This document shows positions 1 to 64,000 of a stretch of DNA of 64,000 bases, in pieces (position 1 is the first letter of the stretch; the number at the start of each line of letters is the position of its first letter). The notes under the pieces are model-generated. The model was not told the origin of the DNA and did not search any database. It was given only the letters and a program-made list of their open reading frames with translations. The position numbers were made by a program, and so were the translations under genes. This stretch comes from Thermoplasma acidophilum DSM 1728 (lineage in GTDB: Archaea > Thermoplasmatota > Thermoplasmata > Thermoplasmatales > Thermoplasmataceae): contig NC_002578.1 in assembly GCF_000195915.1 (NCBI RefSeq), positions 434,001 to 498,000 of the forward strand, read 5' to 3'.

Positions 1-1
1 A

Positions 2-235
2 TTTTCTGGCGTTCTGGCTGCCGTTGGCCTGGCCCAGAACTTTGCGGCCCTGCGTGCACTGGCAACGGAGGGAATTCAGCGTGGGCATATGGAGCTCCAT
101 TCGAGAAACATTGCCATGTCTGTCGGTGCAGTCGGTGATGAGATCGATAAGGTTGTTTCCAGGATGATAGAGGAGAAAAATATATCGATGGCAAACGCAC
201 AGAAGATACTTCAGGAGATAAGGAATAAGAACTGA
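2..235 (+). CDS. hmgA: HMG-CoA reductase, class II, C-terminal part (5' end outside window)
   Basis: This is the last 77 residues of a 3-hydroxy-3-methylglutaryl-CoA reductase, which makes mevalonate for archaeal isoprenoid lipids. The frame is open from base 2 to the TGA at 233-235. The segment [20 protein letters not shown] followed by [10 protein letters not shown] matches the Pseudomonas mevalonii type (class II) enzyme, including the catalytic His of the GHMxLH motif. The tail [16 protein letters not shown] and on corresponds to the small C-terminal helical domain. Class II is mostly bacterial; Thermoplasma and Archaeoglobus are known archaeal owners. The start and N-terminal domains lie outside the window, so length cannot be judged. 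Confidence 0.93.
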
Positions 236-335
236 AAAAGGTAATCTCATGGTATCCGCATAGGTTCTTCGATAAAAGCCGGCATGTTCTGGCTCTTGCG
301 ATACATATAAATTTACGGGTAAACTATGGACGCAT

Positions 336-860
336 ATGTCCATAGTGGTATTTTTTGGAGTTTTGATCCTCATACTCATCGTTGCGATAATCATACTGTA
401 CCTCGATATACGGTCTCTTCAGAGAAAACTCGCTGCCAAGGAAGCAGAGATACAGACGACTCTGCAGAATGCCACGCGAACGGTGAATGAAGCCATTGCT
501 ATGCGTGAGGAGGCGCAGAAGCTGAAGGAGGACCTGGAAAAGCGCATAGAGGAGGCCAGGCGAGAATCTGTTCAGAAGAGCAGGGAGGTCGTTGCTGGAA
601 AGGTCTCGGAACAGCTTGCCCCATTCTTTCCAAACTTCAAATACAATCCAAAGGACGTGAGATTCATAGGCACGCCGATAGATCTGATCGTTTTCAACGG
701 CCTAGATTCGGGTCACATCGATTCGATAGTATTTATTGAGATAAAGACCGGCAATGCAAGGATGACGGACCGCGAGAAGAGTGTTATGGATGCAATAAAT
801 GCATCGAGGGTATCGTTTGAAATTCTGCGCATAGATTCAGCCATAGACCAGGTGGAGTGA
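336..860 (+). CDS. Membrane-anchored endonuclease-like protein (Holliday-junction-resolvase-related)
   Basis: A 174-residue protein in three parts: a hydrophobic helix at about 3-24, a charged coiled coil at about 28-88, and a C-terminal domain resembling the predicted secreted endonucleases distantly related to archaeal Holliday junction resolvases (COG4741 type, from memory). The nuclease-like core is seen as GTPIDLIVF (Asp116) and VFIEIKTGNA (Glu135-x-Lys137), a PD-(D/E)xK arrangement. A TATA-like CATATAAATTT at 303-313 lies about 27 bp before the ATG, which suggests a leaderless transcript. Substrate and cell role are unknown. The membrane anchor is unusual for a DNA enzyme and might point to imported or external nucleic acid. 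Family placement is fairly sure; activity is inference. Confidence 0.72.
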   Translation: MSIVVFFGVLILILIVAIIILYLDIRSLQRKLAAKEAEIQTTLQNATRTVNEAIAMREEAQKLKEDLEKRIEEARRESVQKSREVVAGKVSEQLAPFFPNFKYNPKDVRFIGTPIDLIVFNGLDSGHIDSIVFIEIKTGNARMTDREKSVMDAINASRVSFEILRIDSAIDQVE

Positions 861-1215
861 TCCGCATCTCAGCCTAGAATCGAATCCTGTTTATTCGAAT
901 ACGTATCTCTGCCTTTACGGGTATATGCACCCCATCTCTGCATTGATATCCACGGGCGTGAGTTCTGGCTGCACCAGACATGTTCTCATCAGGACGAAGA
1001 TTATGTGAATGCTTGTGAATACGATCGTTACGTAAATACGTGCATCTCCTCTCCGAGTACATAAGTTTTATTGCCTCCTCATAGCGCATAACTTTCCCAT
1101 AAAACCATAGAATGGATATGGCATGTTTTCATAGTTTTCCATGACCTCAATGTGTCAGTATAAGATTGAAAAATAGGGCATGACGTTCAGCATCTTTTAA
1201 AAACAGCCTGCAAGA
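861..1215. other. Gene-poor stretch with one doubtful small ORF
   Basis: No convincing gene. A 71-codon ORF on the minus strand (874-1089) has no TATA box at the right distance, no ribosome site and an Arg/His-rich composition that resembles no family I know. I treat it as noise or as a relic. No tRNA-like fold, palindrome or repeat was seen. Confidence 0.4.
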
Positions 1216-1614
1216 TCACTGGCTTATCTTTCTCCACCAGTATGGATACTGGTTTAGTATCTCAAGGTTTGGATAGACCGCTGCAATCTTGTCTCTAAGT
1301 ATAGCATGTTCTATCACGGCTTCCAGATATTCCCCAGCCTTCATTCCATAATCGTTTACCAGCTCCTGCGGGATCTCAAGCCCCAGATGTTCATAGCCTC
1401 TGTTATCCCTGAATGTGACCGTCCTGCATATGGCCTTTTCACCTATGCTGTGTGTTGGAAGTTTGAGATGCGGATCGAATACCTTTACAAGGTCGACGAG
1501 AAGATATTCACCTTCCTTTCCTTCCAAGTTTGCATATCTGGCAGTCTCCCCAGGTATCCTCACTATTATCTTTCCGTTTTCCTCCCTGAGCATTTCCACG
1601 AAGCGTTCAGGCAT
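1216..1614 (-). CDS. Hypothetical protein with two AbrB-like segments
   Basis: A 132-residue protein not recognised by name. Two similar blocks can be seen: IPGETARYANLEGKEGEYLL near the N-terminus and IPQELVNDYGMKAGEYLEAV nearer the C-terminus. Each has the I-P-x-E ... G-x-x-x-G-E-Y-L pattern typical of SpoVT/AbrB swapped-hairpin DNA-binding segments. This suggests an internal duplication giving a self-contained barrel, possibly a DNA-binding regulator or an antitoxin-like protein. The start is supported by a TATA-like element (AACTTTTATAG on the minus strand, centred near 1640), 26 bp upstream, so the transcript is probably leaderless. The region to the right (1615-1928) has no gene. Function is inference only. 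Confidence 0.6.
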   Translation of the reverse strand: MPERFVEMLREENGKIIVRIPGETARYANLEGKEGEYLLVDLVKVFDPHLKLPTHSIGEKAICRTVTFRDNRGYEHLGLEIPQELVNDYGMKAGEYLEAVIEHAILRDKIAAVYPNLEILNQYPYWWRKISQ

Positions 1615-1928
1615 TGGTAATAAAATCAGTGAAGCTATAAAAGTTTAACTGTTATTTTTTGATACAAAAAAAGCCAATTGAATTGAAAGCAGACATTGCG
1701 AAAACAATGAAAAGGAGTGATGGTCTTAAATTTCCTTTCAATAGCACTGTGCGATATTGCATAGCAATCCACATGGAGGCCATTCGCCTGTAAGCGTGAT
1801 CGGTTAGGCTACGGCATGCATGGCATCTGCCGTGAATTTTTAAGGCGATAACTTATCAATAAGCAAGTCGAAGAAAAGAGATCAAAATAGAAATGATTTT
1901 TACGATTTCATGCTTAAACAGGACTCGG
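1615..1928. other. Intergenic region with a hairpin followed by a T run
   Basis: This 314-bp stretch holds the promoter of the 1216-1614 gene at its left end and no ORF worth calling. At 1811-1841 the plus strand has a 6-bp perfect stem (ACGGCA at 1811-1816, TGCCGT at 1828-1833, 11-nt loop) followed by GAATTTTT, like an intrinsic terminator. No plus-strand gene is known to end here, so it may mark a small RNA or be chance. Only the pairing is seen; the role is inference. Confidence 0.35.
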
Positions 1929-2441
1929 TCATTGTGTATATGCCATCAGCAGAATAACGAAATAGCTGGATATTCCCCCTGCCGCAATGAATAGAATAGT
2001 GTCTGCATACGGCTTCTCAGGTTTCATCGAACTGATCAGGGTTGTGTTCACGTACAGGGTTATGCTGTAGTTCTGCGGGGTAGACGTAGCGTTTGTTATC
2101 TCCACGTAATTTCCGGTAGAGTTGAAATACGTTATATTCTGCCATGCATACGAACTCTTATTGAGCGGAGCTATGTCATATATGTACACTGGATCCGATG
2201 TGGAGTTCAATGTAAAGTTGAGGGTTATCGTCTTCGTGTACGGGCTTATGAAATATATGGGATATGTCGTATTGTTAACCGTTACGGACATGGCGGGAGT
2301 TAGATCTGGCTTCACCTCCATGTTTCCGGATATACTTATGGAAGTTGATGATGATGAATGCCCAGTAACTTCGTATGCGACACCCACAAATATTATTAAT
2401 GCGACAACACTTATGGCGATGCTTGCCCTGTTTGAAAGCAT
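1929..2441 (-). CDS. Membrane-anchored extracytoplasmic protein, unknown function
   Basis: A protein of about 170 residues with a signal-anchor helix at its N-terminus (ALIIFVGVAYEV), a Ser/Thr/Asn-rich outer domain with many N-x-S/T sequons (possible glycosylation) and a C-terminal membrane helix near IAAGGISSYFVILLMAY. The frame stays open to 2492, but the ATG at 2441 lies about 26 bp from the TATA-like TTTTATAT at 2462-2469 and starts right before the membrane helix, so I prefer it; 2462 is the main alternative. It is divergent from the exporter at 2538. No family was recognised. The topology predicts a cell-surface beta-type domain held between two membrane helices. Confidence 0.6.
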   Translation of the reverse strand: MLSNRASIAISVVALIIFVGVAYEVTGHSSSSTSISISGNMEVKPDLTPAMSVTVNNTTYPIYFISPYTKTITLNFTLNSTSDPVYIYDIAPLNKSSYAWQNITYFNSTGNYVEITNATSTPQNYSITLYVNTTLISSMKPEKPYADTILFIAAGGISSYFVILLMAYTQ

Positions 2442-2478
2442 AAGCCTGAATTTGATATACATATAAAATGTTTTCTGA

Positions 2479-2518
2479 TAATTAATTAGCAAATAATTAA
2501 TTAGTTAAGTATTTATAA
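2479..2518 (+). promoter_or_regulatory. Direct repeats and TATA box of the exporter-marR operon
   Basis: Two exact 11-bp copies of TAATTAATTAG lie at 2479-2489 and 2494-2504, with a 15-bp period. They sit directly before the TATA box (TATTTATAAT, 2509-2518), which is 24-27 bp before the ATG at 2538, so that transcript is likely leaderless. The repeats are a good candidate for the binding site of the MarR protein encoded second in the operon. They also lie over the upstream side of the divergent gene. Repeats and spacing are seen; the binding role is inferred. Confidence 0.55.
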
Positions 2519-2537
2519 TGGCACTCAATTCACCCTC

Positions 2538-4283
2538 ATGGTTCAGTACAAGTGGGTTGCACTTTCCAATACAACCATTGGAGTCCTCATGGCTTCAATT
2601 AACGGTACTATAATGATGATTTCCCTTCCAGCCATATTCAGAGGGATAAACCTGAACCCATTTCTGCCGTCGTCATTCCAGTATCTGCTATGGATACTGA
2701 TGGGCTACATGGTGGTCACTGCTGTCTTGCTTGTGACCGTAGGCAGGCTTTCCGATATGTACGGGAGGGTGCGTCTCTTTAACCTTGGTTTTGCGATATT
2801 CACTGCAGGTTCCATACTGCTGTTCCTCACGCCAGGCCACGGTACATCTGCAGCAATGTACATGATAATGTTCAGAATGGTACAGGCAGTGGGTGCATCT
2901 TTCCTGTTCGCTAATTCCGCGGCCATAATAACGGATGCCTTCCCGTCAAACGAGAGGGGAAAGGCAATGGGTATAAACCAGATAGCCGGTCTCGCAGGTT
3001 CCCTTATAGGGCTCATACTTGGCGGGATCCTTGCAACGATCAACTGGCGCTACGTCTTCCTGGTAAGTGTTCCGGTGGGTGCGCTGGGCACGATCTGGTC
3101 ATATCTGAAGCTGAAGGATCAGTCCGTTAGGAGAAAGGACGAAAAGATCGATCTGCCTGGAAATGTCACGTTTGCAGCTGGCCTGACTCTAATACTCATA
3201 GGCATAACATACGGCCTGATGCCGTATGGATCCTCAAGCATGGGATGGTCCAGCCCATGGGTTATCAGTGCCATGGCTTCTGGTGCTGCGATGCTGGTAG
3301 CATTCCCGTTCATAGAGCTCCATGTGGATCAGCCGATGTTCAACATGCACCTGTTCAAATACAGGGGTTTCACATTCGGAAACTTCGCGGGTTTCTTCCA
3401 GTCGATGGGCATGGGCGGCGTGATGTTCATGGTCATAATACTCCTCCAGGGTATATGGCTGCCACTTCATGGCTATTCCTATTCGTCTGTGCCATTCTGG
3501 GCAGGCATATACACGATACCGATGATGGCCGGTTTCGTCCTCTTTGGTCCAATCGCCGGTGCACTATCCGATAGGATAGGCGCAAGGCTGCTCACAACGC
3601 TCGGTATGAGTGTTAGCGCAGTAGCTTTCATACTCCTCACGCTTTTCCCGTACAACTTCAGCTATCCGCCATTCGCCGCAACACTGTTTATGATGGGTTC
3701 CGGCATGGGGCTGTTCGGCGCACCGAATATAACTGCAGTGATGAACTCGCTCCCACCGCATTACCGCGGTACCGGATCTGGAATGAGAGCTACACTTCAG
3801 AACACCGGCCAGACAGCAAGTATGGGCATTTTCTTCTCAATAGTTCTCATAACCCTGACAGCTTACCTCTCATCCTCATTCAATACGGCTCTGGCTGCCG
3901 CAGGCGCCTCGGTACTCATACCTGTGTTTGACAAGATACCCGCGACATCGGCACTGTTCTCCGCATTCCTGGGTTACAATCCAATGCAGACCATCCTTGG
4001 GCTGCTTCCGGCATCTTTTGCATCCCTGATAAGCCCATCATCGCTTGCCATACTTGAGGGCACCCACTGGTTCCCGCTTGCTCTTGCTCCTGCTTTCATG
4101 AAGGCTCTCCACGCATCATTCTATGCGGGTGCGGGCATACTGGTCGTGGCTGCGCTGCTTTCGGCTTTCAGGGGAAAGAGATTTGTCTATGGAGAAGAGA
4201 CCGAATTAAAGGAAAAGATGCAACAGACCACTGAGGCCAAACTGTCCTCCCAGCTGGAAGTGATGAGGGATGGTAAGAAATGA
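2538..4283 (+). CDS. MFS multidrug exporter, 14-helix DHA2 type
   Basis: A 581-residue major facilitator of the drug:H+ antiporter-2 (EmrB/QacA) kind, expected in the cytoplasmic membrane. Motif A is visible as [13 protein letters not shown] between helices 2 and 3, and its second-half counterpart as [12 protein letters not shown]. The motif C region (antiporter signature) is [20 protein letters not shown]. The length and number of hydrophobic segments fit 14 helices. It overlaps by 4 bp (ATGA) with the downstream MarR gene, so the two are translated together; such pairs usually expel toxic organic acids, dyes or drugs, with MarR as local repressor. Substrate cannot be read from the sequence. 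Confidence 0.88.
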
Positions 4284-4741
4284 TCGGTGAGGACTGCGAC
4301 GCACTGATGGAAATATGGCACCATTTCGCCAAGGTATACGTCCTTGGAAAGAGGAGGATGGAGGACAGCTTACAGATCACGCAGCTCAAGCCGATAGAGG
4401 TACGCATACTCTACTATCTTTCTGAGGAGAACTTCAACGTCAACAGGCTTGCAGAAATGAACTTCGTCACGCCGGCATGGATAACAGGTGTGCTGGACGA
4501 CCTTGAGAACAGGGGTTACATAGTTAGATCCAGAAACGCATCAGACAGGCGCGTGGTGAACGTTGAAATCACGGACAAGGGGCGTGAGATCCTGGCTGAG
4601 AGCCACCGTATCTACGTCAATTTTCTCAGAGAATCGCTGAGCAGCTTTACTGACGGTGAAATCGAGGAATTCACCAGGCTTCTCAGGAAGATAGAGGAAA
4701 CGCTGAACAGGAACATTCAGGAGGAAGCCGGGTCGCTATAG
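4280..4741 (+). CDS. MarR-family transcriptional regulator
   Basis: A 153-residue winged-helix regulator. The central part ([20 protein letters not shown]-like, residues about 50-75) is the recognition helix-turn-helix. [20 protein letters not shown] is the wing with the conserved D-x-R motif, and the flanking helices form the dimer interface. It overlaps the exporter gene by ATGA and probably represses the shared promoter at 2479-2518, releasing it when a small aromatic or acidic ligand binds. Its last bases overlap the end of the convergent membrane-protein gene by 6 bp. Family assignment is firm; ligand is unknown. Confidence 0.9.
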
Positions 4742-5275
4742 GTAATCGTACTTGCTGTCCTCCTCGTCTATTTTTTCCTCCTCTTTTTCTGATCCCTCGA
4801 TGGGGCTGGCAATTTCCTCACCGCTTCTCAGCGAAGAAACAAAGCCGCCTGTCAGGGAAAAGACGATCAGTATTGCGACGGACGAGGGCACGATCACGAA
4901 GAATGTGTAGGCTATCCCGGCATATGAATACAGATATGTTGCGAAGTTTGAAACAGAAACGATGCCCGACGTTGAGATTGGAATCACGCCGTAGCTCACA
5001 TATCTATCGACCACTGCTAGCAGTCCGGTTCTGAATGGATAAAGCATTACGGCAATTATTATGAACAGTCCGGATACAGCCAGCGAGGCTATGAAACCGC
5101 TCTTCATATTTCCAGATTTTCTTCCGCCCAGATAACCCGCTATGGCAGGCCCAGCCACCGGAAGCCACCAGAGTATGACAGAAAAGAGGAGCATGTACGC
5201 GAATCCAGCGTAAAGCGAATATATACGTCTGTACTGCAGCGCATCCTCCTTGACACCGCTCATTGAATATGCCAT
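4736..5275 (-). CDS. Small integral membrane protein, unknown function
   Basis: A 179-residue protein with about four membrane helices (around 20-45, 60-85, 100-130 and 135-160) and an acidic Glu/Lys-rich cytoplasmic tail ([17 protein letters not shown]). The glycine-rich segment PVAGPAIAGYLGGRKSG between the first helices is like that of other short archaeal membrane proteins of unknown role. The TATA-like AACTAAAATACT (5296-5307, minus strand) is about 26 bp before the ATG at 5275, which supports this start and a leaderless message. It is a single gene, convergent with marR. No function is proposed. Confidence 0.6.
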   Translation of the reverse strand: MAYSMSGVKEDALQYRRIYSLYAGFAYMLLFSVILWWLPVAGPAIAGYLGGRKSGNMKSGFIASLAVSGLFIIIAVMLYPFRTGLLAVVDRYVSYGVIPISTSGIVSVSNFATYLYSYAGIAYTFFVIVPSSVAILIVFSLTGGFVSSLRSGEEIASPIEGSEKEEEKIDEEDSKYDYL

Positions 5276-5323
5276 TGTCTGACAAAAACAAAGAAAGTAT
5301 TTTAGTTTATCTATTCATCTTGA

Positions 5324-6535
5324 TTATGATCCAAATTTATCTGATCTACCGGCAAGCTGCATCAGAATGTCCATAACATTATAGCTTGTTATACGCAATG
5401 ATCCACTTGCTGATGACAATTCATCAAAAAGATGAACGCCATCGTTCATAACGCCATCCGTATAAAATACTATGGGCACGGGATCGCCAGAATGATCCTT
5501 GAATGAACATGGTGTACTGTGGTCTCCCGTAACGCATATAACTGCATGGTCTCCGATTGACTTCAGTGGTTCCATGGCCCTGTCAATATCCTCTATGACA
5601 TCCCTCTTGAGAGGATAATTTCCGTCATGGCCGGCCACGTCTGTGGCCTTTATATTTACGAGCACAAAGTCATGGCTGCTGGTGAGATCAACGGCTTTCT
5701 CTATCTTGCCCCTGTAGTTTGATCCCACGGTTCCAGTTGCCCCGGGCACATCGAAGACATCCATCCTGAGCAGCCTGCACAGTCCCTTGAGCCATGGGCT
5801 TCCTACTACACAGGCACCCTTCATGCGGTTCTTCTCCGTGAATGATGGTATTGCAGGTACCTTGCCCGCGCTCCTGACCAGCAATTCGTTTCCAGGCAGC
5901 CTTCCGTTTTTAACTCTTTCCTTATTAACCCTGTGATCCGATAGTATGCGCCTGGCCTCCTCAAGGTATGCGTTCATCACCTCGGCGGTTCTGTCCCCGG
6001 ATGGATCCGTTGGTCTTATTTTCTCAGGAGGTAACCCCTCCCTGTGGGGATCGGAATCTCCTATCATATCGGACAGATCGGGCCCGGAGACAACAAGAGC
6101 AGCACGGTGTTCCACACCGCTTTTGACTCTGAAGCTGTACTCGCCCATATCCAGGCTTATGGCATCAGCAAGCTCCTCGTTGCCCTTATTTTCGCGGCCC
6201 GCACGTCTGTCAACGATGACGCCGTCTCTGTTCGTGGCGAAATTCGCCCTGAATGCCAGGTCTCCTGGCCTTATATCCATGCCAAGGCCGAGTGCTTCGA
6301 ACGGCCCCCTCCCCGGATAGTATACCTTCGGATCATAACCGAGGAGGGACATGTGAGATGTATCGGAACCGCACCTTATCCCCGGGGATATTGGGTGCAT
6401 TATTCCATTGATCCCGTGAGACGCCAGCCAGTTGAGATTCGGCCTGAACGCGGCCTGCAACGGTGTCCTGTTCTGCAGATCTGATCCGGGTCTGTCCCCA
6501 AGGCCATCAAGAACTATAAGAATGATGCTCTTCAT
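5324..6535 (-). CDS. apgM: 2,3-bisphosphoglycerate-independent phosphoglycerate mutase, archaeal type
   Basis: Interconverts 3- and 2-phosphoglycerate in the cytoplasm. The roughly 403-residue protein has the alkaline-phosphatase-fold metal sites of the archaeal aPGAM family: IVLDGLGDRP at the N-terminus, CGSDTSHMSLLGYD with the likely nucleophile, KATDVAGHDGNYPLK in the middle, and VTGDHSTPCSFKDHSGDPVP near the C-terminus. The frame is open to 6553, but a TATA-like element (6559-6566) lies about 25 bp before the ATGATG at 6538/6535, so MKSIILIV is the likely leaderless start. It is a single gene. T. acidophilum has a structurally studied member of this family (from memory). Together with the glycerate kinase at 47421 it feeds lower glycolysis. 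Confidence 0.95.
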   Translation of the reverse strand: MKSIILIVLDGLGDRPGSDLQNRTPLQAAFRPNLNWLASHGINGIMHPISPGIRCGSDTSHMSLLGYDPKVYYPGRGPFEALGLGMDIRPGDLAFRANFATNRDGVIVDRRAGRENKGNEELADAISLDMGEYSFRVKSGVEHRAALVVSGPDLSDMIGDSDPHREGLPPEKIRPTDPSGDRTAEVMNAYLEEARRILSDHRVNKERVKNGRLPGNELLVRSAGKVPAIPSFTEKNRMKGACVVGSPWLKGLCRLLRMDVFDVPGATGTVGSNYRGKIEKAVDLTSSHDFVLVNIKATDVAGHDGNYPLKRDVIEDIDRAMEPLKSIGDHAVICVTGDHSTPCSFKDHSGDPVPIVFYTDGVMNDGVHLFDELSSASGSLRITSYNVMDILMQLAGRSDKFGS

Positions 6536-6689
6536 CATGCGATTGATTTTCATATTAGATATAAAGAATGAGGGCTGGATCTTAAATTCATCTAAAATAT
6601 TGAAATAATATTATAGAATATCGCAATAGAATAATTCCATGCGCCATCCTTCGCGAAATATTTATAAATGTATATTAATACAGGGCTTC

Positions 6690-8144
6690 TCAGATCAGGC
6701 CTCTCACCGCATAGGCTTCCTGTGCGGCCGTATAGGAGTATGGCTTGAACCTGTCCAGTATGGGCAGATCATCGTATGATACCTTATCCATGACGTTGAG
6801 GTACTTTAGTATGCCCTGCACGGCTATATCCCCGTCCCTGACAGCGCTTATCAGATCCCTGTTGGGGTTTGTTGAATCTCCGCCGGAGAAAACCCCCTCT
6901 ATTGAGGTCATGCCGTTCTGGTCCACGATGGGTTCACCGTGTGGATTTAGCCGGAGTTTTTTCACGTAATCGCCCAGGAAGGAGTAATCAGTCTCCTGGC
7001 CTGTAGCCTCTATTACCATGTCCACCTTTATGGTGTACACCTTGTCCTTTATCGGAACAGGCTTGGCCCTTCCCTTGCCCTCCTTCACCATCTCGTTCAT
7101 CCAGTACTTCATGGCCACGACCCTTCCATTCTCCTTCACGTATTCAAAGGGCGTAACCTCCCATACGTACTCAACCTTTTCCTCTTCGGCTTCATCCATC
7201 TCCTCATCTGCGTTCATGCTGGGGTAACCGGGACGATCGACATCCCTCCTCCTGTACATTATGTAAACGTGCTTGGCACCGAGGCGAAGTGAAGTCCTGG
7301 CCGAATCGTTTGCCGTGAAGCCTCCGCCTATGACGGCAACGGTATCTCCAACATCTATCCTTTCGCCGAAACTCACACGCTCGAGGAATTCGGTGGCGTG
7401 CATCACGTTCGGTGCATCGCTGCCGGGAGTCCCGGTCATCCTTGGCTTGTGATTGCCCACGCCGAGAAATACGGCATCGTATTCCTTCATTATCTGATCG
7501 AACGAGATGTCGCGGCCCACCTTTGTGTTCAGCTTCACGTCAACGCCGCGGGATACAACATAGCCTATCTCCTTGTCCAAGACGCTCTGCGGCAGCCTGT
7601 ACCTGGGTATTCCGGTCTTCATGAAGCCTCCGAGGGCTGGCCTCTCCTCAAAAAGCGTTACCTTAACACCCTGCAGGCTGAGATAGTAGGCCACTGTGAG
7701 TCCAGCCGGGCCGCCACCTATGACCGCAACCTTTTTTCCTATGAACTTTCTCTTCTGTGGCCTCAGGATCTCTCCATAATCGTCGAATTTATCAGCAGCA
7801 TATCGCTTCAGGTGCCTTATGGCTATCGGACCGCCTCCGTCATACATCACGCAGATATCCTCGCACATGTGTGTGCATACCCTCCCTATTATGGCCGGAA
7901 AGGGAAGCGTTTCCATTATGATCCTCACGGTCTGAGCCGGATCACCCGCCGCGGTGCTCCTTATGTAGCCCGATATGTCTAGGCTTGCGGGGCATGCAGC
8001 CGAGCACATGTTGCATCCAAGGCACCTGCTGGCCTCTGCTATGGCTTCTTCGTCTGTATAATTATCCAGCGGTTCGATATCGAAGGTCTTAACCCTCTCG
8101 TCGGGATCCGCCTTTTTAATCCGGACTCTTTCAAAACTCAGCAT
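6690..8144 (-). CDS. GltD-like NAD(P)H-dependent flavoprotein oxidoreductase
   Basis: A 484-residue protein of the glutamate synthase small-subunit family. Residues 41-51 (CLGCNMCSAAC) start the N-terminal iron-sulfur domain. VAVIGGGPAGLTVAYYL is the FAD-binding Rossmann motif and VAVIGGGFTANDSART the NAD(P)H-binding one. GVFSGGDSTNPNRDLISAV near the end is the second FAD contact. No glutamate synthase large subunit is present in the window, so it may act alone as a ferredoxin/NADPH transhydrogenase or sulfur/electron-bifurcating partner (NfnB/SudA-like) rather than in glutamate synthesis. The next genes on the same strand to its right encode an anion exporter pair. GGTGTGAT lies just before the ATG. 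Confidence 0.86.
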   Translation of the reverse strand: MLSFERVRIKKADPDERVKTFDIEPLDNYTDEEAIAEASRCLGCNMCSAACPASLDISGYIRSTAAGDPAQTVRIIMETLPFPAIIGRVCTHMCEDICVMYDGGGPIAIRHLKRYAADKFDDYGEILRPQKRKFIGKKVAVIGGGPAGLTVAYYLSLQGVKVTLFEERPALGGFMKTGIPRYRLPQSVLDKEIGYVVSRGVDVKLNTKVGRDISFDQIMKEYDAVFLGVGNHKPRMTGTPGSDAPNVMHATEFLERVSFGERIDVGDTVAVIGGGFTANDSARTSLRLGAKHVYIMYRRRDVDRPGYPSMNADEEMDEAEEEKVEYVWEVTPFEYVKENGRVVAMKYWMNEMVKEGKGRAKPVPIKDKVYTIKVDMVIEATGQETDYSFLGDYVKKLRLNPHGEPIVDQNGMTSIEGVFSGGDSTNPNRDLISAVRDGDIAVQGILKYLNVMDKVSYDDLPILDRFKPYSYTAAQEAYAVRGLI

Positions 8145-8248
8145 GGGATCACACCTTTGCTATCCTATTTTGACTAATAAACATTCTTTAGTGCCTCCGC
8201 ATAATTTCGATATCGCCTGCAATTTCATCGTTTTGACTATGTGCTTGA

Positions 8249-8638
8249 TCATATGTGCGGTACCACAAGCATCGCAAAGAACAGATTGAAGAGCACAATT
8301 ATGCTCAGCGCAATGTAGAGCCTGTTCTTTGTCAGATAGAAGGATATCAGGGCAATTACGACGCTGGTTATTGGAGTGAATACCAGAACCCACAGGCCCG
8401 TGGCTATGAAGAATATCCCGTCCAGATGGACTAGGCCCTCCGGTATGAGACCCAGATATATGTATTTTGAATTGACCTTCAGCTGTGGATTGTAGCTTGC
8501 GATCTGCGCCAGTGAGAAGCCAGACCCGCCATTTTTTACGAAGATGAGTATGACGCCGAATATTATGAAGAACATGCTCACCGAAACACCGATTCGCAGG
8601 GCGTAGCTTATTGCGAGATCTCTGTCAAAGCGCATCAT
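8249..8638 (-). CDS. DUF1634 membrane protein
   Basis: A 129-residue protein with three or four membrane helices. It matches what I know of DUF1634 (PF07843), which is regularly encoded next to TauE/SafE permeases. Seen here: an N-terminal cytoplasmic lead followed by helix SVSMFFIIFGVILIFV, the motif LGLIPEGLVHLDGIFFIATG and a last helix IALSIIVLFNLFFAMLVV. It starts inside the stop of the permease gene (ATGA overlap, 8635-8638), so the two are translationally coupled and probably form one membrane complex exporting sulfite, sulfonates or related anions. The biochemical role of DUF1634 is unknown. Confidence 0.82.
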   Translation of the reverse strand: MMRFDRDLAISYALRIGVSVSMFFIIFGVILIFVKNGGSGFSLAQIASYNPQLKVNSKYIYLGLIPEGLVHLDGIFFIATGLWVLVFTPITSVVIALISFYLTKNRLYIALSIIVLFNLFFAMLVVPHI

Positions 8639-9615
8639 GCATCACCCTTTTCCTCAATCCTTTTCATAACACGGTACATTATTATTATGGCAACTATGGA
8701 TATCACGGTGGATATGGCAAACTGCGTATAAGGCGATATCAGTATCACTTTGATTATGTAGAAGCCCTTGAGCACCATCTGTATGCCCAGGAACATCAGG
8801 ATGGCAAAGAATATCCACCTTATGCTCCTGTTCGTTATGCGCACCAGGATCTTCGCTCCGAGGAAAGCGCCTATCAGTACACCTATTGCCGTTGCCGCGG
8901 CTATGAACGGCTGTATGTACCCGGCATACCAGTATATGGAGCTGCCTGTGGCAGCGGTTATCCCTATCATGAAGTTGCTGGAAGTTGTCGTCACCTTCAT
9001 GGGCAGGTTTATGGCCCAGTCCATGCCGAGAACCTTCAGGGCACCGCTTCCAATTCCGAGAAGGCCAGATATCATCCCGGCAAAGAACATTATTATCTCA
9101 CCAAGCCACCACCTGACTCCAGAGTATTCGACGTTCTTGTGCAGGCGCGCATCATAGTACGACCCTGAGAGCTGGAAAACCCGCGTTGTCCAGTCAGGCT
9201 TGAGCATCTTCGGTATCTCGTACTTTCCACGCTGTATCGTCGGTACGAGTGACCCGAGCAGAACAAAGCCGAATATGACATATATGAGCCAGGAAAGATG
9301 GTGGTCATAGATGAACACGGCGGTCAGCGATCCCACTATTGCGCCGGTGGTTGTCGCAACCTCCAATCCAACCCCCAGCCTGATGTTCGCTATCTTCTCC
9401 TTTGCATAGGCGCTTGCGGATCCTGCACTGGTGGCTATTGTTGATATCAGACTTGCACCGGTGGCGTATATGATCGGTATGCCATAGAAAAGGGTCAGAA
9501 CCGGGACCAGAACCGTTCCGCCCCCAAGCCCAGTTAAGGATCCGATCAGGCCGGCGATGAAGGCACCGGCAACTATTGAAAGGAATCTGACGATGATCTC
9601 AATGAGAGTTAACAT
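8635..9615 (-). CDS. TauE/SafE-family anion permease
   Basis: A membrane protein of about 326 residues and eight to nine helices. The family repeat is seen twice: GLIGSLTGLGGGTVLVPVLT near the N-terminus and GMISGLLGIGSGALKVLGMD in the second half. Members move sulfite, sulfoacetate or other sulfur or carbon anions. A GTG at 9630 is possible, but the ATG at 9615 has both a TATA-like AATTTATAAAA (9634-9643) 25 bp upstream and GGTGAT 10 nt before it, so I chose 9615. It is the first gene of a two-gene operon with DUF1634. Substrate is not readable; a sulfur link is suggested only by family. Confidence 0.86.
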   Translation of the reverse strand: MLTLIEIIVRFLSIVAGAFIAGLIGSLTGLGGGTVLVPVLTLFYGIPIIYATGASLISTIATSAGSASAYAKEKIANIRLGVGLEVATTTGAIVGSLTAVFIYDHHLSWLIYVIFGFVLLGSLVPTIQRGKYEIPKMLKPDWTTRVFQLSGSYYDARLHKNVEYSGVRWWLGEIIMFFAGMISGLLGIGSGALKVLGMDWAINLPMKVTTTSSNFMIGITAATGSSIYWYAGYIQPFIAAATAIGVLIGAFLGAKILVRITNRSIRWIFFAILMFLGIQMVLKGFYIIKVILISPYTQFAISTVISIVAIIIMYRVMKRIEEKGDA

Positions 9616-9750
9616 ACCGTGCGATATCACCTTTTTTTATAAATTGTTTATCGTTATCGGCCAATCATTAGAACAGAATCGTTATTATTTATTTTTATTA
9701 TGACAATGATCCGACACAAAATGTTAATTATCAGTAAAAAATGGGGATCT

Positions 9751-9960
9751 ATGGACAGGGACGAAGCCGTATCAAAGATTACGGAAGATCTAAAAAAGCG
9801 CTACGCAGACCTCAAAATCATCGGCGCGGAACCGCTGAAGCATGACGATACGCTCAAAGAGTATTCGATAATAGTGAAGTACAAGGTCAGGAATGAGGAT
9901 AGGGCCACCGTTTACTACTTTGATGAGGCAGGAAACATACTGAGGCATTTCAACCTGTGA
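9751..9960 (+). CDS. Small hypothetical protein
   Basis: About 69 residues from the ATG at 9751 (MDRDEAVSKITEDLKKRYAD). Other in-frame ATGs at 9700, 9706 and 9721 add up to 17 residues. The AT-rich TATA-like tract at 9684-9697 would fit a leaderless start at 9721 better, so the start is uncertain. Its predicted alpha-beta-beta layout (helical lead, then IIVKYKVRNEDRATVYYFDE and a short end) resembles small archaeal PepSY-like or unknown soluble domains. No family is assigned. It stands alone, divergent from the TauE gene. Confidence 0.55.
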   Translation: MDRDEAVSKITEDLKKRYADLKIIGAEPLKHDDTLKEYSIIVKYKVRNEDRATVYYFDEAGNILRHFNL

Positions 9961-10149
9961 GGCCTTTGCCCGATTATTGAATATAAATACTCATCTTTTC
10001 TTACCAGAACTAATTATGAATATGCATCGTTCGAAGGGCACCCTTAATTTTACTTTGTTTCGGGGGATTTCAGGATCACAAAATACGATAATAATTTAGA
10101 AGAATTATCAGCACATACTCCTTATATTCTTATATTCAGTCTAAATATT

Positions 10150-11085
10150 ATGAAAACCATCCTTATAGTTATTGCGGTTGTAATGGTCACGTTGATGACA
10201 CCTGCAGTCGCCCTAGCCGCATCTGGAACGAGCTCCATCTCCGTTACGCCCACAAGCCTTTCAATACCTGCTGGATCATCCGGTACATTCAGTTTCAAGG
10301 TGAATCTGGTTTCCGGGTCCACATGGGGAACCTCTGTGTCCGCGAGCGCTCCCAGCGGTATAACGGTATCGTTCAGCTCCGGATTAAGTGATCCACCATT
10401 TTCAGGAACGGCTACGGTGGTGGTGGCAAAATCGGTGGCACCTGGAACGTATACTGTGCAGATAAGCGCATCTGGAGATGACCCGTCTTCTTCACCGGCC
10501 ACGGTCACCGTTGATGTTACCAATGCGACGGTCTCGTCTCCGCCACCTGTGACTCCGGCCGTGCATGTGAATTACGTGCCTTTCGTCATCGGAGGGATCT
10601 CCATGGCACTCTTCGTGGTATTCCTGGTTCTTTTTTCCATATTCTTCTCCGCATACGCCTTTGTGATAAGATCAGTTTCCTTTGCAGTCACCGCGGCTGT
10701 TGCCGTATACCTGATTGCCTATGACCGCGTTCTTTTCACATCCGCCTACGATCACTGGATCGGCCTTGTTGTCTATCTAATACTGTCCGTGGTGATGTTT
10801 GCCATCTCACTGGCCGGATCTCCGGGCATTAAAAAGACATCTCTGTACGCTCTTGCCGCGGGTAACGTCCTCCTGGGCATACTGATGATATCAGATACCA
10901 TTGCAGGGCTTCCCGTTTCATCTCTTGCCGGTGTAACGAAGAATGTTGGTTGGAACTACCTCTTCGGTTTCGGTACTACATCCATCTCAACGGTTTCCAT
11001 TTCGCTGGCATTCACGATACTGCTGGTATTCACCGGCATATACGCTGGTTCGTCACTGGCCTCTGCCAGATCCGCGTCGAGATGA
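10150..11085 (+). CDS. Secreted/membrane protein: Ig-like outer domain plus membrane helices
   Basis: A 311-residue protein with a clear signal peptide (KTILIVIAVVMVTLMTPAVA-LA-AS). A Ser/Thr/Pro-rich all-beta domain follows to about 125, whose phrases SLSIPAGSSGTFSFKVNL and APGTYTVQISASG are typical of NEW3/bacterial Ig-like folds. A proline-rich linker and then five or six membrane helices (about 135-305) make up the rest. The outside domain followed by a multi-helix anchor suggests a surface-sensing or adhesion protein in this wall-less cell. TATA-like repeats (TTATATTCTTATATT) end about 15-30 bp before the ATG. No named family; function unknown. Confidence 0.65.
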   Translation: MKTILIVIAVVMVTLMTPAVALAASGTSSISVTPTSLSIPAGSSGTFSFKVNLVSGSTWGTSVSASAPSGITVSFSSGLSDPPFSGTATVVVAKSVAPGTYTVQISASGDDPSSSPATVTVDVTNATVSSPPPVTPAVHVNYVPFVIGGISMALFVVFLVLFSIFFSAYAFVIRSVSFAVTAAVAVYLIAYDRVLFTSAYDHWIGLVVYLILSVVMFAISLAGSPGIKKTSLYALAAGNVLLGILMISDTIAGLPVSSLAGVTKNVGWNYLFGFGTTSISTVSISLAFTILLVFTGIYAGSSLASARSASR

Positions 11086-11200
11086 TTCGACGCCGTCATT
11101 GTTCAAGCTGATGATGCCTGCACCGGGGAATCCATGAGATGCGATGAATAGCCATAAGGACATGATGAAGATTAAAATGCAGGATTCAGTTAGCTTCAGG

Positions 11201-12052
11201 ATGGAGTTCAGAGAATTCGGGAAGACAGGTGAAAAGATTTCAAAGATCGGCGTGGGGACATACTACGACGTTGGCTGGATGTTCCTGGCAAGGTTCGGTA
11301 GGAAGTCCGGTTCGGAGATGAAGATCAGGGCCATACGTACTGCGGTGGAGAACGGCGTCACACTTATCGATACGGCGGAGGTCTACGGAAGCGAAGATCT
11401 GGTTGCCAGGGCCATAGAAGGCGTTGACAGGGAGAGTCTGTTCATAGCCACAAAGGTGTGGATAACTCACCTCTCATACGATTCTGCCATAAAGGCATGC
11501 AAAAGGAGCCTGAAGAGGCTCAACATGAAATACATCGATCTTTACCAGATTCACTTTCCATCCCCAATAGGAGACATCGAGGGTACGCTGAGGGCAATGG
11601 AAAAGCTGGTGGATGATGGCCTCATCCGGTACATCGGTGTGAGCAACTTCAATCTCGATCAGCTGAAGCATGCCATGGAGGCCATGAAAAAGTATGAGAT
11701 AGTTAGCAACCAGGTTCATTACAGCCTGAGGCACAGAGATCCTGAAACTGATATGATTCCCTTTGCAGAGAAGAACGGTATGGCAATACTGGCATGGTAT
11801 CCGCTCGAACACGGCGATCTTGTGCGGGACGAAGCGTATCCCACTGCATTTCTCTCAGATCTGAGGAAAAGGTATCCGGAAATGAGGGCGTCACAGATAG
11901 CACTGAGCTATCTCATGGAGGCGAACAGCAACGTATTTCCGATACCCAGGGCATCGAATCCCGATCATGTCCTCGAAAACATAAACAGCGTGAAGTATCA
12001 TCTCTCGGAGGGAGAAATAAAAATTCTGAAGGATAGTTTCAGATCTCTCTGA
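11201..12052 (+). CDS. Aldo/keto reductase
   Basis: About 283 residues, an (alpha/beta)8-barrel NADPH-dependent oxidoreductase. Seen: GVGTYYD near the start, LIDTAEVYGSEDLVARAI with the catalytic Asp and Tyr, FIATKVW with the catalytic Lys, then YIDLYQIHFP with the catalytic His, VSNFNLDQL, and the cofactor end VFPIPRASNPDHVLENI. The ORF extends to 11144, but the conserved protein starts at MEFREFGKTGEKI. A TATA-like ATTAAAAT at about 11170-11178 fits leaderless initiation at 11201. Substrate unknown; sugar aldehydes or ketones are usual. It ends 5 bp before the convergent transporter gene. Confidence 0.88.
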   Translation: MEFREFGKTGEKISKIGVGTYYDVGWMFLARFGRKSGSEMKIRAIRTAVENGVTLIDTAEVYGSEDLVARAIEGVDRESLFIATKVWITHLSYDSAIKACKRSLKRLNMKYIDLYQIHFPSPIGDIEGTLRAMEKLVDDGLIRYIGVSNFNLDQLKHAMEAMKKYEIVSNQVHYSLRHRDPETDMIPFAEKNGMAILAWYPLEHGDLVRDEAYPTAFLSDLRKRYPEMRASQIALSYLMEANSNVFPIPRASNPDHVLENINSVKYHLSEGEIKILKDSFRSL

Positions 12053-12057
12053 GTAAT

Positions 12058-12663
12058 TCAATTTTTTCTGAATAGACCAGGGCCTACTGGAATAGTTCCG
12101 GGCTTCATGGAGTTTATCACGATGGCGAAGCTGGTGTATGCGGCAAACAGGGCCGCCAGAATGCCGAAATAGCCGCCGGCATGCGTCAGTGCAACTGATG
12201 AATATATTGCGCCTGCGCCCAGGGTGAAGAATGCGAGGAACAGGAAGAGGAAAGTGAGGTTCAGTGTGAGGGAAGCCATCATTGCGCCGCCCCACATGTA
12301 TAGCGTGAATATTCCCCATAGGATCAGAGCCCAGCCCACCGCAACGGAAGGCAGCGAGGAAACAACATGCAGGTCAGCGAACAGCACCATCAGGGCGTAA
12401 AACATCCAGAACGATCCGTAACTTGTGAATGCCGTGAATCCGAATGTGTTGCCTCTGCGCATCTCCCATGATCCTGTGACCAGCTGTGCTAACCCTCCGT
12501 AAGCGAATGCAAGAGGCAATACTACGCTGACGCCAGATGAAGGTATCAGGCCGGCATTGATGAAGCTCAGGAGAAATGTTGTGAAAGCAAAGCCAGCCAG
12601 TCCCAGTGGAGCCGGATCTGCGCCTATGACCTTTCCGAAAACGTTTTCCACCGTTTCACTCAC
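12058..12663 (-). CDS. Acetate transporter family protein (GPR1/FUN34/YaaH, AceTr)
   Basis: A six-helix membrane protein of about 201 residues. The family hallmark is present as ADPAPLGLAGFAFTTFLLSF (usual NPAPLGL), followed by GGLAQLVTGSWEMRRGNTFG and FTSYGSFWM. These proteins carry acetate or succinate with protons. It overlaps the end of the acetyl-CoA synthetase gene on the same strand. The chosen start is a GTG at 12663 with GGGAG about 10 nt ahead, 8 bp of overlap; an in-frame TTG at 12690 would give 210 residues. Context makes uptake (or release) of acetate for Acs the natural reading. Confidence 0.9.
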   Translation of the reverse strand: MSETVENVFGKVIGADPAPLGLAGFAFTTFLLSFINAGLIPSSGVSVVLPLAFAYGGLAQLVTGSWEMRRGNTFGFTAFTSYGSFWMFYALMVLFADLHVVSSLPSVAVGWALILWGIFTLYMWGGAMMASLTLNLTFLFLFLAFFTLGAGAIYSSVALTHAGGYFGILAALFAAYTSFAIVINSMKPGTIPVGPGLFRKN

Positions 12664-14599
12664 CTCCGGCCTCTCCCTTGAAGGCTTCAATTGCGCTCTT
12701 GATCTCGTCCACAGAGGTGGAATCCTCCAGAGTCGTTAGATCGCCAGGTATCTGGTTCAGCGCCACAGCTTTCACGACCCTCCTCATTATCTTGCCGCTC
12801 CTCGTCTTCGGCAACAGTTTCACGATCCTGATCTCGTCCGGAACGTATATCGGGCCAAGATCAGCCCTTATCCTCTTGCGTATCTCCGAGATGAGTTCGT
12901 GCCTGTCGGCGTTTGCGTCCTTGGGTACAACGAATGCCGATATTGCCTCGCCCTTTACCGGATCGGGCTTTCCGAAGACGGCAGCTTCAACGGCAAGGCC
13001 TGTGGCTACTATGGCATCCTCGATCTCGATCGTACCAAGCCTGTGCCCTGATACGTTCATGACCTCGTCGGATCTGCCCAGGAGCCAGTAGTAGCCATCT
13101 TCGTCCTTCACCGCATAGTCGCCGCAGTAATAGTAGCCGGGGAACTTGGAGAAGTATGTTTTTACGTATCTCTCGTCGTCGTTGTTGACGGTCATCAGCA
13201 TACCTGGCCACGGTCTCCTGAAGACTATGTAACCCTTCTCGCCGGTACGCACCTCCTTTCCCGCGTCATCAAGTATTGCAGGATCTACGCCAGGAAGCGG
13301 AAAAGTCGCAGAACCAGGCTTCAATGGTGGCAGGCCGAGTCCCCTCTGCGGTGCGATCATGAAACCTCCGGTCTCCGTCTGCCAGTACGTATCGATTATC
13401 GGGCACCTGGAGTTGCCGATGATCTCGTAGTACCATTTCCAGGCAGCCGGATTTATGGGTTCTCCAACCGTTCCGAGAACTTTCAGGGTGCTCAGATCAT
13501 GCCTCTGCGGGTACTTCTCTCCGAACTTCATCAGCGTCCTTATAGCCGTGGGGGAGGTGTAAAGGATGTTCACGCGGTATTTTTCTATGATCTCCCATAG
13601 CCTGTCAGGTTCGGGATAGGTTATCGATCCCTCGTACATGATGCTCGTCAGGCCAAGGATCAAGGGAGCGAATACTATGTAGCTGTGCCCGGTTATCCAG
13701 CCTATGTCTGCAGCGCACCACCATCTGTCATCCTCATCAGGATTGAAAGCCCACTTCAGCGTGCTGGCAACCCATACGGAATAGCCCCCGGTGCTGTGCA
13801 CAGCTCCTTTGGGTTTTCCAGTGGTTCCAGAGGTGTAAAGGATGAAGAGCGGATCGTTCGCGTCCATATGTTCCGGCTCAACGTACGTATGCGAATCACC
13901 AACGATCTCATGATACCAGATATCCCGATCCTCAACCATGTTCACGTCATTCCTGGCATGCTTTATGACGATCACGTTTCTGACCGTGGAGGTCATCTCA
14001 AGGGCCTCATCCGCTATCTTCTTTAGCTCCACCACCTTGCCGTTTCTGAAACCTCCATCTGCAGTTATCAGCAGTACGGCCTTTGAATCGTTTATCCTCT
14101 CTGCCAGTGCACCTGCACCGAAGCCTGCGAAGACGAAAGAGAATACTGCACCTATCCTGGCCGCGGCCAGCATGGCAACGGGCGCTTCGATTATCATGGG
14201 CAGGTACAGTACTATCCTGTCTCCCTTCTTTATTCCGAGGTTCAGGAGGGCTTTGGCCAGGTTGTTTATCCTCCTGTAAAGTCCATCGTACGTCACTATC
14301 TTTTCTTCACCATTTTCGCCAACCCATATGTATGCGGCCTTATTCCTCCTGTGCTGCTCCAGGTGCCTGTCAACTGCGTTGTACGACACGTTGAGCTTTC
14401 CGCCCACAAACCATCTGTAAAACGGCTTCTTTGAATCGTCGAGGATCTTGTTCCATTTGGAATACCATGTCAGTATCTCGGCCTGTTTTGCCCAGAAATT
14501 CTCAGGATCTTCCAGGGATTTCCTGTATATCTCGCTGTACACGTTCATGCCGGGGTTGTAGACCTCGTTCATGGGTAATGTTCCCTTTTCGCTTTCCAT
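12656..14599 (-). CDS. acs: Acetyl-CoA synthetase (AMP-forming)
   Basis: A 647-residue enzyme converting acetate, ATP and CoA to acetyl-CoA, AMP and PPi in the cytoplasm. Adenylate-forming signatures are visible: the phosphate-binding loop LYTSGTTGKPKGAVHS, the acyl-pocket region WWCAADIGWITGHSYI, TYWQTETGGFM, GYYYCGDYAVKDEDGYYWLL, and the C-terminal TRSGKIMRR holding the lysine that is acetylated in other organisms. The length fits Acs. A TATA-like element at about 14619-14630 is 25 bp before the ATG, so initiation is probably leaderless. It is first in an operon with the AceTr-family transporter. Propionate is a possible second substrate. Confidence 0.95.
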   Translation of the reverse strand: MESEKGTLPMNEVYNPGMNVYSEIYRKSLEDPENFWAKQAEILTWYSKWNKILDDSKKPFYRWFVGGKLNVSYNAVDRHLEQHRRNKAAYIWVGENGEEKIVTYDGLYRRINNLAKALLNLGIKKGDRIVLYLPMIIEAPVAMLAAARIGAVFSFVFAGFGAGALAERINDSKAVLLITADGGFRNGKVVELKKIADEALEMTSTVRNVIVIKHARNDVNMVEDRDIWYHEIVGDSHTYVEPEHMDANDPLFILYTSGTTGKPKGAVHSTGGYSVWVASTLKWAFNPDEDDRWWCAADIGWITGHSYIVFAPLILGLTSIMYEGSITYPEPDRLWEIIEKYRVNILYTSPTAIRTLMKFGEKYPQRHDLSTLKVLGTVGEPINPAAWKWYYEIIGNSRCPIIDTYWQTETGGFMIAPQRGLGLPPLKPGSATFPLPGVDPAILDDAGKEVRTGEKGYIVFRRPWPGMLMTVNNDDERYVKTYFSKFPGYYYCGDYAVKDEDGYYWLLGRSDEVMNVSGHRLGTIEIEDAIVATGLAVEAAVFGKPDPVKGEAISAFVVPKDANADRHELISEIRKRIRADLGPIYVPDEIRIVKLLPKTRSGKIMRRVVKAVALNQIPGDLTTLEDSTSVDEIKSAIEAFKGEAGGE

Positions 14600-14806
14600 G
14601 CATTATCATGTGCTGCACATATTTATATATTTTGATATCTAGATATAATGACAATAAATATTATAGTTAAGATATAATATGAATATATCATTGGGATTTT
14701 AACTCAAGCACGCCGAGCGGTCTATACGCAGCGTTTCGGACAGGCATTATCCATGATATTTCATGTGGTTCGGCAATAATGATTTTTAACCTGTTCAAGA
14801 TATGGG

Positions 14807-15304
14807 ATGGATAAGATGGCGCATACAGGAATTAGATCCTTCCGATCCGAGATATCCAGGGATGTTTATGAGGAGGCATGGTTAACTGTCATGGCCGGAA
14901 AGGGCCACAGAAGGGTTCACCTGATCCGCAATGGAAGGAGAATAATGGTGATGGACTTCAACAACGATGATTTTGATGTTTGGAACTACATAAAGGAAGC
15001 GGTGAATAGAGAGGGATATGTATCTGCCGTGCTGAGATCTATGACCGAGGAGATGCATCCAAAGAAAAAGGAGCCATTTATGGAGGTCAGGGGCTTCCTT
15101 CTGTATAAAAAGGATTCGAAAATATACTGGGAAATGATCTCAGCGCAGGACATGATGGATGCAATGCAGCATGATGCAGTGACCGGAAAGAAGATAAAGG
15201 CGGATCCGCTTGACATCTACTGCGGTGCTGATGGCGAATGCCTGGATTACATGGGGCGTTCAATAGTTTTTGTTAAGAAGGCCAATCCACTGTACGGCCA
15301 TTAG
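14807..15304 (+). CDS. Hypothetical protein near the formate dehydrogenase cluster
   Basis: A 165-residue soluble protein I do not recognise. It starts with mixed alpha/beta segments (VHLIRNGRRIMVMDFNND) and has a C-terminal part with DIYCGADGECLDYMGRS, where two cysteines could bind a metal or form a disulfide. The TATA-like GATTTTTAAC at 14781-14790 is about 24 bp before the ATG, so the transcript is likely leaderless; a second ATG three codons later is possible. It is divergent from acs and convergent with fdhD, so it has its own promoter. No membrane or signal segment. Function not proposed. Confidence 0.6.
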   Translation: MDKMAHTGIRSFRSEISRDVYEEAWLTVMAGKGHRRVHLIRNGRRIMVMDFNNDDFDVWNYIKEAVNREGYVSAVLRSMTEEMHPKKKEPFMEVRGFLLYKKDSKIYWEMISAQDMMDAMQHDAVTGKKIKADPLDIYCGADGECLDYMGRSIVFVKKANPLYGH

Positions 15305-15436
15305 GAATCATTATTGAAATGAAAATGCATCGAGAAGGAAACCTGGACTAAACGGACATCTCTTGCATACTGCCCATGCTGAAGTCAAAGCATTCATGCT
15401 GCTTCACTGGGAAATTAAAGTGCTATGATCCTTCCG

Positions 15437-16264
15437 TCATGGGATTATGCGTTCTGGATGCGAATAGATGTTGAATCTGTTATTCCTCACGAAGCAAACC
15501 AGGGTTATACCTACAGCCTCTGCAATCTGTATCGCCAAACTTGAGGGTGCAGATACAGAACTGACGATTGGAAAGCCCGCTAAAAAAGCCTTCTCCACGA
15601 TCTCGAAGCCGGCACGCCCGGATACCATGAGCACACTGTTGTCTGTATCTTTGCCTTCCAGCAGGGTGTATCCAACAACCTTGTCAACTGCATTGTGCCT
15701 GCCTATGTCCTCGCAGACGGCATGTAGGCGTCCCTGAACATCAAATAAGGCCGCGGCATGTACCCCGCCAGTTTTCAAAAACAGCGCTTGTGCCCTGCCC
15801 ATTGCGGTTGGGAGACCCAGAATTGTTTCGGAATCAATCCTGGTGTCCGTTCCTATCTTTCCATGGCGGATCAGTAGGTCGGCGATGGTTGATCTGCCGC
15901 ATATCCCGCATGCAGAATTTAAGAGCCTGGAGTTCACATTGAAGCCGATCCTTTTCCCTATCTTAACGGTGGCATGGTTCTGATGAGAGACACCGTCCTC
16001 ATCCACACCTTCAAAGCCCTCTATATCCGATATCCCGGAGATTAAACCTTCGGAATATAGAAAACCTGCTACAAGATATCGATCCATGACCGGGGTGCGC
16101 ATGATAACCCCGGCTCTGACTGTTATGCCGTCAGGGCCAAGAATATCTATGGCAAGAGGCTCTTCCACGGCTATGCTGTCCGATGCCTCGAGAAAACCTG
16201 CGTTACGCAGGTATGATATAACCCTGGTCTTTGAAGACCCTACGGCAGACTCATTTACTTCCAT
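15437..16264 (-). CDS. fdhD: Formate dehydrogenase accessory sulfurtransferase FdhD
   Basis: FdhD moves sulfur from a cysteine desulfurase to the molybdenum cofactor, which makes formate dehydrogenase active. The protein (about 275 residues) shows the family features: EEPLAIDILG near the N-terminus, the catalytic loop LNSACGICGRSTI with its Cys-x2-Cys pair, and AALFDVQGRLHAVCEDIGRH followed by NAVDKVVGY. The frame opens to a TTG at 16285; I chose the ATG at 16264 because GGGGGA lies about 9 nt ahead. An ATG at 16273 is also possible. It overlaps the DUF1641 gene and is the third gene of fdhA-DUF1641-fdhD. Confidence 0.92.
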   Translation of the reverse strand: MEVNESAVGSSKTRVISYLRNAGFLEASDSIAVEEPLAIDILGPDGITVRAGVIMRTPVMDRYLVAGFLYSEGLISGISDIEGFEGVDEDGVSHQNHATVKIGKRIGFNVNSRLLNSACGICGRSTIADLLIRHGKIGTDTRIDSETILGLPTAMGRAQALFLKTGGVHAAALFDVQGRLHAVCEDIGRHNAVDKVVGYTLLEGKDTDNSVLMVSGRAGFEIVEKAFLAGFPIVSSVSAPSSLAIQIAEAVGITLVCFVRNNRFNIYSHPERIIP

Positions 16265-16691
16265 CTCCACCATTTCCCCCGCCAAGCGATCCTATGATCG
16301 CGAATAGAACGCGAAGACCTGCTGCAACTTCCGGATTCTTCATCATGGCGTTGATCTTCATGAGGCTGAGACCAGCATGCTCTCTCTGCTTCTTCGCTCC
16401 ATTTATGGCCTCTATTATGCCGTTCGTGATCTTCGTGAGCATCTCAGTGTCAAGCGAGCTCACGAACAAGTACATTATCAGGGCATTATCCAGAAATCTC
16501 CTGTTTGTTTCCTCCGCTGCTTCTCTTGATAAAATGGACAATATGTCATTCTTATTATCCGCAAGCGCCTTGATCATGTCAAGCAGACCGGATGATCTCA
16601 GGCTGCTCGCCAGATCCATCAGGTATTCTAATATTTCCTTCTCGCTCTGTACACTTTCCTGCATTTCAACCTGATCAATTTTCTTTGCCAT
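16251..16691 (-). CDS. DUF1641 helical protein of formate dehydrogenase clusters
   Basis: A 146-residue, almost fully helical protein. It fits DUF1641 (PF07849), often encoded next to formate dehydrogenases and NADH-dehydrogenase-like genes. Visible: a long N-terminal helix with IDQVEMQESVQSEKEILEYL, the core ESLMDLASSLRSSGLLDMIKAL-type repeats, KINAMMKNPEVAAGLRVLFA, and a Gly-rich end. The GTG at 16700 is in frame, but the ATG at 16691 has GGTGAT 5 nt upstream and follows the fdhA stop by 1 bp, so it is the start. It may be an assembly or electron-transfer partner of FdhA; its role is unknown. Confidence 0.8.
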   Translation of the reverse strand: MAKKIDQVEMQESVQSEKEILEYLMDLASSLRSSGLLDMIKALADNKNDILSILSREAAEETNRRFLDNALIMYLFVSSLDTEMLTKITNGIIEAINGAKKQREHAGLSLMKINAMMKNPEVAAGLRVLFAIIGSLGGGNGGDGSK

Positions 16692-16692
16692 A

Positions 16693-19635
16693 TCAATCAC
16701 CGGTCAATTTTATGTAATCGCTGCGCTTCCACTTCTCTTCCACCATTACTCCCCTCTGCGGGTGGGGCTTTCCGTATCTTGGATTGGTTCTTGGCATGGG
16801 GCTTTCCCCATGACCGCCCTCTATCTTTTCCATCTTCACCGGAAGCTCCTTATAGGCTGGCGTATGCGCGGTCGGATCCATCAGCCTGCTGGTAAGGTTG
16901 TTGACAGCAGAGTCCCCGCCTGAGTTCATGGGCATGTAGAGTTCCTTTCCCGAGACTCTGTCCGTAACCAGAACGCGAACCTTTATGCTTCCCCATTTCG
17001 AGGTGATCCTGACAAGGTCTCCATCCTTCAGTCCGCGTTCCGCAGCGAGTTCTGGCGAAACCTCCACGAAGGTGCCAGGAACCTTTTCCTTGAGGCCGGG
17101 AGACCGATAGGTTTCATTGCCCTCATGGAAGTGCTCAAGTATTCTGCCATTGTTCAGATGCAGATCGAATTCCTGGTCCACAGTCAAGGGCGGACTGTAC
17201 TTCAGGGGGTAGAACCGGGCCTTTCCGTCAGGGAAATTGAATCGATCAGTGTACAGCAGTGGTGTATCCTTTCCACCATCGGACACAGGCCACTGAAGGC
17301 TTCCAAAGCCCTCTAGCCTCTCATATGAAACGCCCGCGAATATAGGTGCGATCTTTGATACCTCCTGCATTATCTCAGATGGATGCCTGTAATTCCAGCC
17401 TGCACCAAGTCTGTTCGCAACATCCTGTATTATCTGCCAGTCTGGCCTGGAGTTCCCCAGGGGTTCCATCACCCGGTATATCCTCTGGATCCTGCGCTCA
17501 GTGTTCACGAATGTACCCTCCTTCTCCACGCTTGCTGCCGCGGGCAGGACAACATCGGCATATTTAGCCGTCTCTGACAGAAACATGTCCTCAACTACCA
17601 GGAAATCCAGCTTTTCCAGCTGCTTCCTGATGTATTCTGAATCTGATCCGGTTTCAACCAGTTCCTCACCAACAACGTACATTGCCCTGATCCTGTCACT
17701 GTTTATGGCCTCAAGGCAGGTGTTATTGTCGTAACCTGGCTTATCCGGTATCTGGCATTTCCAGTACTCCTCGATCTTTTTTCTCGCCTTTTCATCACTG
17801 ACGCTCTGGTATCCTGGAAGGTATGCGGACATTGCACCGAAGTCGCTGGCACCCTGTACGTTGTTATGCCCGCGAAGTGGATAGCCGCCTGTTCCAGGCC
17901 TGCCATAGTTGCCCGTCAGGAGGAGAAGATTGGACAGGGCTGTCGAGGTATCGCTGCCAGCCTGATGCTGCGTGACGCCCATGGCCCATATCACCGCCAT
18001 GCTCTTTGCCTCGTGTATCATCGTCGCAATTTTCCTTATATCATCGGCGCTTACGCCAGACACCTTCTCAGCAAATTCAAGGGTAAATGGTTCAAGGCTC
18101 TTCACGTATTCATCGTAGAAGTTCACCCGTTTTTCAATGAATTCCCTTGCCTGCCATCCCTGATCCACGATGTACTTCGCCACCGCATTTATCCATACGA
18201 GGTCCGTTCCCGGCCGCGGGTGTATGAAAACATCCGCCCTTCTTGCCATCTCATGCATGCGGAGATCAGCAACTATGATCTTCTGGCCATTGAGCTTGTG
18301 CGCACGTTTTATCCTGGTTGCAATAACGGGGTGCGACTCTGCGGTATTTGTTCCCACGGCCAGTATGAGATCGGATACGTAGAGATCACTTATTGATCCT
18401 GCATCACCGCCGTAACCGACCGTCCGCCACAGGCCGGTGGTTGCAGGGGCCTGGCAGAACCTTGAGCTGTTGTCAACGTTGTTTGTTCCGAATACCTGCC
18501 TGGCAAGCTTCTGCACCAGGTATGCCTCCTCGTTCGTTCCCTTGGAAGATGCTATGAATTCTATGGCGTCCGGCCCATACTTCTCCTTTATCTCCCTTAA
18601 CCTTGACGCAATCAGATCAAGGGCTTCGTCCCATGAGGCCATCCTGAATCTGTCGCCATCTCTTATGAGCGGTTCCGTTAACCTGTCTGGGCTGTTGACA
18701 AAGTCCCATCCGAACTTTCCCTTAACGCATGTGGATATGCCGTTTGCAGGTGATTCCGGCTTTGGCTGAACCTTAAGTATCTTCCTTCCGACCGTCCACA
18801 TCTCAAAGGAACAGCCGACACCGCAGTATGTGCATACGGTCTTTGTCTTCCTGATCCTCGTCTCCCTCATCTTTGACTCGATGTTGCTAATTGCCATCAC
18901 CGGCCGCATGGTTATGATCGGTTCGAATGCCTTCACCAGATCGATCATCGTATTCTTGGTCTCAGTATCGAGGTCTGTCAGATACCCTGCATTTCCGATC
19001 ATGGTCTTCTCCATCAGGGCGTTGACCGGGCATACGGTTACACAGTGACCGCATGAAACGCATGAAGATTCATTGATCTTTGATCCGTCGTCCCAGACAA
19101 CCCTTGGCCTTTCGAGCGACCAGTCTATGTGCAGCGTTTCATTTACCTGAACATCCTGGCAGGCTTCCACGCAGCGTCCGCAAAGAATGCACTGCGAAGG
19201 GTCGTACACGTAAAACGGGTTCGAATCATCAACATCGTATGGTTTCCTGCTGAACGGATACTTCTGCTTATCGATCTTCAGATCAAGAACGGCATTGTGG
19301 AGCTCGCAATCACCGTTGTTGTTGTCGCACACAGTGCAGTAAAGGTTGTGATTCGCCAGTATGCGCTGTACGGCCTCCTTTCTGAGATCCTTAACTCGAT
19401 CCTCTGAGTATACAACATTCATGTTCTCGTGCACTTGGGTGGCGCATGATCGGACGATCTTGCCGTCCGCCTCCACAAGGCAGGTGTCGCATGTCTGGAT
19501 TGGCCCAAGGCTTGGATGATAACAGATGTGGCTTATGTCCAGACGGTTTCTCATCATCACCTGCAGTACTGTTTCGCCATCATTGGCATCATAACTTCTG
19601 CCATCAATTGATATGGAAAATGCTTTTTCTGACAT
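16693..19635 (-). CDS. fdhA: Formate dehydrogenase catalytic subunit with NuoG-like ferredoxin N-terminus
   Basis: A 980-residue molybdopterin enzyme oxidising formate to CO2. Domains in order: 2Fe-2S ferredoxin (Cys38, 49, 52, 64); NuoG-type cluster with His96, Cys100, Cys103, Cys110; two 4Fe-4S clusters (Cys149-159 and Cys192-202); the catalytic domain with its own cluster (Cys268, 271, 275, 303); and a C-terminal dinucleotide-binding domain. The residue at the Mo ligand position is Cys394 in SSRFCQAP, not selenocysteine. The ORF extends to 19785, but the ATG at 19635 begins the ferredoxin domain and lies 25-31 bp from a TATA box. No signal peptide, so cytoplasmic. It is the first gene of the operon, with a duplicated promoter upstream. 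Confidence 0.94.
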   Translation of the reverse strand: MSEKAFSISIDGRSYDANDGETVLQVMMRNRLDISHICYHPSLGPIQTCDTCLVEADGKIVRSCATQVHENMNVVYSEDRVKDLRKEAVQRILANHNLYCTVCDNNNGDCELHNAVLDLKIDKQKYPFSRKPYDVDDSNPFYVYDPSQCILCGRCVEACQDVQVNETLHIDWSLERPRVVWDDGSKINESSCVSCGHCVTVCPVNALMEKTMIGNAGYLTDLDTETKNTMIDLVKAFEPIITMRPVMAISNIESKMRETRIRKTKTVCTYCGVGCSFEMWTVGRKILKVQPKPESPANGISTCVKGKFGWDFVNSPDRLTEPLIRDGDRFRMASWDEALDLIASRLREIKEKYGPDAIEFIASSKGTNEEAYLVQKLARQVFGTNNVDNSSRFCQAPATTGLWRTVGYGGDAGSISDLYVSDLILAVGTNTAESHPVIATRIKRAHKLNGQKIIVADLRMHEMARRADVFIHPRPGTDLVWINAVAKYIVDQGWQAREFIEKRVNFYDEYVKSLEPFTLEFAEKVSGVSADDIRKIATMIHEAKSMAVIWAMGVTQHQAGSDTSTALSNLLLLTGNYGRPGTGGYPLRGHNNVQGASDFGAMSAYLPGYQSVSDEKARKKIEEYWKCQIPDKPGYDNNTCLEAINSDRIRAMYVVGEELVETGSDSEYIRKQLEKLDFLVVEDMFLSETAKYADVVLPAAASVEKEGTFVNTERRIQRIYRVMEPLGNSRPDWQIIQDVANRLGAGWNYRHPSEIMQEVSKIAPIFAGVSYERLEGFGSLQWPVSDGGKDTPLLYTDRFNFPDGKARFYPLKYSPPLTVDQEFDLHLNNGRILEHFHEGNETYRSPGLKEKVPGTFVEVSPELAAERGLKDGDLVRITSKWGSIKVRVLVTDRVSGKELYMPMNSGGDSAVNNLTSRLMDPTAHTPAYKELPVKMEKIEGGHGESPMPRTNPRYGKPHPQRGVMVEEKWKRSDYIKLTGD

Positions 19636-19648
19636 GCAATGATCTAAA

Positions 19649-19696
19649 CTGATTATCACTATATAATCATTTCTGATTATCACTATATAATCATTT
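19649..19696 (-). promoter_or_regulatory. Tandem duplicated TATA/palindrome promoter of fdhA
   Basis: Two identical 24-bp units (19649-19672 and 19673-19696) follow each other without a gap. Each contains the inverted repeat TGATTAT-CACTAT-ATAATCA (7-bp arms), and the TATA sequence lies inside it (TTATATAG on the minus strand). The nearer TATA copy (19660-19666) is 25-31 bp before the fdhA ATG, right for a leaderless start. The second copy would start transcripts 24 nt further up. A protein bound to the palindrome would block TBP, so this looks like a repressor-controlled double promoter. Sequence facts are certain; regulation is inferred. Confidence 0.7.
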
Positions 19697-19756
19697 TTAA
19701 ATTGATAAAGATAAAAATTGTAATTTATATTATCTGCATTTAAGTTATTCGAGGCG

Positions 19757-20338
19757 TCAGAGCGGCAGATGCATTCCCAGTGCAAACGTGGTTACGGCTG
19801 CGAAGAACAGATACATCAGCCATGTACCGGTGACCAGGTGGAAGAAACCCTTCGCCCTTGTCCATGTGGGGGATTTCATGAGGCTCGCCGGTATGTCTGT
19901 TATGTACACGAACGCCAGGAGCACGAACAGCGTTGCAACGGGTATATCTCCAGCTTTGAAGAATACGAAGGCGCCTGTGATGCTGATCCATAGAAAAGCT
20001 ATGGCCATGAAGCCGTCTACCGTCGTGTCTCCCTGAACGTATTTGTTGATTCCAAGTGCGAACCAGTGAACGCCGTATGCCGTGAAGGCAGTTGCAGCCA
20101 TATACAGAATCGGAGTCGCCTGAAAAGCAGAGAATATGGTCAAGCCAAGGAACAAATACGTACCGGTAATGAACTGCATGAATCCCGGCATCCATATTCC
20201 CCATTGGCCCAGAACCTTGTTTACCTTTTCAGTGGTCTCCTTCGGTATCCTGAAGAATTCCCAGCCTCCCCAGACATAGTACCCGGTACCCAGGCCGAAG
20301 AATCCTATCGCCAGCGGAGGAAGTGGACTCATTACCAT
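19757..20338 (-). CDS. Six-helix membrane protein, distantly like acetate/formate transporters (AceTr)
   Basis: A 193-residue protein with six hydrophobic helices. GFMQFITGTYLFLGLT followed by AFTAYGVHWFALGINKY parallels the GGLAQLVTG ... AFTSYGSFW pattern of the AceTr protein at 12058, although the N-terminal NPAPLGL signature is missing. The gene is on the fdhA strand just upstream of the fdhA promoter, with its own TATA-like tract (about 20356-20366) 24 bp before the ATG. I infer a transporter for formate, acetate or another small acid or amide; AmiS/UreI-type channels are the alternative. Homology is by eye and moderate. Confidence 0.6.
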   Translation of the reverse strand: MVMSPLPPLAIGFFGLGTGYYVWGGWEFFRIPKETTEKVNKVLGQWGIWMPGFMQFITGTYLFLGLTIFSAFQATPILYMAATAFTAYGVHWFALGINKYVQGDTTVDGFMAIAFLWISITGAFVFFKAGDIPVATLFVLLAFVYITDIPASLMKSPTWTRAKGFFHLVTGTWLMYLFFAAVTTFALGMHLPL

Positions 20339-20626
20339 AAATGCTATAATTGCAATATATATAAAAATATTTTGTATTGAATTTCAGATTTAATTATGAT
20401 GGAGGCTATTTCTCTTTTACGTTTACGTGTATTTTATGGTCCATATTCGTAATTTTGCCATTTATGGATCATACGACACAATATCATTATGTTGTCTCTT
20501 TTAAATTATGTTGATAAATTATCATTATGTCTAAATATTTATGTATTAAAGACATCAGTTTACAAATAAATTTAATTTCATTACTTTTTGCAAACATTTA
20601 AATACTAATTGTTATAAAGTCATGTA
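20339..20626. promoter_or_regulatory. AT-rich divergent control region of the membrane protein and APC permease
   Basis: This 288-bp gap holds both promoters: TATA-like tracts at about 20356-20366 (minus) and 20594-20606 (AACATTTAAATAC, plus, about 25 bp before the permease ATG). The 11-bp word TATCATTATGT occurs at 20482-20492 and again at 20520-20530. An imperfect inverted repeat (ATGGTCCATA ... TATGGATCAT) spans about 20436-20472. These may be regulator sites; none is assigned. Confidence 0.4.
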
Positions 20627-22300
20627 ATGATAGAACAAGACACGTTTGTCAAGTCTACAGCCTCCGATAAGAGGTTCCGAAAGGAGCTTACGACTATTGA
20701 CCTCCTGTTTCTGAGCCTGGGAGGAATAATCGGGTCGGGATGGCTGTTTGCGGCAGCAGGAGCGTCCATGCTGGCCGGGCCCGCAGCCGTGCTATCATGG
20801 ATAATCGGTGGGCTCATCGTGCTCGTCATTGCTCTGGTGTATGCGGAACTTGGTGGCATGATACCGAGGTCCGGTGCGATCGTAAGGTACGGTCAGTACT
20901 CCCACGGCGGCCTTGCTGGATTTCTCTTCGGGTGGGCATACTTTTTGAGCGCCGTATCCGTCCCGGCCATAGAAGCTGAGGGTGTGATAACATACGCTGG
21001 TACCTATGTTAAGGGACTCGTAACTCCAACCGGTGTACTGACAGCAGTCGGAATATTGCTGGCAGCAATACTCATGCTCGGGTTCTTCTTCTTGAACTAC
21101 TTTGGAATCAAGGTCATGGGGAAGACAAATACGGGCATGACCTGGTGGAAGCTGATAATTCCATCAGCAACCGTAGCGCTTCTTCTTACGGTGCATTTCA
21201 ACATAGGCAACTTCTTCCTCAAAACCGGCTTTGTCACATATGGGTGGTCGAGCGTATTTGAAGCAATATCCGTATCCGGAATAGTGTTCTCGTATCTAGG
21301 TTTCAGGCAGGCGCTTGACTATGGAGGAGAAGCAAAGAACCCACAGAGGTCGGTTCCGATAGCGACGATACTGTCCGTTGTAATAGGAATAGCGCTTTAC
21401 GCGCTCCTGCAGGTGGTCTTCATCGGGCAGGTTAACTGGGCGGCCGTTGGCGTCGCGCCTGGTCAGTGGTCAGCGCTGAGCGGAGGTGTTGTAACGGCAC
21501 CATTCGCAACGCTTGCAAGCTCTGCTGGCCTCGTTTTCCTGTCCTACTTCCTCTTTGCAGACGCTTACGTATCGCCATCCGGCACGCTGAATGTGTACCT
21601 GGGCACATCTCAGAGGACGCTGTATGGGCTGGCCACCCTTGGCTATCTCGGCAAATCAATGTCCGACGTTAACAGAAAGCACCGTGTGCCAATACTGCCC
21701 CTCATCGCTTCTCTTGTAATAGGATACATATTCTTCGCTCCGTTCCCAAGTTGGTACAAGCTCGTTGGTTTCATATCCTCGTCAACAGTGTTCACCTACA
21801 TAGTTGGCGGCTCGGCCCTGCAGGTATTCAGGAGGGAGGCATCGGAACTGAAGAGGCCCTTCAGGCTTAAGGGCGCTTCAATACTTAGCCCGATAGCATT
21901 CGTCGGCGCCACGCTCATAGTCTACTGGAGTGGGTGGCCTCTTGTTGCCTATCTTGTCATAGCCATACTCATAGGCCTTATAGTCTATGCCGCATTCTAC
22001 CTTGCCGGAAAGTCCGCCATAAACATATTCTCCGGTAAGCACTTCAAGGGCGGTGCATGGCTTCTCGCATACATGGGAGCAATAACACTGCTGTCCTATT
22101 TCGGGGAGAAAGCATACGGCGGAACAGGGCTGATTCCGTTCCCATGGGACTTTCTGGTGATGATATTGGTGGCCATAGGCTTCTACTTCTGGTCTGTGTA
22201 CAGTGGGTTCAAGACCGATGAGATAACAGAGATAATAGAATCGGGCATGCAGTATCTGCCATCAGAGGAGGCGGCTCAGGCCCCAGCAGGGAAGAAGTGA
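20627..22300 (+). CDS. APC-family amino acid/organic cation permease
   Basis: A 557-residue membrane protein of the amino acid-polyamine-organocation superfamily with about 12-14 helices. The first helix carries LFLSLGGIIGSGWLFAAAGA, the substrate-binding unwound GxIxGSGW motif of the family. ALVYAELGGMIPRSGAIVRY is the second family signature, and GEAKNPQRSVPIA the conserved loop after helix 6-7. A TATA box 25 bp upstream of the ATG suggests a leaderless message. It is a single gene, fitting the peptide and amino-acid diet of Thermoplasma. The substrate cannot be told from sequence. Confidence 0.9.
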   Translation: MIEQDTFVKSTASDKRFRKELTTIDLLFLSLGGIIGSGWLFAAAGASMLAGPAAVLSWIIGGLIVLVIALVYAELGGMIPRSGAIVRYGQYSHGGLAGFLFGWAYFLSAVSVPAIEAEGVITYAGTYVKGLVTPTGVLTAVGILLAAILMLGFFFLNYFGIKVMGKTNTGMTWWKLIIPSATVALLLTVHFNIGNFFLKTGFVTYGWSSVFEAISVSGIVFSYLGFRQALDYGGEAKNPQRSVPIATILSVVIGIALYALLQVVFIGQVNWAAVGVAPGQWSALSGGVVTAPFATLASSAGLVFLSYFLFADAYVSPSGTLNVYLGTSQRTLYGLATLGYLGKSMSDVNRKHRVPILPLIASLVIGYIFFAPFPSWYKLVGFISSSTVFTYIVGGSALQVFRREASELKRPFRLKGASILSPIAFVGATLIVYWSGWPLVAYLVIAILIGLIVYAAFYLAGKSAINIFSGKHFKGGAWLLAYMGAITLLSYFGEKAYGGTGLIPFPWDFLVMILVAIGFYFWSVYSGFKTDEITEIIESGMQYLPSEEAAQAPAGKK

Positions 22301-22448
22301 TGGATCTATTTTATGGATCCTATAAGGTCAGATGTATAATTTAAATCTTAGAACCATATTATTTTTTTAATAATTAAATATTCACAGTCCGTTGTATGTA
22401 GTTCTACCTGAAAATAAATGTTGAAATAATTAAACCAAATGTGATTGC

Positions 22449-22763
22449 ATGGTCTGGTATCCCGCAATTGAGCAGAGGAAGGCTCAGGGTTTATTGAAGG
22501 TCAAGGTGGCCGGTACTGAGGTGTTGATAGTAAACGATGATGGGCATATATACGCAACGTCTCCCTACTGCACACACGAGCAGTTCGATCTCTCGGATGG
22601 ATTTCTTGATGACCACAAGATAGTCTGTACAAACCACTTTGCATCCTTCGATCCCAAGGACGGATCAGTGGTCAGCCCACCGGAGGGCGCGGGAGAAATA
22701 TCGCCCATAAAAACGTATCCTGTCCGCATAGAGAATGGGATGATACTTGTGGACTTGCCATAG
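22449..22763 (+). CDS. Rieske-type ferredoxin
   Basis: A 104-residue soluble 2Fe-2S protein. The ligands are Cys41-Thr-His43 and Cys60-x2-His63, in the form SPYCTHEQFDLSDG and KIVCTNHFASFD, as in the ferredoxin components of dioxygenases and NirD-like proteins. No membrane anchor and no proline loop with extra cysteines, so it is not the bc1-complex type. It lies 15 bp before the fused ETF gene on the same strand and is very probably co-transcribed with it, suggesting it passes electrons to or from that flavoprotein. The electron donor is not known. Confidence 0.9.
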   Translation: MVWYPAIEQRKAQGLLKVKVAGTEVLIVNDDGHIYATSPYCTHEQFDLSDGFLDDHKIVCTNHFASFDPKDGSVVSPPEGAGEISPIKTYPVRIENGMILVDLP

Positions 22764-22778
22764 GAGAACGGGATCGTC

Positions 22779-24491
22779 ATGAAACTGCTTGTTTTTGTGA
22801 AGCAGGTTCCTGATGTAAACAAGATAAAGTTCGATCCTGAAACGAAGAGGATCGTGAGAAAGGATGTACCCCTTATGATGAACTCCTTCGATAAGAAGGC
22901 GGTGGAGGAGGCTATAAGAATATCAGAACGTCATGGATGGGAAACCTGTGTGGCAACGATGGGGCCACCACAGGCAGTGGAGGTTATAAATGAGGCTCTG
23001 AGAATGGGGATAGAACGCGGATATCTGATCACGGATCCTTCACTGGCCAATTCGGATACGCTGATCACGTCGCGTGTGCTTGCGGCCTTTGCCCTCAGGT
23101 ATGGCCCAGATCTTGTGCTGATGGGAAAATATTCACTGGATGGAGAAACCTCACAGGTACCGGCCGAGGTATCTGCACTGATGGGCTGGCCATACGTGCC
23201 ATCTGTATCGAAGATCATGATATCCGATCATCTGGAACTTGAACAGGAGTTAGAGAATGGCATTTATACCTGCTCGGCACCGCTTCCATGCGTTCTGTCG
23301 CTTAGCGAGAAAATCAACAGGGCCAGGGCCATCAAGCCAGATACGCCGCAGATGTATGACAGAATAGTACAGATCGATACAAAATGGCTCGGGCTGGATC
23401 TGGATGGCGGCAGGGATTCTCCAACAGCTGTCATAGGAACCGAACAGGTTAACAGTAACAGAAGCCCTGTTTTCATAGATCCTGGAGCTGATATGTACCG
23501 GCAGATAATGGAGATAATTAGGGTGTCAAGGAAAAACGACAGGATGAAGACCATCGATCTGAATTATGCGGAGTTCAGAGGGGAGGCGTGGGCAATAGCC
23601 ATTGACAGTGAGAATGCATCGCTTGAAATAGCATCCAAGGTCGCAGACATCGCTTCGGAAAACTCATTTTACGTGAGGGTGATAGGCAATGTAGAATTCA
23701 GTGATCCACGGTCTGTGCCGGCTCACCATGTGGATATTATATCCGGAACAGATGCGGTTGGCCTCTCTTATTATATTGTCGATGAAATAAAGAAGCATAG
23801 CCCCGAGTTCTTGATCTTTCCGTCTACGGTGACTGGTAGGCAGATATCTTCCCTTGTTGCGGCAAGGTTTGGTCTAGGATTGACAGCCGACTGCGTGGAC
23901 CTTTCGTATGGTGATCGCGGTCTATTGCAGTACAAACCGGCTTTCGGCGGTGGGGTCATAGCAGAGATTATATCCCGGAAAAAACCGGCGATGGCCACTG
24001 CAAGGCCGGGCATGTTTAGGAAGGTGAAGGTAAACATAGAGCCCAGCATATCGCACATGTCTCTTGATCCCGCTGGCCGGATAAGGTATGGTCAGTTCAT
24101 ACCTGTGCCTCAGGAGTTCAAACCTCTTGAAGGATCAAGGCTGATACTAGGTATAGGCCGCGGCTTGAAGCGAAAGGAAGACCTGCCGAAAATAATGGAG
24201 CTGGCATCAATGCTTGGCGCCTCCGTTGGCGGTTCAAGGCCCATAGTGGACATGAATTATATCCCAAGGCAGCAGCAGATAGGCCTTACAGGAAGCGCTG
24301 TATCACCTGATGTGTACATAGCACTTGGAATCTCTGGTCAGGATAATCACATTGTGGGATTGCGATACGCAAGAAAGATCATAGCGGTGAATACAGACAG
24401 GAACGCTCCAATATTTCGCTATTCAGATTATGGGATAATCATGGATCTGATGCAGTTTGTTGAAGGCTTCCTGCATTTTCTCAATGCTTAG
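22779..24491 (+). CDS. Fused electron transfer flavoprotein (EtfB-EtfA)
   Basis: A 570-residue protein combining both ETF subunits. Residues about 1-250 match EtfB (MKLLVFVKQVPDVNKIKFD, AVEEAIRISERHGWETCVAT, the nucleotide region TSRVLAAFALRYGPDLVLMG). Residues about 260-570 match EtfA, ending in the FAD-binding domain with GRGLKRKEDLPKIMELASML, GGSRPIVD, QIGLTGSAVSPDVYIALGIS and NTDRNAPIFRYSDYG. ETF carries electrons from acyl-CoA dehydrogenases. It follows the Rieske gene with GGAG ahead of its ATG. Separate subunits are the norm; this single chain fixes 1:1 stoichiometry. The usual His of SGxxxH in the FAD loop is kept (SGQDNH). Confidence 0.93.
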   Translation: MKLLVFVKQVPDVNKIKFDPETKRIVRKDVPLMMNSFDKKAVEEAIRISERHGWETCVATMGPPQAVEVINEALRMGIERGYLITDPSLANSDTLITSRVLAAFALRYGPDLVLMGKYSLDGETSQVPAEVSALMGWPYVPSVSKIMISDHLELEQELENGIYTCSAPLPCVLSLSEKINRARAIKPDTPQMYDRIVQIDTKWLGLDLDGGRDSPTAVIGTEQVNSNRSPVFIDPGADMYRQIMEIIRVSRKNDRMKTIDLNYAEFRGEAWAIAIDSENASLEIASKVADIASENSFYVRVIGNVEFSDPRSVPAHHVDIISGTDAVGLSYYIVDEIKKHSPEFLIFPSTVTGRQISSLVAARFGLGLTADCVDLSYGDRGLLQYKPAFGGGVIAEIISRKKPAMATARPGMFRKVKVNIEPSISHMSLDPAGRIRYGQFIPVPQEFKPLEGSRLILGIGRGLKRKEDLPKIMELASMLGASVGGSRPIVDMNYIPRQQQIGLTGSAVSPDVYIALGISGQDNHIVGLRYARKIIAVNTDRNAPIFRYSDYGIIMDLMQFVEGFLHFLNA

Positions 24492-24514
24492 TGATTTCTG
24501 CGGGGAACATCTGT

Positions 24515-24880
24515 GGCTTTCAATGCACGAATCGGATCTATAATCGAGTTATGGATTAATGGTGGAATCTTTCTGATTTGCATGACCGTTTACCGCTATT
24601 CTAATGGAATTCAAGATCTGGTGAGAATACCTCTGATTATGTGTGGAGCCATCGCCTTCAGAATACGATTTTACTTTTATGAAATTAGGATGTTGATTCT
24701 TGATATTATAACATGGATTCTCTTCATTTAGCTTCGAGTCAAGATTTTTTCCATTTCCTGGCCTCTCCTGATATTTTCGCCCATCAATCCGGCAACCTCT
24801 TCCTGTATAACATTGCAATTTGAAATAACACCTGCAATCGGAATCATCCTGTCTGGGTTTGTTATTTACGCCAGAAACAA
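24515..24880 (-). pseudogene. Decayed ABC permease relic (UPF0014/FetB-like)
   Basis: The minus strand shows scattered matches to one family in a single frame, broken by stops. DRMIPIAGVI at about 24829-24855 is like LPIAGM of FetB. ENIRRGQEMEKIL follows at the right distance. After about 110 nt come IIRG ... IP ... KIPPLIHNS-IIDPIRAL (about 24521-24640), in the order and spacing of FetB's IIRRS, IPT, LPGMM and GIDPVKAI. At least five stops interrupt it, so it is dead. The family call is by eye against remembered sequences and is moderate. ORFs of 72 (plus) and 141 (minus) codons in this stretch are not real genes. Confidence 0.45.
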
Positions 24881-25091
24881 GTCTCTGAATCTTCCCCTGG
24901 CTTCCGCCGTCAGAAACTGGTACTTTCACCATCCGAAAAAATGAGATAATAGATGCCGTTGTGTATTGCTGCATTATCTATTGAACCCTTAAGGGAAGAA
25001 GGAATAAGGCCTATCAGGAGCTAAAGAAGGAAACCTTGGACGATTCAAAATCACAAATTTTTTGATCTTATCGAAATCTAAATAAAAGGTA

Positions 25092-25164
25092 TGGGGCCGT
25101 TGAGAATTGAACTCAAGTCACCAGCACCCCAAGCTGGCAGGATACCAAGCTACCCCACGGCCCC
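25092..25164 (-). tRNA. tRNA-Pro (anticodon GGG)
   Basis: A complete cloverleaf on the minus strand. The acceptor stem GGGGCCG pairs with CGGCCCC. The anticodon arm is CCAGC-TTGGGGT-GCTGG with GGG as anticodon, and the T arm is TTGAG-TTCAATT-CTCAA, followed by discriminator A. There is no intron, and CCA is not encoded. Its first base directly follows the TGA stop of rpoN, so it is most likely cut from the 3' end of that operon's transcript. Confidence 0.97.
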
Positions 25165-25383
25165 TCACGAAAATGGCATTATTTCGCTTATGAGATCAAC
25201 GTGCGATACGATCATGCGCCTGCAGCAGTATCTCTCTATTCCAAGATCATCGAAGATCTTCTCGATCTCCTCTGGACTGGGATCCCTGCCTTCTGCCTTT
25301 ATTTCATTAACACGTTTGATGTATCGCCCGTAATCTGACGCAATAACTCTGCCGCAGCTGAAACACCTGACAGGTATTATCAT
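25165..25383 (-). CDS. rpoN: DNA-directed RNA polymerase subunit N (Rpo10)
   Basis: A 72-residue subunit of the archaeal RNA polymerase, equivalent to eukaryotic RPB10. The zinc-binding motif is present as [15 protein letters not shown] (Cys-x2-Cys) and [16 protein letters not shown] (Cys-Cys-Arg-Arg-Met). Length matches the family. It is the last protein gene of rpl18e-rpl13-rps9-rpoN, an order common in archaea, and its TGA abuts tRNA-Pro with no spacer. Confidence 0.98.
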
Positions 25384-25389
25384 TCCAGA

Positions 25390-25788
25390 TCACCTGTAGG
25401 ACTTCTGCTTCTTGGCTCTTGCGCCACGACCACCGGCCTTCTTTGGGAGTTTTATGCGGACGTCGTTGACTATGAGTGTACGGTCATACTGCCTGAACAG
25501 GTTTTCAAGTTCGGTGTCGTTCAGGTATTTGACGATCGCCCTAGCTATTGCCGTGCGTGATGCGTCGGCCTGGCCAGTGACACCGCCACCCCTGACCTTT
25601 ACTGCTATGTCCAGATCCTTCGCCTTATCTTCAGCAATAAGCAGGGGCTCCATTATCTTATTGCGAAGAACCCTTACAGGATAAAGCTCCACGGGATATC
25701 CGTTTATAGTCACTATGCCTTTGCCCTTCTTTGCAACTGCGCGGGCAACCGCAGTTTTTCTCTTACCGGTAGTTATCACGAAATCCAT
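25390..25788 (-). CDS. rps9: 30S ribosomal protein S9 (uS9)
   Basis: A 132-residue small-subunit protein. MDFVITTGKRKTAVARA is the conserved N-terminus, and KVRGGGVTGQADASRTAIAR is the family signature. The basic end GGRGARAKKQKSYR reaches the P-site tRNA. A TTG at 25794 is in frame, but the ATG at 25788 has GGAGGTTAT about 10 nt upstream and follows the L13 stop, so it is preferred. Confidence 0.98.
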   Translation of the reverse strand: MDFVITTGKRKTAVARAVAKKGKGIVTINGYPVELYPVRVLRNKIMEPLLIAEDKAKDLDIAVKVRGGGVTGQADASRTAIARAIVKYLNDTELENLFRQYDRTLIVNDVRIKLPKKAGGRGARAKKQKSYR

Positions 25789-25790
25789 AT

Positions 25791-26201
25791 TCAATAACCT
25801 CCAAGCTCCTTCGACAGATCTCCAAGCGTGATTATGCCTGAAACCTTATCTGTCACAACGCCATCCACTTTCTCGACTTTTTCCTTCTCAATATCAGGTG
25901 GGGTATTCCGGTATACCCTGCATCTTGCAAGAGCTTCTTTTCCCTTCGTTATCTTCTTTGGAAGCATGTCACCTATGGATCTTCTGAGTATATTTTCGGG
26001 AGTCTTTGGATAGTACGGACCCTTTCTCACGCTTCCAATATCAAGGCGCTCTTTGAACTTTTCTATTATGAATTCCTTATTTCCGGTTATCACAGCTTTC
26101 GACGCATTAACTATGGTTATCTCTTCACCCTCCAGAAGCCTCTTCGCAACGTAAGCAGATAACCGTCCATAAATAGCTCCGGAAGCATCAATCACTCTCA
26201 T
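25791..26201 (-). CDS. rpl13: 50S ribosomal protein L13 (uL13)
   Basis: A 136-residue large-subunit protein. IDASGAIYGRLSAYVAKRLL and the region ITIVNASKAVITGNKEFIIE are typical of archaeal/eukaryotic uL13, as is RKGPYYPKTPENILRRSIGD. It follows L18e by 4 bp in the operon and overlaps the upstream TTG option of S9. The normal length is complete. Confidence 0.98.
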   Translation of the reverse strand: MRVIDASGAIYGRLSAYVAKRLLEGEEITIVNASKAVITGNKEFIIEKFKERLDIGSVRKGPYYPKTPENILRRSIGDMLPKKITKGKEALARCRVYRNTPPDIEKEKVEKVDGVVTDKVSGIITLGDLSKELGGY

Positions 26202-26205
26202 GTTC

Positions 26206-26574
26206 TTACCTCATTATCTTTACGTTTGTACCTTTGGGGTTGTCCTTAGCAATTTCAGAAATGTTCATGAAGGCGCATCCAGAATTAGACAGCTTCTCCA
26301 TTGCTGTCTTTGAAAATTTATACGCACCAACGGTAACCTTCTTGCTAATTTTACCAACGCCCAGAACATACCCCGGAACAACTATTATATCACCGTCTTT
26401 AGCATATTTATCTATCTTTGACAGGTTAACAGAGGCGTATCCTCTCCTTCTTGAAGCGAGTCTCTCAGCGATATCCCTCCAGAGTTTAGAGCCGCTTTCC
26501 CTAGATATATTCGCAAGGGTCTCTATCTCCTGGGTCAAGGCTCTGCTCACCTTATTTGAGACATCCAATGACAT
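26206..26574 (-). CDS. rpl18e: 50S ribosomal protein L18e (eL18)
   Basis: A 122-residue archaeal/eukaryotic-specific large-subunit protein. SRRRGYASVNLSKIDKYAKD and VVPGYVLGVGKISKKVTVGA are clear family segments, with NPKGTNVKIMR at the end. First gene of the rpl18e-rpl13-rps9-rpoN operon; the AT-rich tract just upstream (about 26605-26625, TTAATAAATATTGTG) should hold the promoter. Confidence 0.97.
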   Translation of the reverse strand: MSLDVSNKVSRALTQEIETLANISRESGSKLWRDIAERLASRRRGYASVNLSKIDKYAKDGDIIVVPGYVLGVGKISKKVTVGAYKFSKTAMEKLSNSGCAFMNISEIAKDNPKGTNVKIMR

Positions 26575-26777
26575 TGATCAACACCGATAGACTGCAAATA
26601 ATGCGACCTTAATAAATATTGTGATTTATTCGGAGATTCGAAGACCGCCTCTCATCAGGATTGATGCTTTCGCACAAAAGCTCACCCACATCGCCCTTCA
26701 TATTGCAGATCTTCAATTGCTCTCACGTTTCTGAGGCGCCGCATTTTGATGATCGCTCTGAAAGCCATCTTGAAGGC

Positions 26778-27644
26778 TCACAGAAACCTGAATATCAGCA
26801 CAAGTACGAATATTATGGCAAGGTATGGGCTGCTGTATATGAAAAGCTTCAGCGAATTCTTCCTGTCTGGGTGCCTGACAAAGACAATGGAGTAGAATAT
26901 CATCGGTACCGCTATGGCTGAGGCCAGTATCATATAAACCATGGGCATAACTCTGAAGAAGGCAGGTATTATGGAGAATGCGAAGAGTATTATGGCAGCC
27001 GAGGATATGCATATGGCTGATATCCTGTCGTTGTGTATGGAAGTCATCATCGGTACATGTGCCCTATTGTAATCGTCCCTGTATCTATAGGCGAGGCTCC
27101 ATACATGGATGGGTATCCAGACAACCACAAGAAGGAACAGGAACCATGGAAGTATTGAGAATTTTGAAGTAACGGTATACCAGCCTATCACGACAGGAAA
27201 ACCACCTGAAAAACCACCCAGGATTATGTTCCATGGGGTTCTTCTCTTAGTCAGATACGAATATATGAATACATTATCGAAGAGCCCTATTCCCATAAAC
27301 AGTGCAGCGTATAACTTTCCAAAAGCAGCAAGAATTGCGATGGAAAGAAACATCAGTACAAGACCGAATAACAGTCCATTGATTGGCTTTATCTGCCCGG
27401 TAACCAGAGGCCTTTTCATGGTCCTTGACATAACAGCATCTATGTCCTTATCTATATAGTTGGTTGTTGCCTCTGCACCCATGGATCCTAGCATAACTGC
27501 AATGGTGGCCAATACTATTAGTGAAATATAATGCAGATTGAAATACGGTATCGCTATCACGGCACCGATGGCGCCGACAAAAACGAGCAAAGACCATACC
27601 TTCGGCTTTGTGTAGGAGAAGTAAAGCATCGCCTTGCTCGTCAT
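26778..27644 (-). CDS. ctaB: Protoheme IX farnesyltransferase (heme O synthase)
   Basis: A 288-residue membrane enzyme of the UbiA prenyltransferase family with about eight or nine helices, converting heme B to heme O for terminal oxidases. The first aspartate-rich motif is NYIDKDIDAVMSRTMKRPL, and the heme-specific block is KRRTPWNIILGGFSGGFPVV. The second aspartate motif is AYRYRDDYNRAHVPMM. A farnesyl donor could be supplied by the prenyl synthase at 27920, which is divergent. It is a single gene; no cytochrome oxidase gene lies in the window. Confidence 0.9.
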   Translation of the reverse strand: MTSKAMLYFSYTKPKVWSLLVFVGAIGAVIAIPYFNLHYISLIVLATIAVMLGSMGAEATTNYIDKDIDAVMSRTMKRPLVTGQIKPINGLLFGLVLMFLSIAILAAFGKLYAALFMGIGLFDNVFIYSYLTKRRTPWNIILGGFSGGFPVVIGWYTVTSKFSILPWFLFLLVVVWIPIHVWSLAYRYRDDYNRAHVPMMTSIHNDRISAICISSAAIILFAFSIIPAFFRVMPMVYMILASAIAVPMIFYSIVFVRHPDRKNSLKLFIYSSPYLAIIFVLVLIFRFL

Positions 27645-27919
27645 ATGGATTAATCCATTTGAAATAGATTAAGTTTATGTCCTGACGACGAAATATGTGG
27701 TATCACTGGATAATTGGACTCAGCCGGTATAGAAATATGAATGCAATTTATAATTCCATATATGTGTCACTCAGAGTTTTTCTAATTCTACATTAAGAAT
27801 TTATAACCTATATCATCAGTTAATCTATGCGTTCGGAGAAAGATATTCATATGACGGGTTCCTGCGCAGTTCAGAAACGGTTATACCTTTTAATATAATA
27901 AAGGGATAGAACTGAGTTC

Positions 27920-28900
27920 ATGAAGAGCTTCTTGGATTGGGAATTGGAGCTTCACAGCAAGGTTGAGGAGGTGAATGCCAGGCTCCTCGAAACGGTAAAG
28001 AGCGAAGAGCCTGATCTAGACCGGATGGCAAGATACACCATAGAAGCAGGTGGGAAGAGGTTCAGGCCCCTTCTAACTATACTAGCGTATGAATCGAGCA
28101 CCGATGAACCCTACTTCAAAATACTGGATCTTGCAACGGGATACGAACTCATACACACTGCCAGCCTCATACATGACGATATAATCGATAACTCCCCCAT
28201 GCGCCGGGGGCGTCCAACGCTCAGCTACAAGGAAGGTGTGAACAACGCAATAGTTGTTGCAGATTATCTTTTCGCAAAGGCCTATGAACTCGGCTCAAGG
28301 TATGGTCCGATCGTCTCGAAGGTCATGGCCGATGCATCCAGCAGGCTTGCGGAAGGACAGATCCTAGAAGCTGTGAATCTGGGCAATCTCAACATAAGTG
28401 AGGATACTTACTACAGAATAATAGAAAACAAAACCGCGCATTTCTTTGAAGCATGTGCCAGAGGAGCCACGATTGCGGCGAATGCTGATCTTAACACCAG
28501 AAATATGCTATCTGGATTTGCATTCAATCTTGGGATGGCTTTTCAGGTGACCGATGACATACTTGACATAACAGGCGATGACAAGTACACAGGAAAGCCA
28601 ACCTTTGTAGACATAAAACACGACGCACTGACATTGCCCATAATATACGCACTTCATAATTCCGATGAGAATGACAGGGATAAGATCGTCGGCATGATCA
28701 ATGGAAGCATTGAGATCGATAAGGATCTGTTAAAGAGGATATTCCTAAGAAGCGGAGCGATAGACTACTCCTTCGGTATAGCAAAGAGATTCATAACCTC
28801 GGCCATGGACTATCTGAAGAATGTCACAAGATCTCCAGACATCGATCTGCTGATGGAACTTGCGCTGATGGTCATCGACCGTATTGAAATTTATGGATGA
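27920..28900 (+). CDS. Polyprenyl (geranylgeranyl-type) diphosphate synthase
   Basis: A 326-residue trans-prenyltransferase making the C15-C25 chain for archaeal ether lipids. The two aspartate-rich sites are LIHDDIIDNSPMRRGRPT and FQVTDDILDITGDD; GGKRFRPLLT is the isopentenyl diphosphate site. The residues just before the first site include Tyr and the Thr-Ala-Ser of LIHTASLIHD, so chain length is hard to predict; GGPP is most likely in Archaea. TATA-like CCTTTTAATATAATA lies about 25-33 bp before the ATG. It fits with HMG-CoA reductase at the window start. Confidence 0.92.
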   Translation: MKSFLDWELELHSKVEEVNARLLETVKSEEPDLDRMARYTIEAGGKRFRPLLTILAYESSTDEPYFKILDLATGYELIHTASLIHDDIIDNSPMRRGRPTLSYKEGVNNAIVVADYLFAKAYELGSRYGPIVSKVMADASSRLAEGQILEAVNLGNLNISEDTYYRIIENKTAHFFEACARGATIAANADLNTRNMLSGFAFNLGMAFQVTDDILDITGDDKYTGKPTFVDIKHDALTLPIIYALHNSDENDRDKIVGMINGSIEIDKDLLKRIFLRSGAIDYSFGIAKRFITSAMDYLKNVTRSPDIDLLMELALMVIDRIEIYG

Positions 28901-28975
28901 ATATTTAGAAATTCTGTTAGATGGTGAAATGATGATGTATCGAATACTGCTATTGATAAAGAATGAGGTATTGAA

Positions 28976-30139
28976 ATGAGACCAAGAATACTGCTTTACA
29001 CTGGAAAAGGTGGCGTAGGAAAAACGTCTATTGCCGCAGCAACTGGAGCCCTGCTCTCATCAAAGGGGCACAAAACGCTGATCATATCAACCGATCCTGC
29101 TCATAGCCTCGGGGATGCCTTTGGCATGGAAATAGGTCACAGCATAAAGCAGCTTGCCGATAACCTCTACGGGCAGGAGGTCAGCGTTGTGCAGTCCATA
29201 AACGAGCACTGGGGTGAACTGAAGGATTACCTTAGATCCCTATTCTTATCCCAGGGCCTTGATCCGGTTTCCGCGGATGAAATAGCGACGCTTCCAGGTT
29301 TCGAAGAGGCATCTGAGCTTCTTTACCTGAGAAACTACTATTACGATGAGGAATACGACACCATAATAATGGACAGCGCGCCTACTGGGGCAGCATTGCA
29401 GCTCCTTTCGTTCCCTGAAGTCATGACATGGTATATGGACAAGCTTTTTCCAATAAGCAGGAAAACTGCAAGGGTCGCACGTCCATTGTTGAAACCGTTC
29501 GTGGATATACCGCTGCCGGAAGACGCCGTTTTTGAAAACATAGATCTGCTGTATCGCCAGCTGACGGATATAAGGAAGATACTCACGAATAATGATGTGA
29601 CATCGATCCGGCTTGTAACGAACCCGGACAATATGTCGTACAGTGAGACAAAGCGTGCTTACACCTATCTCCTGCTGTATGGATATCCGGTTGACGCGGT
29701 TATAATCAACAAGATCCTGAGCGATGAAACAGGCGATTTCTTCGAGAAGATGCGTGGCAGCCAGAAGGATATAATAACGGAGATGGAAAATTCCTTTGTC
29801 GACATCAAAATCTTCAAGGCAAGACTGCTGCAGGAGGAGCCTATAGGTATAAAAAAACTGATCGAACTTGGCAAGCTGATCTACGGGGACGAGGATCCAT
29901 ACAAGGTATTTTACAAAGGTACGCCGATAAAGTACACCAAGAACGGAGACAGGTACATACTGAAGATAAAGATGCCGTTCGCAGAGAAGGAAAAACTCAA
30001 CCTGTTCAACCATGGCGGGGAACTGACCATTGAGATAGCAAACTGGAAGCGCGTCTTCTACTTACCAGAATCAATATCGGATAAGAGGCCGGTATCGGCG
30101 GAATATTCAAATGGATATTTGAATGTAATACTTGAGTGA
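28976..30139 (+). CDS. ArsA/GET3-type ATPase with C-terminal HSP20-like domain
   Basis: A 387-residue ATPase of the ArsA/Get3 family. The deviant Walker A is GKGGVGKT at residues 10-17. ISTDPAHSLGDAFG is the switch I / signature region, and IIMDSAPTGAALQLLSFPE the Walker B/A-loop region. After about residue 315 comes a small beta domain (YILKIKMPFAEKEKLNLF ... YSNGYLNVILE) like the ArsA-HSP20 domain. No arsenic genes are near, so arsenite export is doubtful. A tail-anchored-protein or other chaperone role is more likely. It leads a two-gene unit with the 58-residue protein that follows. Confidence 0.88.
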   Translation: MRPRILLYTGKGGVGKTSIAAATGALLSSKGHKTLIISTDPAHSLGDAFGMEIGHSIKQLADNLYGQEVSVVQSINEHWGELKDYLRSLFLSQGLDPVSADEIATLPGFEEASELLYLRNYYYDEEYDTIIMDSAPTGAALQLLSFPEVMTWYMDKLFPISRKTARVARPLLKPFVDIPLPEDAVFENIDLLYRQLTDIRKILTNNDVTSIRLVTNPDNMSYSETKRAYTYLLLYGYPVDAVIINKILSDETGDFFEKMRGSQKDIITEMENSFVDIKIFKARLLQEEPIGIKKLIELGKLIYGDEDPYKVFYKGTPIKYTKNGDRYILKIKMPFAEKEKLNLFNHGGELTIEIANWKRVFYLPESISDKRPVSAEYSNGYLNVILE

Positions 30140-30143
30140 TCGC

Positions 30144-30320
30144 ATGGATATAGAGATCACAATCAAGGTTTCCAAGAAAACATACGAGAAACTTGAACGC
30201 CTATTTTACCTGATAACACTGCCGAGAAACTTCGAGGAGTTCCAGAAAGAAATAAGGAAGGAGACGGCACCGAAGAAGGAGAGCGAAAAGGACAAGTTCA
30301 GAAAGATAGAGATAAAATGA
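30144..30320 (+). CDS. Small charged protein downstream of the ArsA-type ATPase
   Basis: About 58 residues, mostly Lys/Glu. It starts MDIEITIKVSKKTYEKLERL, which reads like a ribbon-helix-helix or small helical domain, and ends in a charged tail. The ATG at 30144 lies 4 bp after the ATPase stop codon; a TTG at 30132 would add four residues and overlap it. The close spacing suggests co-expression and possibly a physical partner of the ATPase. No family is assigned. Confidence 0.6.
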   Translation: MDIEITIKVSKKTYEKLERLFYLITLPRNFEEFQKEIRKETAPKKESEKDKFRKIEIK

Positions 30321-30381
30321 AATGCGTATTCATAAATGAAGATCGCTGAAAATTAATATACATTTTTTCACTCCTATTGAT

Positions 30382-31920
30382 ATGAAGGCACTTGTAGAAG
30401 ATGATCTTTTTTCAAAGATAGGTCTCGATGACGTGAACTCCGGTGTTTATGATGGTGAATGGGTCAAACCATCGGGAAAGATGCTAACAGTGAAGAGCCC
30501 GATAGATGGCAGTGAGGTTGCCAAGATCTCCCTCGCAACGAGGGCTGATTACGACAGGCTTGTATCCAGGGCGATTGAGGAATTCAAGAAGTGGAGGATG
30601 ATACCGGCACCGAAGAGGGGCCTTATCATAAGGGAAATAGGGGACGAGCTCAGGAAGGAGAAGAAGAACCTAGGAAAGATCGTGACCATAGAGGCTGGCA
30701 AAACTCCATCGGAGGGTGAGGGCGAGATACAGGAGATGATAGACATATCGGATCTGGCCCTCGGGCTTTCAAGGCAGCTTTACGGTCTTACTATAGCCAG
30801 CGAACGCCCGTATCACCGCATGTATGAGCAGTGGGTTCCCCTCGGGCCAGTTGCGGTCATAACATCATTCAATTTTCCGGCATCTGTCTGGTCATGGAAC
30901 GCCTTCATAGCTGCCGTTGACGGTGACGTTGTAATATGGAAGCCATCGTCCAAGGCTGCGCTCACAGCAGTGGCTGTCATGAAGGTTATAGAGCGCGTCC
31001 TGAAGAGAAACAATGCTCCAAACATTTTCTTCCTCATGGTCAGCTCCGGTTCAGAGGGCGGAGACTGGATAACGAACGATCCGAGAATACCGCTCGTATC
31101 GTTCACCGGATCCGTACCTGTGGGCAAGAAAATATCTGAAAACGTTGCAAAGCGCCTGGGAAAGAGCATACTCGAACTTGGCGGCAACAACGGCGCGATC
31201 GTTTCAGACAAGGCAGATATAGACCTCGCACTGAGGGGCGTTGTCTTTGGAGCCCTTGCGACCGCGGGCCAGCGCTGCACAACCACGAGGCGCGTGATCG
31301 TACAGGAGAAGATATATGACCAGTTCCTCGAAAAACTAAAGAATGCGTATTCCACGATAAAAGTCGGCGATCCAAGGGAGAAGGGGGTTCTCGTTGGTCC
31401 GCTGATAGACGAGGATGCGGTTAAGGACTATGAGCATGCCATAGACCTGGCCATAAAACAGGGCGGCAAATTGATATTCGGAGGAAAGAGAATTACAATA
31501 AAGGGCCTGGAGGGAGGGCATTACGTAATGCCCACCATAATTGAGGCAAAACCGGACATGCCGATAGTGAAGGAGGAGACATTCGCCTCTATACTGTACG
31601 TGATGAAATACAGGACCATCGAGGAAGCGATAGAGATACACAACTCAGTTCCACAGGGTCTGTCCTCATCCATATTCACCACAGACCTGCGTGAGGAGGA
31701 GGCCTTCCTGTCTCCATATGGTTCAGACTGCGGTCTTGCGAACGTGAATACCAGTACGGCCGGTGCGGAGATTGGCGGCGCCTTCGGCGGCGAGAAGGAC
31801 ACAGGTGGCGGAAGGGAGAGCGGAAGCGACGCCTGGAAATACTATATGAGAAGGCAGACCGTCACGAAGAACTGGGGCCAGACACTGCCGCTGGCACAGG
31901 ACGTGGTATTCGAGTTCTGA
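30382..31920 (+). CDS. Aldehyde dehydrogenase, ALDH7-like
   Basis: A 512-residue NAD(P)-dependent aldehyde dehydrogenase. The general base Glu is in LELGGNNGAIVSDKADID and the nucleophile Cys in ATAGQRCTTTRR. GNN in place of the usual GKSP, and GQRCTTTRR, are typical of the ALDH7 (antiquitin/alpha-aminoadipic semialdehyde dehydrogenase) branch. The cofactor site is VSFTGSVPVGKKI, and the end has FGGEKDTGGGRESGSDAWK. A TATA-like AAAATTAATATAC lies about 25-35 bp before the ATG. Likely substrates are a semialdehyde from lysine catabolism or another small aldehyde such as glyceraldehyde; not decided by sequence. Confidence 0.9.
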   Translation: MKALVEDDLFSKIGLDDVNSGVYDGEWVKPSGKMLTVKSPIDGSEVAKISLATRADYDRLVSRAIEEFKKWRMIPAPKRGLIIREIGDELRKEKKNLGKIVTIEAGKTPSEGEGEIQEMIDISDLALGLSRQLYGLTIASERPYHRMYEQWVPLGPVAVITSFNFPASVWSWNAFIAAVDGDVVIWKPSSKAALTAVAVMKVIERVLKRNNAPNIFFLMVSSGSEGGDWITNDPRIPLVSFTGSVPVGKKISENVAKRLGKSILELGGNNGAIVSDKADIDLALRGVVFGALATAGQRCTTTRRVIVQEKIYDQFLEKLKNAYSTIKVGDPREKGVLVGPLIDEDAVKDYEHAIDLAIKQGGKLIFGGKRITIKGLEGGHYVMPTIIEAKPDMPIVKEETFASILYVMKYRTIEEAIEIHNSVPQGLSSSIFTTDLREEEAFLSPYGSDCGLANVNTSTAGAEIGGAFGGEKDTGGGRESGSDAWKYYMRRQTVTKNWGQTLPLAQDVVFEF

Positions 31921-32041
31921 AAAAACAGAGAGACTCCTTCTATTCATATTTTTAATTTTTAGATTTTGAGCAATATTGCGCTATTGCTTTATATTCTGAA
32001 TAGCAGCGAAGGCTGCATACCTTGCCTGGTGATACTGAGTT

Positions 32042-32815
32042 TCAATTTCCTGTGAATCTCGGTTTTCTCTTCTCTCTGAATGCGGCTACGCCTTCAACGA
32101 AGTCATGGCTCAGCGCAAGCTTTGACTGGTCTCTGGACTCCAGCCTGAGGAACTCTTCGAAATCTCCAAACAATGAGTACGTTATGAACGCCTTGGCGGT
32201 TGAATACGCCTTGAAAGGGCCGCTGGCTATTGATCTGGCCATATCCCTTGCCTGTGACAGGGGATCGGAAGCCAGCTCAAGAATGCCAGCTTCATGGGCA
32301 TATTCAGCTGAGAATTCTCCCCCTACGATGAGATGCCTTGAAAACCGCGCACCGGCCAGTTTCGTCAGAATATAGCTCAGCCCTGTGTCTGGTGCCAGGC
32401 CTACGCCCTGAAAGGCCAGTACAAATCTTGTTCTCGGTGAAGCGAACACAAGATCGCATAGGAAGGCAATGCTTATTCCAGCCCCAGCTGCGATGCCGTC
32501 CACGGCGCTGATGAAGATCTTCCTGCTGTTCCTTATCTTTTTAGCGATGATGTGAAAGGAATCCTCGAGATCTGACCTGAGTAGATCTTCAGAGATTTCT
32601 CCCCTGGTGTCGGAGAGATCCGCTCCTGCAGAAAAGACCTTGCCGGATCCTGTTATTATCACAACTCTTATATCCGCATTGTTCTCTATTTCATCAAGCG
32701 CCGAAATAATCACGCGTCTGGTCTCGGAATCGAGAGCGTTCATCCTGTTAGGCCTATCTATTGTGATCGTTGCAACCATACCATCATATTCGATCTTTAT
32801 ATTCCTATACAACAC
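32042..32815 (-). CDS. Enoyl-CoA hydratase/isomerase family protein
   Basis: About 257 residues of the crotonase fold. The oxyanion-hole segments are KVFSAGADLSD and VDGIAAGAGISIAF, and GLAPDTGLSYILTKLAGARF follows as in the family. In the catalytic region, the acid residues of classic hydratases (Glu-Glu) are not both present (GLAPDTG has Asp), so isomerase or hydratase of phenylacetyl/long-chain type (PaaG-like) are options. The ORF runs to 32854, but the TATA-like GATAAAATAAAT near 32840 favours a leaderless GTG start at 32815, giving the usual length. Divergent from the SDR gene. Confidence 0.82.
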   Translation of the reverse strand: MLYRNIKIEYDGMVATITIDRPNRMNALDSETRRVIISALDEIENNADIRVVIITGSGKVFSAGADLSDTRGEISEDLLRSDLEDSFHIIAKKIRNSRKIFISAVDGIAAGAGISIAFLCDLVFASPRTRFVLAFQGVGLAPDTGLSYILTKLAGARFSRHLIVGGEFSAEYAHEAGILELASDPLSQARDMARSIASGPFKAYSTAKAFITYSLFGDFEEFLRLESRDQSKLALSHDFVEGVAAFREKRKPRFTGN

Positions 32816-32989
32816 AATTACGATATGATCTAATTGATTTATTTTATCTTTCATATGGTCCGTTCATTTGCGGGATTTTTATTCCAAGTTGTCGGGCTTT
32901 GGGGTCAGATCCCACCGTCACACCTCAAAAAGTCGTATCTTATCTAAGCAAAGATAAAGTTTAACTATTCTTTACATGATCGAATATAT

Positions 32990-33748
32990 ATGGATATGAA
33001 AGGCAAGGTGGCCGTGGTGACAGGATCCGGTCGCGGCATAGGTAGGGAAATAGCTGTATATCTTGCAAAGCAGGGTGCGAACGTGGTAGTTAACGTAAAA
33101 AAGAGGGTTGAGGATGGGAACGAGACCCTGGCGGAGGTGCGGAAATACAGCAATGGCATCATGGTCCAAGCTGATGTATCCACCCGTGCCGGTGCAAGGC
33201 ATATAGCGGAAGAAACACAGAAGGAATATGGGCAATGCGATATACTGGTTAACAATGCCGGTCTGGGCATAGGCATGCCATTTCTGGACAGCGATGACAG
33301 GTTAATTGAAAAGATGGTGTCAACGAACTACCTTTCAGCTATATACTGCACTCAGGAGTTGACGAAAATAATGCCTGAAGGAGGTTCCATCATAATGATG
33401 GCTTCCCTTGCTGGCATAAGGCCAATGGTGTCGCTTTCGCTCTATGGCAGCCTTAAAGCCGCGATAATAAAGCTGACGGAATACCTTGCCCTTGAGTTCA
33501 AGCAGAAAAAAATAAGGGTGAACTCCATTGCACCCTCCATCGTCAAGACGAAGATGGGCGAAAGCCTCATCGACTATATGCATATGACGGAGGATGAGTA
33601 TACGTCAAAGCACACGCTAACCGGCAGTATCATCTATCCGGAGGAAATAGCGAAGACGGTCGATTTTCTGGTATCATCGCCAAATATAACCGGACAGACA
33701 ATAGTTATAGATTCAGGGCAGTCATTAATTGGAGATCTTACAATATGA
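32990..33748 (+). CDS. Short-chain dehydrogenase/reductase (3-oxoacyl reductase-like)
   Basis: A 252-residue classical SDR. Cofactor motif TGSGRGIG (residues 11-18), NNAG at 88-91, and catalytic Tyr152-x3-Lys156 with an upstream Ser at about 139. C-terminal ITGQTIVIDSGQS is typical of FabG-like enzymes. Lys37-38 after the second strand suggests NADPH. It is divergent from the enoyl-CoA hydratase, and together they may act on acyl-CoA compounds. The start ATG at 32990 could also be the one at 32996. Substrate undecided. Confidence 0.88.
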   Translation: MDMKGKVAVVTGSGRGIGREIAVYLAKQGANVVVNVKKRVEDGNETLAEVRKYSNGIMVQADVSTRAGARHIAEETQKEYGQCDILVNNAGLGIGMPFLDSDDRLIEKMVSTNYLSAIYCTQELTKIMPEGGSIIMMASLAGIRPMVSLSLYGSLKAAIIKLTEYLALEFKQKKIRVNSIAPSIVKTKMGESLIDYMHMTEDEYTSKHTLTGSIIYPEEIAKTVDFLVSSPNITGQTIVIDSGQSLIGDLTI

Positions 33749-34727
33749 TGTCATTCATCATTTTATATATATACGATCATATAAATGAACCCTTTTAAGA
33801 GGTAGAGAAATATCCGTGGCTCCTCTTTGTTATATTGTGGGAAAACAGCCTTTTCAAAATTGAGGTCTGATGAGCCAATGAGAGATATATTGGCTTCTAT
33901 ATGGATGCTCTCACTGCATATTTGATTATAGTAAAGAGAACGTGGATATCGAACCTCAGGCTATAACCTATGTGGTACTCTGATGTATAGCTGGGACTGC
34001 ACGTACTGTTAAATCCAGCGTTGGAACCAAGCTTTTTCAGCGAATCTCTTCGCGAATATAGTGAAGGCTATTTCCCGACAAGAAAGCAGAGGGTAGAGGA
34101 TGAAATAGCGAAGATATTAAGCGATAACGAAAACGTGAAGATCCTCATGAACATTCATGAGATAAACGTTTATTCCGCAGCAGCAATAATGTCCGAAATT
34201 GATGACATTCACTGATTAGACAATAAGGAGAAGTTTGCGTCCTATGCAATAACCGTACGAGCATAGCCAGTCTGGTTCTAGAGATCCCGGAAGTCACATA
34301 TCGAAGAGCGGCACTTCCATGCTCAGATTAATGCTCTAAACGTCACGCACGTCGCTGAATTCAAAAAGGATGAAGTTCAAGTACATTAAACTTGTAAGCA
34401 TGTATGAAATTATCGTACAATGACAATACCGAGGATCCTAGCTGAAACCATAGGGATAATGCTGTCAGGGCATATCATTTTTTACGATTTTTCCGAACAC
34501 AATGGAGAAGATTTAGCTGATGCATATAAAATCCATGCATTTGAATGTATCAGTGGATATTATGGATACCATAAAACTCATTAAGAATCAAAGTATTATT
34601 ATGATGTCGGATAAGCTTTTCTCATATAAGATGCTAAGTTGTTGTAGCCTACATTTATATTTGTAAATGATAGAAAATTGTCAAAATTGACATGTCTTTA
34701 TCGAGATTTTCATTGGAAATACAAAGT
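33749..34727. other. 979-bp gene-free stretch around an IS110 relic
   Basis: No intact gene. Within it lies the transposase relic at 34021-34423 (separate entry). The left part (33749-34020) is AT-rich, with a 33764-33792 tract of TATA-like repeats (TTTATATATATACG). The right part (34424-34727) has only a 41-codon open frame starting MLSGHIIFYDFSEHN, with no support. No terminal inverted repeats or target duplications could be found by eye. This is the most decayed part of the window. Confidence 0.6.
34021..34423 (+). pseudogene. IS110-family transposase relic
   Basis: The first 65 codons read IAKILSDNENVKILMNIHEI, then NVYSAAAIMSEIDDIH, matching the C-terminal PF02371 part of IS110/IS116/IS902 transposases (LL.SIPGIG..tAa.l.aEIGDI). 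After a stop, the same frame gives DNKEKFASYAITVRA, and one base later the next frame gives SQSGSRDPGSHISKSGTSML (usual QSG...ghisKrGn..LR). At least three stops and a frameshift show it is dead. The N-terminal DEDD catalytic half is not recognisable. Signs of an old insertion. Confidence 0.72.
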
Positions 34728-35954
34728 TCAAGTTATGCTGGTGTTCAGAGTTTCATACCCCTTTGTGTACCACAGGATAGAACCGATAAATCCTACTGCC
34801 CACGCTGCAGTTGCAAAGATCATGTAGTTGTACACCGAAATGCCAGAGAGCGCAAAAATGGATACGATATAGAGTAAATAGGCTATTCCACGTACCGTTG
34901 CTATGCCGAGACCGCGGTACCTGGTAACGAAGAGTTCTGGCTGCAGGATCTCTCTGACGGCCCATCCAAGTTCCCCGAAGAATGCGTTGATCACGAGCAG
35001 TACGACGAAGATGTCGAATGGAAGCCTGAAATATATGTAAAGCAGAAAGACGGCCATGGATACCGTTCCCCCAGCATAAGCCATTACAGACATTATTCTT
35101 CTGCCTATCCTGTCGATGAAGACCAGGATGAGGTAACCGAATGCTGCTTCTCCAAGTCCGTATATAAAAGGTATCAGGGAGGTGTATCTTGGATATTCGT
35201 ACGGGCCAAGTATGTCAGCAACCAGAGCGAACGTGAGCACAATGGTTATCGCGAATAGTACCAACACCGCCATCGGTATCGGAGACCCGAATCTTTGAAC
35301 TGGGATTTTATCGGAATGTGCTGAGACGAATGACCACCTCAGGCTTTCTGGCAGCTTCAGCCGGGTGACGATAGCTATTATAACTCCGGCCAGGCTCATT
35401 GCCAGAAAAACCACCTTCTCTATGAAAATGCTGTAACCAGCGACCAGAAATACGGCTGATATTGCGGCAACTCCCACATTTGCGCTGTTCGAAACCATTA
35501 CCAGAACCTTTCCCCTGTATTTGATGGGGAACTGCTCAGCAAGAAACGCCAGTGATACGGTCTCCTCTCCACCGAATCCAAACTCTGCCAGAAATATTGA
35601 CAGAAGTATTTCTATGAAATTTCCTGACAATATTATGCCAATTATACCCGCGATGCCTGAACTTATAGTGGCTATGAATAACTTCTTCCGACCGATCCTG
35701 TCAGATAGATATCCAAGGATCATGTTTCCAGCAAGAAGGCCAGCAGGAGAAGAGACAAGCACATATATGTCTTCGGCTGGGCTGACAAATGGCCACTCTG
35801 TCACGAGCGGAGCAGTCACAAGCAGAAGGCCCCACACGAAGAAACCCGATATCATGGTAAGGGCCATCACAGTATGGGTTCTGTTCCATCTTGCTTCGTC
35901 TAGAAAACTCCTAACCTCATCATAGTCCGAAAACCGCATGCTATTTTTTTCCAT
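34728..35954 (-). CDS. MFS transporter under TPP-riboswitch control (putative thiamine-related transporter)
   Basis: A 408-residue major facilitator with 12 helices. Motif A is LGYLSDRIGRKKLFIA and its repeat is VFIDRIGRRIMSVMA; FSVP-type loops are as in metabolite:H+ symporters. Its ATG lies 3 bp after a TPP riboswitch aptamer on the same strand, which points to thiamine, a thiamine phosphate or a precursor such as HMP as substrate. TPP-controlled transporters of this kind (called ThiT in comparative work) are known in Thermoplasma. The substrate is inferred from the riboswitch, not from the protein. Nothing else follows it but the IS110 relic. Confidence 0.88.
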   Translation of the reverse strand: MEKNSMRFSDYDEVRSFLDEARWNRTHTVMALTMISGFFVWGLLLVTAPLVTEWPFVSPAEDIYVLVSSPAGLLAGNMILGYLSDRIGRKKLFIATISSGIAGIIGIILSGNFIEILLSIFLAEFGFGGEETVSLAFLAEQFPIKYRGKVLVMVSNSANVGVAAISAVFLVAGYSIFIEKVVFLAMSLAGVIIAIVTRLKLPESLRWSFVSAHSDKIPVQRFGSPIPMAVLVLFAITIVLTFALVADILGPYEYPRYTSLIPFIYGLGEAAFGYLILVFIDRIGRRIMSVMAYAGGTVSMAVFLLYIYFRLPFDIFVVLLVINAFFGELGWAVREILQPELFVTRYRGLGIATVRGIAYLLYIVSIFALSGISVYNYMIFATAAWAVGFIGSILWYTKGYETLNTSIT

Positions 35955-35956
35955 AA

Positions 35957-36049
35957 TTTCCCTCCGCCGGTATTACCCGGATCAGGTTCCAGGGATCGAT
36001 CCATCCGGATCCTCTCAGCCCCTTATGGAGCTCCCCCACCACACCAGGT
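35957..36049 (-). promoter_or_regulatory. TPP (THI-box) riboswitch
   Basis: The minus strand has the conserved THI core. GGGGCTGAGAGGAT (about 36023-36010) is the pyrimidine-sensing helix, AACCTGATCCGGGTAAT the pyrophosphate side (about 35989-35973), and ACCGGCGGAGGGAAATT the closing segment (about 35973-35957). The aptamer ends directly before the ATG. The conserved GGAGGG near its 3' end (35965-35960) is also a good Shine-Dalgarno, 5 nt from the start. TPP binding would hide it, so control is probably at translation. Motif is unmistakable; the mechanism is inferred. Confidence 0.96.
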
Positions 36050-36052
36050 AGA

Positions 36053-36397
36053 TTTTCCTCCTATATTAGAACATTCCGTAATATTTTCATTCTAACTTGA
36101 TTAACTTCAGCGATCTGCATCTCTGCTTAAGCGTTGGAGTTTACCGATTCAACAATACGAGGGCGATGCTTCAACGACACGTGCATCCCGCCACCGGCAT
36201 CTCCACAGAGTAAAAGCATATCGCGTTATCATACTTTTCTGGCCCCTCCAAAGGGTTCCGGGCTTTTCTGTTGGGGGTAAGTCCTTGTATCATCCATCTG
36301 AAGATGAGGTTCTTATAGCATCCCCAAAACTAATGACTTTTCTATAACAAGGCAAAAACTGTTATTTTTGAAAAACTCAGAAAATAAAATTCATGCA
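36053..36397. other. Gene-free stretch between riboswitch and moaA; possible TnpB-end relic
   Basis: No intact gene in 345 bp. One minus-strand frame reads LLLCGDAGGGMHVSLKHRPR then IVESVNSNA and a stop (about 36210 down to 36127). This looks a little like the variable tail of IS605-type TnpB proteins; the match is weak. A stem can form between CCCCTCCAA (36243-36251) and TTGGGGG (36271-36277). The riboswitch promoter must also lie in the right-hand side of this region or just left of it (TATATTAGAAC near 36062). Confidence 0.3.
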
Positions 36398-37372
36398 TTA
36401 CTTGGACTCTGATATTGCGCTGTCATAAGTCTCTTCAGTCTGTTGCTCATCTCCAGGTTTCCAGTAAGGTTCGCGCAATGAAACCGCAATTCTGAATAGA
36501 TCCCTTAGCCTATTTTCGTCCGTTACACCCTTGAACGGTACATTGGTGTCCGATCTCATCAGGCAGGTCTTGAATTCACCGCGAGACGTGATTCTCAGCC
36601 TGGTGCAGTGCGCGCAGAAATCAGGATTGCGCTGCGGTTTTACGAACTCAATCTTGACCACACCGTGATCGTTTTTCATCAGGTATCTAGGCCTGTTATG
36701 CAGATCATTGTATTCAACGCCTATCGCTTTTTTCCTTATCTGGGCTTCGATTGGATCGAGGCTGATATGGTATCTCCTGTATTCCTCTGAACTCTCACCC
36801 TCGCGATCCGTTTCATACTCTATTAGCTGCAGAATTGCATTATTCTCGGCCGCGATTTCGAGCATCCTCGGAATATCGTTCACGTTCAGATCCTTCAGGA
36901 CTACGAAGTTTATCTTTACAGGCGTTAGCCCAGCATCATTGGCCGATCGAACAGCCTCCAATACTCGATCGATCATTCTGGTTCCTGTTATGAAGTGAAA
37001 ACGCTCATCATCTGGTGAATGTAATGAGATGTTAACTCTATCCAGGCCAGCCTTCTTAAGATCCTTTGCTATCTTTGGCAACATCGTACCATTTGTTGTC
37101 ATCGATATATTTCCGGTTATGTGTTTTCTTATCCTTCCTATAATGTCAATTATATCCGCTCTGAGCGTGGGCTCTCCGCCAGTTATCTTTACCTTGTTCA
37201 CGCCGAATTCATGCGATATCTTGACAACCCTTTCGATCTCTTCCGGTGTGAGTTCCTCGCCATTCACATCTGTACCTTCCATGTGGCAGAAAAAACAGCT
37301 GAAATTGCATGTCGTATTCAACTGTATCCTCAGACTCAGCACTGGTCTTCCATATCTGTCATAGATCGGCAT
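36398..37372 (-). CDS. moaA: GTP 3',8-cyclase MoaA (molybdenum cofactor biosynthesis)
   Basis: A 324-residue radical-SAM enzyme that starts molybdopterin synthesis from GTP. The SAM cluster is Cys22-x3-Cys26-x2-Cys29 and the GGE motif is [10 protein letters not shown]. The second, substrate-binding cluster is Cys253, Cys256 and Cys270 (FCAHCTRLR ... KTCL). The bacterial C-terminal Gly-Gly is absent; the protein ends in a charged tail after LREPYW, as I recall for other archaeal forms. A TATA-like GATAAATT near 37392-37399 gives a leaderless start. Its product supports the formate dehydrogenase at 16693. Confidence 0.92.
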
Positions 37373-37565
37373 TCACCATATACAGTAATTTATCATTAAT
37401 AACCTTATCCTGCAGTTCCATAAACAAAACATGAGTGTTCGATTGGAGCATCTTTTGCTTTACAGTTTTGAGCCCACGAAAAAGCTAAATAAGGATCAAT
37501 ATATTAGGGTTCAGACTGCGAGATATCGATAATTCTCGAGTAATAATAGAAAAAAGGTGAAAATA

Positions 37566-38840
37566 ATGGCAAGTCAGAAACCACACCTGAATCTGATAAC
37601 GATAGGTCATGTAGATCATGGAAAATCTACATTGGTAGGACGGCTGCTGTACGAGCACGGCGAGATTCCAGCACATATTATAGAAGAGTATAGAAAGGAA
37701 GCAGAGCAGAAGGGTAAGGCGACCTTCGAATTTGCCTGGGTCATGGATAGGTTCAAGGAAGAGAGGGAGAGAGGAGTTACCATTGATCTGGCCCACAGGA
37801 AATTCGAGACCGATAAGTATTACTTCACGCTTATCGATGCGCCTGGCCACAGAGACTTCGTCAAGAACATGATAACAGGTACAAGTCAGGCCGATGCGGC
37901 CATCCTAGTCATATCTGCAAGGGAAGGAGAAGGTGTGATGGAGCAGACCAGAGAGCATGCCTTCCTTGCGAGGACTCTTGGTGTACCACAGATGGTTGTG
38001 GCCATAAACAAGATGGATGCGACAAGCCCACCGTACAGTGAGAAGAGGTACAACGAGGTCAAGGCCGATGCTGAGAAACTCCTCAGGTCCATAGGTTTCA
38101 AGGATATATCATTCGTGCCCATAAGCGGCTACAAGGGAGACAACGTAACAAAGCCCAGCCCGAATATGCCATGGTACAAGGGCCCAACACTTCTGCAGGC
38201 ACTGGATGCCTTCAAGGTACCTGAGAAGCCCATAAACAAGCCGCTCAGGATCCCAGTTGAAGATGTGTATTCCATAACCGGTATCGGAACGGTTCCTGTC
38301 GGCAGAGTAGAGACGGGTGTCCTTAAGCCCGGTGACAAGGTCATATTCCTCCCGGCAGACAAGCAGGGTGATGTCAAATCCATCGAAATGCATCACGAAC
38401 CACTGCAGCAGGCAGAGCCTGGCGATAACATAGGCTTCAACGTCAGAGGCATTGCAAAGAACGATATCAAGAGGGGAGATGTCTGCGGTCACCTCGATAC
38501 ACCCCCGACCGTTGTGAAGGCGTTCACCGCTCAGATAATCGTGCTCAACCATCCGAGCGTCATAGCTCCTGGATACAAGCCGGTATTCCACGTGCACACA
38601 GCCCAGGTGGCATGCAGGATAGATGAGATAGTCAAGACCCTTAACCCGAAGGATGGAACAACTCTGAAGGAGAAACCAGACTTCATAAAGAACGGAGACG
38701 TTGCGATAGTGAAGGTCATACCTGACAAGCCACTGGTCATCGAAAAGGTTTCAGAAATACCCCAGCTTGGCAGGTTTGCCGTCCGTGACATGGGGCAAAC
38801 AGTTGCGGCTGGCCAGTGCATAGATCTCGAAAAGAGGTAA
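37566..38840 (+). CDS. tuf: Translation elongation factor EF-1 alpha (aEF1A)
   Basis: A 424-residue GTPase that brings aminoacyl-tRNA to the ribosome. G1 [10 protein letters not shown]3 DAPGHRDF, G4 NKMD, and the effector region [15 protein letters not shown] are all present, with the two beta-barrel domains after about 220. A GTG at 37557 is in frame, but the ATG at 37566 has AAGGTGA 5 nt upstream and gives the normal N-terminus [11 protein letters not shown]. It is followed 4 bp later by rps10 and then by fusA. Confidence 0.98.
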
Positions 38841-38844
38841 TCCT

Positions 38845-39159
38845 ATGGTCTCCTATAAGGCAAGGATCTCACTGAGTGGCACTGAACACAGAGTGGTTGA
38901 CAGAGTCTGCAATGAAATCAAGGAGATTGCCAGCAGGACCGGCGTAGAAATACACGGCCCTATGCCGCTGCCAACCAAGAGGCTGGTGGTACCTGTCAGG
39001 AAGAGTCCTGACGGTGAGGGTACCAACACATGGGATCACTGGGAGATGAGAATACACAAGAGGCTGATAGATGTAGACGCTGACGAGAGAACACTCCGTC
39101 AGCTTATGAGGATCCCAATTCCTGATGGAGTACAGATTGAGATACAGATCAAAAGTTAA
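38845..39159 (+). CDS. rps10: 30S ribosomal protein S10 (uS10)
   Basis: A 104-residue small-subunit protein. [20 protein letters not shown], the family core [20 protein letters not shown] and [20 protein letters not shown] are clear. It starts 4 bp after the EF-1A stop, an arrangement common in archaea, and is surely in the same transcript. Confidence 0.98.
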
Positions 39160-39198
39160 TTTTTTTATTTTCAATAAATTAAATTCGGGTGTTTATTT

Positions 39199-41397
39199 AT
39201 GGGAAGAAAGGAAGATAATATAGAGAAGGCTCTTAAAATTGTAGAGCATACTGAATTGATACGAAATATAGGTATTGTTGCCCATATAGATCACGGTAAG
39301 ACAACGCTCAGCGATAATCTTATTGCCGGTGCGGGTATGATGAGCGAGGAACTGGCCGGCAAGCAGCTGGTTCTTGACTACGATGAGCAGGAGCAGGCCA
39401 GGGGAATAACCATAAACGCCGCCGTTGCCTCCATGGTTCACACGTTTCAGGGTAAGGAATATCTGATCAACCTCATCGATACGCCCGGTCATGTGGACTT
39501 CGGCGGCGACGTCACAAGGGCCATGAGGGCCGTCGATGGCGTCATCGTGGTTGTTGATTCCGTTGAAGGTGTGATGCCGCAGACGGAAACTGTGATAAGG
39601 CAGGCGCTGAGGGAGCACGTCAAGCCGGTTCTCTTCATAAACAAGATAGACAGGCTGATCAACGAACTGAGGCTTAACAGCGATGAGATGCAGAAGCGCT
39701 TCACAAAGATAATAACGGATGTGAACAGGCTGATCTCCAAGTATGCGCCACAGCAGTTCACCAAGGAGTGGCAGGTATCTGTTCAGGATGGTCGTGTAGC
39801 TTTCGGTTCTGCGTACAACAACTGGGCAATATCAATACCGGCCATGGCCGAAACGAAGATCACGTTCAAGGATATCGTAGAGTATGTCAAGAACGGAAAG
39901 CAGAAGGAGCTTGCGCAGAAGAACCAGCTTCACAAGATCATACTCAACATGGTCATAAGACATCTGCCGGATCCAAAGACCGCACAGTCCTACAGGATAA
40001 AGCAGATATGGAAAGGCGATCTCGATTCAGAAATCGGAAAGGCCATGATAAACTGCGATTACAAGGGCCCAGTGGCGATGATGGTCACAAAGATAATCAT
40101 AGACCCGCACGCGGGTGAAATAGCTATAGGAAGGCTATTCAGCGGAACTGTGAAGAAAGGTACGGATCTGTACATATCTGGTGCCGGCAAGGGCAAGGTG
40201 CAGACACTGGCCATGATGGTCGGCCCTGACAGGATACCTGTTGATGAAATAACGGCAGGAAACATAGCGGCCATAGTCGGGCTGAAGGGTGCAATAGCAG
40301 GTGCCACGGTTTCGTCGCTGGAAAACATGGTTCCGTTTGAGCCAATGATACATTATTCAGAGCCCGTAGTTACGCTTGCAATAGAGGCAAAGCACACGGC
40401 AGATCTTCCGAGGCTCATAGAGGTGCTTCGTGACATATCAAAGGCAGATCCCTCGATACAGGTCGATATAAACCAGGAAACAGGAGAACACCTGATCTCC
40501 GGTATGGGTGAACTTCACCTTGATGTAACGCTTTACAGGATAAAGAACGATTACAAGGTGGAGGTTGAAACCTCAGATCCGATCGTGGTTTACAGGGAAA
40601 CGGTTGAGAAGAAGGGCGGCCCATTTGAGGGAAAATCACCAAACAAGCACAACCGCTTCTATTTTGAGGTTGAACCTCTCAAGCCAGAGGTCATTCAGGC
40701 CATAGAGGACGGCGATATACCGCAGGGTTCAAAGTTCAAGGATAAGAAGGCCCTCGTGGAGCTGCTGGTAAGCAAAGGCATAGACAGGGATGAGGCCAAA
40801 GGTCTGGTATGCGTCGAAGGCACCAACATGATGTTCGACGTGACAAGAGGTATACAGTACCTTGACGAGACCATGGAGCTTCTGATCGAGGCATTCGTGG
40901 AAGTAATGAACAGAGGTCCTCTTGCAAACGAGAAGGTCTTCGGTGTAAAGGCCAGGCTCGTTGACGCAAAGCTGCACGAGGATAGCATACACCGCGGTCC
41001 AGCCCAGGTCATACCTGCGGGAAGAAACTCCATATACGGTGCAATGTGTGAAGCAAAGCGTGTCCTCCTTGAACCGGTTCAGAGGGTATTCATAAATGTA
41101 CCGCAGGAGGAAATGGGAGCGGCAATAAATGAGATACAGCAGAGGCGTGGCATAATCGAGGACATGAAGCAGGAAGGCGATGAGATTTCGCTGACAGCCA
41201 AGGTGCCGGTTGCAGGTATGTTCGGTTTCGCGTCCGCGATAAGAGGCGCCACAGGCGGAAAGGTGCTGTGGAGCTTTGAGAACGCTGGCTACCAGAAGGT
41301 GCCTCCGGAGCTGCAGGATTCGATCGTCAGGTCCATAAGGGAGAGAAAGGGCCTGAGGCAAGAACCATACGATGCGGATTACTACGCATCGATGTGA
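39199..41397 (+). CDS. fusA: Translation elongation factor EF-2 (aEF2)
   Basis: A 732-residue ribosomal translocase. GTPase motifs: AHIDHGKTTLSDN, RGITINAA, DTPGHVDFGG and INKIDRL. Domain IV near 590 contains SIHRGPAQVIPAGRNSIYGA, where the modified His (diphthamide) lies further down in domain IV as VFGFASAIRGATGGK-like loop context. Length fits the archaeal family. It follows rps10 by 40 bp and overlaps the end of the convergent binding-protein gene by 16 bp. Confidence 0.97.
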   Translation: MGRKEDNIEKALKIVEHTELIRNIGIVAHIDHGKTTLSDNLIAGAGMMSEELAGKQLVLDYDEQEQARGITINAAVASMVHTFQGKEYLINLIDTPGHVDFGGDVTRAMRAVDGVIVVVDSVEGVMPQTETVIRQALREHVKPVLFINKIDRLINELRLNSDEMQKRFTKIITDVNRLISKYAPQQFTKEWQVSVQDGRVAFGSAYNNWAISIPAMAETKITFKDIVEYVKNGKQKELAQKNQLHKIILNMVIRHLPDPKTAQSYRIKQIWKGDLDSEIGKAMINCDYKGPVAMMVTKIIIDPHAGEIAIGRLFSGTVKKGTDLYISGAGKGKVQTLAMMVGPDRIPVDEITAGNIAAIVGLKGAIAGATVSSLENMVPFEPMIHYSEPVVTLAIEAKHTADLPRLIEVLRDISKADPSIQVDINQETGEHLISGMGELHLDVTLYRIKNDYKVEVETSDPIVVYRETVEKKGGPFEGKSPNKHNRFYFEVEPLKPEVIQAIEDGDIPQGSKFKDKKALVELLVSKGIDRDEAKGLVCVEGTNMMFDVTRGIQYLDETMELLIEAFVEVMNRGPLANEKVFGVKARLVDAKLHEDSIHRGPAQVIPAGRNSIYGAMCEAKRVLLEPVQRVFINVPQEEMGAAINEIQQRRGIIEDMKQEGDEISLTAKVPVAGMFGFASAIRGATGGKVLWSFENAGYQKVPPELQDSIVRSIRERKGLRQEPYDADYYASM

Positions 41398-42173
41398 TCT
41401 TTTTTATTTTTTAAAGAATCGTTCTTAATTTTATTTATCCATGGAAGAACATCAGTTATGAACGAAGGCCCGTGGTGCGCAAAGAAATCGTATTTTGACG
41501 GTGTAACGTAGACGTTTCCGTTCCTGTAGGCCCTGAGATCTGTCCATCCCCTTTCCCTGATGATATCGTCTGGAGATACGCTCCTGAACATCTTGGGTTC
41601 GAATATGATTATGTCCGGATCCATTGACTTCACGTAGCCAAAATCAGGTTGCAACCACTCTCTGCGTTCTCTCTGGTATATGGATTGTATGCGCATCAGC
41701 GAAAGCGCATCCGTTATATAGCTGTATGATCCGAACGATACCGGGCCACCGAGATCCAGCTCAATATAGCCCGTCATCACGTCGTTCGTGGCTTCTGGTA
41801 TCGATCTCAGCAGTTTATGGTAAAGATCCCTTGACGCATCCAGCGAATCGACCTCGAAACCAACCTTCATCACAAGGTCCAGTATTCCGGCAACCGTTGA
41901 CGGAAGCTCGAATTCCACCACGTGGTATTTCTCTGAAAGCTTTTCATAGAGCGCATGCGGATAGCCTGATATCAGGAAGACTGCATCAGGATCGATCTTT
42001 GACAGTATGTCCCAGCTGACGGTGCCGTAGCTTCCAACCTTTTTCTTTTTCCTGGCTTCCTCAGGATGCACGCAGAACGCCGAATTTCCCGCTATGTTAT
42101 CGCTTTCGCCTATCATATACAGGATCTCGGTCACCGCCGGGCTCAGGGACACGATTCTGCTGTACCTTCCCAT
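41382..42173 (-). CDS. BtuF-like helical-backbone binding protein without signal peptide
   Basis: A 263-residue protein of the cobalamin/siderophore-binding (BtuF/FecB) family. RIVSLSPAVTEILYMIGESD starts the first lobe, VGSYGTVSWDILSKIDPDAV and SDIIIFEPKMF-like segments follow, and a long backbone helix joins the lobes. It begins directly with the domain: no signal peptide or lipobox Cys is present, and no ABC permease genes are near. So it is either cytoplasmic, perhaps a corrinoid handler, or exported by unknown means. Its 3' end overlaps EF-2 by 16 bp. Methylmalonyl-CoA mutase elsewhere in the window does need B12. Confidence 0.8.
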   Translation of the reverse strand: MGRYSRIVSLSPAVTEILYMIGESDNIAGNSAFCVHPEEARKKKKVGSYGTVSWDILSKIDPDAVFLISGYPHALYEKLSEKYHVVEFELPSTVAGILDLVMKVGFEVDSLDASRDLYHKLLRSIPEATNDVMTGYIELDLGGPVSFGSYSYITDALSLMRIQSIYQRERREWLQPDFGYVKSMDPDIIIFEPKMFRSVSPDDIIRERGWTDLRAYRNGNVYVTPSKYDFFAHHGPSFITDVLPWINKIKNDSLKNKKDHIDA

Positions 42174-42321
42174 GGCCGGATGATGCCTGATGGGCTAATC
42201 TTACTTTGCATGAAATATACCGTATAACATGTTCATATTAGTGGAAAGTACGATATTTCAGTAATTTTTTCATTTTTGTTCTTTTCAGCAATGGTTTTTT
42301 CTCTCACCGGATCTTGAACAT

Positions 42322-42720
42322 ATGGCTGGCAATCTGATGATAGTGGACAACCTTGATCTGGGCTATCCCTTCGTAGCTGATAGCCTGAAGGCATACGATG
42401 AATATTCCCTTCTGATAACAGATGGCATAGTGATGGACTTCTCGGATCTGCCTGATGGGGTTAGGGTACAGCGCATACTGACCGTTTATCAGCTCATGAG
42501 ATCCATAGTTGAAGGCCCTAACTTACCCTACATAATAATGGCAAGATCCGACATATTCAATTCGTGGCCCTACCCGGATCTGGACAACCTTTACGATACC
42601 ATGAGGATGAAAACGTTCTATTCAGGTTCCGATATAATACTGATGGTCATTGGAGGCCGCATAGTGTTCAGGAACATGCTGCACGGTGAGATGTATGGGG
42701 AGGAGTACGCCCAGTACTAG
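42322..42720 (+). CDS. Hypothetical protein, first gene of the PolB2 operon
   Basis: A 132-residue soluble protein of unknown family. It alternates strands and helices (LLITDGIVMDFSDLP, LTVYQLMRSIVEG, LPYIIMARSDIFNSWP, SDIILMVIGGRIVFR), a pattern like the second half of a RecA/RadA-type ATPase domain, but it has no Walker A loop. If that reading is right, it would be an inactive RecA-like adaptor comparable to proteins found with translesion polymerases; this is inference. It overlaps the next gene by 35 bp, so co-translation is likely. The start ATG follows a pyrimidine-rich leader. Confidence 0.6.
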   Translation: MAGNLMIVDNLDLGYPFVADSLKAYDEYSLLITDGIVMDFSDLPDGVRVQRILTVYQLMRSIVEGPNLPYIIMARSDIFNSWPYPDLDNLYDTMRMKTFYSGSDIILMVIGGRIVFRNMLHGEMYGEEYAQY

Positions 42721-42934
42721 GCAGGCCCTGGACATGATAATCTCCGGCATGGAGGAGATGAAGAAGGTGATGCGTACCGGAGATGCAGAGATCCTTGAAG
42801 AACTTGTTAGACTTGGAAAGCAGCATGCGGCTGAGATCTCTTATGCAGGTATTGATGTGCAGCTTGGCTTTCTTCTGGCTATGATCCTGGAGGTGGCAAA
42901 ACGTACATCAATGCCAGGGGATCGGACAGGGTGA
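42686..42934 (+). CDS. Small helical protein, second gene of the PolB2 operon
   Basis: Up to 82 residues from a GTG at 42686; ATG codons at 42695 and 42734 are alternatives, and MIISGMEEMKKVMRTGDAEI at 42734 looks like the true core. All-helical with a hydrophobic last helix (VQLGFLLAMILEVAKR). It overlaps the gene before it and shares GTGA (42931-42934) with the polymerase start. The tight coupling predicts a polymerase-binding partner. No known family. Confidence 0.55.
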   Translation: MRCMGRSTPSTRQALDMIISGMEEMKKVMRTGDAEILEELVRLGKQHAAEISYAGIDVQLGFLLAMILEVAKRTSMPGDRTG

Positions 42935-44784
42935 CCCTGTACGAGTACGACGGCAGCCATGTGAGGAAAAGGGTATTTCAGAACACATCATGGATATTCG
43001 TAACAGGCGACAGATATGATATCGAAACCCTATACGATCAGCTTGATTCCACAAGGCTGAAATACGAATACAGTACAATGCCGGACATCTACGGCTATCA
43101 GGATGGTATAAAGATCTGGGTCAGGCCGTCGCACGCAAGGATGGTTGGGGAGATCATATTCTCCAACATAGGATACGGGAGAAGGTACAGGGTATACAAC
43201 GCGGACATAGATCCGGTTCTGCGTTTCATGGCATCCAACGGCCTCTCATTCTTTGAGATGCGGAGCGTATACGATCCGGATCCGGATCTGAACGTGGCCA
43301 TGGTAGATTGCAGCCATGGAAAGTGCATCGTTGACGGAGAAGCCATGGGTGACGGAAGGATCTATGATCGGCTGATGGATTCCCATGTGATCGTGTACGA
43401 AGGAACGGAACAATTCTACAGGAAGCTCATGGCCCTTGGCATTCGCGCCAGATACTATCCCGGGAAATCGTTCACATCGTACGGCCAGATATCCTACCGT
43501 GATTCGTATCTGGACATAGCGGACAGGATAGCGATAAATTCCAGGTCATTCTTCTATGCAGAGAGCGGATTGAGTGGCATATACGAGGTATCAAGGATAT
43601 CGCATCTGCCGCCGCTTTACGTATCAATAGTTACGCCGGGAACGGCCGTGTCATCAATGGAACTGGCGGAGGCCGTGAAGAAAGGCATGCTTGTGCCATT
43701 CAAGAAGGACGACCATGAGAATCCGAAGACCAAGTGGGAGATAATGGCAAAGGATAGGGGTGGGTTGATATTCCAGCCACTTCCCGGCCTGTATACGGAC
43801 GTGTATGAGATAGACTTCTCCTCGATGTATCCAAGCATAATAGTAAGGTACGATCTTACCCCGGGCCGCATAAGCTTTCTTCCAGAGGCACTCGAAGGCC
43901 TGCTCAGCAGGAGGCTCATTTATAAGAAAATGGATGGAGAGAGCGTGGTATACCACAGCAGGAACGTTGCGCTGAAATGGCTGCTCCTGACGTCCTTCGG
44001 ATACACCGGCTATAAAAATGCGAAGTTCGGCAAGATAGAGGTGCATGAGAGGATAACAGAGCTGGGCAGAAAGGCCCTGGCTGAAGCCATAGCCGTTGCC
44101 CATGAAAACGGTTTCGAGATGATACACGGTATCGTCGATTCGCTCTGGATAAGGGGTTCTGGCAGTATAGAACGGGTCGTTTCGGAGATAAGCAGGCGAA
44201 CGCGTATAGATATCGTGGTGAGCGGGCATTACCACTGGATAGCCTTTCTTCCGGAACGTGACGGTACAGGATCACCCTCGCGATACATCGGCCTTGACAC
44301 CTCTGGCAAATACAAGATACGAGGACTCATGATCAGGAGATCAGACGTGCCCGATCTGTGCAAGGCATTCCAAATGGATGCCCTAAGGGTACTGTCCTCA
44401 TGCACAGATACCAGATGCATATTGGAGAAGCGCAGGGAGATCATGGATCTGGAAAATTACTATCTGAGAAATATCAGGCATTTCCCGCGTTCCTATTTCA
44501 TGGTATCCAGGAAGATCACCAGAAGGCCGGATGAATACCATGTGAAGAACCTCACTAGATCAGCGCTGGATCTTTGCCGTGACGCTGAGGAGTTATCTCC
44601 GGGGCAGATGATAAGCTACTACGTAGTTGATGAAAAGAGGAAGATAGTTGATACAGACGGAGAAAATGGGATAGACTACGGTTACTACAGGAGATGCCTT
44701 ACGCGTGCCTTGGAAGAGATAAACTTCCTGTTTGGAAAGAACTGCAACATCAGGCGCTTAGAAGATTTTCAATCTTTTCAGTGA
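42931..44784 (+). CDS. Family B DNA polymerase, PolB2-like with altered motif C
   Basis: A 617-residue family B polymerase, shorter than replicative PolB (about 780). Motif A is complete: YEIDFSSMYPSII with Asp295. Motif B reads ALKWLLLTSFGYTGY (Lys349, Tyr358). Motif C reads MIHGIVDSLWI: the usual YGDTDS is GIVDS, so the first Asp is Ile401 while Asp403 remains. The N-terminal 270 residues show no clear exonuclease motifs, so proofreading is probably lost. These features fit the archaeal PolB2 group, thought partly inactive or translesion. GTG start overlapping the previous stop (GTGA). Its 3' end overlaps convergent cdc6 by 35 bp. Confidence 0.88.
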   Translation: MTLYEYDGSHVRKRVFQNTSWIFVTGDRYDIETLYDQLDSTRLKYEYSTMPDIYGYQDGIKIWVRPSHARMVGEIIFSNIGYGRRYRVYNADIDPVLRFMASNGLSFFEMRSVYDPDPDLNVAMVDCSHGKCIVDGEAMGDGRIYDRLMDSHVIVYEGTEQFYRKLMALGIRARYYPGKSFTSYGQISYRDSYLDIADRIAINSRSFFYAESGLSGIYEVSRISHLPPLYVSIVTPGTAVSSMELAEAVKKGMLVPFKKDDHENPKTKWEIMAKDRGGLIFQPLPGLYTDVYEIDFSSMYPSIIVRYDLTPGRISFLPEALEGLLSRRLIYKKMDGESVVYHSRNVALKWLLLTSFGYTGYKNAKFGKIEVHERITELGRKALAEAIAVAHENGFEMIHGIVDSLWIRGSGSIERVVSEISRRTRIDIVVSGHYHWIAFLPERDGTGSPSRYIGLDTSGKYKIRGLMIRRSDVPDLCKAFQMDALRVLSSCTDTRCILEKRREIMDLENYYLRNIRHFPRSYFMVSRKITRRPDEYHVKNLTRSALDLCRDAEELSPGQMISYYVVDEKRKIVDTDGENGIDYGYYRRCLTRALEEINFLFGKNCNIRRLEDFQSFQ

Positions 44785-45850
44785 GAACGCTCACAGGTAT
44801 GTCATATATGCTGATGACCTTCTTCACACCCTCTCCGCGCCCCTGCCCCTCAATCGATGAACTTATTATGCCGTTGTTTTCCAGCCGCTTTATCCTATCA
44901 TACAGATTTATGTCCTTCTTCCCGTACTGTTCGGATATGACGCTGAGGTTCCTGGAAATGCAATCCACGTCAGTGAACCTTGAGGCTGAAAGGCATCTGC
45001 ATATGGAGAGAAGCACCATCAGATCCTCATAGTCCATGGACGCAAGCTTGCTCTCGGTCACGAACGGGCTTATCATCGATCTTGCGGCCCTGACATCATC
45101 GAAGCTTATCTTCGGGGATCTCCTGTATTCAGCTATGTGTGCGGCCTTCGCTAGGATATCGATGCCAACGCGTGCGCTGCCGTACTCAGCGGAAACCTCG
45201 GCGATGTAATCCAGCACGTCTTCATCATATCCCTCCCCTGTCAGCGACTGCACCGCACGGTTCATCACGATCTGGTATATCTCGCCCTTCGTGTACCTCC
45301 TGAACTTTATCTCACTGAATATCCCATAGGATTTTCTGATCTTGGCATCGAAAAGTATTGCAGGATCCTCCATAACGACGAATATGGTTGATATGTTCAC
45401 ATCGAAGGAATCCTTGGATCTGAAGAGATAGTATAAGCCATCATAGTCCCCCTTCAGTATATTGGCCGCCTCGTCTATCACCAGTATGACATTTTTTCCC
45501 TGATTCCTGAGCAGGCCCTCGATCCTGGTGAAGAGACTCGCATATGAAGATCTCTCAGGCACGATTATGCCGAACTTGGAAAGGAAATCTATGAGCACGT
45601 TCTTTACGTATCTGTACGCGATCGCATTTACGTAAACGACCTGCGGATCCCTGATCTCCCTAGCCAGATACCTCATGGTGACGGTCTTTCCAGTTCCGGA
45701 ATCGCCGTAGAGTATGAGATTTGTGGTTATGCCGTTCTTCGTGGGCTTTATCACCGTTTCCATGATCCTCTCTATCTCACCATCTCTGGCCACCAGCCTG
45801 TCCGGTATGAACGAGGATTCCAGTATGGAGGGATTTACAAGTATAACCAC
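44750..45850 (-). CDS. cdc6: Orc1/Cdc6-type replication initiator
   Basis: A 366-residue AAA+ ATPase that binds origins and loads the MCM helicase. N-terminal FIPDRLVARDGEIERI is typical. Walker A is GDSGTGKT (49-56) and Walker B VILVIDEA (121-128). The sensor-1 area is STIFVVMEDPAILFD, followed by IKFRRYTKGEIYQIV, and the C-terminal winged helix occupies about 285-366. Only 30 bp separate it from the upstream MFS gene, but AATATATATGG (about 45866-45876) is a TATA box about 25 bp before the GTG start. No origin-like repeats were seen next to it. Confidence 0.9.
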   Translation of the reverse strand: MVILVNPSILESSFIPDRLVARDGEIERIMETVIKPTKNGITTNLILYGDSGTGKTVTMRYLAREIRDPQVVYVNAIAYRYVKNVLIDFLSKFGIIVPERSSYASLFTRIEGLLRNQGKNVILVIDEAANILKGDYDGLYYLFRSKDSFDVNISTIFVVMEDPAILFDAKIRKSYGIFSEIKFRRYTKGEIYQIVMNRAVQSLTGEGYDEDVLDYIAEVSAEYGSARVGIDILAKAAHIAEYRRSPKISFDDVRAARSMISPFVTESKLASMDYEDLMVLLSICRCLSASRFTDVDCISRNLSVISEQYGKKDINLYDRIKRLENNGIISSSIEGQGRGEGVKKVISIYDIPVSVLTEKIENLLSA

Positions 45851-45880
45851 GCGTCAAGATCTGTATACCATATATATTGG

Positions 45881-47212
45881 TTATGTTATGGGCCTAGACT
45901 TGGTCTCCGGCGCAAGTACAACGGTAACGATGAAGCCGACGAACTCGAAGATGGCGAAGAACATGAGGCTGGCCGACATGCCCATGCTGGCTGTTATGAG
46001 AGGAAATGCGAACACTCCAAGTATGGCGCCTATCCTGGATGCCGCAGTGGCTATGCCCATGGCCGTACCCCTTATTCTGGTCGGGAAGATCTCAACAGGA
46101 TAAACATAGGTGAGATTTGTCGGCCCGATGTTGTGAAACAGGTGCATCATTGCAAATGCTGTGAACAGCATTATGAACGGGAGCGTTCTGTGATCTGCGT
46201 AGAGCGCAAAGGACAGCAGCGATACGCCTGCCAGGCCAAAGCCCACCGACTGCAGAATTTTGCGCCCGACGCGCTCTATCAGCAGCAGGCATATGATGAA
46301 TCCCACTATGACCGGCAGATCCTCCAGCAGTGTTGACAGTATGCTGCTGACGGCAGAGACGCCAACAGATACGAATATTGAAGGCGTGTAGTTCCAGACG
46401 CCATAGCTTGAAACGTCGTATGAGAACCAGGCCAGGCTCGCAAATATTATGAGCGGGAGGTACGAACCGGAGAAGACCGATCTGAATGAACTTGAACCCT
46501 TCTCCACATTCGGGAGATCGACGTCCGTATATCCGGCCTCCCTTCCCATGCTGTCAGCGACAGTCTTGGCCTCGCTGTCCTTTCCGGCCTTGACCAGCCA
46601 GTATGGGCTCTCCGGCAATGCGCGTCTGGCCAGTATAACTACCACCGGTACGATGGCCCCTACACCGTACATCCAGCGCCACGATTCCGATCCGAACCTG
46701 AAGATAAGGGGTATGGATATGACGTAGAAGACGATGGACCCGATCGTCCACATGAAGATGTTGAAAACCAGAAAACGACCCCTGGATCTTCTCGGGGAAA
46801 ACTCAGCTTCTATGGATGAGCTGAGAGGATAATCAGCGCCTATTCCTATGCCCGCCAGCAGTTCGAATATGAAGAACTCGTAAAAACTGGTAGAAAGTGC
46901 CGTCAGCACGAGGAATACGCTTGTTATCGCAAGATCGTACGTGTACATCCTCTTCCTGCCTATCCTGTCGGAGAGATGCCCCATCGTGAAGCTTCCGAGG
47001 AACATTCCTATGTAAATGGCCGAGGCGGCTAGTGAAACGAAAATTGCCCTTACAAGTATGTAGGACTTAAGGTATGTGAGAGCCGCGGAGAATATGGAAA
47101 GGCTGAAACCATCCATGAAAACGCCCATGGAGGAGAGTATGGTTATCTCGATGAACGTGGGCGTTATTCTCATCTGGTCAAATGCGGCGTGGCTGCTTTT
47201 GAATTCAACCAT
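45881..47212 (-). CDS. MFS metabolite/sugar transporter
   Basis: A 443-residue, 12-helix transporter of the sugar-porter/aromatic-acid symporter type. Signature pieces are GHLSDRIGRKRMYTYDLAIT (motif A), LLAGIGIGADYPLSSSIEAE, and EFSPRRSRGRFLVFNI with the conserved PxxxRG pattern; YPVEIFPTRIRGTAMGIATA is the second-half equivalent. The ORF is open to 47341, but the extension is not membrane-like; the ATG at 47212 (MVEFKSSHAAFDQMRITP) is the sensible start. Substrate unknown; sugars or organic acids. It lies upstream of cdc6 on the same strand, possibly only by chance. Confidence 0.88.
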   Translation of the reverse strand: MVEFKSSHAAFDQMRITPTFIEITILSSMGVFMDGFSLSIFSAALTYLKSYILVRAIFVSLAASAIYIGMFLGSFTMGHLSDRIGRKRMYTYDLAITSVFLVLTALSTSFYEFFIFELLAGIGIGADYPLSSSIEAEFSPRRSRGRFLVFNIFMWTIGSIVFYVISIPLIFRFGSESWRWMYGVGAIVPVVVILARRALPESPYWLVKAGKDSEAKTVADSMGREAGYTDVDLPNVEKGSSSFRSVFSGSYLPLIIFASLAWFSYDVSSYGVWNYTPSIFVSVGVSAVSSILSTLLEDLPVIVGFIICLLLIERVGRKILQSVGFGLAGVSLLSFALYADHRTLPFIMLFTAFAMMHLFHNIGPTNLTYVYPVEIFPTRIRGTAMGIATAASRIGAILGVFAFPLITASMGMSASLMFFAIFEFVGFIVTVVLAPETKSRPIT

Positions 47213-47420
47213 AATACCGATAATGCATGACCAAGAAATATACTTTTTTAAAATACAAAATATGATATGCCAGATGCAGCGTATCTGAAAGCGGTAATAA
47301 CGATGCCTGCATATCAAACGGTTCATAAATGGCCATGCCAAATTACACGTTTTACGGTCCGCAGCGGAGACGTTCTGAATGAAACGTAACCATTATTATA
47401 CGGCTAAACACTGACGAAGC

Positions 47421-48680
47421 ATGGTCTTCACATTCAGGAATGCAAAGGATATCTACACCAGTGAGAGGAGGCAGTTCATTCTGGATATATTGAAGCGCAC
47501 CTTTGAGGATCTGGAGCCATCCAGGGTCATGGGCAATGCGATCGGTGATCTGGACGTTTCAAGATATTCAAGGATCTTCGTCATGGGATTCGGGAAAGCG
47601 TCATACGAAATGTCCGAGGGAATAAGGGATCACGTCAGGAAAAAGCTTGCCTACGCCGGAATAATAGTGCCGGTGGACCAGGATGTGTCCGGTTTCCCTG
47701 AGCTAGAGATCCTGCGCGGTACGCATCCCTATACATCCAGCCTCTCCGTATCATCATCTCGCACGCTGCTGTCGAAGGTAAAGCCAGGGCCGAACGATGC
47801 GGTCATAGTGCTCATATCCGGTGGCGGATCATCGCTCTTCGAGATCCCTGAAGAAGGCATAACGATCGATCAGATATCCGAGATATCGAAGAAGATGATG
47901 CAGGCCTCTGCGGACATATACGAGCTCAACACAATAAGATCCTGCCTGTCCTCTGTGAAGGGTGGAAAGCTTGCGAAGTTGCTTTACCCGGCCAGCGTTT
48001 TCGCATATATCATCTCAGACGTGCCTGGCGACGACGTTTCAATAATTGCGTCAGGGCCGCTCTCAGAAAACAAGCTGGATCCTGTTGCAGTCTATGAAAG
48101 ATTCAGAAATGTGATAGGCGTTGATATAGAACGCTTCCTGAAGACCGCTCAGATAGAGGATGAATACTTCAGAAAGGTACAGACGAGGATAGTCCTGTCG
48201 AACAGGGATTTCGTGCGCAGAATAGAGTCCTATGTGGGTGAACCCATCGTATCCATAGGTTCCGGCATAAGCGGGGATGTTGAAGACGTCTCCGATGGGA
48301 TAATAGACATAGTCAGATCAGTATCCAGAATAAAGGGAAGATCGTTCTGGATCGTCATGGGCGGAGAAACCACGGTCAATGTTAGGGGAAACGGCATAGG
48401 GGGCAGGAATCTGGAACTATCGCTTCTCTTCATGAAGAAGTGCAACTTCAGCGATTTTCTGTTCATAAGCATGGGAACAGACGGCATAGACGGTGTCAGC
48501 CCTGCTGCGGGAGGCATAGTTGACGCCTCAACGAAGGCCAGAATAAGCAGCGAGGAGATCGATCAGGCACTGAAAAACAATGATAGCTACACCCTCCTCT
48601 CGAAATACGGATCGGCCATAATGACCGGGAGAACGGGAAATAACGTCTCAGATATCGTGGTAGCCTACGTCTCTATCTGA
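47421..48680 (+). CDS. Glycerate 2-kinase (MOFRL family)
   Basis: A 419-residue kinase phosphorylating D-glycerate to 2-phosphoglycerate. The family signatures are IFVMGFGKASYEMSEGIRDH, VLISGGGSSLFEIPEEGI, VKGGKLAKLLYPASVFAYII, SDVPGDDVSIIASGP and, in the C-terminal MOFRL domain, GGETTVNVRGNGIGGRNLEL then SMGTDGIDGVSPAAGGIVDA. In Thermoplasma this enzyme closes the non-phosphorylating Entner-Doudoroff pathway, and T. acidophilum's has been studied (from memory). The downstream phosphoglycerate mutase at 5324 can turn its product over. 3' end overlaps the convergent amidohydrolase by 16 bp. Confidence 0.95.
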   Translation: MVFTFRNAKDIYTSERRQFILDILKRTFEDLEPSRVMGNAIGDLDVSRYSRIFVMGFGKASYEMSEGIRDHVRKKLAYAGIIVPVDQDVSGFPELEILRGTHPYTSSLSVSSSRTLLSKVKPGPNDAVIVLISGGGSSLFEIPEEGITIDQISEISKKMMQASADIYELNTIRSCLSSVKGGKLAKLLYPASVFAYIISDVPGDDVSIIASGPLSENKLDPVAVYERFRNVIGVDIERFLKTAQIEDEYFRKVQTRIVLSNRDFVRRIESYVGEPIVSIGSGISGDVEDVSDGIIDIVRSVSRIKGRSFWIVMGGETTVNVRGNGIGGRNLELSLLFMKKCNFSDFLFISMGTDGIDGVSPAAGGIVDASTKARISSEEIDQALKNNDSYTLLSKYGSAIMTGRTGNNVSDIVVAYVSI

Positions 48681-49213
48681 TCTTCCTGCAGCATGCCCTC
48701 GATCTCATCCGATCTTTTTACCGTGGCTCCATACACCCTCGTGAAGTAGTCCTTCCAGTTCGGATCTATCCTCGCTGCAACGGCATCCTCTACCACTATT
48801 ATCCTGTAATTTCTGTAGAGGGCGTCAGCGGCCGTGTGTCTCACACATATGTCCGCATCAAGCCCAATCAGAACAACGGTGTCTATGCCATTCGCCCGAA
48901 GTATCATATCAAGGTTTGTTCCGTAGAAACCGCTGTATGCATGCTTCTCAAGGACGTAGTCTCCCGCTGAAGGCCTTATCTCGTCGATAACTTCGGAACC
49001 ATCATCACCCTTCATCGAGTGTCTGCCCCATATCCTGATTTCAGGATCATCGGGGTAGTGGCTGTCATTAACGTACACGACGGGGAGCCCGGATCGCCTG
49101 AACGTTTCTATAACTTTTCTTGCTGGGCCAACGGTCTTCATTGCCTCCGGCGTTGCCAGCCTCCCATGGATGAATTCATTGACCATGTCCACAACTACAA
49201 GTGCAGGTTTCAT
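48665..49213 (-). CDS. Isochorismatase-family cysteine hydrolase (N-carbamoylsarcosine amidase-like)
   Basis: A 182-residue cysteine hydrolase. The triad is Asp9 (VVDMVNEF), Lys90 (LEKHAYSGF) and Cys123 (LDADICVRHTA), with the cis-peptide region GLDADICV. The family includes nicotinamidases, isochorismatases and N-carbamoylsarcosine amidases. A T. acidophilum protein that I remember as structurally solved (N-carbamoylsarcosine amidase-related) fits this neighbourhood next to glycerate kinase. The true substrate is uncertain. TATA-like AATATTTAAT lies about 20-30 bp before the ATG. A terminator-like palindrome separates it from the gene upstream. Confidence 0.88.
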   Translation of the reverse strand: MKPALVVVDMVNEFIHGRLATPEAMKTVGPARKVIETFRRSGLPVVYVNDSHYPDDPEIRIWGRHSMKGDDGSEVIDEIRPSAGDYVLEKHAYSGFYGTNLDMILRANGIDTVVLIGLDADICVRHTAADALYRNYRIIVVEDAVAARIDPNWKDYFTRVYGATVKRSDEIEGMLQEDQIET

Positions 49214-49264
49214 GCTTTAATTATCAAATGAAGAATTAAATATTTTGCGTATCACAGGAAAAAC

Positions 49265-49286
49265 ATACCGAACATATGTTCGGTAT
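49265..49286 (-). terminator. Perfect 22-bp palindrome followed by a T run
   Basis: On the minus strand the arms ATACCGAAC and GTTCGGTAT (9 bp) flank a 4-nt ATAT centre, and GTTTTTC follows at once. It lies 29 bp after the acetyltransferase stop and 52 bp before the amidohydrolase start. It reads as a hairpin terminator for malic enzyme-acetyltransferase, but a symmetrical operator for the gene downstream is possible. Confidence 0.5.
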
Positions 49287-49314
49287 ATAGCTCAAACGGT
49301 CTTTCCTTTTCAAT

Positions 49315-49803
49315 TCAGGGGCATGGGCCATTGGTTGAGGTCTGCCCGTATATGGAAACTATCTCACGGTACCCGAGCTTCTTGTAGAAGTCCTGGGCTA
49401 TCAGGTTCAGAGAAGGAAACTCCGCAGTTATCAGTATTATGTCCTTCTCCTTGAGTGTGTTCCTTAGCTCCTCTATCAGCATCCTTCCTATGCCCTTCCT
49501 CCTGTATTCCGGCATGACGTAGAACTCCCTTATCCTTGCTTCGTATTTTGGCGTATAGTATATCCTGAAGAGTATGTCCGCCATCAGGATTCCAACGACC
49601 TTTGAGGAATACTCCGCCACCAGCAGTACATGGGAATCGTCATTCAGGATCTTTGTAAGATACTTCTCTATGTCCGGCCGAGACTCCTCCGATACGGTGA
49701 ATGAGCAGTCGAATTCTGAGTTCAGCCTCTTCAGCCTGAGCAGTTCGTCCATGACCTCCGGGAGGTCTTCCTTTTTCATCCTTCTAATTTTTGTGTTCAC
49801 CAT
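49315..49803 (-). CDS. GNAT-family N-acetyltransferase
   Basis: A 162-residue acetyltransferase. The acetyl-CoA pyrophosphate-binding loop is EYRRKGIGRMLIEELRN, the following strand/helix LITAEFPSLNLIAQDFYKKL, and the product-side end is GYREIVSIYG. IREFYVMPEYRRKGIG marks motif A fully. It overlaps the 3' end of the malic-enzyme gene by 20 bp and is the second gene of that operon. Substrate unknown; ribosomal or other protein N-termini and small amines are usual. Confidence 0.88.
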   Translation of the reverse strand: MVNTKIRRMKKEDLPEVMDELLRLKRLNSEFDCSFTVSEESRPDIEKYLTKILNDDSHVLLVAEYSSKVVGILMADILFRIYYTPKYEARIREFYVMPEYRRKGIGRMLIEELRNTLKEKDIILITAEFPSLNLIAQDFYKKLGYREIVSIYGQTSTNGPCP

Positions 49804-51124
49804 TTGGCATCCTCTTTATCAAACCTAGATCCATAAGCTTGGAATAGATATTCCTGTTGCTCTCTATGATCTCTCTTGCACGCCTGTAGAAACCCTCCTT
49901 GCTGTCGCTCTTCCTCGCCAGTCCAAGCTCTACGGTCTTTGATGCCACCGCAGAGGCCAGGCGCGGATAGAGCTCCCACTCCTCCATCGTGGGAACGATC
50001 TTTTCCTCCGTCGGATCTTCAACAAAGTTGGCTATCTCATACGATGCTGCGACCATTACATCGAAGTTAACGCCCTTTGCCCTGGCATCGAGCACACCGC
50101 GAAATACTCCGGGAAACACAAGGCTGTTGTTGATCTGGTTCGGAAAGTCGCCCCTTCCAGTGGCCACTATCCTCGCGCCATTTTCCTTGGCTTCTTGCGG
50201 CCACATCTCTGGTATTGGGTTTGCCAGGACAAAGACTATGGCGTCATTGTTCATCTTCTTCACGATCCTGCTGTCTATCGTATCAGGCCCTGACTTTGCT
50301 GCGGATATCAGCAGATCCGCACCCTCTATCGCATTTGACAGATCGCCCTTTACCCTCTCTCCGTTCGTCTCAATTGCCAGCTGATACTTCCACGGGTTGT
50401 TTATCATCAGAGCGTCTATATCCTCGCGTTCAGGATGAAGTATGCCCTTGGAATCCACCAGGATCATATTCTTCATCTTGAATCCCGCAGCCTTGAAAAG
50501 ATATGCCGCCGCTATATTCGCTGCGCCTGCACCGTTGAAGACAACCTTGACCTGATCGATCTTCTTTCCCACGATCCTCAGGGAGTTTATCACCCCTGCC
50601 AGCGTTATCGATGCCGTGCCCAGCTGGTCATCATGCCACACTGGGATGTTCATCTCATTCTGCAGCGTTTCCAGGAGGAAGAAGCACTTTGGGCTCTCTA
50701 TGTCCTCCAGGTTTATTCCGCCGAATGAAGGTTCGAGAGCCTTGGCAACCTTCACAAACTCCTCCTTTGACTGGACCCTTATGGGTATAGGTATCGCGTT
50801 CACTCCCCCTAAATAGTTGAATATCAACGCCTTGCCTTCCATCACGGGCATTGCGGCCTCCGGGCCTATGTTTCCGAGGCCGAGAACCCTTGTACCATCA
50901 GTCAGTATCGCAATTGAATTCCATCTACCGGTCAGTTCGAAGGACAGATCCGGATCGGATGCTATCTTTCTGGAAACTGCGGCCACTCCAGGTGTATACC
51001 ATATTGAAAAGTCATCCAGACTTCGGACAGGAACCTTTGATATGGTCTGTATTTTTCCCTTAAAGTACTCAGAGTACCTGAGTGCGTCTTCATTGTATCG
51101 CTCGGTTCTCTCCTGATCTTCCAT
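49784..51124 (-). CDS. Malic enzyme (malate dehydrogenase, decarboxylating)
   Basis: About 446 residues, converting malate to pyruvate and CO2 with NAD(P)+. Seen: WYTPGVAAVSRKIASDPDLS with the catalytic Tyr, SIAILTDGTRVLGLGNIGPE, the metal and Lys region MEGKALIFNYLGGVNAIPI, NLEDIESPKCFFLLE, VWHDDQLGTASITLAGVINS, and the dinucleotide motif VVFNGAGAANIAAAYLFKAA. It is the short type without a phosphotransacetylase domain. The ORF opens to 51187, but MEDQERTERYNED at 51124 (or ATG 51130) is the likely start. First gene of an operon with the GNAT protein. Confidence 0.93.
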   Translation of the reverse strand: MEDQERTERYNEDALRYSEYFKGKIQTISKVPVRSLDDFSIWYTPGVAAVSRKIASDPDLSFELTGRWNSIAILTDGTRVLGLGNIGPEAAMPVMEGKALIFNYLGGVNAIPIPIRVQSKEEFVKVAKALEPSFGGINLEDIESPKCFFLLETLQNEMNIPVWHDDQLGTASITLAGVINSLRIVGKKIDQVKVVFNGAGAANIAAAYLFKAAGFKMKNMILVDSKGILHPEREDIDALMINNPWKYQLAIETNGERVKGDLSNAIEGADLLISAAKSGPDTIDSRIVKKMNNDAIVFVLANPIPEMWPQEAKENGARIVATGRGDFPNQINNSLVFPGVFRGVLDARAKGVNFDVMVAASYEIANFVEDPTEEKIVPTMEEWELYPRLASAVASKTVELGLARKSDSKEGFYRRAREIIESNRNIYSKLMDLGLIKRMPNGEHKN

Positions 51125-51242
51125 TATCATCGAAAAAAGATAACCGTCAATTATTAAATGCTTTCTACGACAAACACCGTATAGCAATGACGAATGGAGA
51201 TCATCATTTTATCTTAAAAGGAAATCATGACCAGGAATATAT

Positions 51243-52136
51243 ATGGAAAATGTAAAGCTCAGGTGGGATCTCATACTGAAGCCATATATGGATTTTATTG
51301 ATAAAAACTATCCCGACATAACAAACGGAGAGAAATTCAGAATACTCGTGGATAGATTGACGAACAACGAAATAAAGAACCGCGTACTGCTGCATGATAA
51401 CAATGTCGTCGCATATGCCTTCTTTGTAGATTCGGTATACGGGGACAGATGCATAGGAAATATAGGCTTTATGGATGCAAAATACTGCAACGAGGCCCGG
51501 CTCTCCAATCTGATCTCATGGATAGAGCTGAACTCTGATGGCAGGAGCGTGTTTCTGGATGAAATATTCAATGGCGCGGATACTGTTGAGGCCGTACTAA
51601 AGAGCAGAGGGTATTCCACTCTGACCAGAATACGCATGACCGCGCGTCTGGATTCCATTCCAAGGAAGCAGGCGGATCTACCGTTCGTAAACTTTGAACG
51701 CAAGATGATTCAAGAGTTTTCAGATGCAGAATACAACGCATTCGCAGGTGTGGAGGATCAGGTTCTGCTTCCGAGGTCAAGAGAGATGCGGATAAAATAC
51801 CTGGCAGACGAGATCGGGGGATCGGAGACCGAACTGATAAAGGATGCAAGCTTCGTGCTTATGGACGATAAGATCAGGGCCGGTATCATATCCGTGAAGT
51901 ACAGGGGTTCCGATGATCCATACTTTTCGGACATATTCGTGGATCCTGATTATAGAAGGCGGGGCATAGCCTCGGCAATGATCTCGACCGCTGCCCAGAA
52001 GCTAATGGATCTCGGTTACAGGTCTGTGGCCCTGATAGTATCGGAAAATAATCCCGCCATTGGTCTCTACAGAAAGATGGGTTTTTCGGATTCCGGCCAG
52101 AGAAAATACACTATACATTACAGGATAAGACCGTGA
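51243..52136 (+). CDS. Two-domain GNAT-like acetyltransferase
   Basis: A 297-residue protein. The C-terminal half (about 150-297) is a full GNAT domain: IFVDPDYRRRGIASAMISTA is the acetyl-CoA loop and ALIVSENNPAIGLYRKMGFS the end. The N-terminal half (1-145) has the same strand order but a worn loop (FMDAKYCNEARLSNLISW), suggesting a duplicated, non-catalytic GNAT domain as in mycothiol-synthase-like proteins. TATA-like TTTTATCTTA at about 51206-51215 fits a leaderless start at 51243. Single gene; substrate unknown. Confidence 0.8.
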   Translation: MENVKLRWDLILKPYMDFIDKNYPDITNGEKFRILVDRLTNNEIKNRVLLHDNNVVAYAFFVDSVYGDRCIGNIGFMDAKYCNEARLSNLISWIELNSDGRSVFLDEIFNGADTVEAVLKSRGYSTLTRIRMTARLDSIPRKQADLPFVNFERKMIQEFSDAEYNAFAGVEDQVLLPRSREMRIKYLADEIGGSETELIKDASFVLMDDKIRAGIISVKYRGSDDPYFSDIFVDPDYRRRGIASAMISTAAQKLMDLGYRSVALIVSENNPAIGLYRKMGFSDSGQRKYTIHYRIRP

Positions 52137-52230
52137 AAATGCATGGATGAGACCCAGCCAATATCTGGAAAAGCTGAAGAAACGATAATTGGTTATGGAA
52201 AATATCTTTAAGCCAATTTGCCTATTCAGA

Positions 52231-52382
52231 TCGCATGCGGGATCTCAGTGAAGGCACGCATATGCCGTGAAATGGCCTGTCGCCCGCAGGATAGTAACCG
52301 ATCAGCCATTTGCTGAGAGATGGCCGGCGAATCGGATGCTGGACGCTGTGATGAAGACGTATCTGGAACCAGTGGTGAATAG
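52231..52382 (+). ncRNA. Structured leader RNA with alternative folds upstream of the TPR gene (candidate riboswitch)
   Basis: A TATA-like ATATCTTTAAG (52202-52212) predicts a start near 52234, which leaves about 150 nt before the TPR gene. Perfect pairings nest: TCTCAG 52243-52248 with CTGAGA 52313-52318; inside it GGCA/TGCC (52253-52266) and AAATGGC/GCCATTT (52270-52276 with 52305-52311), the latter holding CTG/CAG with loop CGCCCG. GCGGG at 52237-52241 can reach that loop (CCCGC, 52283-52287), a possible pseudoknot. A rival fold pairs GCCAT 52305-52309 with ATGGC 52320-52324 and CCGAT 52298-52302 with ATCGG 52331-52335. No known riboswitch class matches. Confidence 0.45.
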
Positions 52383-53114
52383 ATGGGAGAAGTTGAAGAC
52401 CTGTTGAAGAATGCTGATAAGAATTTCGAGAAGGAGAAATACATAGATTCGCTGCGTGATTATCTTGCCGTCCTCGACAAGGTGGACGATGAAAGCCTGA
52501 AGGCTGAGATATGCTATAAGGTGTCTCAGATATATCATTACCTGCAGAAAGATGATCCACAGAATGCGCTCAAGTACGCCCAGATGTCCATGGATCTTCA
52601 TGCAAAGCACGGGGAAGACGATCTGACGGTCCTTGATCTCATAAACATTGCCTCAATACTCATGGATTCCGGGGATAAGAAGGGGGCACTTCAGAAACTG
52701 GATGAAGCGATACAGAAGGCGAAAGATATGGGCGATGACGAGATTCAGCTGATAGCCATGTCATCAAAGGCCAGCATGATCGCGGAAGATAACAGGGAGG
52801 AGGCCCTAAAGCTCTATCAGGAGGTCATGAGGAAGAGCCAGGAGATCGGAGACATAGAGGACTACTTCGATGCCGTTCAGGGCATAGTCAATATGGTCAG
52901 GGAAGAGGACGAGCACAGGGCCTTTGAGATGATTATGAAGGCCATAGAGGAGCTTGAAAACTACATCTCAGGCATAAAGAGCAAGAAGGAGAAAAAGGAC
53001 GTGGCGGATTCCTTCTCATATCTTTACGATACCGCATCGGACATTGCCATGTCCATCGGGGATGTAGATCAGGCTATGGAGATAGCCAAAAGGCTTCAGA
53101 AGATCGTTTCATAA
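52383..53114 (+). CDS. TPR-repeat protein
   Basis: A 243-residue all-helical protein built from about five tetratricopeptide-like repeats: LLKNADKNFEKEKYIDSLRD, ALKYAQMSMDLHAKHGEDDL, IASILMDSGDKKGALQKLDE with its follow-up, EALKLYQEVMRKSQEIGDIE, and a degenerate last one. Such proteins are scaffolds for protein complexes; no partner domain is seen. No signal peptide. Its unusual long leader (52231-52382) sets it apart from the mostly leaderless genes in the window and suggests post-initiation control. Two bases after its end region comes the convergent DUF2240-like gene, 6 bp away. Confidence 0.78.
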   Translation: MGEVEDLLKNADKNFEKEKYIDSLRDYLAVLDKVDDESLKAEICYKVSQIYHYLQKDDPQNALKYAQMSMDLHAKHGEDDLTVLDLINIASILMDSGDKKGALQKLDEAIQKAKDMGDDEIQLIAMSSKASMIAEDNREEALKLYQEVMRKSQEIGDIEDYFDAVQGIVNMVREEDEHRAFEMIMKAIEELENYISGIKSKKEKKDVADSFSYLYDTASDIAMSIGDVDQAMEIAKRLQKIVS

Positions 53115-53120
53115 CCGCAC

Positions 53121-53603
53121 TCAGGAGAGGAACATCTTCTTCTCCTCTATCTCCCTCACGAAATCAGATACGTCGATGCCCTCGTCCAGGAGGACGCTGA
53201 GGAGAACCGTTTGAAAGGACAGGTATTTTGTGTTTTCCATGAGTGTTCTCGCCCTGGTTATGGCCTCCTTCTTTGTTATCCTGCCAGAGGCTGCAGCGGC
53301 ATCAAGTATCCTATCTATGATTGGTTTGTCCGCATTGCTTGAGAATAATGTTTTATCATCGACGGTGAAGTCAAGCGGCACAACAACACCGCTGGTGCTG
53401 AAATTTGGAGAGTATCTGTCACCCTTCTTGACAAGGAGCCCCTCAGCTGTGGCAGCATCCACAAATTTCCTTACGGAATCCGGCGGAAGCATCTTCCTCC
53501 TGAATGAGATCACGTTTATGAAATCCTGCGCTGTGAGAGAATCAGGCCTCTTCAAATCAGCAGACACTATGGCTATGATCTTCCTAGCGGCATCCTTATC
53601 CAT
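53121..53603 (-). CDS. DUF2240-like archaeal protein
   Basis: A 160-residue soluble protein. DFINVISFRRKMLPPDSVRK then FVDAATAEGLLVKKGDRYSP resemble the archaeal DUF2240 family (PF09999, from memory), which looks like a helical winged-helix-type N-terminus with a helical C-terminal half (ILDAAAASGRITKKEAITRA). It may bind nucleic acid, but no activity is known. Divergent from the repair fusion gene, with only 89 bp between the two starts, so the promoters are back to back. Family naming is moderate. Confidence 0.68.
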   Translation of the reverse strand: MDKDAARKIIAIVSADLKRPDSLTAQDFINVISFRRKMLPPDSVRKFVDAATAEGLLVKKGDRYSPNFSTSGVVVPLDFTVDDKTLFSSNADKPIIDRILDAAAASGRITKKEAITRARTLMENTKYLSFQTVLLSVLLDEGIDVSDFVREIEEKKMFLS

Positions 53604-53692
53604 GACTTGACGATGAAAGATGCATAGAAATACTTTTCAGCCCTGCGCTCCAATTCGATCAATTATTTATGCTGGGCTCAATTGCATGCTCA

Positions 53693-54640
53693 ATGGAATT
53701 TGAGGATTTCGATCTTTACTCGTATTTTTACGGTCTTGTAAAGCAGATCCCTGAGGGATACGTTACAACCTATGGCGATCTGGCCCAGGCCCTGGGAGAT
53801 CCCATTGCGGCCAGGGCTGTTGGATACATGCTTTCCATAAATGAAGATCCTGACACCATCCCGTGCTACAGGGTTGTCCTGCACGACGGCACCGTTGGAA
53901 ACTACACCCATCCGCTGGGGCCTATGGAGAAGGTGAGACGCCTCAGGGCCGACGGAATACCCGTAGTAGATGGCATGATAGAGAACTTCGATCGCTATCG
54001 GTTCAGGGATTTCAAAACGGACCAGCCACTGAGGAAGATGCAGCAATATCAGGAATACATAGCTCGAAAGTACAGCGAATCTGGAGCCGGTGAATTCAGA
54101 ACCGTGGCAGCCTTCGATGTCTCATACGAGGAAAGGAGGGCATTTGCCTCGATGGTGATACAGGACGGGTCCACGATAGAGGCCTACGTGATCAGTGACG
54201 GAATTAACTTTCCTTACATACCTGGGTATCTGGCCTTCAGGGAGTTCAGGTTTATAAAGAAGCTTTACAGGAAGGCTGATCTGCTGCTGATAGACGGCAA
54301 CGGCATTCTGCATCCGCGTTTTGCAGGTCTGGCCACCCATGCCGGCGTACTGCTGGACCGCGCATCGATAGGTGTTGCCAAGCATCTGACGAGATCCACC
54401 AGGCATCAGGACATAATATACATGCAGGATCGGCCTGTAGGCGTCATGATCAGGAAGAACATGATCGTCAGTCCGGGGAATTTCATCGACGTCAACGGAT
54501 CAGCGGATACGGTCAGGAAAATGTGGAATGATCGCTACCCATGGCCACTGAAACTGGCGCATCAGCTTAGCACGCGGCATGCGGAAACAGGAGGTCGCGT
54601 ATCCGAGTACAGCATCGAATCAGCGCACGAACTCCACTAG
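53693..54640 (+). CDS. Alkyltransferase-like domain fused to endonuclease V
   Basis: A 315-residue DNA repair fusion. Residues about 8-95 are the DNA-binding domain of O6-alkylguanine-DNA alkyltransferase: [19 protein letters not shown] with the base-flipping Arg, and [16 protein letters not shown] with Cys58. The usual PCHR is PCYR, so activity may be changed. Residues about 135-315 are endonuclease V: Asp142 (FDVSYE), Glu184 (LAFREF), Asp201 ([12 protein letters not shown]), cutting near deaminated bases. A TATA (53661-53670) 27 bp upstream supports the ATG at 53693, not 53669. Known from Thermoplasma as a bifunctional protein. Confidence 0.9.
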
Positions 54641-54688
54641 GCCCAGGATATCGTAGCATAGAACCAACACCTTTCATGGTCTTCTGAA

Positions 54689-55843
54689 TCAGGTGTAGCG
54701 GTCGAGTGCTTCCCTGGCCATTCTTAAGAATTCAGGAGGTATACTCGGCTCCCCAGAGGTAATGCTGCCGTCCACGCATTCCGCATCTATCGATCGCCTG
54801 GCCTCATCTAGTTCTGCAGCGTTTCTGGCCATCAGAACCACTGACGGACCGGCATCGATCGAGAATCCTACAGCTCTTCCGCCGGACCGCATCTCCAGTA
54901 TCCTGCTTACTACGTCAATGGTTTTTTCTGTCCAGAGTATCGATCGGGAGGACATTAGTGTAGCATGCATCATCAGGGAGCTGTTCGTCGCAGTCCTTAT
55001 AATGGTGTCTGCATCAAATTCTGAGTTAAGCAGATCCAGAAGCGCATGCCTTGTATAGGTAGCCCATTCTCTATAAAAAGGCGATCTTAAAGCAACCTCG
55101 TGTATATTGGAACGGTGGAAATCCGCCGCTATGGGAACAGCGCAGAGAGCAATGCCCGTATCTGGCATCGGAAGTCCAAGAGCAAATGATGTGTCATGCG
55201 CGTAGCCTGGCCATGAGATCAATACGGATAGAGGGCCGGTTGTCGATGCTGCGCCTGATCCAGACACGAGTCTGGCCATCTTCGAAAGAAACGGGCCGTC
55301 TTCAATGGCGGACTCATCGAAAACGGATCTGGCCACTGATCGGGCAAATGCTGCAGCTACAGCAGCCGATTCCCAATGTCCACAGCCGCCTCCCTGTTTA
55401 TTATCGACCTTTATGTACACATGGAACGAACCTCTGATGGAGTAGATGCTTCTCAATAATTGCACGACCCTTCTGGCCATGATCATCGTTTGTTCGTCCT
55501 GTCTTCCATTCAGTATGAAGGTATCTTCGCCTATATTCTCAGTAAGAACAAGTGCAGCATAGGCCCGTGAGAAATCGGCAGCCATGGAGACGCAGGGAAA
55601 GTTCAGTATGTTGAAAGTGGAATCATAGTAACCCAGGGATTTGATTATTCCGATTTCAGAATAGCCAGCTCCAAATGCTATTTTACGGTATGCCGGTCTT
55701 ATTGCATGCATACCGGGCCTTCTGTAAATCCCGCGATCCCTGAGCAGTTTTTCCATGTCAAAGGGCTGCACATGATAATATTGGTTATAGGTATAAATAC
55801 TGTCATGCCAAGATTTCCCTGACGCCATAAGATGCGGGGCCAT
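54689..55843 (-). CDS. GHMP-superfamily protein like mevalonate-diphosphate decarboxylase
   Basis: A 384-residue relative of mevalonate diphosphate decarboxylase. RLVSGSGAASTTGP (191-204) corresponds to the GSGSACRS block, and FSIDAGPSVVLM (328-339) to the FDAGPN block with the catalytic Asp. The usual glycine-rich ATP loop is GGGCGHWESAAVAAA, with Gly-His-Trp-Glu instead of Gly-x-Ser-Ser-Ala, so phosphate handling may differ. Thermoplasma uses a modified route through mevalonate 3-phosphate and 3,5-bisphosphate with several such homologues. Whether this one is a kinase, a decarboxylase or another enzyme is open. TATA near 55868 supports the ATG at 55843. Confidence 0.75.
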   Translation of the reverse strand: MAPHLMASGKSWHDSIYTYNQYYHVQPFDMEKLLRDRGIYRRPGMHAIRPAYRKIAFGAGYSEIGIIKSLGYYDSTFNILNFPCVSMAADFSRAYAALVLTENIGEDTFILNGRQDEQTMIMARRVVQLLRSIYSIRGSFHVYIKVDNKQGGGCGHWESAAVAAAFARSVARSVFDESAIEDGPFLSKMARLVSGSGAASTTGPLSVLISWPGYAHDTSFALGLPMPDTGIALCAVPIAADFHRSNIHEVALRSPFYREWATYTRHALLDLLNSEFDADTIIRTATNSSLMMHATLMSSRSILWTEKTIDVVSRILEMRSGGRAVGFSIDAGPSVVLMARNAAELDEARRSIDAECVDGSITSGEPSIPPEFLRMAREALDRYT

Positions 55844-56078
55844 CGCCTGGATCAGTGAAATTCCTATATATCGTGAGGTGAATTGAGCTCTCGGATGGAA
55901 AATTCATGCGGAGGCGGATGGCATGAAGCATCGTTTTGATATGACTGCAGGAGGGCACGTATGATCGCATGTACGTATCTGGTTAATCGGAGCGTTATCC
56001 GCATACACTTGAAGTGCAGATAAATGAAAAGGCCGTTCATAACATAACTTTAATCTATTATGTATTATTATGCTACAT

Positions 56079-57776
56079 ATGGATAGTTTCTGGAAGAAGA
56101 AGCTGGATGAATTCAAGACCGTGAAGAAAAACGAGGAATATGAAAGATGGGTCTCCAGCACCCTTGCCCCCTGGAACAGGCAGACAGGATACAAGGAGAA
56201 GAAATATCAAAATTCATCTGAGATCACGCTAAAGGAGGTGTACACGAAGGAGGATGTGCCCGATCTTGACAGGAAGCTTGGAATGCCAGGCGAATATCCC
56301 TTCACCAGGGGTATCTATCCCAACATGTACCGTGGCAAGTTATGGACCATGAGGATGTTTTCCGGTTTCGGAACGCCGGAGGATACGAACAGGCGTCTGC
56401 ATTACCTGATAGAGAACGGAGAGACTGGTCTAAGCATAGCCTTCGATATGCCGACGCTCTACGGTTACGATGCTGACAACCCAAGATCAGAGGGTGAAAT
56501 AGGAAAATGTGGGGTTAACGTGTCTACCCTGAAGGACATGGAAACGATCTTCAAGGGTATCGACCTCAGCAAGGTATCCACATCCATGACGATCAACGCA
56601 CCGGCTGCAATACTGACAGCCATGTACCTTGCAATAGCCAAGAAGCAGGGCGTGCCTTTCGATAAGGTATCCGGTACCGTTCAGGCAGACATACTGAAGG
56701 AATACATTGCCCAGAAGGAGTGGATGTATCCTCCTGAGGCGCATATAAGAATAATACGTGATATGATGGTCTACTGCACCAAAAACGTCCCTAAATGGAA
56801 CTATATAAGCATATCCGGCTATCATATAAGGGAAGCCGGATCGAGTGCAGTGCAGGAGCTTGCATTCACCCTTGCCGATGGCTTCTACTATGTCGATCTA
56901 GGCATAAAGGCAGGCCTCAACGTTGATGAATTCGCTCCGAGGCTTTCCTTCTTCTTCAACTCGTCCATAAACTTCTTCGAAGAGATAGCAAAGATGAGAG
57001 CTGCAAGGCGAATATGGGCCACAGTTCTGAAAGAAAAATACGGTGCGAAGAATCCGAGGTCAATGATGCTCAGGTTCCACACGCAGACCTCTGGATATAC
57101 GCTCACATGGCAGCAGCCTCTCAACAATATTATACGCACGACCATTGAGGCCATGGCTGCGGTTCTTGGTGGCACGCAGAGCCTGCACACGAACTCATAC
57201 GATGAGGCATGGGCTCTTCCATCGGACCAGGCCGTCAAGGTGGCGCTCAGAACGCAGCAGATAATAGCCGAGGAGAGCGGCATACCGGACGTCATAGATC
57301 CCCTGGGGGGATCCTATTATGTGGAATGGCTCACTGACAGGATGGAGGAAGAGGCATACAGGTACTTTGACAGGATCGAAAGCATGGGAGGCATCCTTGA
57401 GGCCATAAAGAAGGGATACATACAGAAGGAGATCGCGGACACATCTTACAAGAGGCAGAAGCGCCTTGAGAGCGGCGAGGAGATAATGGTCGGAGTTAAC
57501 AAGTACATCGAAGAGGGTGAAGAACCCATCAATTACCTCAAGATAGACAAGAAGGCAGAGGAGGCACAGATAGCAAGGCTGAAAGAGGTGAAGAGTACAA
57601 GGGACGAGGAAAAGGTCAGGAAGGCCCTTGAAGACCTCAGAAAAGCCATGCTGGATGAGAATGAGAACCTGATGCCTTACTACATCAGGGCTGTGGAAGC
57701 TTATGCAACAGTTCAGGAGATATCAGACGTAGGGAGGGAGATATTTGGAAGCTGGAAAGAACCTGTCATCGTCTAG
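56079..57776 (+). CDS. mcmA1: Methylmalonyl-CoA mutase large subunit
   Basis: About 565 residues, the catalytic TIM-barrel part of the B12-dependent mutase that turns methylmalonyl-CoA into succinyl-CoA. [40 protein letters not shown] and [18 protein letters not shown] are the substrate-site signatures. The B12-binding domain is missing here and is on the next gene, as in other archaea. A TATA-like AACTTTAATCTA near 56046-56057 favours the ATG at 56079; an ATG at 56070 is three codons earlier. It overlaps the small subunit by 32 bp. Needed for propionyl-CoA from amino acids and odd-chain acids. Confidence 0.96.
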
Positions 57777-58185
57777 GCCGATAAAGGTACTGCTTGCCAA
57801 GCCGGCGATCGATGGCCATGATCGCGGCATATTCGTACTGGCCCGGGCCCTGAGGGATGCAGGCATGGACGTCATCTACGCCGGCCTGCTACCAACCCCG
57901 GAGCAGGTGGTGGACATAGCCATAAGCGAGGATGTGGACGTCATCGGGCTGAGCCTTCTGAACGGCGCGCACATGACTGCTTTCAAGAAGGTCGTGGATC
58001 TTCTAAAGGAGCGTGGCGTGGACGATATAGCGGTCGTTGGCGGCGGCATAATACCGGATGATGACAAGCCAAAACTGGAGGCTATCGGTGTAACCGGGAA
58101 TTACGGTCCTGGGACGCCGTTATCCACAATCATCGATCACATACGAAAGCGCGGGGAAGAGGCCAGAAAGAAGAAGGAGATGTAA
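57745..58185 (+). CDS. mcmA2: Methylmalonyl-CoA mutase small subunit (B12-binding)
   Basis: A 146-residue cobalamin-binding Rossmann protein. The lower-ligand motif is DGHDRG (Asp23-x-His25-x-x-Gly28), followed by the [14 protein letters not shown] (SxL) and [11 protein letters not shown] (GG) motifs, as in the C-terminal domain of the bacterial mutase. The start is a TTG with GGGAGGGAG just upstream, inside the end of the large-subunit gene. It ends directly (0 bp) before the GTPase gene, so all three genes are one operon. Confidence 0.95.
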
Positions 58186-59151
58186 ATGGACACGGATTCC
58201 ATCGTCAGAGGCATATCGGCCGGAGATCAGAGGATCATAGCGAGGGCGATATCGATAATCGAGGAGGATAATGACAGGTCTTACGATATAATCCGTTCGA
58301 TATATGGCATGACTGGCCGAGCGCACATAATAGGCATCACCGGACCGCCTGGTGTTGGAAAGAGTACAATGATCGGCGTTCTGTCCAGGAAGCTCACCGA
58401 GATGGGGAAAAAGGTATCGATACTTGCCGTTGATGCCAGCAGCCCGTTCAGCGGTGGCACGATTCTGGGAAACAGGATAAGGATGCAGGATACGCTGTCC
58501 CGTTACGGGATATACATGCGCAGTGTTTCGAACCGCGGCATGACAGGGGGCCTGTCCAGATCCACCTGGAACATAGTCAAGGTGCTAGATGCTGCCGGAA
58601 GCGATTTCATAATCATAGAAACGGTCGGTGCGGGGCAATCGGATATAGATATAGTCTATCTCGCCGACACGGTGATTGTAACTCTGGCACCCGGGCTAGG
58701 AGACAGCATACAGGCCATAAAATCTGGAATGATGGAGATAGGCGATATCTTCGTCATAAACAAGATGGATCGCGAGGACTCTTTCTTTGCCCTGAAGGAC
58801 ATAATGGACAACGTATACGAGAGGAACGGCTGGATGCCGCGTGTGGTTGGAACAAATTCGCTCAAGGCTGAAGGCTACGATGATCTGATAAAGGCCATAG
58901 GGGATCATCAGAAGTTCTCGGAGATGAACGGAGACAAGAGGCGCATAAGGTACAGGGAGGAGGTCCGCCTGGCCCTTTCCAGGATCGTGGACAGGCAGGT
59001 CTGGAAAGAGTTCGGAAAGATACTGCAGAGCGGTGAGATAGACGCATACTACGACGATCACATCGATCCGAACACGGTGGCGACGGAGATATTCATGCAT
59101 AACGGTGAGATGCCTCAGGGCCATTCCGTGGAGAAGAGGATCGGATTCTGA
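58186..59151 (+). CDS. meaB: Methylmalonyl-CoA mutase-associated GTPase MeaB (ArgK)
   Basis: A 321-residue G3E-type GTPase that loads cobalamin and guards the mutase. The P loop is GPPGVGKST (53-61). LAVDASSPFSGGTILGNRIR and the switch region MRSVSNRGMTGGLSRSTWNI follow, then IIIETVGAGQSDIDIVYLAD (base-recognition and Walker B-like) and FVINKMDRED (NKxD). It starts 1 bp after the small-subunit stop, so it is translated with the mutase. The old name LAO/AO transport ATPase is misleading here. Confidence 0.94.
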   Translation: MDTDSIVRGISAGDQRIIARAISIIEEDNDRSYDIIRSIYGMTGRAHIIGITGPPGVGKSTMIGVLSRKLTEMGKKVSILAVDASSPFSGGTILGNRIRMQDTLSRYGIYMRSVSNRGMTGGLSRSTWNIVKVLDAAGSDFIIIETVGAGQSDIDIVYLADTVIVTLAPGLGDSIQAIKSGMMEIGDIFVINKMDREDSFFALKDIMDNVYERNGWMPRVVGTNSLKAEGYDDLIKAIGDHQKFSEMNGDKRRIRYREEVRLALSRIVDRQVWKEFGKILQSGEIDAYYDDHIDPNTVATEIFMHNGEMPQGHSVEKRIGF

Positions 59152-59220
59152 TCAGATTGCGATGGCGAATCAGAGACGCCTGGCCGTTGCTTCGGAATCA
59201 AAATAAATTTTTCATATTCC

Positions 59221-59267
59221 ATCGCAAAACGGTACTGTTTTTACTGGGCGGAAATTGGTTTTGCGAT
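59221..59267. promoter_or_regulatory. 10-bp inverted repeat before the DJ-1 gene
   Basis: ATCGCAAAAC (59221-59230) and GTTTTGCGAT (59258-59267) are perfect inverted copies, 27 bp apart. They lie 46-92 bp before the DJ-1 start and just upstream of its TATA (GTATAAATAA, about 59277-59286). They could bind a regulator as a looped or double site, or form a hairpin at the end of the mutase operon. The T-rich spacer (CTGTTTTTACT) adds nothing decisive. Confidence 0.45.
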
Positions 59268-59312
59268 ATCCGCAACGTATAAATAACGTGGTTTCATAGT
59301 TTTCTGATAGCC

Positions 59313-59873
59313 ATGGTAAGAGTACTCATTCTGACAGGAGATGCCGGAGAATCGCTCGAGGTGATGTATCCTCTCCAGAGGATGAAGGAGGAGGGCTTTG
59401 AGGTCGATGTGGCTGCGCCTGAAAAGAAGAAGATTCAGCTCGTTGTCCATGATTTCGAGGAAGGCTTCGACACGTATACGGAGAAACCCGGATACAAGCT
59501 TCAGGCAGATCTTGCATTCAAGGACGTAGATCCGTCAAAATACGATGCCCTGATAATACCTGGAGGCCGCGCTCCGGAATACATAAGGAACGACAAGGAC
59601 TTCATACGAATAGTGAAATACTTTTTTGAGAAGCACAGCCCTGTGGCAGAACTATGCCATGCACCGCTGGCGCTGGCCGCAGCCGGTGTGCTCAAAGGAA
59701 GGACAACAGCGGCATATCCTGCTCTGGCACCAGATGTTGCAATTGCCGGTGGCCAGTTCGTAGATGGAGCCGCAGTCATAGACGGCAATCTGGTTTCAGC
59801 CAGAGCATGGCCAGATCATCCTGAGTGGATGAGGGCCTTCATAAAGCTGCTGAAGGAAAAAGTTAAAAAATAA
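59313..59873 (+). CDS. DJ-1/PfpI-family protein
   Basis: A 186-residue protein of the PfpI group of the DJ-1 superfamily. The nucleophile elbow is AELCHAPLALAAAGVLKGR with Cys115 and His116; ALIIPGGRAPEYIRND precedes it. An acidic residue near the N-terminus (Glu13-16, AGESLE) completes the site. Members are called intracellular proteases, glyoxalases or deglycases; activity is disputed. The TATA box 27 bp upstream suggests leaderless transcription, and the inverted repeat before it suggests regulation, perhaps by stress. Single gene. Confidence 0.9.
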   Translation: MVRVLILTGDAGESLEVMYPLQRMKEEGFEVDVAAPEKKKIQLVVHDFEEGFDTYTEKPGYKLQADLAFKDVDPSKYDALIIPGGRAPEYIRNDKDFIRIVKYFFEKHSPVAELCHAPLALAAAGVLKGRTTAAYPALAPDVAIAGGQFVDGAAVIDGNLVSARAWPDHPEWMRAFIKLLKEKVKK

Positions 59874-59885
59874 AATATTCCAATT

Positions 59886-60791
59886 TTATATGTGCACGGC
59901 CTTGTGCACTGCGTCGTCCATGAGTGCCAGGGCGTATCCAGTCATTCTCTCAAGTTCCTTGTTTGATTCGGATGAACTCTTCAGGTTCTGAAGTATCTCA
60001 TGGGCGTTTCTCCTTATTCTCGGTGCCATGTTTATGTCCTCAGTCTTGAACATGCTTATTATGTTCTCCATCGTATTTATGAGAAGAAGTACCTCATCCC
60101 TGGGCTTCATGTCCTCCTGTTTTATGTTGCCTATCAGCAACCTGGTGTGCGTTATGAACCTGCCGAGATCCCTGGATGCCACGGCATACAGTATTATGTC
60201 CTTTATCGGGACGTCAAGCTTGTACTTGTCATCGCGCTGCACCGTCAGGGCTATGCTCCTGATCAGCTTGTAGTAGTCGGAGTTCAGTGCAAGGCATCTG
60301 GACGTCAGATCCTGCTTCATGTCCTCCCTCGGCGTCTCAATGACCTTGGTCACATCCTTGAGTATGGACAGGGCCTTGTTTGAAAAGTCGAAGAAAGAAT
60401 CCTGCACCTTGAGTATCTCTTCATCGACCTCAAATACAAGAGAATTGAATGTTTCCTCCTTCAGGTTCAATCCTGGAAGCTGTAGCTGAAGCATCTTTAT
60501 CCTGTCCTTCACGTCCCTTGAGATGACGTCCTTGGACTGCAGGGATATCTTTGTCATTCCCTGCATATAGTAGACGGAGATCAGATATTCGGCCGTCTCC
60601 TCGTCTGTATATTCTATAACCCTCTCTGAGTTGAAATCCTTCTTCGGCCTTATCTTTATTATCCCTGAGGATTCAAAGACCTCGACTTCTCTGGTCACAT
60701 CGAGGCCGTTGTCCCTAACCCAGTCCGACGGCAGAGACACTATGTAGCTTCCTCCCTTTATCTTCTGAATTCTTCTGAGATTAGTTGACAT
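59886..60791 (-). CDS. AbrB-PhoU domain regulator
   Basis: A 301-residue protein. Residues about 5-50 are a SpoVT/AbrB DNA-binding segment (RIQKIKGGSYIVSLPSDWVR). Two PhoU-like helical bundles follow from about 100 to 301 (SFFDFSNKALSILKDVTKVI; LERMTGYALALMDDAVHKAV). This AbrB-PhoU arrangement is common in archaea and is thought to link phosphate status to gene expression. No phosphate transporter is near. TATA-like ATTTATAATTTATATAAACC is just upstream of the ATG. Its target promoters are unknown. It is convergent with the DJ-1 gene. Confidence 0.86.
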   Translation of the reverse strand: MSTNLRRIQKIKGGSYIVSLPSDWVRDNGLDVTREVEVFESSGIIKIRPKKDFNSERVIEYTDEETAEYLISVYYMQGMTKISLQSKDVISRDVKDRIKMLQLQLPGLNLKEETFNSLVFEVDEEILKVQDSFFDFSNKALSILKDVTKVIETPREDMKQDLTSRCLALNSDYYKLIRSIALTVQRDDKYKLDVPIKDIILYAVASRDLGRFITHTRLLIGNIKQEDMKPRDEVLLLINTMENIISMFKTEDINMAPRIRRNAHEILQNLKSSSESNKELERMTGYALALMDDAVHKAVHI

Positions 60792-61154
60792 TTCAATGGG
60801 GAGATTTATAATTTATATAAACCTTTTATCATCATTGATCGAAATCCGTAAAGAAATATTAGTTAAACTTTTGAAATAAATCACTGACGCCTGTTCATTT
60901 ATAATATTTTAGTTGAAAGATATTTAAAATATTCCGATTGGACTATGATGCGGAAACCGTTTTAAAGCCTTTTTTAATGTAAAGCCTATAATTTGCCGAA
61001 ATAGCCATTTCATGACTGTATCTATCATTTCTTTATGATGTAAATTTCCGTTATAGGCCTCATTGGCGGTGATCAATTTCACATAAAAATTGTTCTATAT
61101 GTGCATTTTTTGCATAGAAGAAAAGATAATTCTCTCTATTTCGTATTTTATATT
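60792..61154. other. AT-rich intergenic region, no gene seen
   Basis: This 363-bp divergent gap holds the promoters of the PhoU-type regulator (about 60806-60822) and of the YeeE transporter (AAAAGATAATT, about 61119-61130). It is rich in TTTAAAA-type words (for example at 60961-60975). No RNA fold, repeat array or ORF above noise was found. Confidence 0.4.
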
Positions 61155-62369
61155 ATGAAATTCAACACAATGTATCTGTATGCGGTCATACTGGCCCTGG
61201 CCAGTTTTGCACTCGCAGTTCTATCGTACATAATAAGCGGGCAGGCTCTCTGGTGGGGCGTAACTGGAGCTGAAAGCCAGATGGGTGGCATCTTCTGGAG
61301 TCTGTTCGGCCTGCACGTGTCCAGCCTTGCCTACTACCACGTTTATCCCATACCGGTCCTGGATAAGGCATTCACATGGTTCCTGGTCTTCGGGATAATA
61401 CTGGGATCGCTGATCGCCTCCCTTTCAAGGGGCGAATTCTCAATAAGGCAGGTTCCCAACCGCAATCTGGCCATACAGGCGCTTCTGGGGGGTGTTCTCA
61501 TCGGATACGGAACGAGGATGGCTGGGGGCTGCAATATAGGTGATTTCTATTCAGGCTTCGCCACTGGGAGTTTCTGGGCCTTTCCATTCTTTCTGGCCAT
61601 GATATCGGGAATATACACCATTGTGGTGCTGTCAAGGCACAGGCGCACCGCCGGGTTCTTTTCATCCGCTAAACCAAGGCCATCTTTCATATGGCCTTCA
61701 AGGGGGATACAGTATTCCATTCTCGCTGCAGTGATCGCACTACTGGTCCTGCTGATCTACCTCTTTCCAGATCCGATGGTCAGGATCTGGCTTATCTTCG
61801 GTCTTGTGATCGGATCCGTGGGATATCTCGGATCACTGTGTTTCCAGACATCATTCAGGGAAACGATCGGAGAGTCAAAAGACAGGCAGATGATCAGGCT
61901 CGTTGCTGTATCGCTTTTAACCGTATCCATCCTTGCACAGGTGACCATATTCGGCCTCCACATGCGCACAAACTTCTTCTTTGATCAGAACCAGAGCGTC
62001 CTCTATCAGGTTCTGGGGGGCTTCATATTCGGTCTTGGCATGGGCCTTGCTTTCAACTGCACCTACAGCATGGAGTGGAGGATGGGATCCGGAAACATCC
62101 AGGCCCTGATAACATTCATGGGGCTAACGTTCATAGGGGCGCCACTCTACGCAATTTCATATTCATTCTGGCACTCGATCATCCCTGTCGTCGTTGAACC
62201 GGCGCCATACTGGCAGTTTTCAATCTACAGGTACGGTATCATCGGTGCCGTGATAATAGATCTGTTTCCGGTGGTCTGGCTCCTTGTCTTCGGCTACAGA
62301 AAGCCCAGTGCAAGATCCAACGAGAGAACGGACAGAAAATCAGTCAGAGCGCGTCAAGACGCTGATTGA
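61155..62369 (+). CDS. YeeE/YedE-family (thiosulfate/sulfur) transporter
   Basis: A 404-residue membrane protein with about ten helices in two similar halves. The family Cys motif is GYGTRMAGGCNIGDFYSG in the first half and LGMGLAFNCTYSMEWRMGSG in the second. In characterised members, conserved Cys residues pass thiosulfate through the membrane. The ORF begins at 61101, but the ATG at 61155 (MKFNTMYLYAVILALASF) starts at the first helix and has a TATA-like site about 25-35 bp upstream. Single gene. With the TauE exporter it suggests handling of sulfur compounds in a volcanic habitat. Confidence 0.88.
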   Translation: MKFNTMYLYAVILALASFALAVLSYIISGQALWWGVTGAESQMGGIFWSLFGLHVSSLAYYHVYPIPVLDKAFTWFLVFGIILGSLIASLSRGEFSIRQVPNRNLAIQALLGGVLIGYGTRMAGGCNIGDFYSGFATGSFWAFPFFLAMISGIYTIVVLSRHRRTAGFFSSAKPRPSFIWPSRGIQYSILAAVIALLVLLIYLFPDPMVRIWLIFGLVIGSVGYLGSLCFQTSFRETIGESKDRQMIRLVAVSLLTVSILAQVTIFGLHMRTNFFFDQNQSVLYQVLGGFIFGLGMGLAFNCTYSMEWRMGSGNIQALITFMGLTFIGAPLYAISYSFWHSIIPVVVEPAPYWQFSIYRYGIIGAVIIDLFPVVWLLVFGYRKPSARSNERTDRKSVRARQDAD

Positions 62370-62444
62370 TGGAAACGGATCGAATGAAATTGGTCAAATG
62401 AAGGTATGATTTCCATTATATATATAATTAAAATATAGTTTGCA

Positions 62445-63770
62445 ATGATAGACGTAAAGCTCCTGAGATCCAATAGAGAACTGTTTGAGAAAAACTGCGA
62501 ATACAGGGGGGTGGATAAGGCACCGGTTGAGGATTTCTTCAGGCTTGATGAGGAGTGGAGATCCATAAACAGGGAATTGAACGGATTGAGATCGCAGAAG
62601 AATAGGGAGACGAGGAAGATTGCAGAACTCATAAAGAATAACGGAGACGCTTCAGCAGAGAAGAAAGCGGTTGAGGATATAAACGCCAGAATTTCAGATC
62701 TTGAAAATAAACTGAAGAAGATCGAGGAGGAGAGGGACAGGATACTGTGGACCATCCCCAATCTTGTCCATGAAAGCGTACCTGTTTGCTTTGGTGATGA
62801 GAATAATCAGCTGGTCAGATATGTCGGGCACGCGAAGGTATTCCGGGATGATATCGAGGAGTTCAAAAAGAATTCAGGAAACAGCCAAGATTACGAAGTT
62901 CTGGATGAGAGGCCAAAGAGCCATGTGGATCTTGGCCTGGACCTGAACGTCATCGATCTCGAGAGCGCGGCTAGAATATCGGGTTCGCGTTTCTACTTCA
63001 TCAAGAACAGGCTGCTCAAGCTGGAAATGGCGCTTGAGAACTATGCGGTGGATTTCCTTTCGCAGAGAGGGTTTTCGATAGTGGAACCCCCCTATATGCT
63101 GAATCTGGAGAGCATGCGCGGCGCTACGGATCTGGAGACGTTCAAGGATACCCTTTACAAGATCGAGGGTGAAGATCTTTACCTTATAGCAACTTCGGAG
63201 CATTCCATAGCAGCGATGCTCTCAAACCAGTTCCTTGAGGAGAAGGATCTGCCTCTCAGGGTGGCCGGTATATCGGCATGCTTCAGGCGTGAGGCCGGTG
63301 CGCATGGAAAGGATACAAAGGGTATATTCCGTGTACATCAGTTCAACAAGATAGAGCAGTTCGTTTTCTGCAAGCCGGAGGACTCGTGGGATTTCCTTGA
63401 GGAGATTCTCGGCAATGCTGAAGCCATATACAGGAGCCTGGGAATACCATACAGGGTCGTCAACGTGTGCTCGGGAGAACTCGGCCGGCTAGCGGCAAAG
63501 AAGTACGATATAGAGGCCTGGTTCCCGGCTCAAGGCAAGTTCAGGGAGATAGTGTCGGCTTCAAACGACACGGACTATCAGGCAAGATCGCTGAATATAA
63601 AGTACAGGACCAGCGAAGGGAATAGATTCGTCCACACGCTCAACAGCACGGCGATAGCGACGACTAGGATACTGGTAGCCATAATGGAGAACTTCCAGGA
63701 AGGCGACAGAATAAGGATACCTGATGTACTTGTTCCCTACACTGGATTTCAATACATAGAGAAGGGATGA
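62445..63770 (+). CDS. serS: Seryl-tRNA synthetase
   Basis: A 441-residue class II synthetase of the common (not methanogen) type. Residues 1-110 form the long coiled-coil arm that holds tRNA-Ser (RSQKNRETRKIAELIKNNGD). Motif 2 is ACFRREAGAHGKDTKGIFRV with the arginine contacts, and motif 3 lies in NSTAIATTRILVAIMENFQE. The seryl-adenylate site is VCSGELGRLAAKKYDIEAWF. TATATATAATTAAAAT just upstream is the promoter. The opposite-strand ORF at 62354-62761 is a shadow. It is 2 bp from the convergent ahcY end. Confidence 0.97.
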   Translation: MIDVKLLRSNRELFEKNCEYRGVDKAPVEDFFRLDEEWRSINRELNGLRSQKNRETRKIAELIKNNGDASAEKKAVEDINARISDLENKLKKIEEERDRILWTIPNLVHESVPVCFGDENNQLVRYVGHAKVFRDDIEEFKKNSGNSQDYEVLDERPKSHVDLGLDLNVIDLESAARISGSRFYFIKNRLLKLEMALENYAVDFLSQRGFSIVEPPYMLNLESMRGATDLETFKDTLYKIEGEDLYLIATSEHSIAAMLSNQFLEEKDLPLRVAGISACFRREAGAHGKDTKGIFRVHQFNKIEQFVFCKPEDSWDFLEEILGNAEAIYRSLGIPYRVVNVCSGELGRLAAKKYDIEAWFPAQGKFREIVSASNDTDYQARSLNIKYRTSEGNRFVHTLNSTAIATTRILVAIMENFQEGDRIRIPDVLVPYTGFQYIEKG

Positions 63771-63772
63771 GG

Positions 63773-64000
63773 TTAAGTCCCCTCGTCCCATGAGTTCAGG
63801 TATTTTATCTGTTCTTCATTCAGCTGATCCAGTTCGCCTCCGAACTGCTTCAGCCTTATCTCTGCGACGTACCTGTCTATATCTGCCGGAACAGGGTAAA
63901 CCTTTCTCTCAAGCTTATCATGGTTTTTGACCAGGTATTCAGCGGTAAGGGCCTGCAGCGCGAAGCTCAGATCCATGATCTCAACTGGATGCCCCTGTCC
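63773..64000 (-). CDS. ahcY: S-adenosylhomocysteine hydrolase, C-terminal part (5' end outside window)
   Basis: The last 75 residues of adenosylhomocysteinase, which splits SAH into adenosine and homocysteine in the methyl cycle. The visible end starts GQGHPVEIMDLSFALQALTA and finishes NEEQIKYLNSWDEGT, the usual C-terminal NAD-binding tail found in archaeal and bacterial enzymes; the Lys-Tyr pair typical of the longer eukaryotic tail is absent. The start lies past the right edge. It ends 2 bp from serS. Confidence 0.95.
   Translation of the reverse strand, partial: GQGHPVEIMDLSFALQALTAEYLVKNHDKLERKVYPVPADIDRYVAEIRLKQFGGELDQLNEEQIKYLNSWDEGT

Follow-up and report, generated by a model that had tools for sequence, protein, structure and literature searches.

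The overlapping three-gene set of a Thermoplasma acidophilum family B polymerase: a probable archaeal PolB2 mutasome operon

Positions 42322-44784 of the window analysed here (64,000 nucleotides of Thermoplasma acidophilum DSM 1728, an archaeal genome in a single contig of 1,564,906 bases) very probably constitute an archaeal PolB2 mutasome operon, in which PolB2 would be an active, exonuclease-deficient lesion extender working with iRadA and PPB2. Three co-directional overlapping genes are found there; the first encodes 132 aa, the second a small helical protein, and the third a B-family polymerase of 617 aa. The first-pass annotation had described these three overlapping genes, and the open reading frames are indeed present at 42322-42720, 42686-42934 (listed with 82 aa) and 42931-44784; the GTGA overlap of the second gene with the polymerase is likewise correct. 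The first overlap, given as 35 bp, is reduced to 26 bp because PPB2 almost certainly starts at ATG 42695 (see below). The features of the locus are the following.

42264-42301, + strand: conserved block 5′ of iRadA, possible promoter or regulator site
42322-42720, + strand: iRadA, putative degenerate RadA/Rad51 fold, 132 aa, without P-loop
42685-42690, + strand: probable Shine-Dalgarno GGTGAG of PPB2, which includes the GTG earlier taken as start
42695-42934, + strand: PPB2 (arCOG07300-like), 79 aa from the corrected ATG, N-terminus MGRS
42931-44784, + strand: PolB2, 617 aa, whose GTG start overlaps the stop of PPB2
43753-43764, + strand: PolB2 D(K/R)GG loop, residues 275-278 (DRGG)
43813-43815, + strand: PolB2 Asp295, motif A
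44125-44142, + strand: PolB2 motif C HGIVDS, residues 399-404, with Asp403
44750-45850, - strand: AAA+ gene of Orc1/Cdc6 type, conserved next to PolB2 and convergent with it

The three-gene system itself is already known. The PolB2 gene set was reported in 2014 (PMC4104785), and PolB2 with iRadA and PPB2 was published in 2025 as the "PolB2 mutasome" (PMC11791011). Our additions are modest: the corrected start of PPB2, the very small size of iRadA, the presence of the orc1/cdc6-like neighbour in 14/14 loci of the family, and the lack of a detectable Y-family polymerase in this genome.

The polymerase is a PolB2, as it matches NF004416 over its full length (E=2.6e-269) and also Pfam DNA_pol_B. 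Its motif A (EIDFSSMYPS) carries Asp295 and its motif C (HGIVDS) carries Asp403; both aspartates had been reported as kept, and their numbering is right. The exonuclease region is worn, as had also been noticed: the PolB3 of the same genome has YGDTDS together with the exonuclease segments DVE, NIDGYDIP and YCIKD, and no counterparts of these three segments were found in PolB2. A polymerase scan of the genome contigs found no relatives, and those used for the counts below come from another genome set, which provided 20 Thermoplasmatota PolB2 loci (L034-L053), 14 of them from Thermoplasma's own family. Motif C reads HG[IV][IV]D[SC] in all 20, with [YF]GDTDS at this place in none, and the motif A aspartate is likewise invariant. 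Since the same form recurs in 20/20 loci, HGIVDS is a signature of the PolB2 family; this motif was already treated in 2008 (PMC2527604) and has been described as HxxxD (PMC8764526). The D(K/R) loop, the contact site of the PPB2 arm in the PolB2 mutasome, is present as DRGG, with D(K/R)GG in 17/20 loci and DAGG or DTGG in the remaining three.

Loss of the first motif C aspartate and the worn exonuclease had led to the proposal that the family is inactivated (PMC2527604, PMC4104785), PolB2 acting then as a catalytically dead scaffold or regulator. We consider this improbable here, as neither of the metal-binding residues, Asp295 and Asp403, varies among the 20 loci, and as the Sulfolobus Dpo2, which has the same HxxxD motif, equals the replicase Dpo1 in activity (PMC8764526). 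Dpo2 is devoid of exonuclease; its insertion opposite lesions is poor, but it readily extends mismatches (PMC8764526). The Sulfolobus PolB2 is active, with the role of an extender (PMC8764526, PMC7390963). Damage induces Dpo2 in S. islandicus, where it alone accounts for targeted mutagenesis (PMC7390963). By analogy with these homologs, the Thermoplasma PolB2 is most likely active and exonuclease-deficient, with Asp295 and Asp403 binding the metal ions, and would extend primers past DNA lesions within a damage-inducible complex, presumably of the 1:1:3 PolB2:iRadA:PPB2 stoichiometry of the published models (PMC11791011).

The two small proteins, which had been presented as unknown partners, can be assigned to iRadA and PPB2 (arCOG07300), even though neither of them drew an informative match from Pfam or NCBIfam. 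The first had been described as RecA-like without a Walker A loop, and this description holds in the predicted structure: the AlphaFold2 model built on 14 orthologs (pLDDT 83) alternates strands and helices in a RadA/RAD51-like fold, with XRCC3, Psy3, RadA and RAD51 chains among its Foldseek matches at a probability near 1, and no P-loop was found in the ortholog alignment. The best Foldseek match is BcsE, which lies outside the recombinases. A sequence link with the genome's own RadA was not found by hhalign, and a profile search of the PDB sequences gave no match. In the distant loci the gene at the iRadA position is longer (about 245-280 aa); four of these longer counterparts match Pfam Rad51 (E 5.7e-4 to 5.5e-11, three of them above the curated cut-off), and their P-loop region is eroded. 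The short and long profiles align through an 'RxxTxYQL' segment, though the link is a weak one (E=4e-4, probability 37%). Taken together, the modelled fold, the longer Rad51-matching forms and the position of the gene support the first partner being iRadA, an inactivated RadA, and one of the PolB2-linked RadA groups, arCOG07763, has been described as degraded beyond easy recognition (PMC4104785). Such a RadA remnant, devoid of ATPase, would dock on PolB2 in much the way that RadA subunits associate with one another.

The second partner is PPB2. It had been announced as small and helical, and the predicted model is indeed helical (pLDDT 89), with no significant match when its fold was searched against the PDB. 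The GTG at 42686, listed as its start, sits within GGTGAG (42685-42690), upstream of ATG 42695. We take GGTGAG to be a good Shine-Dalgarno for this ATG, from its complementarity to the 16S tail, and its GGTG is preserved in four Thermoplasma species. From ATG 42695 the protein opens with MGRSTPSTRQ. When 41 relatives were searched, 31/31 matches aligned from the first residue of this shorter form, and an alignment of 19 orthologs shows G2 and R3 without exception, with M1 and R9 at over 90%. ATG 42695 is thus almost certainly the true start, which restores the MGR(T/S) N-terminus. The published family has a conserved N-terminal 'MGRT' with Arg3 and Arg9, which in models contact PolB2, iRadA and probably DNA; its members are described as small and helical, and the models show PPB2 as a trimer (PMC11791011). 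The Thermoplasma PPB2 is likewise a probable trimer, whose MGR(T/S) arm would enter between PolB2 and iRadA.

Beyond PolB2, on the opposite strand, lies a convergent Orc1/Cdc6-like gene (Pfam Cdc6_lid and AAA_22), divergent in sequence, which slightly overlaps the 3′ end of PolB2 and occupies the same place in 14/14 loci of the family. When used as query it identified two such genes in the genome, itself included, and it is the weaker of the two against Orc1/Cdc6 models, falling below the TIGR02928 curated cut-off. The conservation of this gene, and a suggestion made in PMC4104785, could indicate that the gene set serves replication, through an alternative initiation or its regulation with the Orc1/Cdc6-like neighbour, lesion bypass being secondary. 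This is even less probable than a dead polymerase: the Sulfolobus operon is damage-inducible and required for targeted mutagenesis (PMC7390963), and the S. islandicus Orc1-2 regulates damage-responsive genes, including that of Dpo2 (PMC9738581). An enrichment of orc1/cdc6 genes near archaeal polB2 has been reported (PMC11791011). By analogy with Orc1-2, the local gene is a plausible candidate for a damage-response regulator.

On the 5′ side, the block at 42264-42301 is AT-rich and conserved in the upstream alignment of the Thermoplasma species. No other convincing copy was found in the genome, and we rejected it as a damage-regulon signal, its single exact half-copy elsewhere lying between transporter-like and TyrRS-like genes (named by eye). 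The Sulfolobus DDRE hexamer was not enriched upstream of iRadA, and damage induction of such sets is documented for Sulfolobales alone. Divergent from iRadA is a periplasmic-binding-protein-like gene (41382-42173, - strand; PF01497, E=5.8e-55), for which we saw no connection with the polymerase set. In one distant locus, an SRAP-like (abasic-site protection) protein, recognized by eye, is encoded just 5′ of the iRadA-like gene (L048:491-1225), which fits the published enrichment of SRAP near polB2.

The first-pass annotation had proposed a survey of the PolB2 neighbourhood, and the gene set proves to be conserved. In 20/20 Thermoplasmatota loci PPB2 directly precedes a PolB2 of the same strand, and the order iRadA-PPB2-PolB2 is found in 14/14 loci of the family; both adjacencies are more than chance. 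Pairwise dN/dS between the closest species is about 0.06 for PolB2, where synonymous sites are near saturation, 0.11-0.13 for iRadA and 0.17-0.20 for PPB2: all three genes are under purifying selection. A sequencing error, a pseudogene or a decaying gene, as the unusual motif C and the worn exonuclease might have suggested, is therefore ruled out by the motif form common to 20/20 loci, the open frames of the closest orthologs and the strong purifying selection, and the sister species, in which a restored motif C had been named as the sign of a local error, keep the PolB2 form.

The reading of the locus as a three-part, B-family mutasome-like set agrees with the published one (PMC11791011). The T. 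acidophilum locus shares with the S. islandicus Dpo2 operon the same three genes in a published order (PMC11791011, PMC4104785), a PolB2-group polymerase with the HxxxD motif C and degraded exonuclease motifs, an adjoining inactive RadA homolog without ATPase site (as judged from the fold match and the longer Rad51 counterparts), an adjoining PPB2 with its MGR(T/S) arm, and an Orc1/Cdc6 neighbour. It differs by its very short iRadA (132 aa) and by the lack of a detectable Y-family polymerase in the genome. The resemblance first drawn with the bacterial ImuA-ImuB-DnaE2 stands for the shared logic, in which a RecA-like protein and one further small protein accompany a specialised polymerase, and which is also that of Pol V (UmuC-UmuD′-RecA), but the bacterial polymerases belong to the Y and C families and ours to the B family: PF00817 had no match in the genome, neither a Y-family-like ImuB nor a C-family DnaE2 is found in the set, and the likeness is one of analogy alone. 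Eukaryotic Pol zeta is also a B-family enzyme without proofreading, but it retains a standard motif C and its subunits differ from the PolB2 set. To judge from Sulfolobus Dpo2 (PMC8764526), the likeness would extend to the role in extension, and Pol V and Pol zeta are the closer comparisons published for the PolB2 mutasome (PMC11791011).

Which enzyme inserts opposite the lesion? A profile search with PF00817 detected no Y-family polymerase in this genome, although it could miss a very divergent one; the same search was positive in control genomes, Sulfolobus and Haloferax among them. Of 25 family genomes, three had a Y-family polymerase above the cut-off, one of which (G046) is without a strong PolB2 match, and none was detected above it in the other 22. 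At abasic sites, neither Dpo2 nor Dpo4 is efficient by itself (PMC8721586). With Sulfolobus PolB2 inserting poorly (PMC8764526) and no Y-family enzyme detected here, we can only tentatively suggest that the complex bypasses lesions without a Y-family partner, either having gained an insertion ability mostly missing in Sulfolobus Dpo2 or relying on insertion by an unexpected polymerase.

In conclusion, a reading made from the sequence alone led to a real mutagenesis complex whose description is recent. With a probable extender PolB2 and no detectable Y-family inserter, Thermoplasma could serve as a natural test case for this system.
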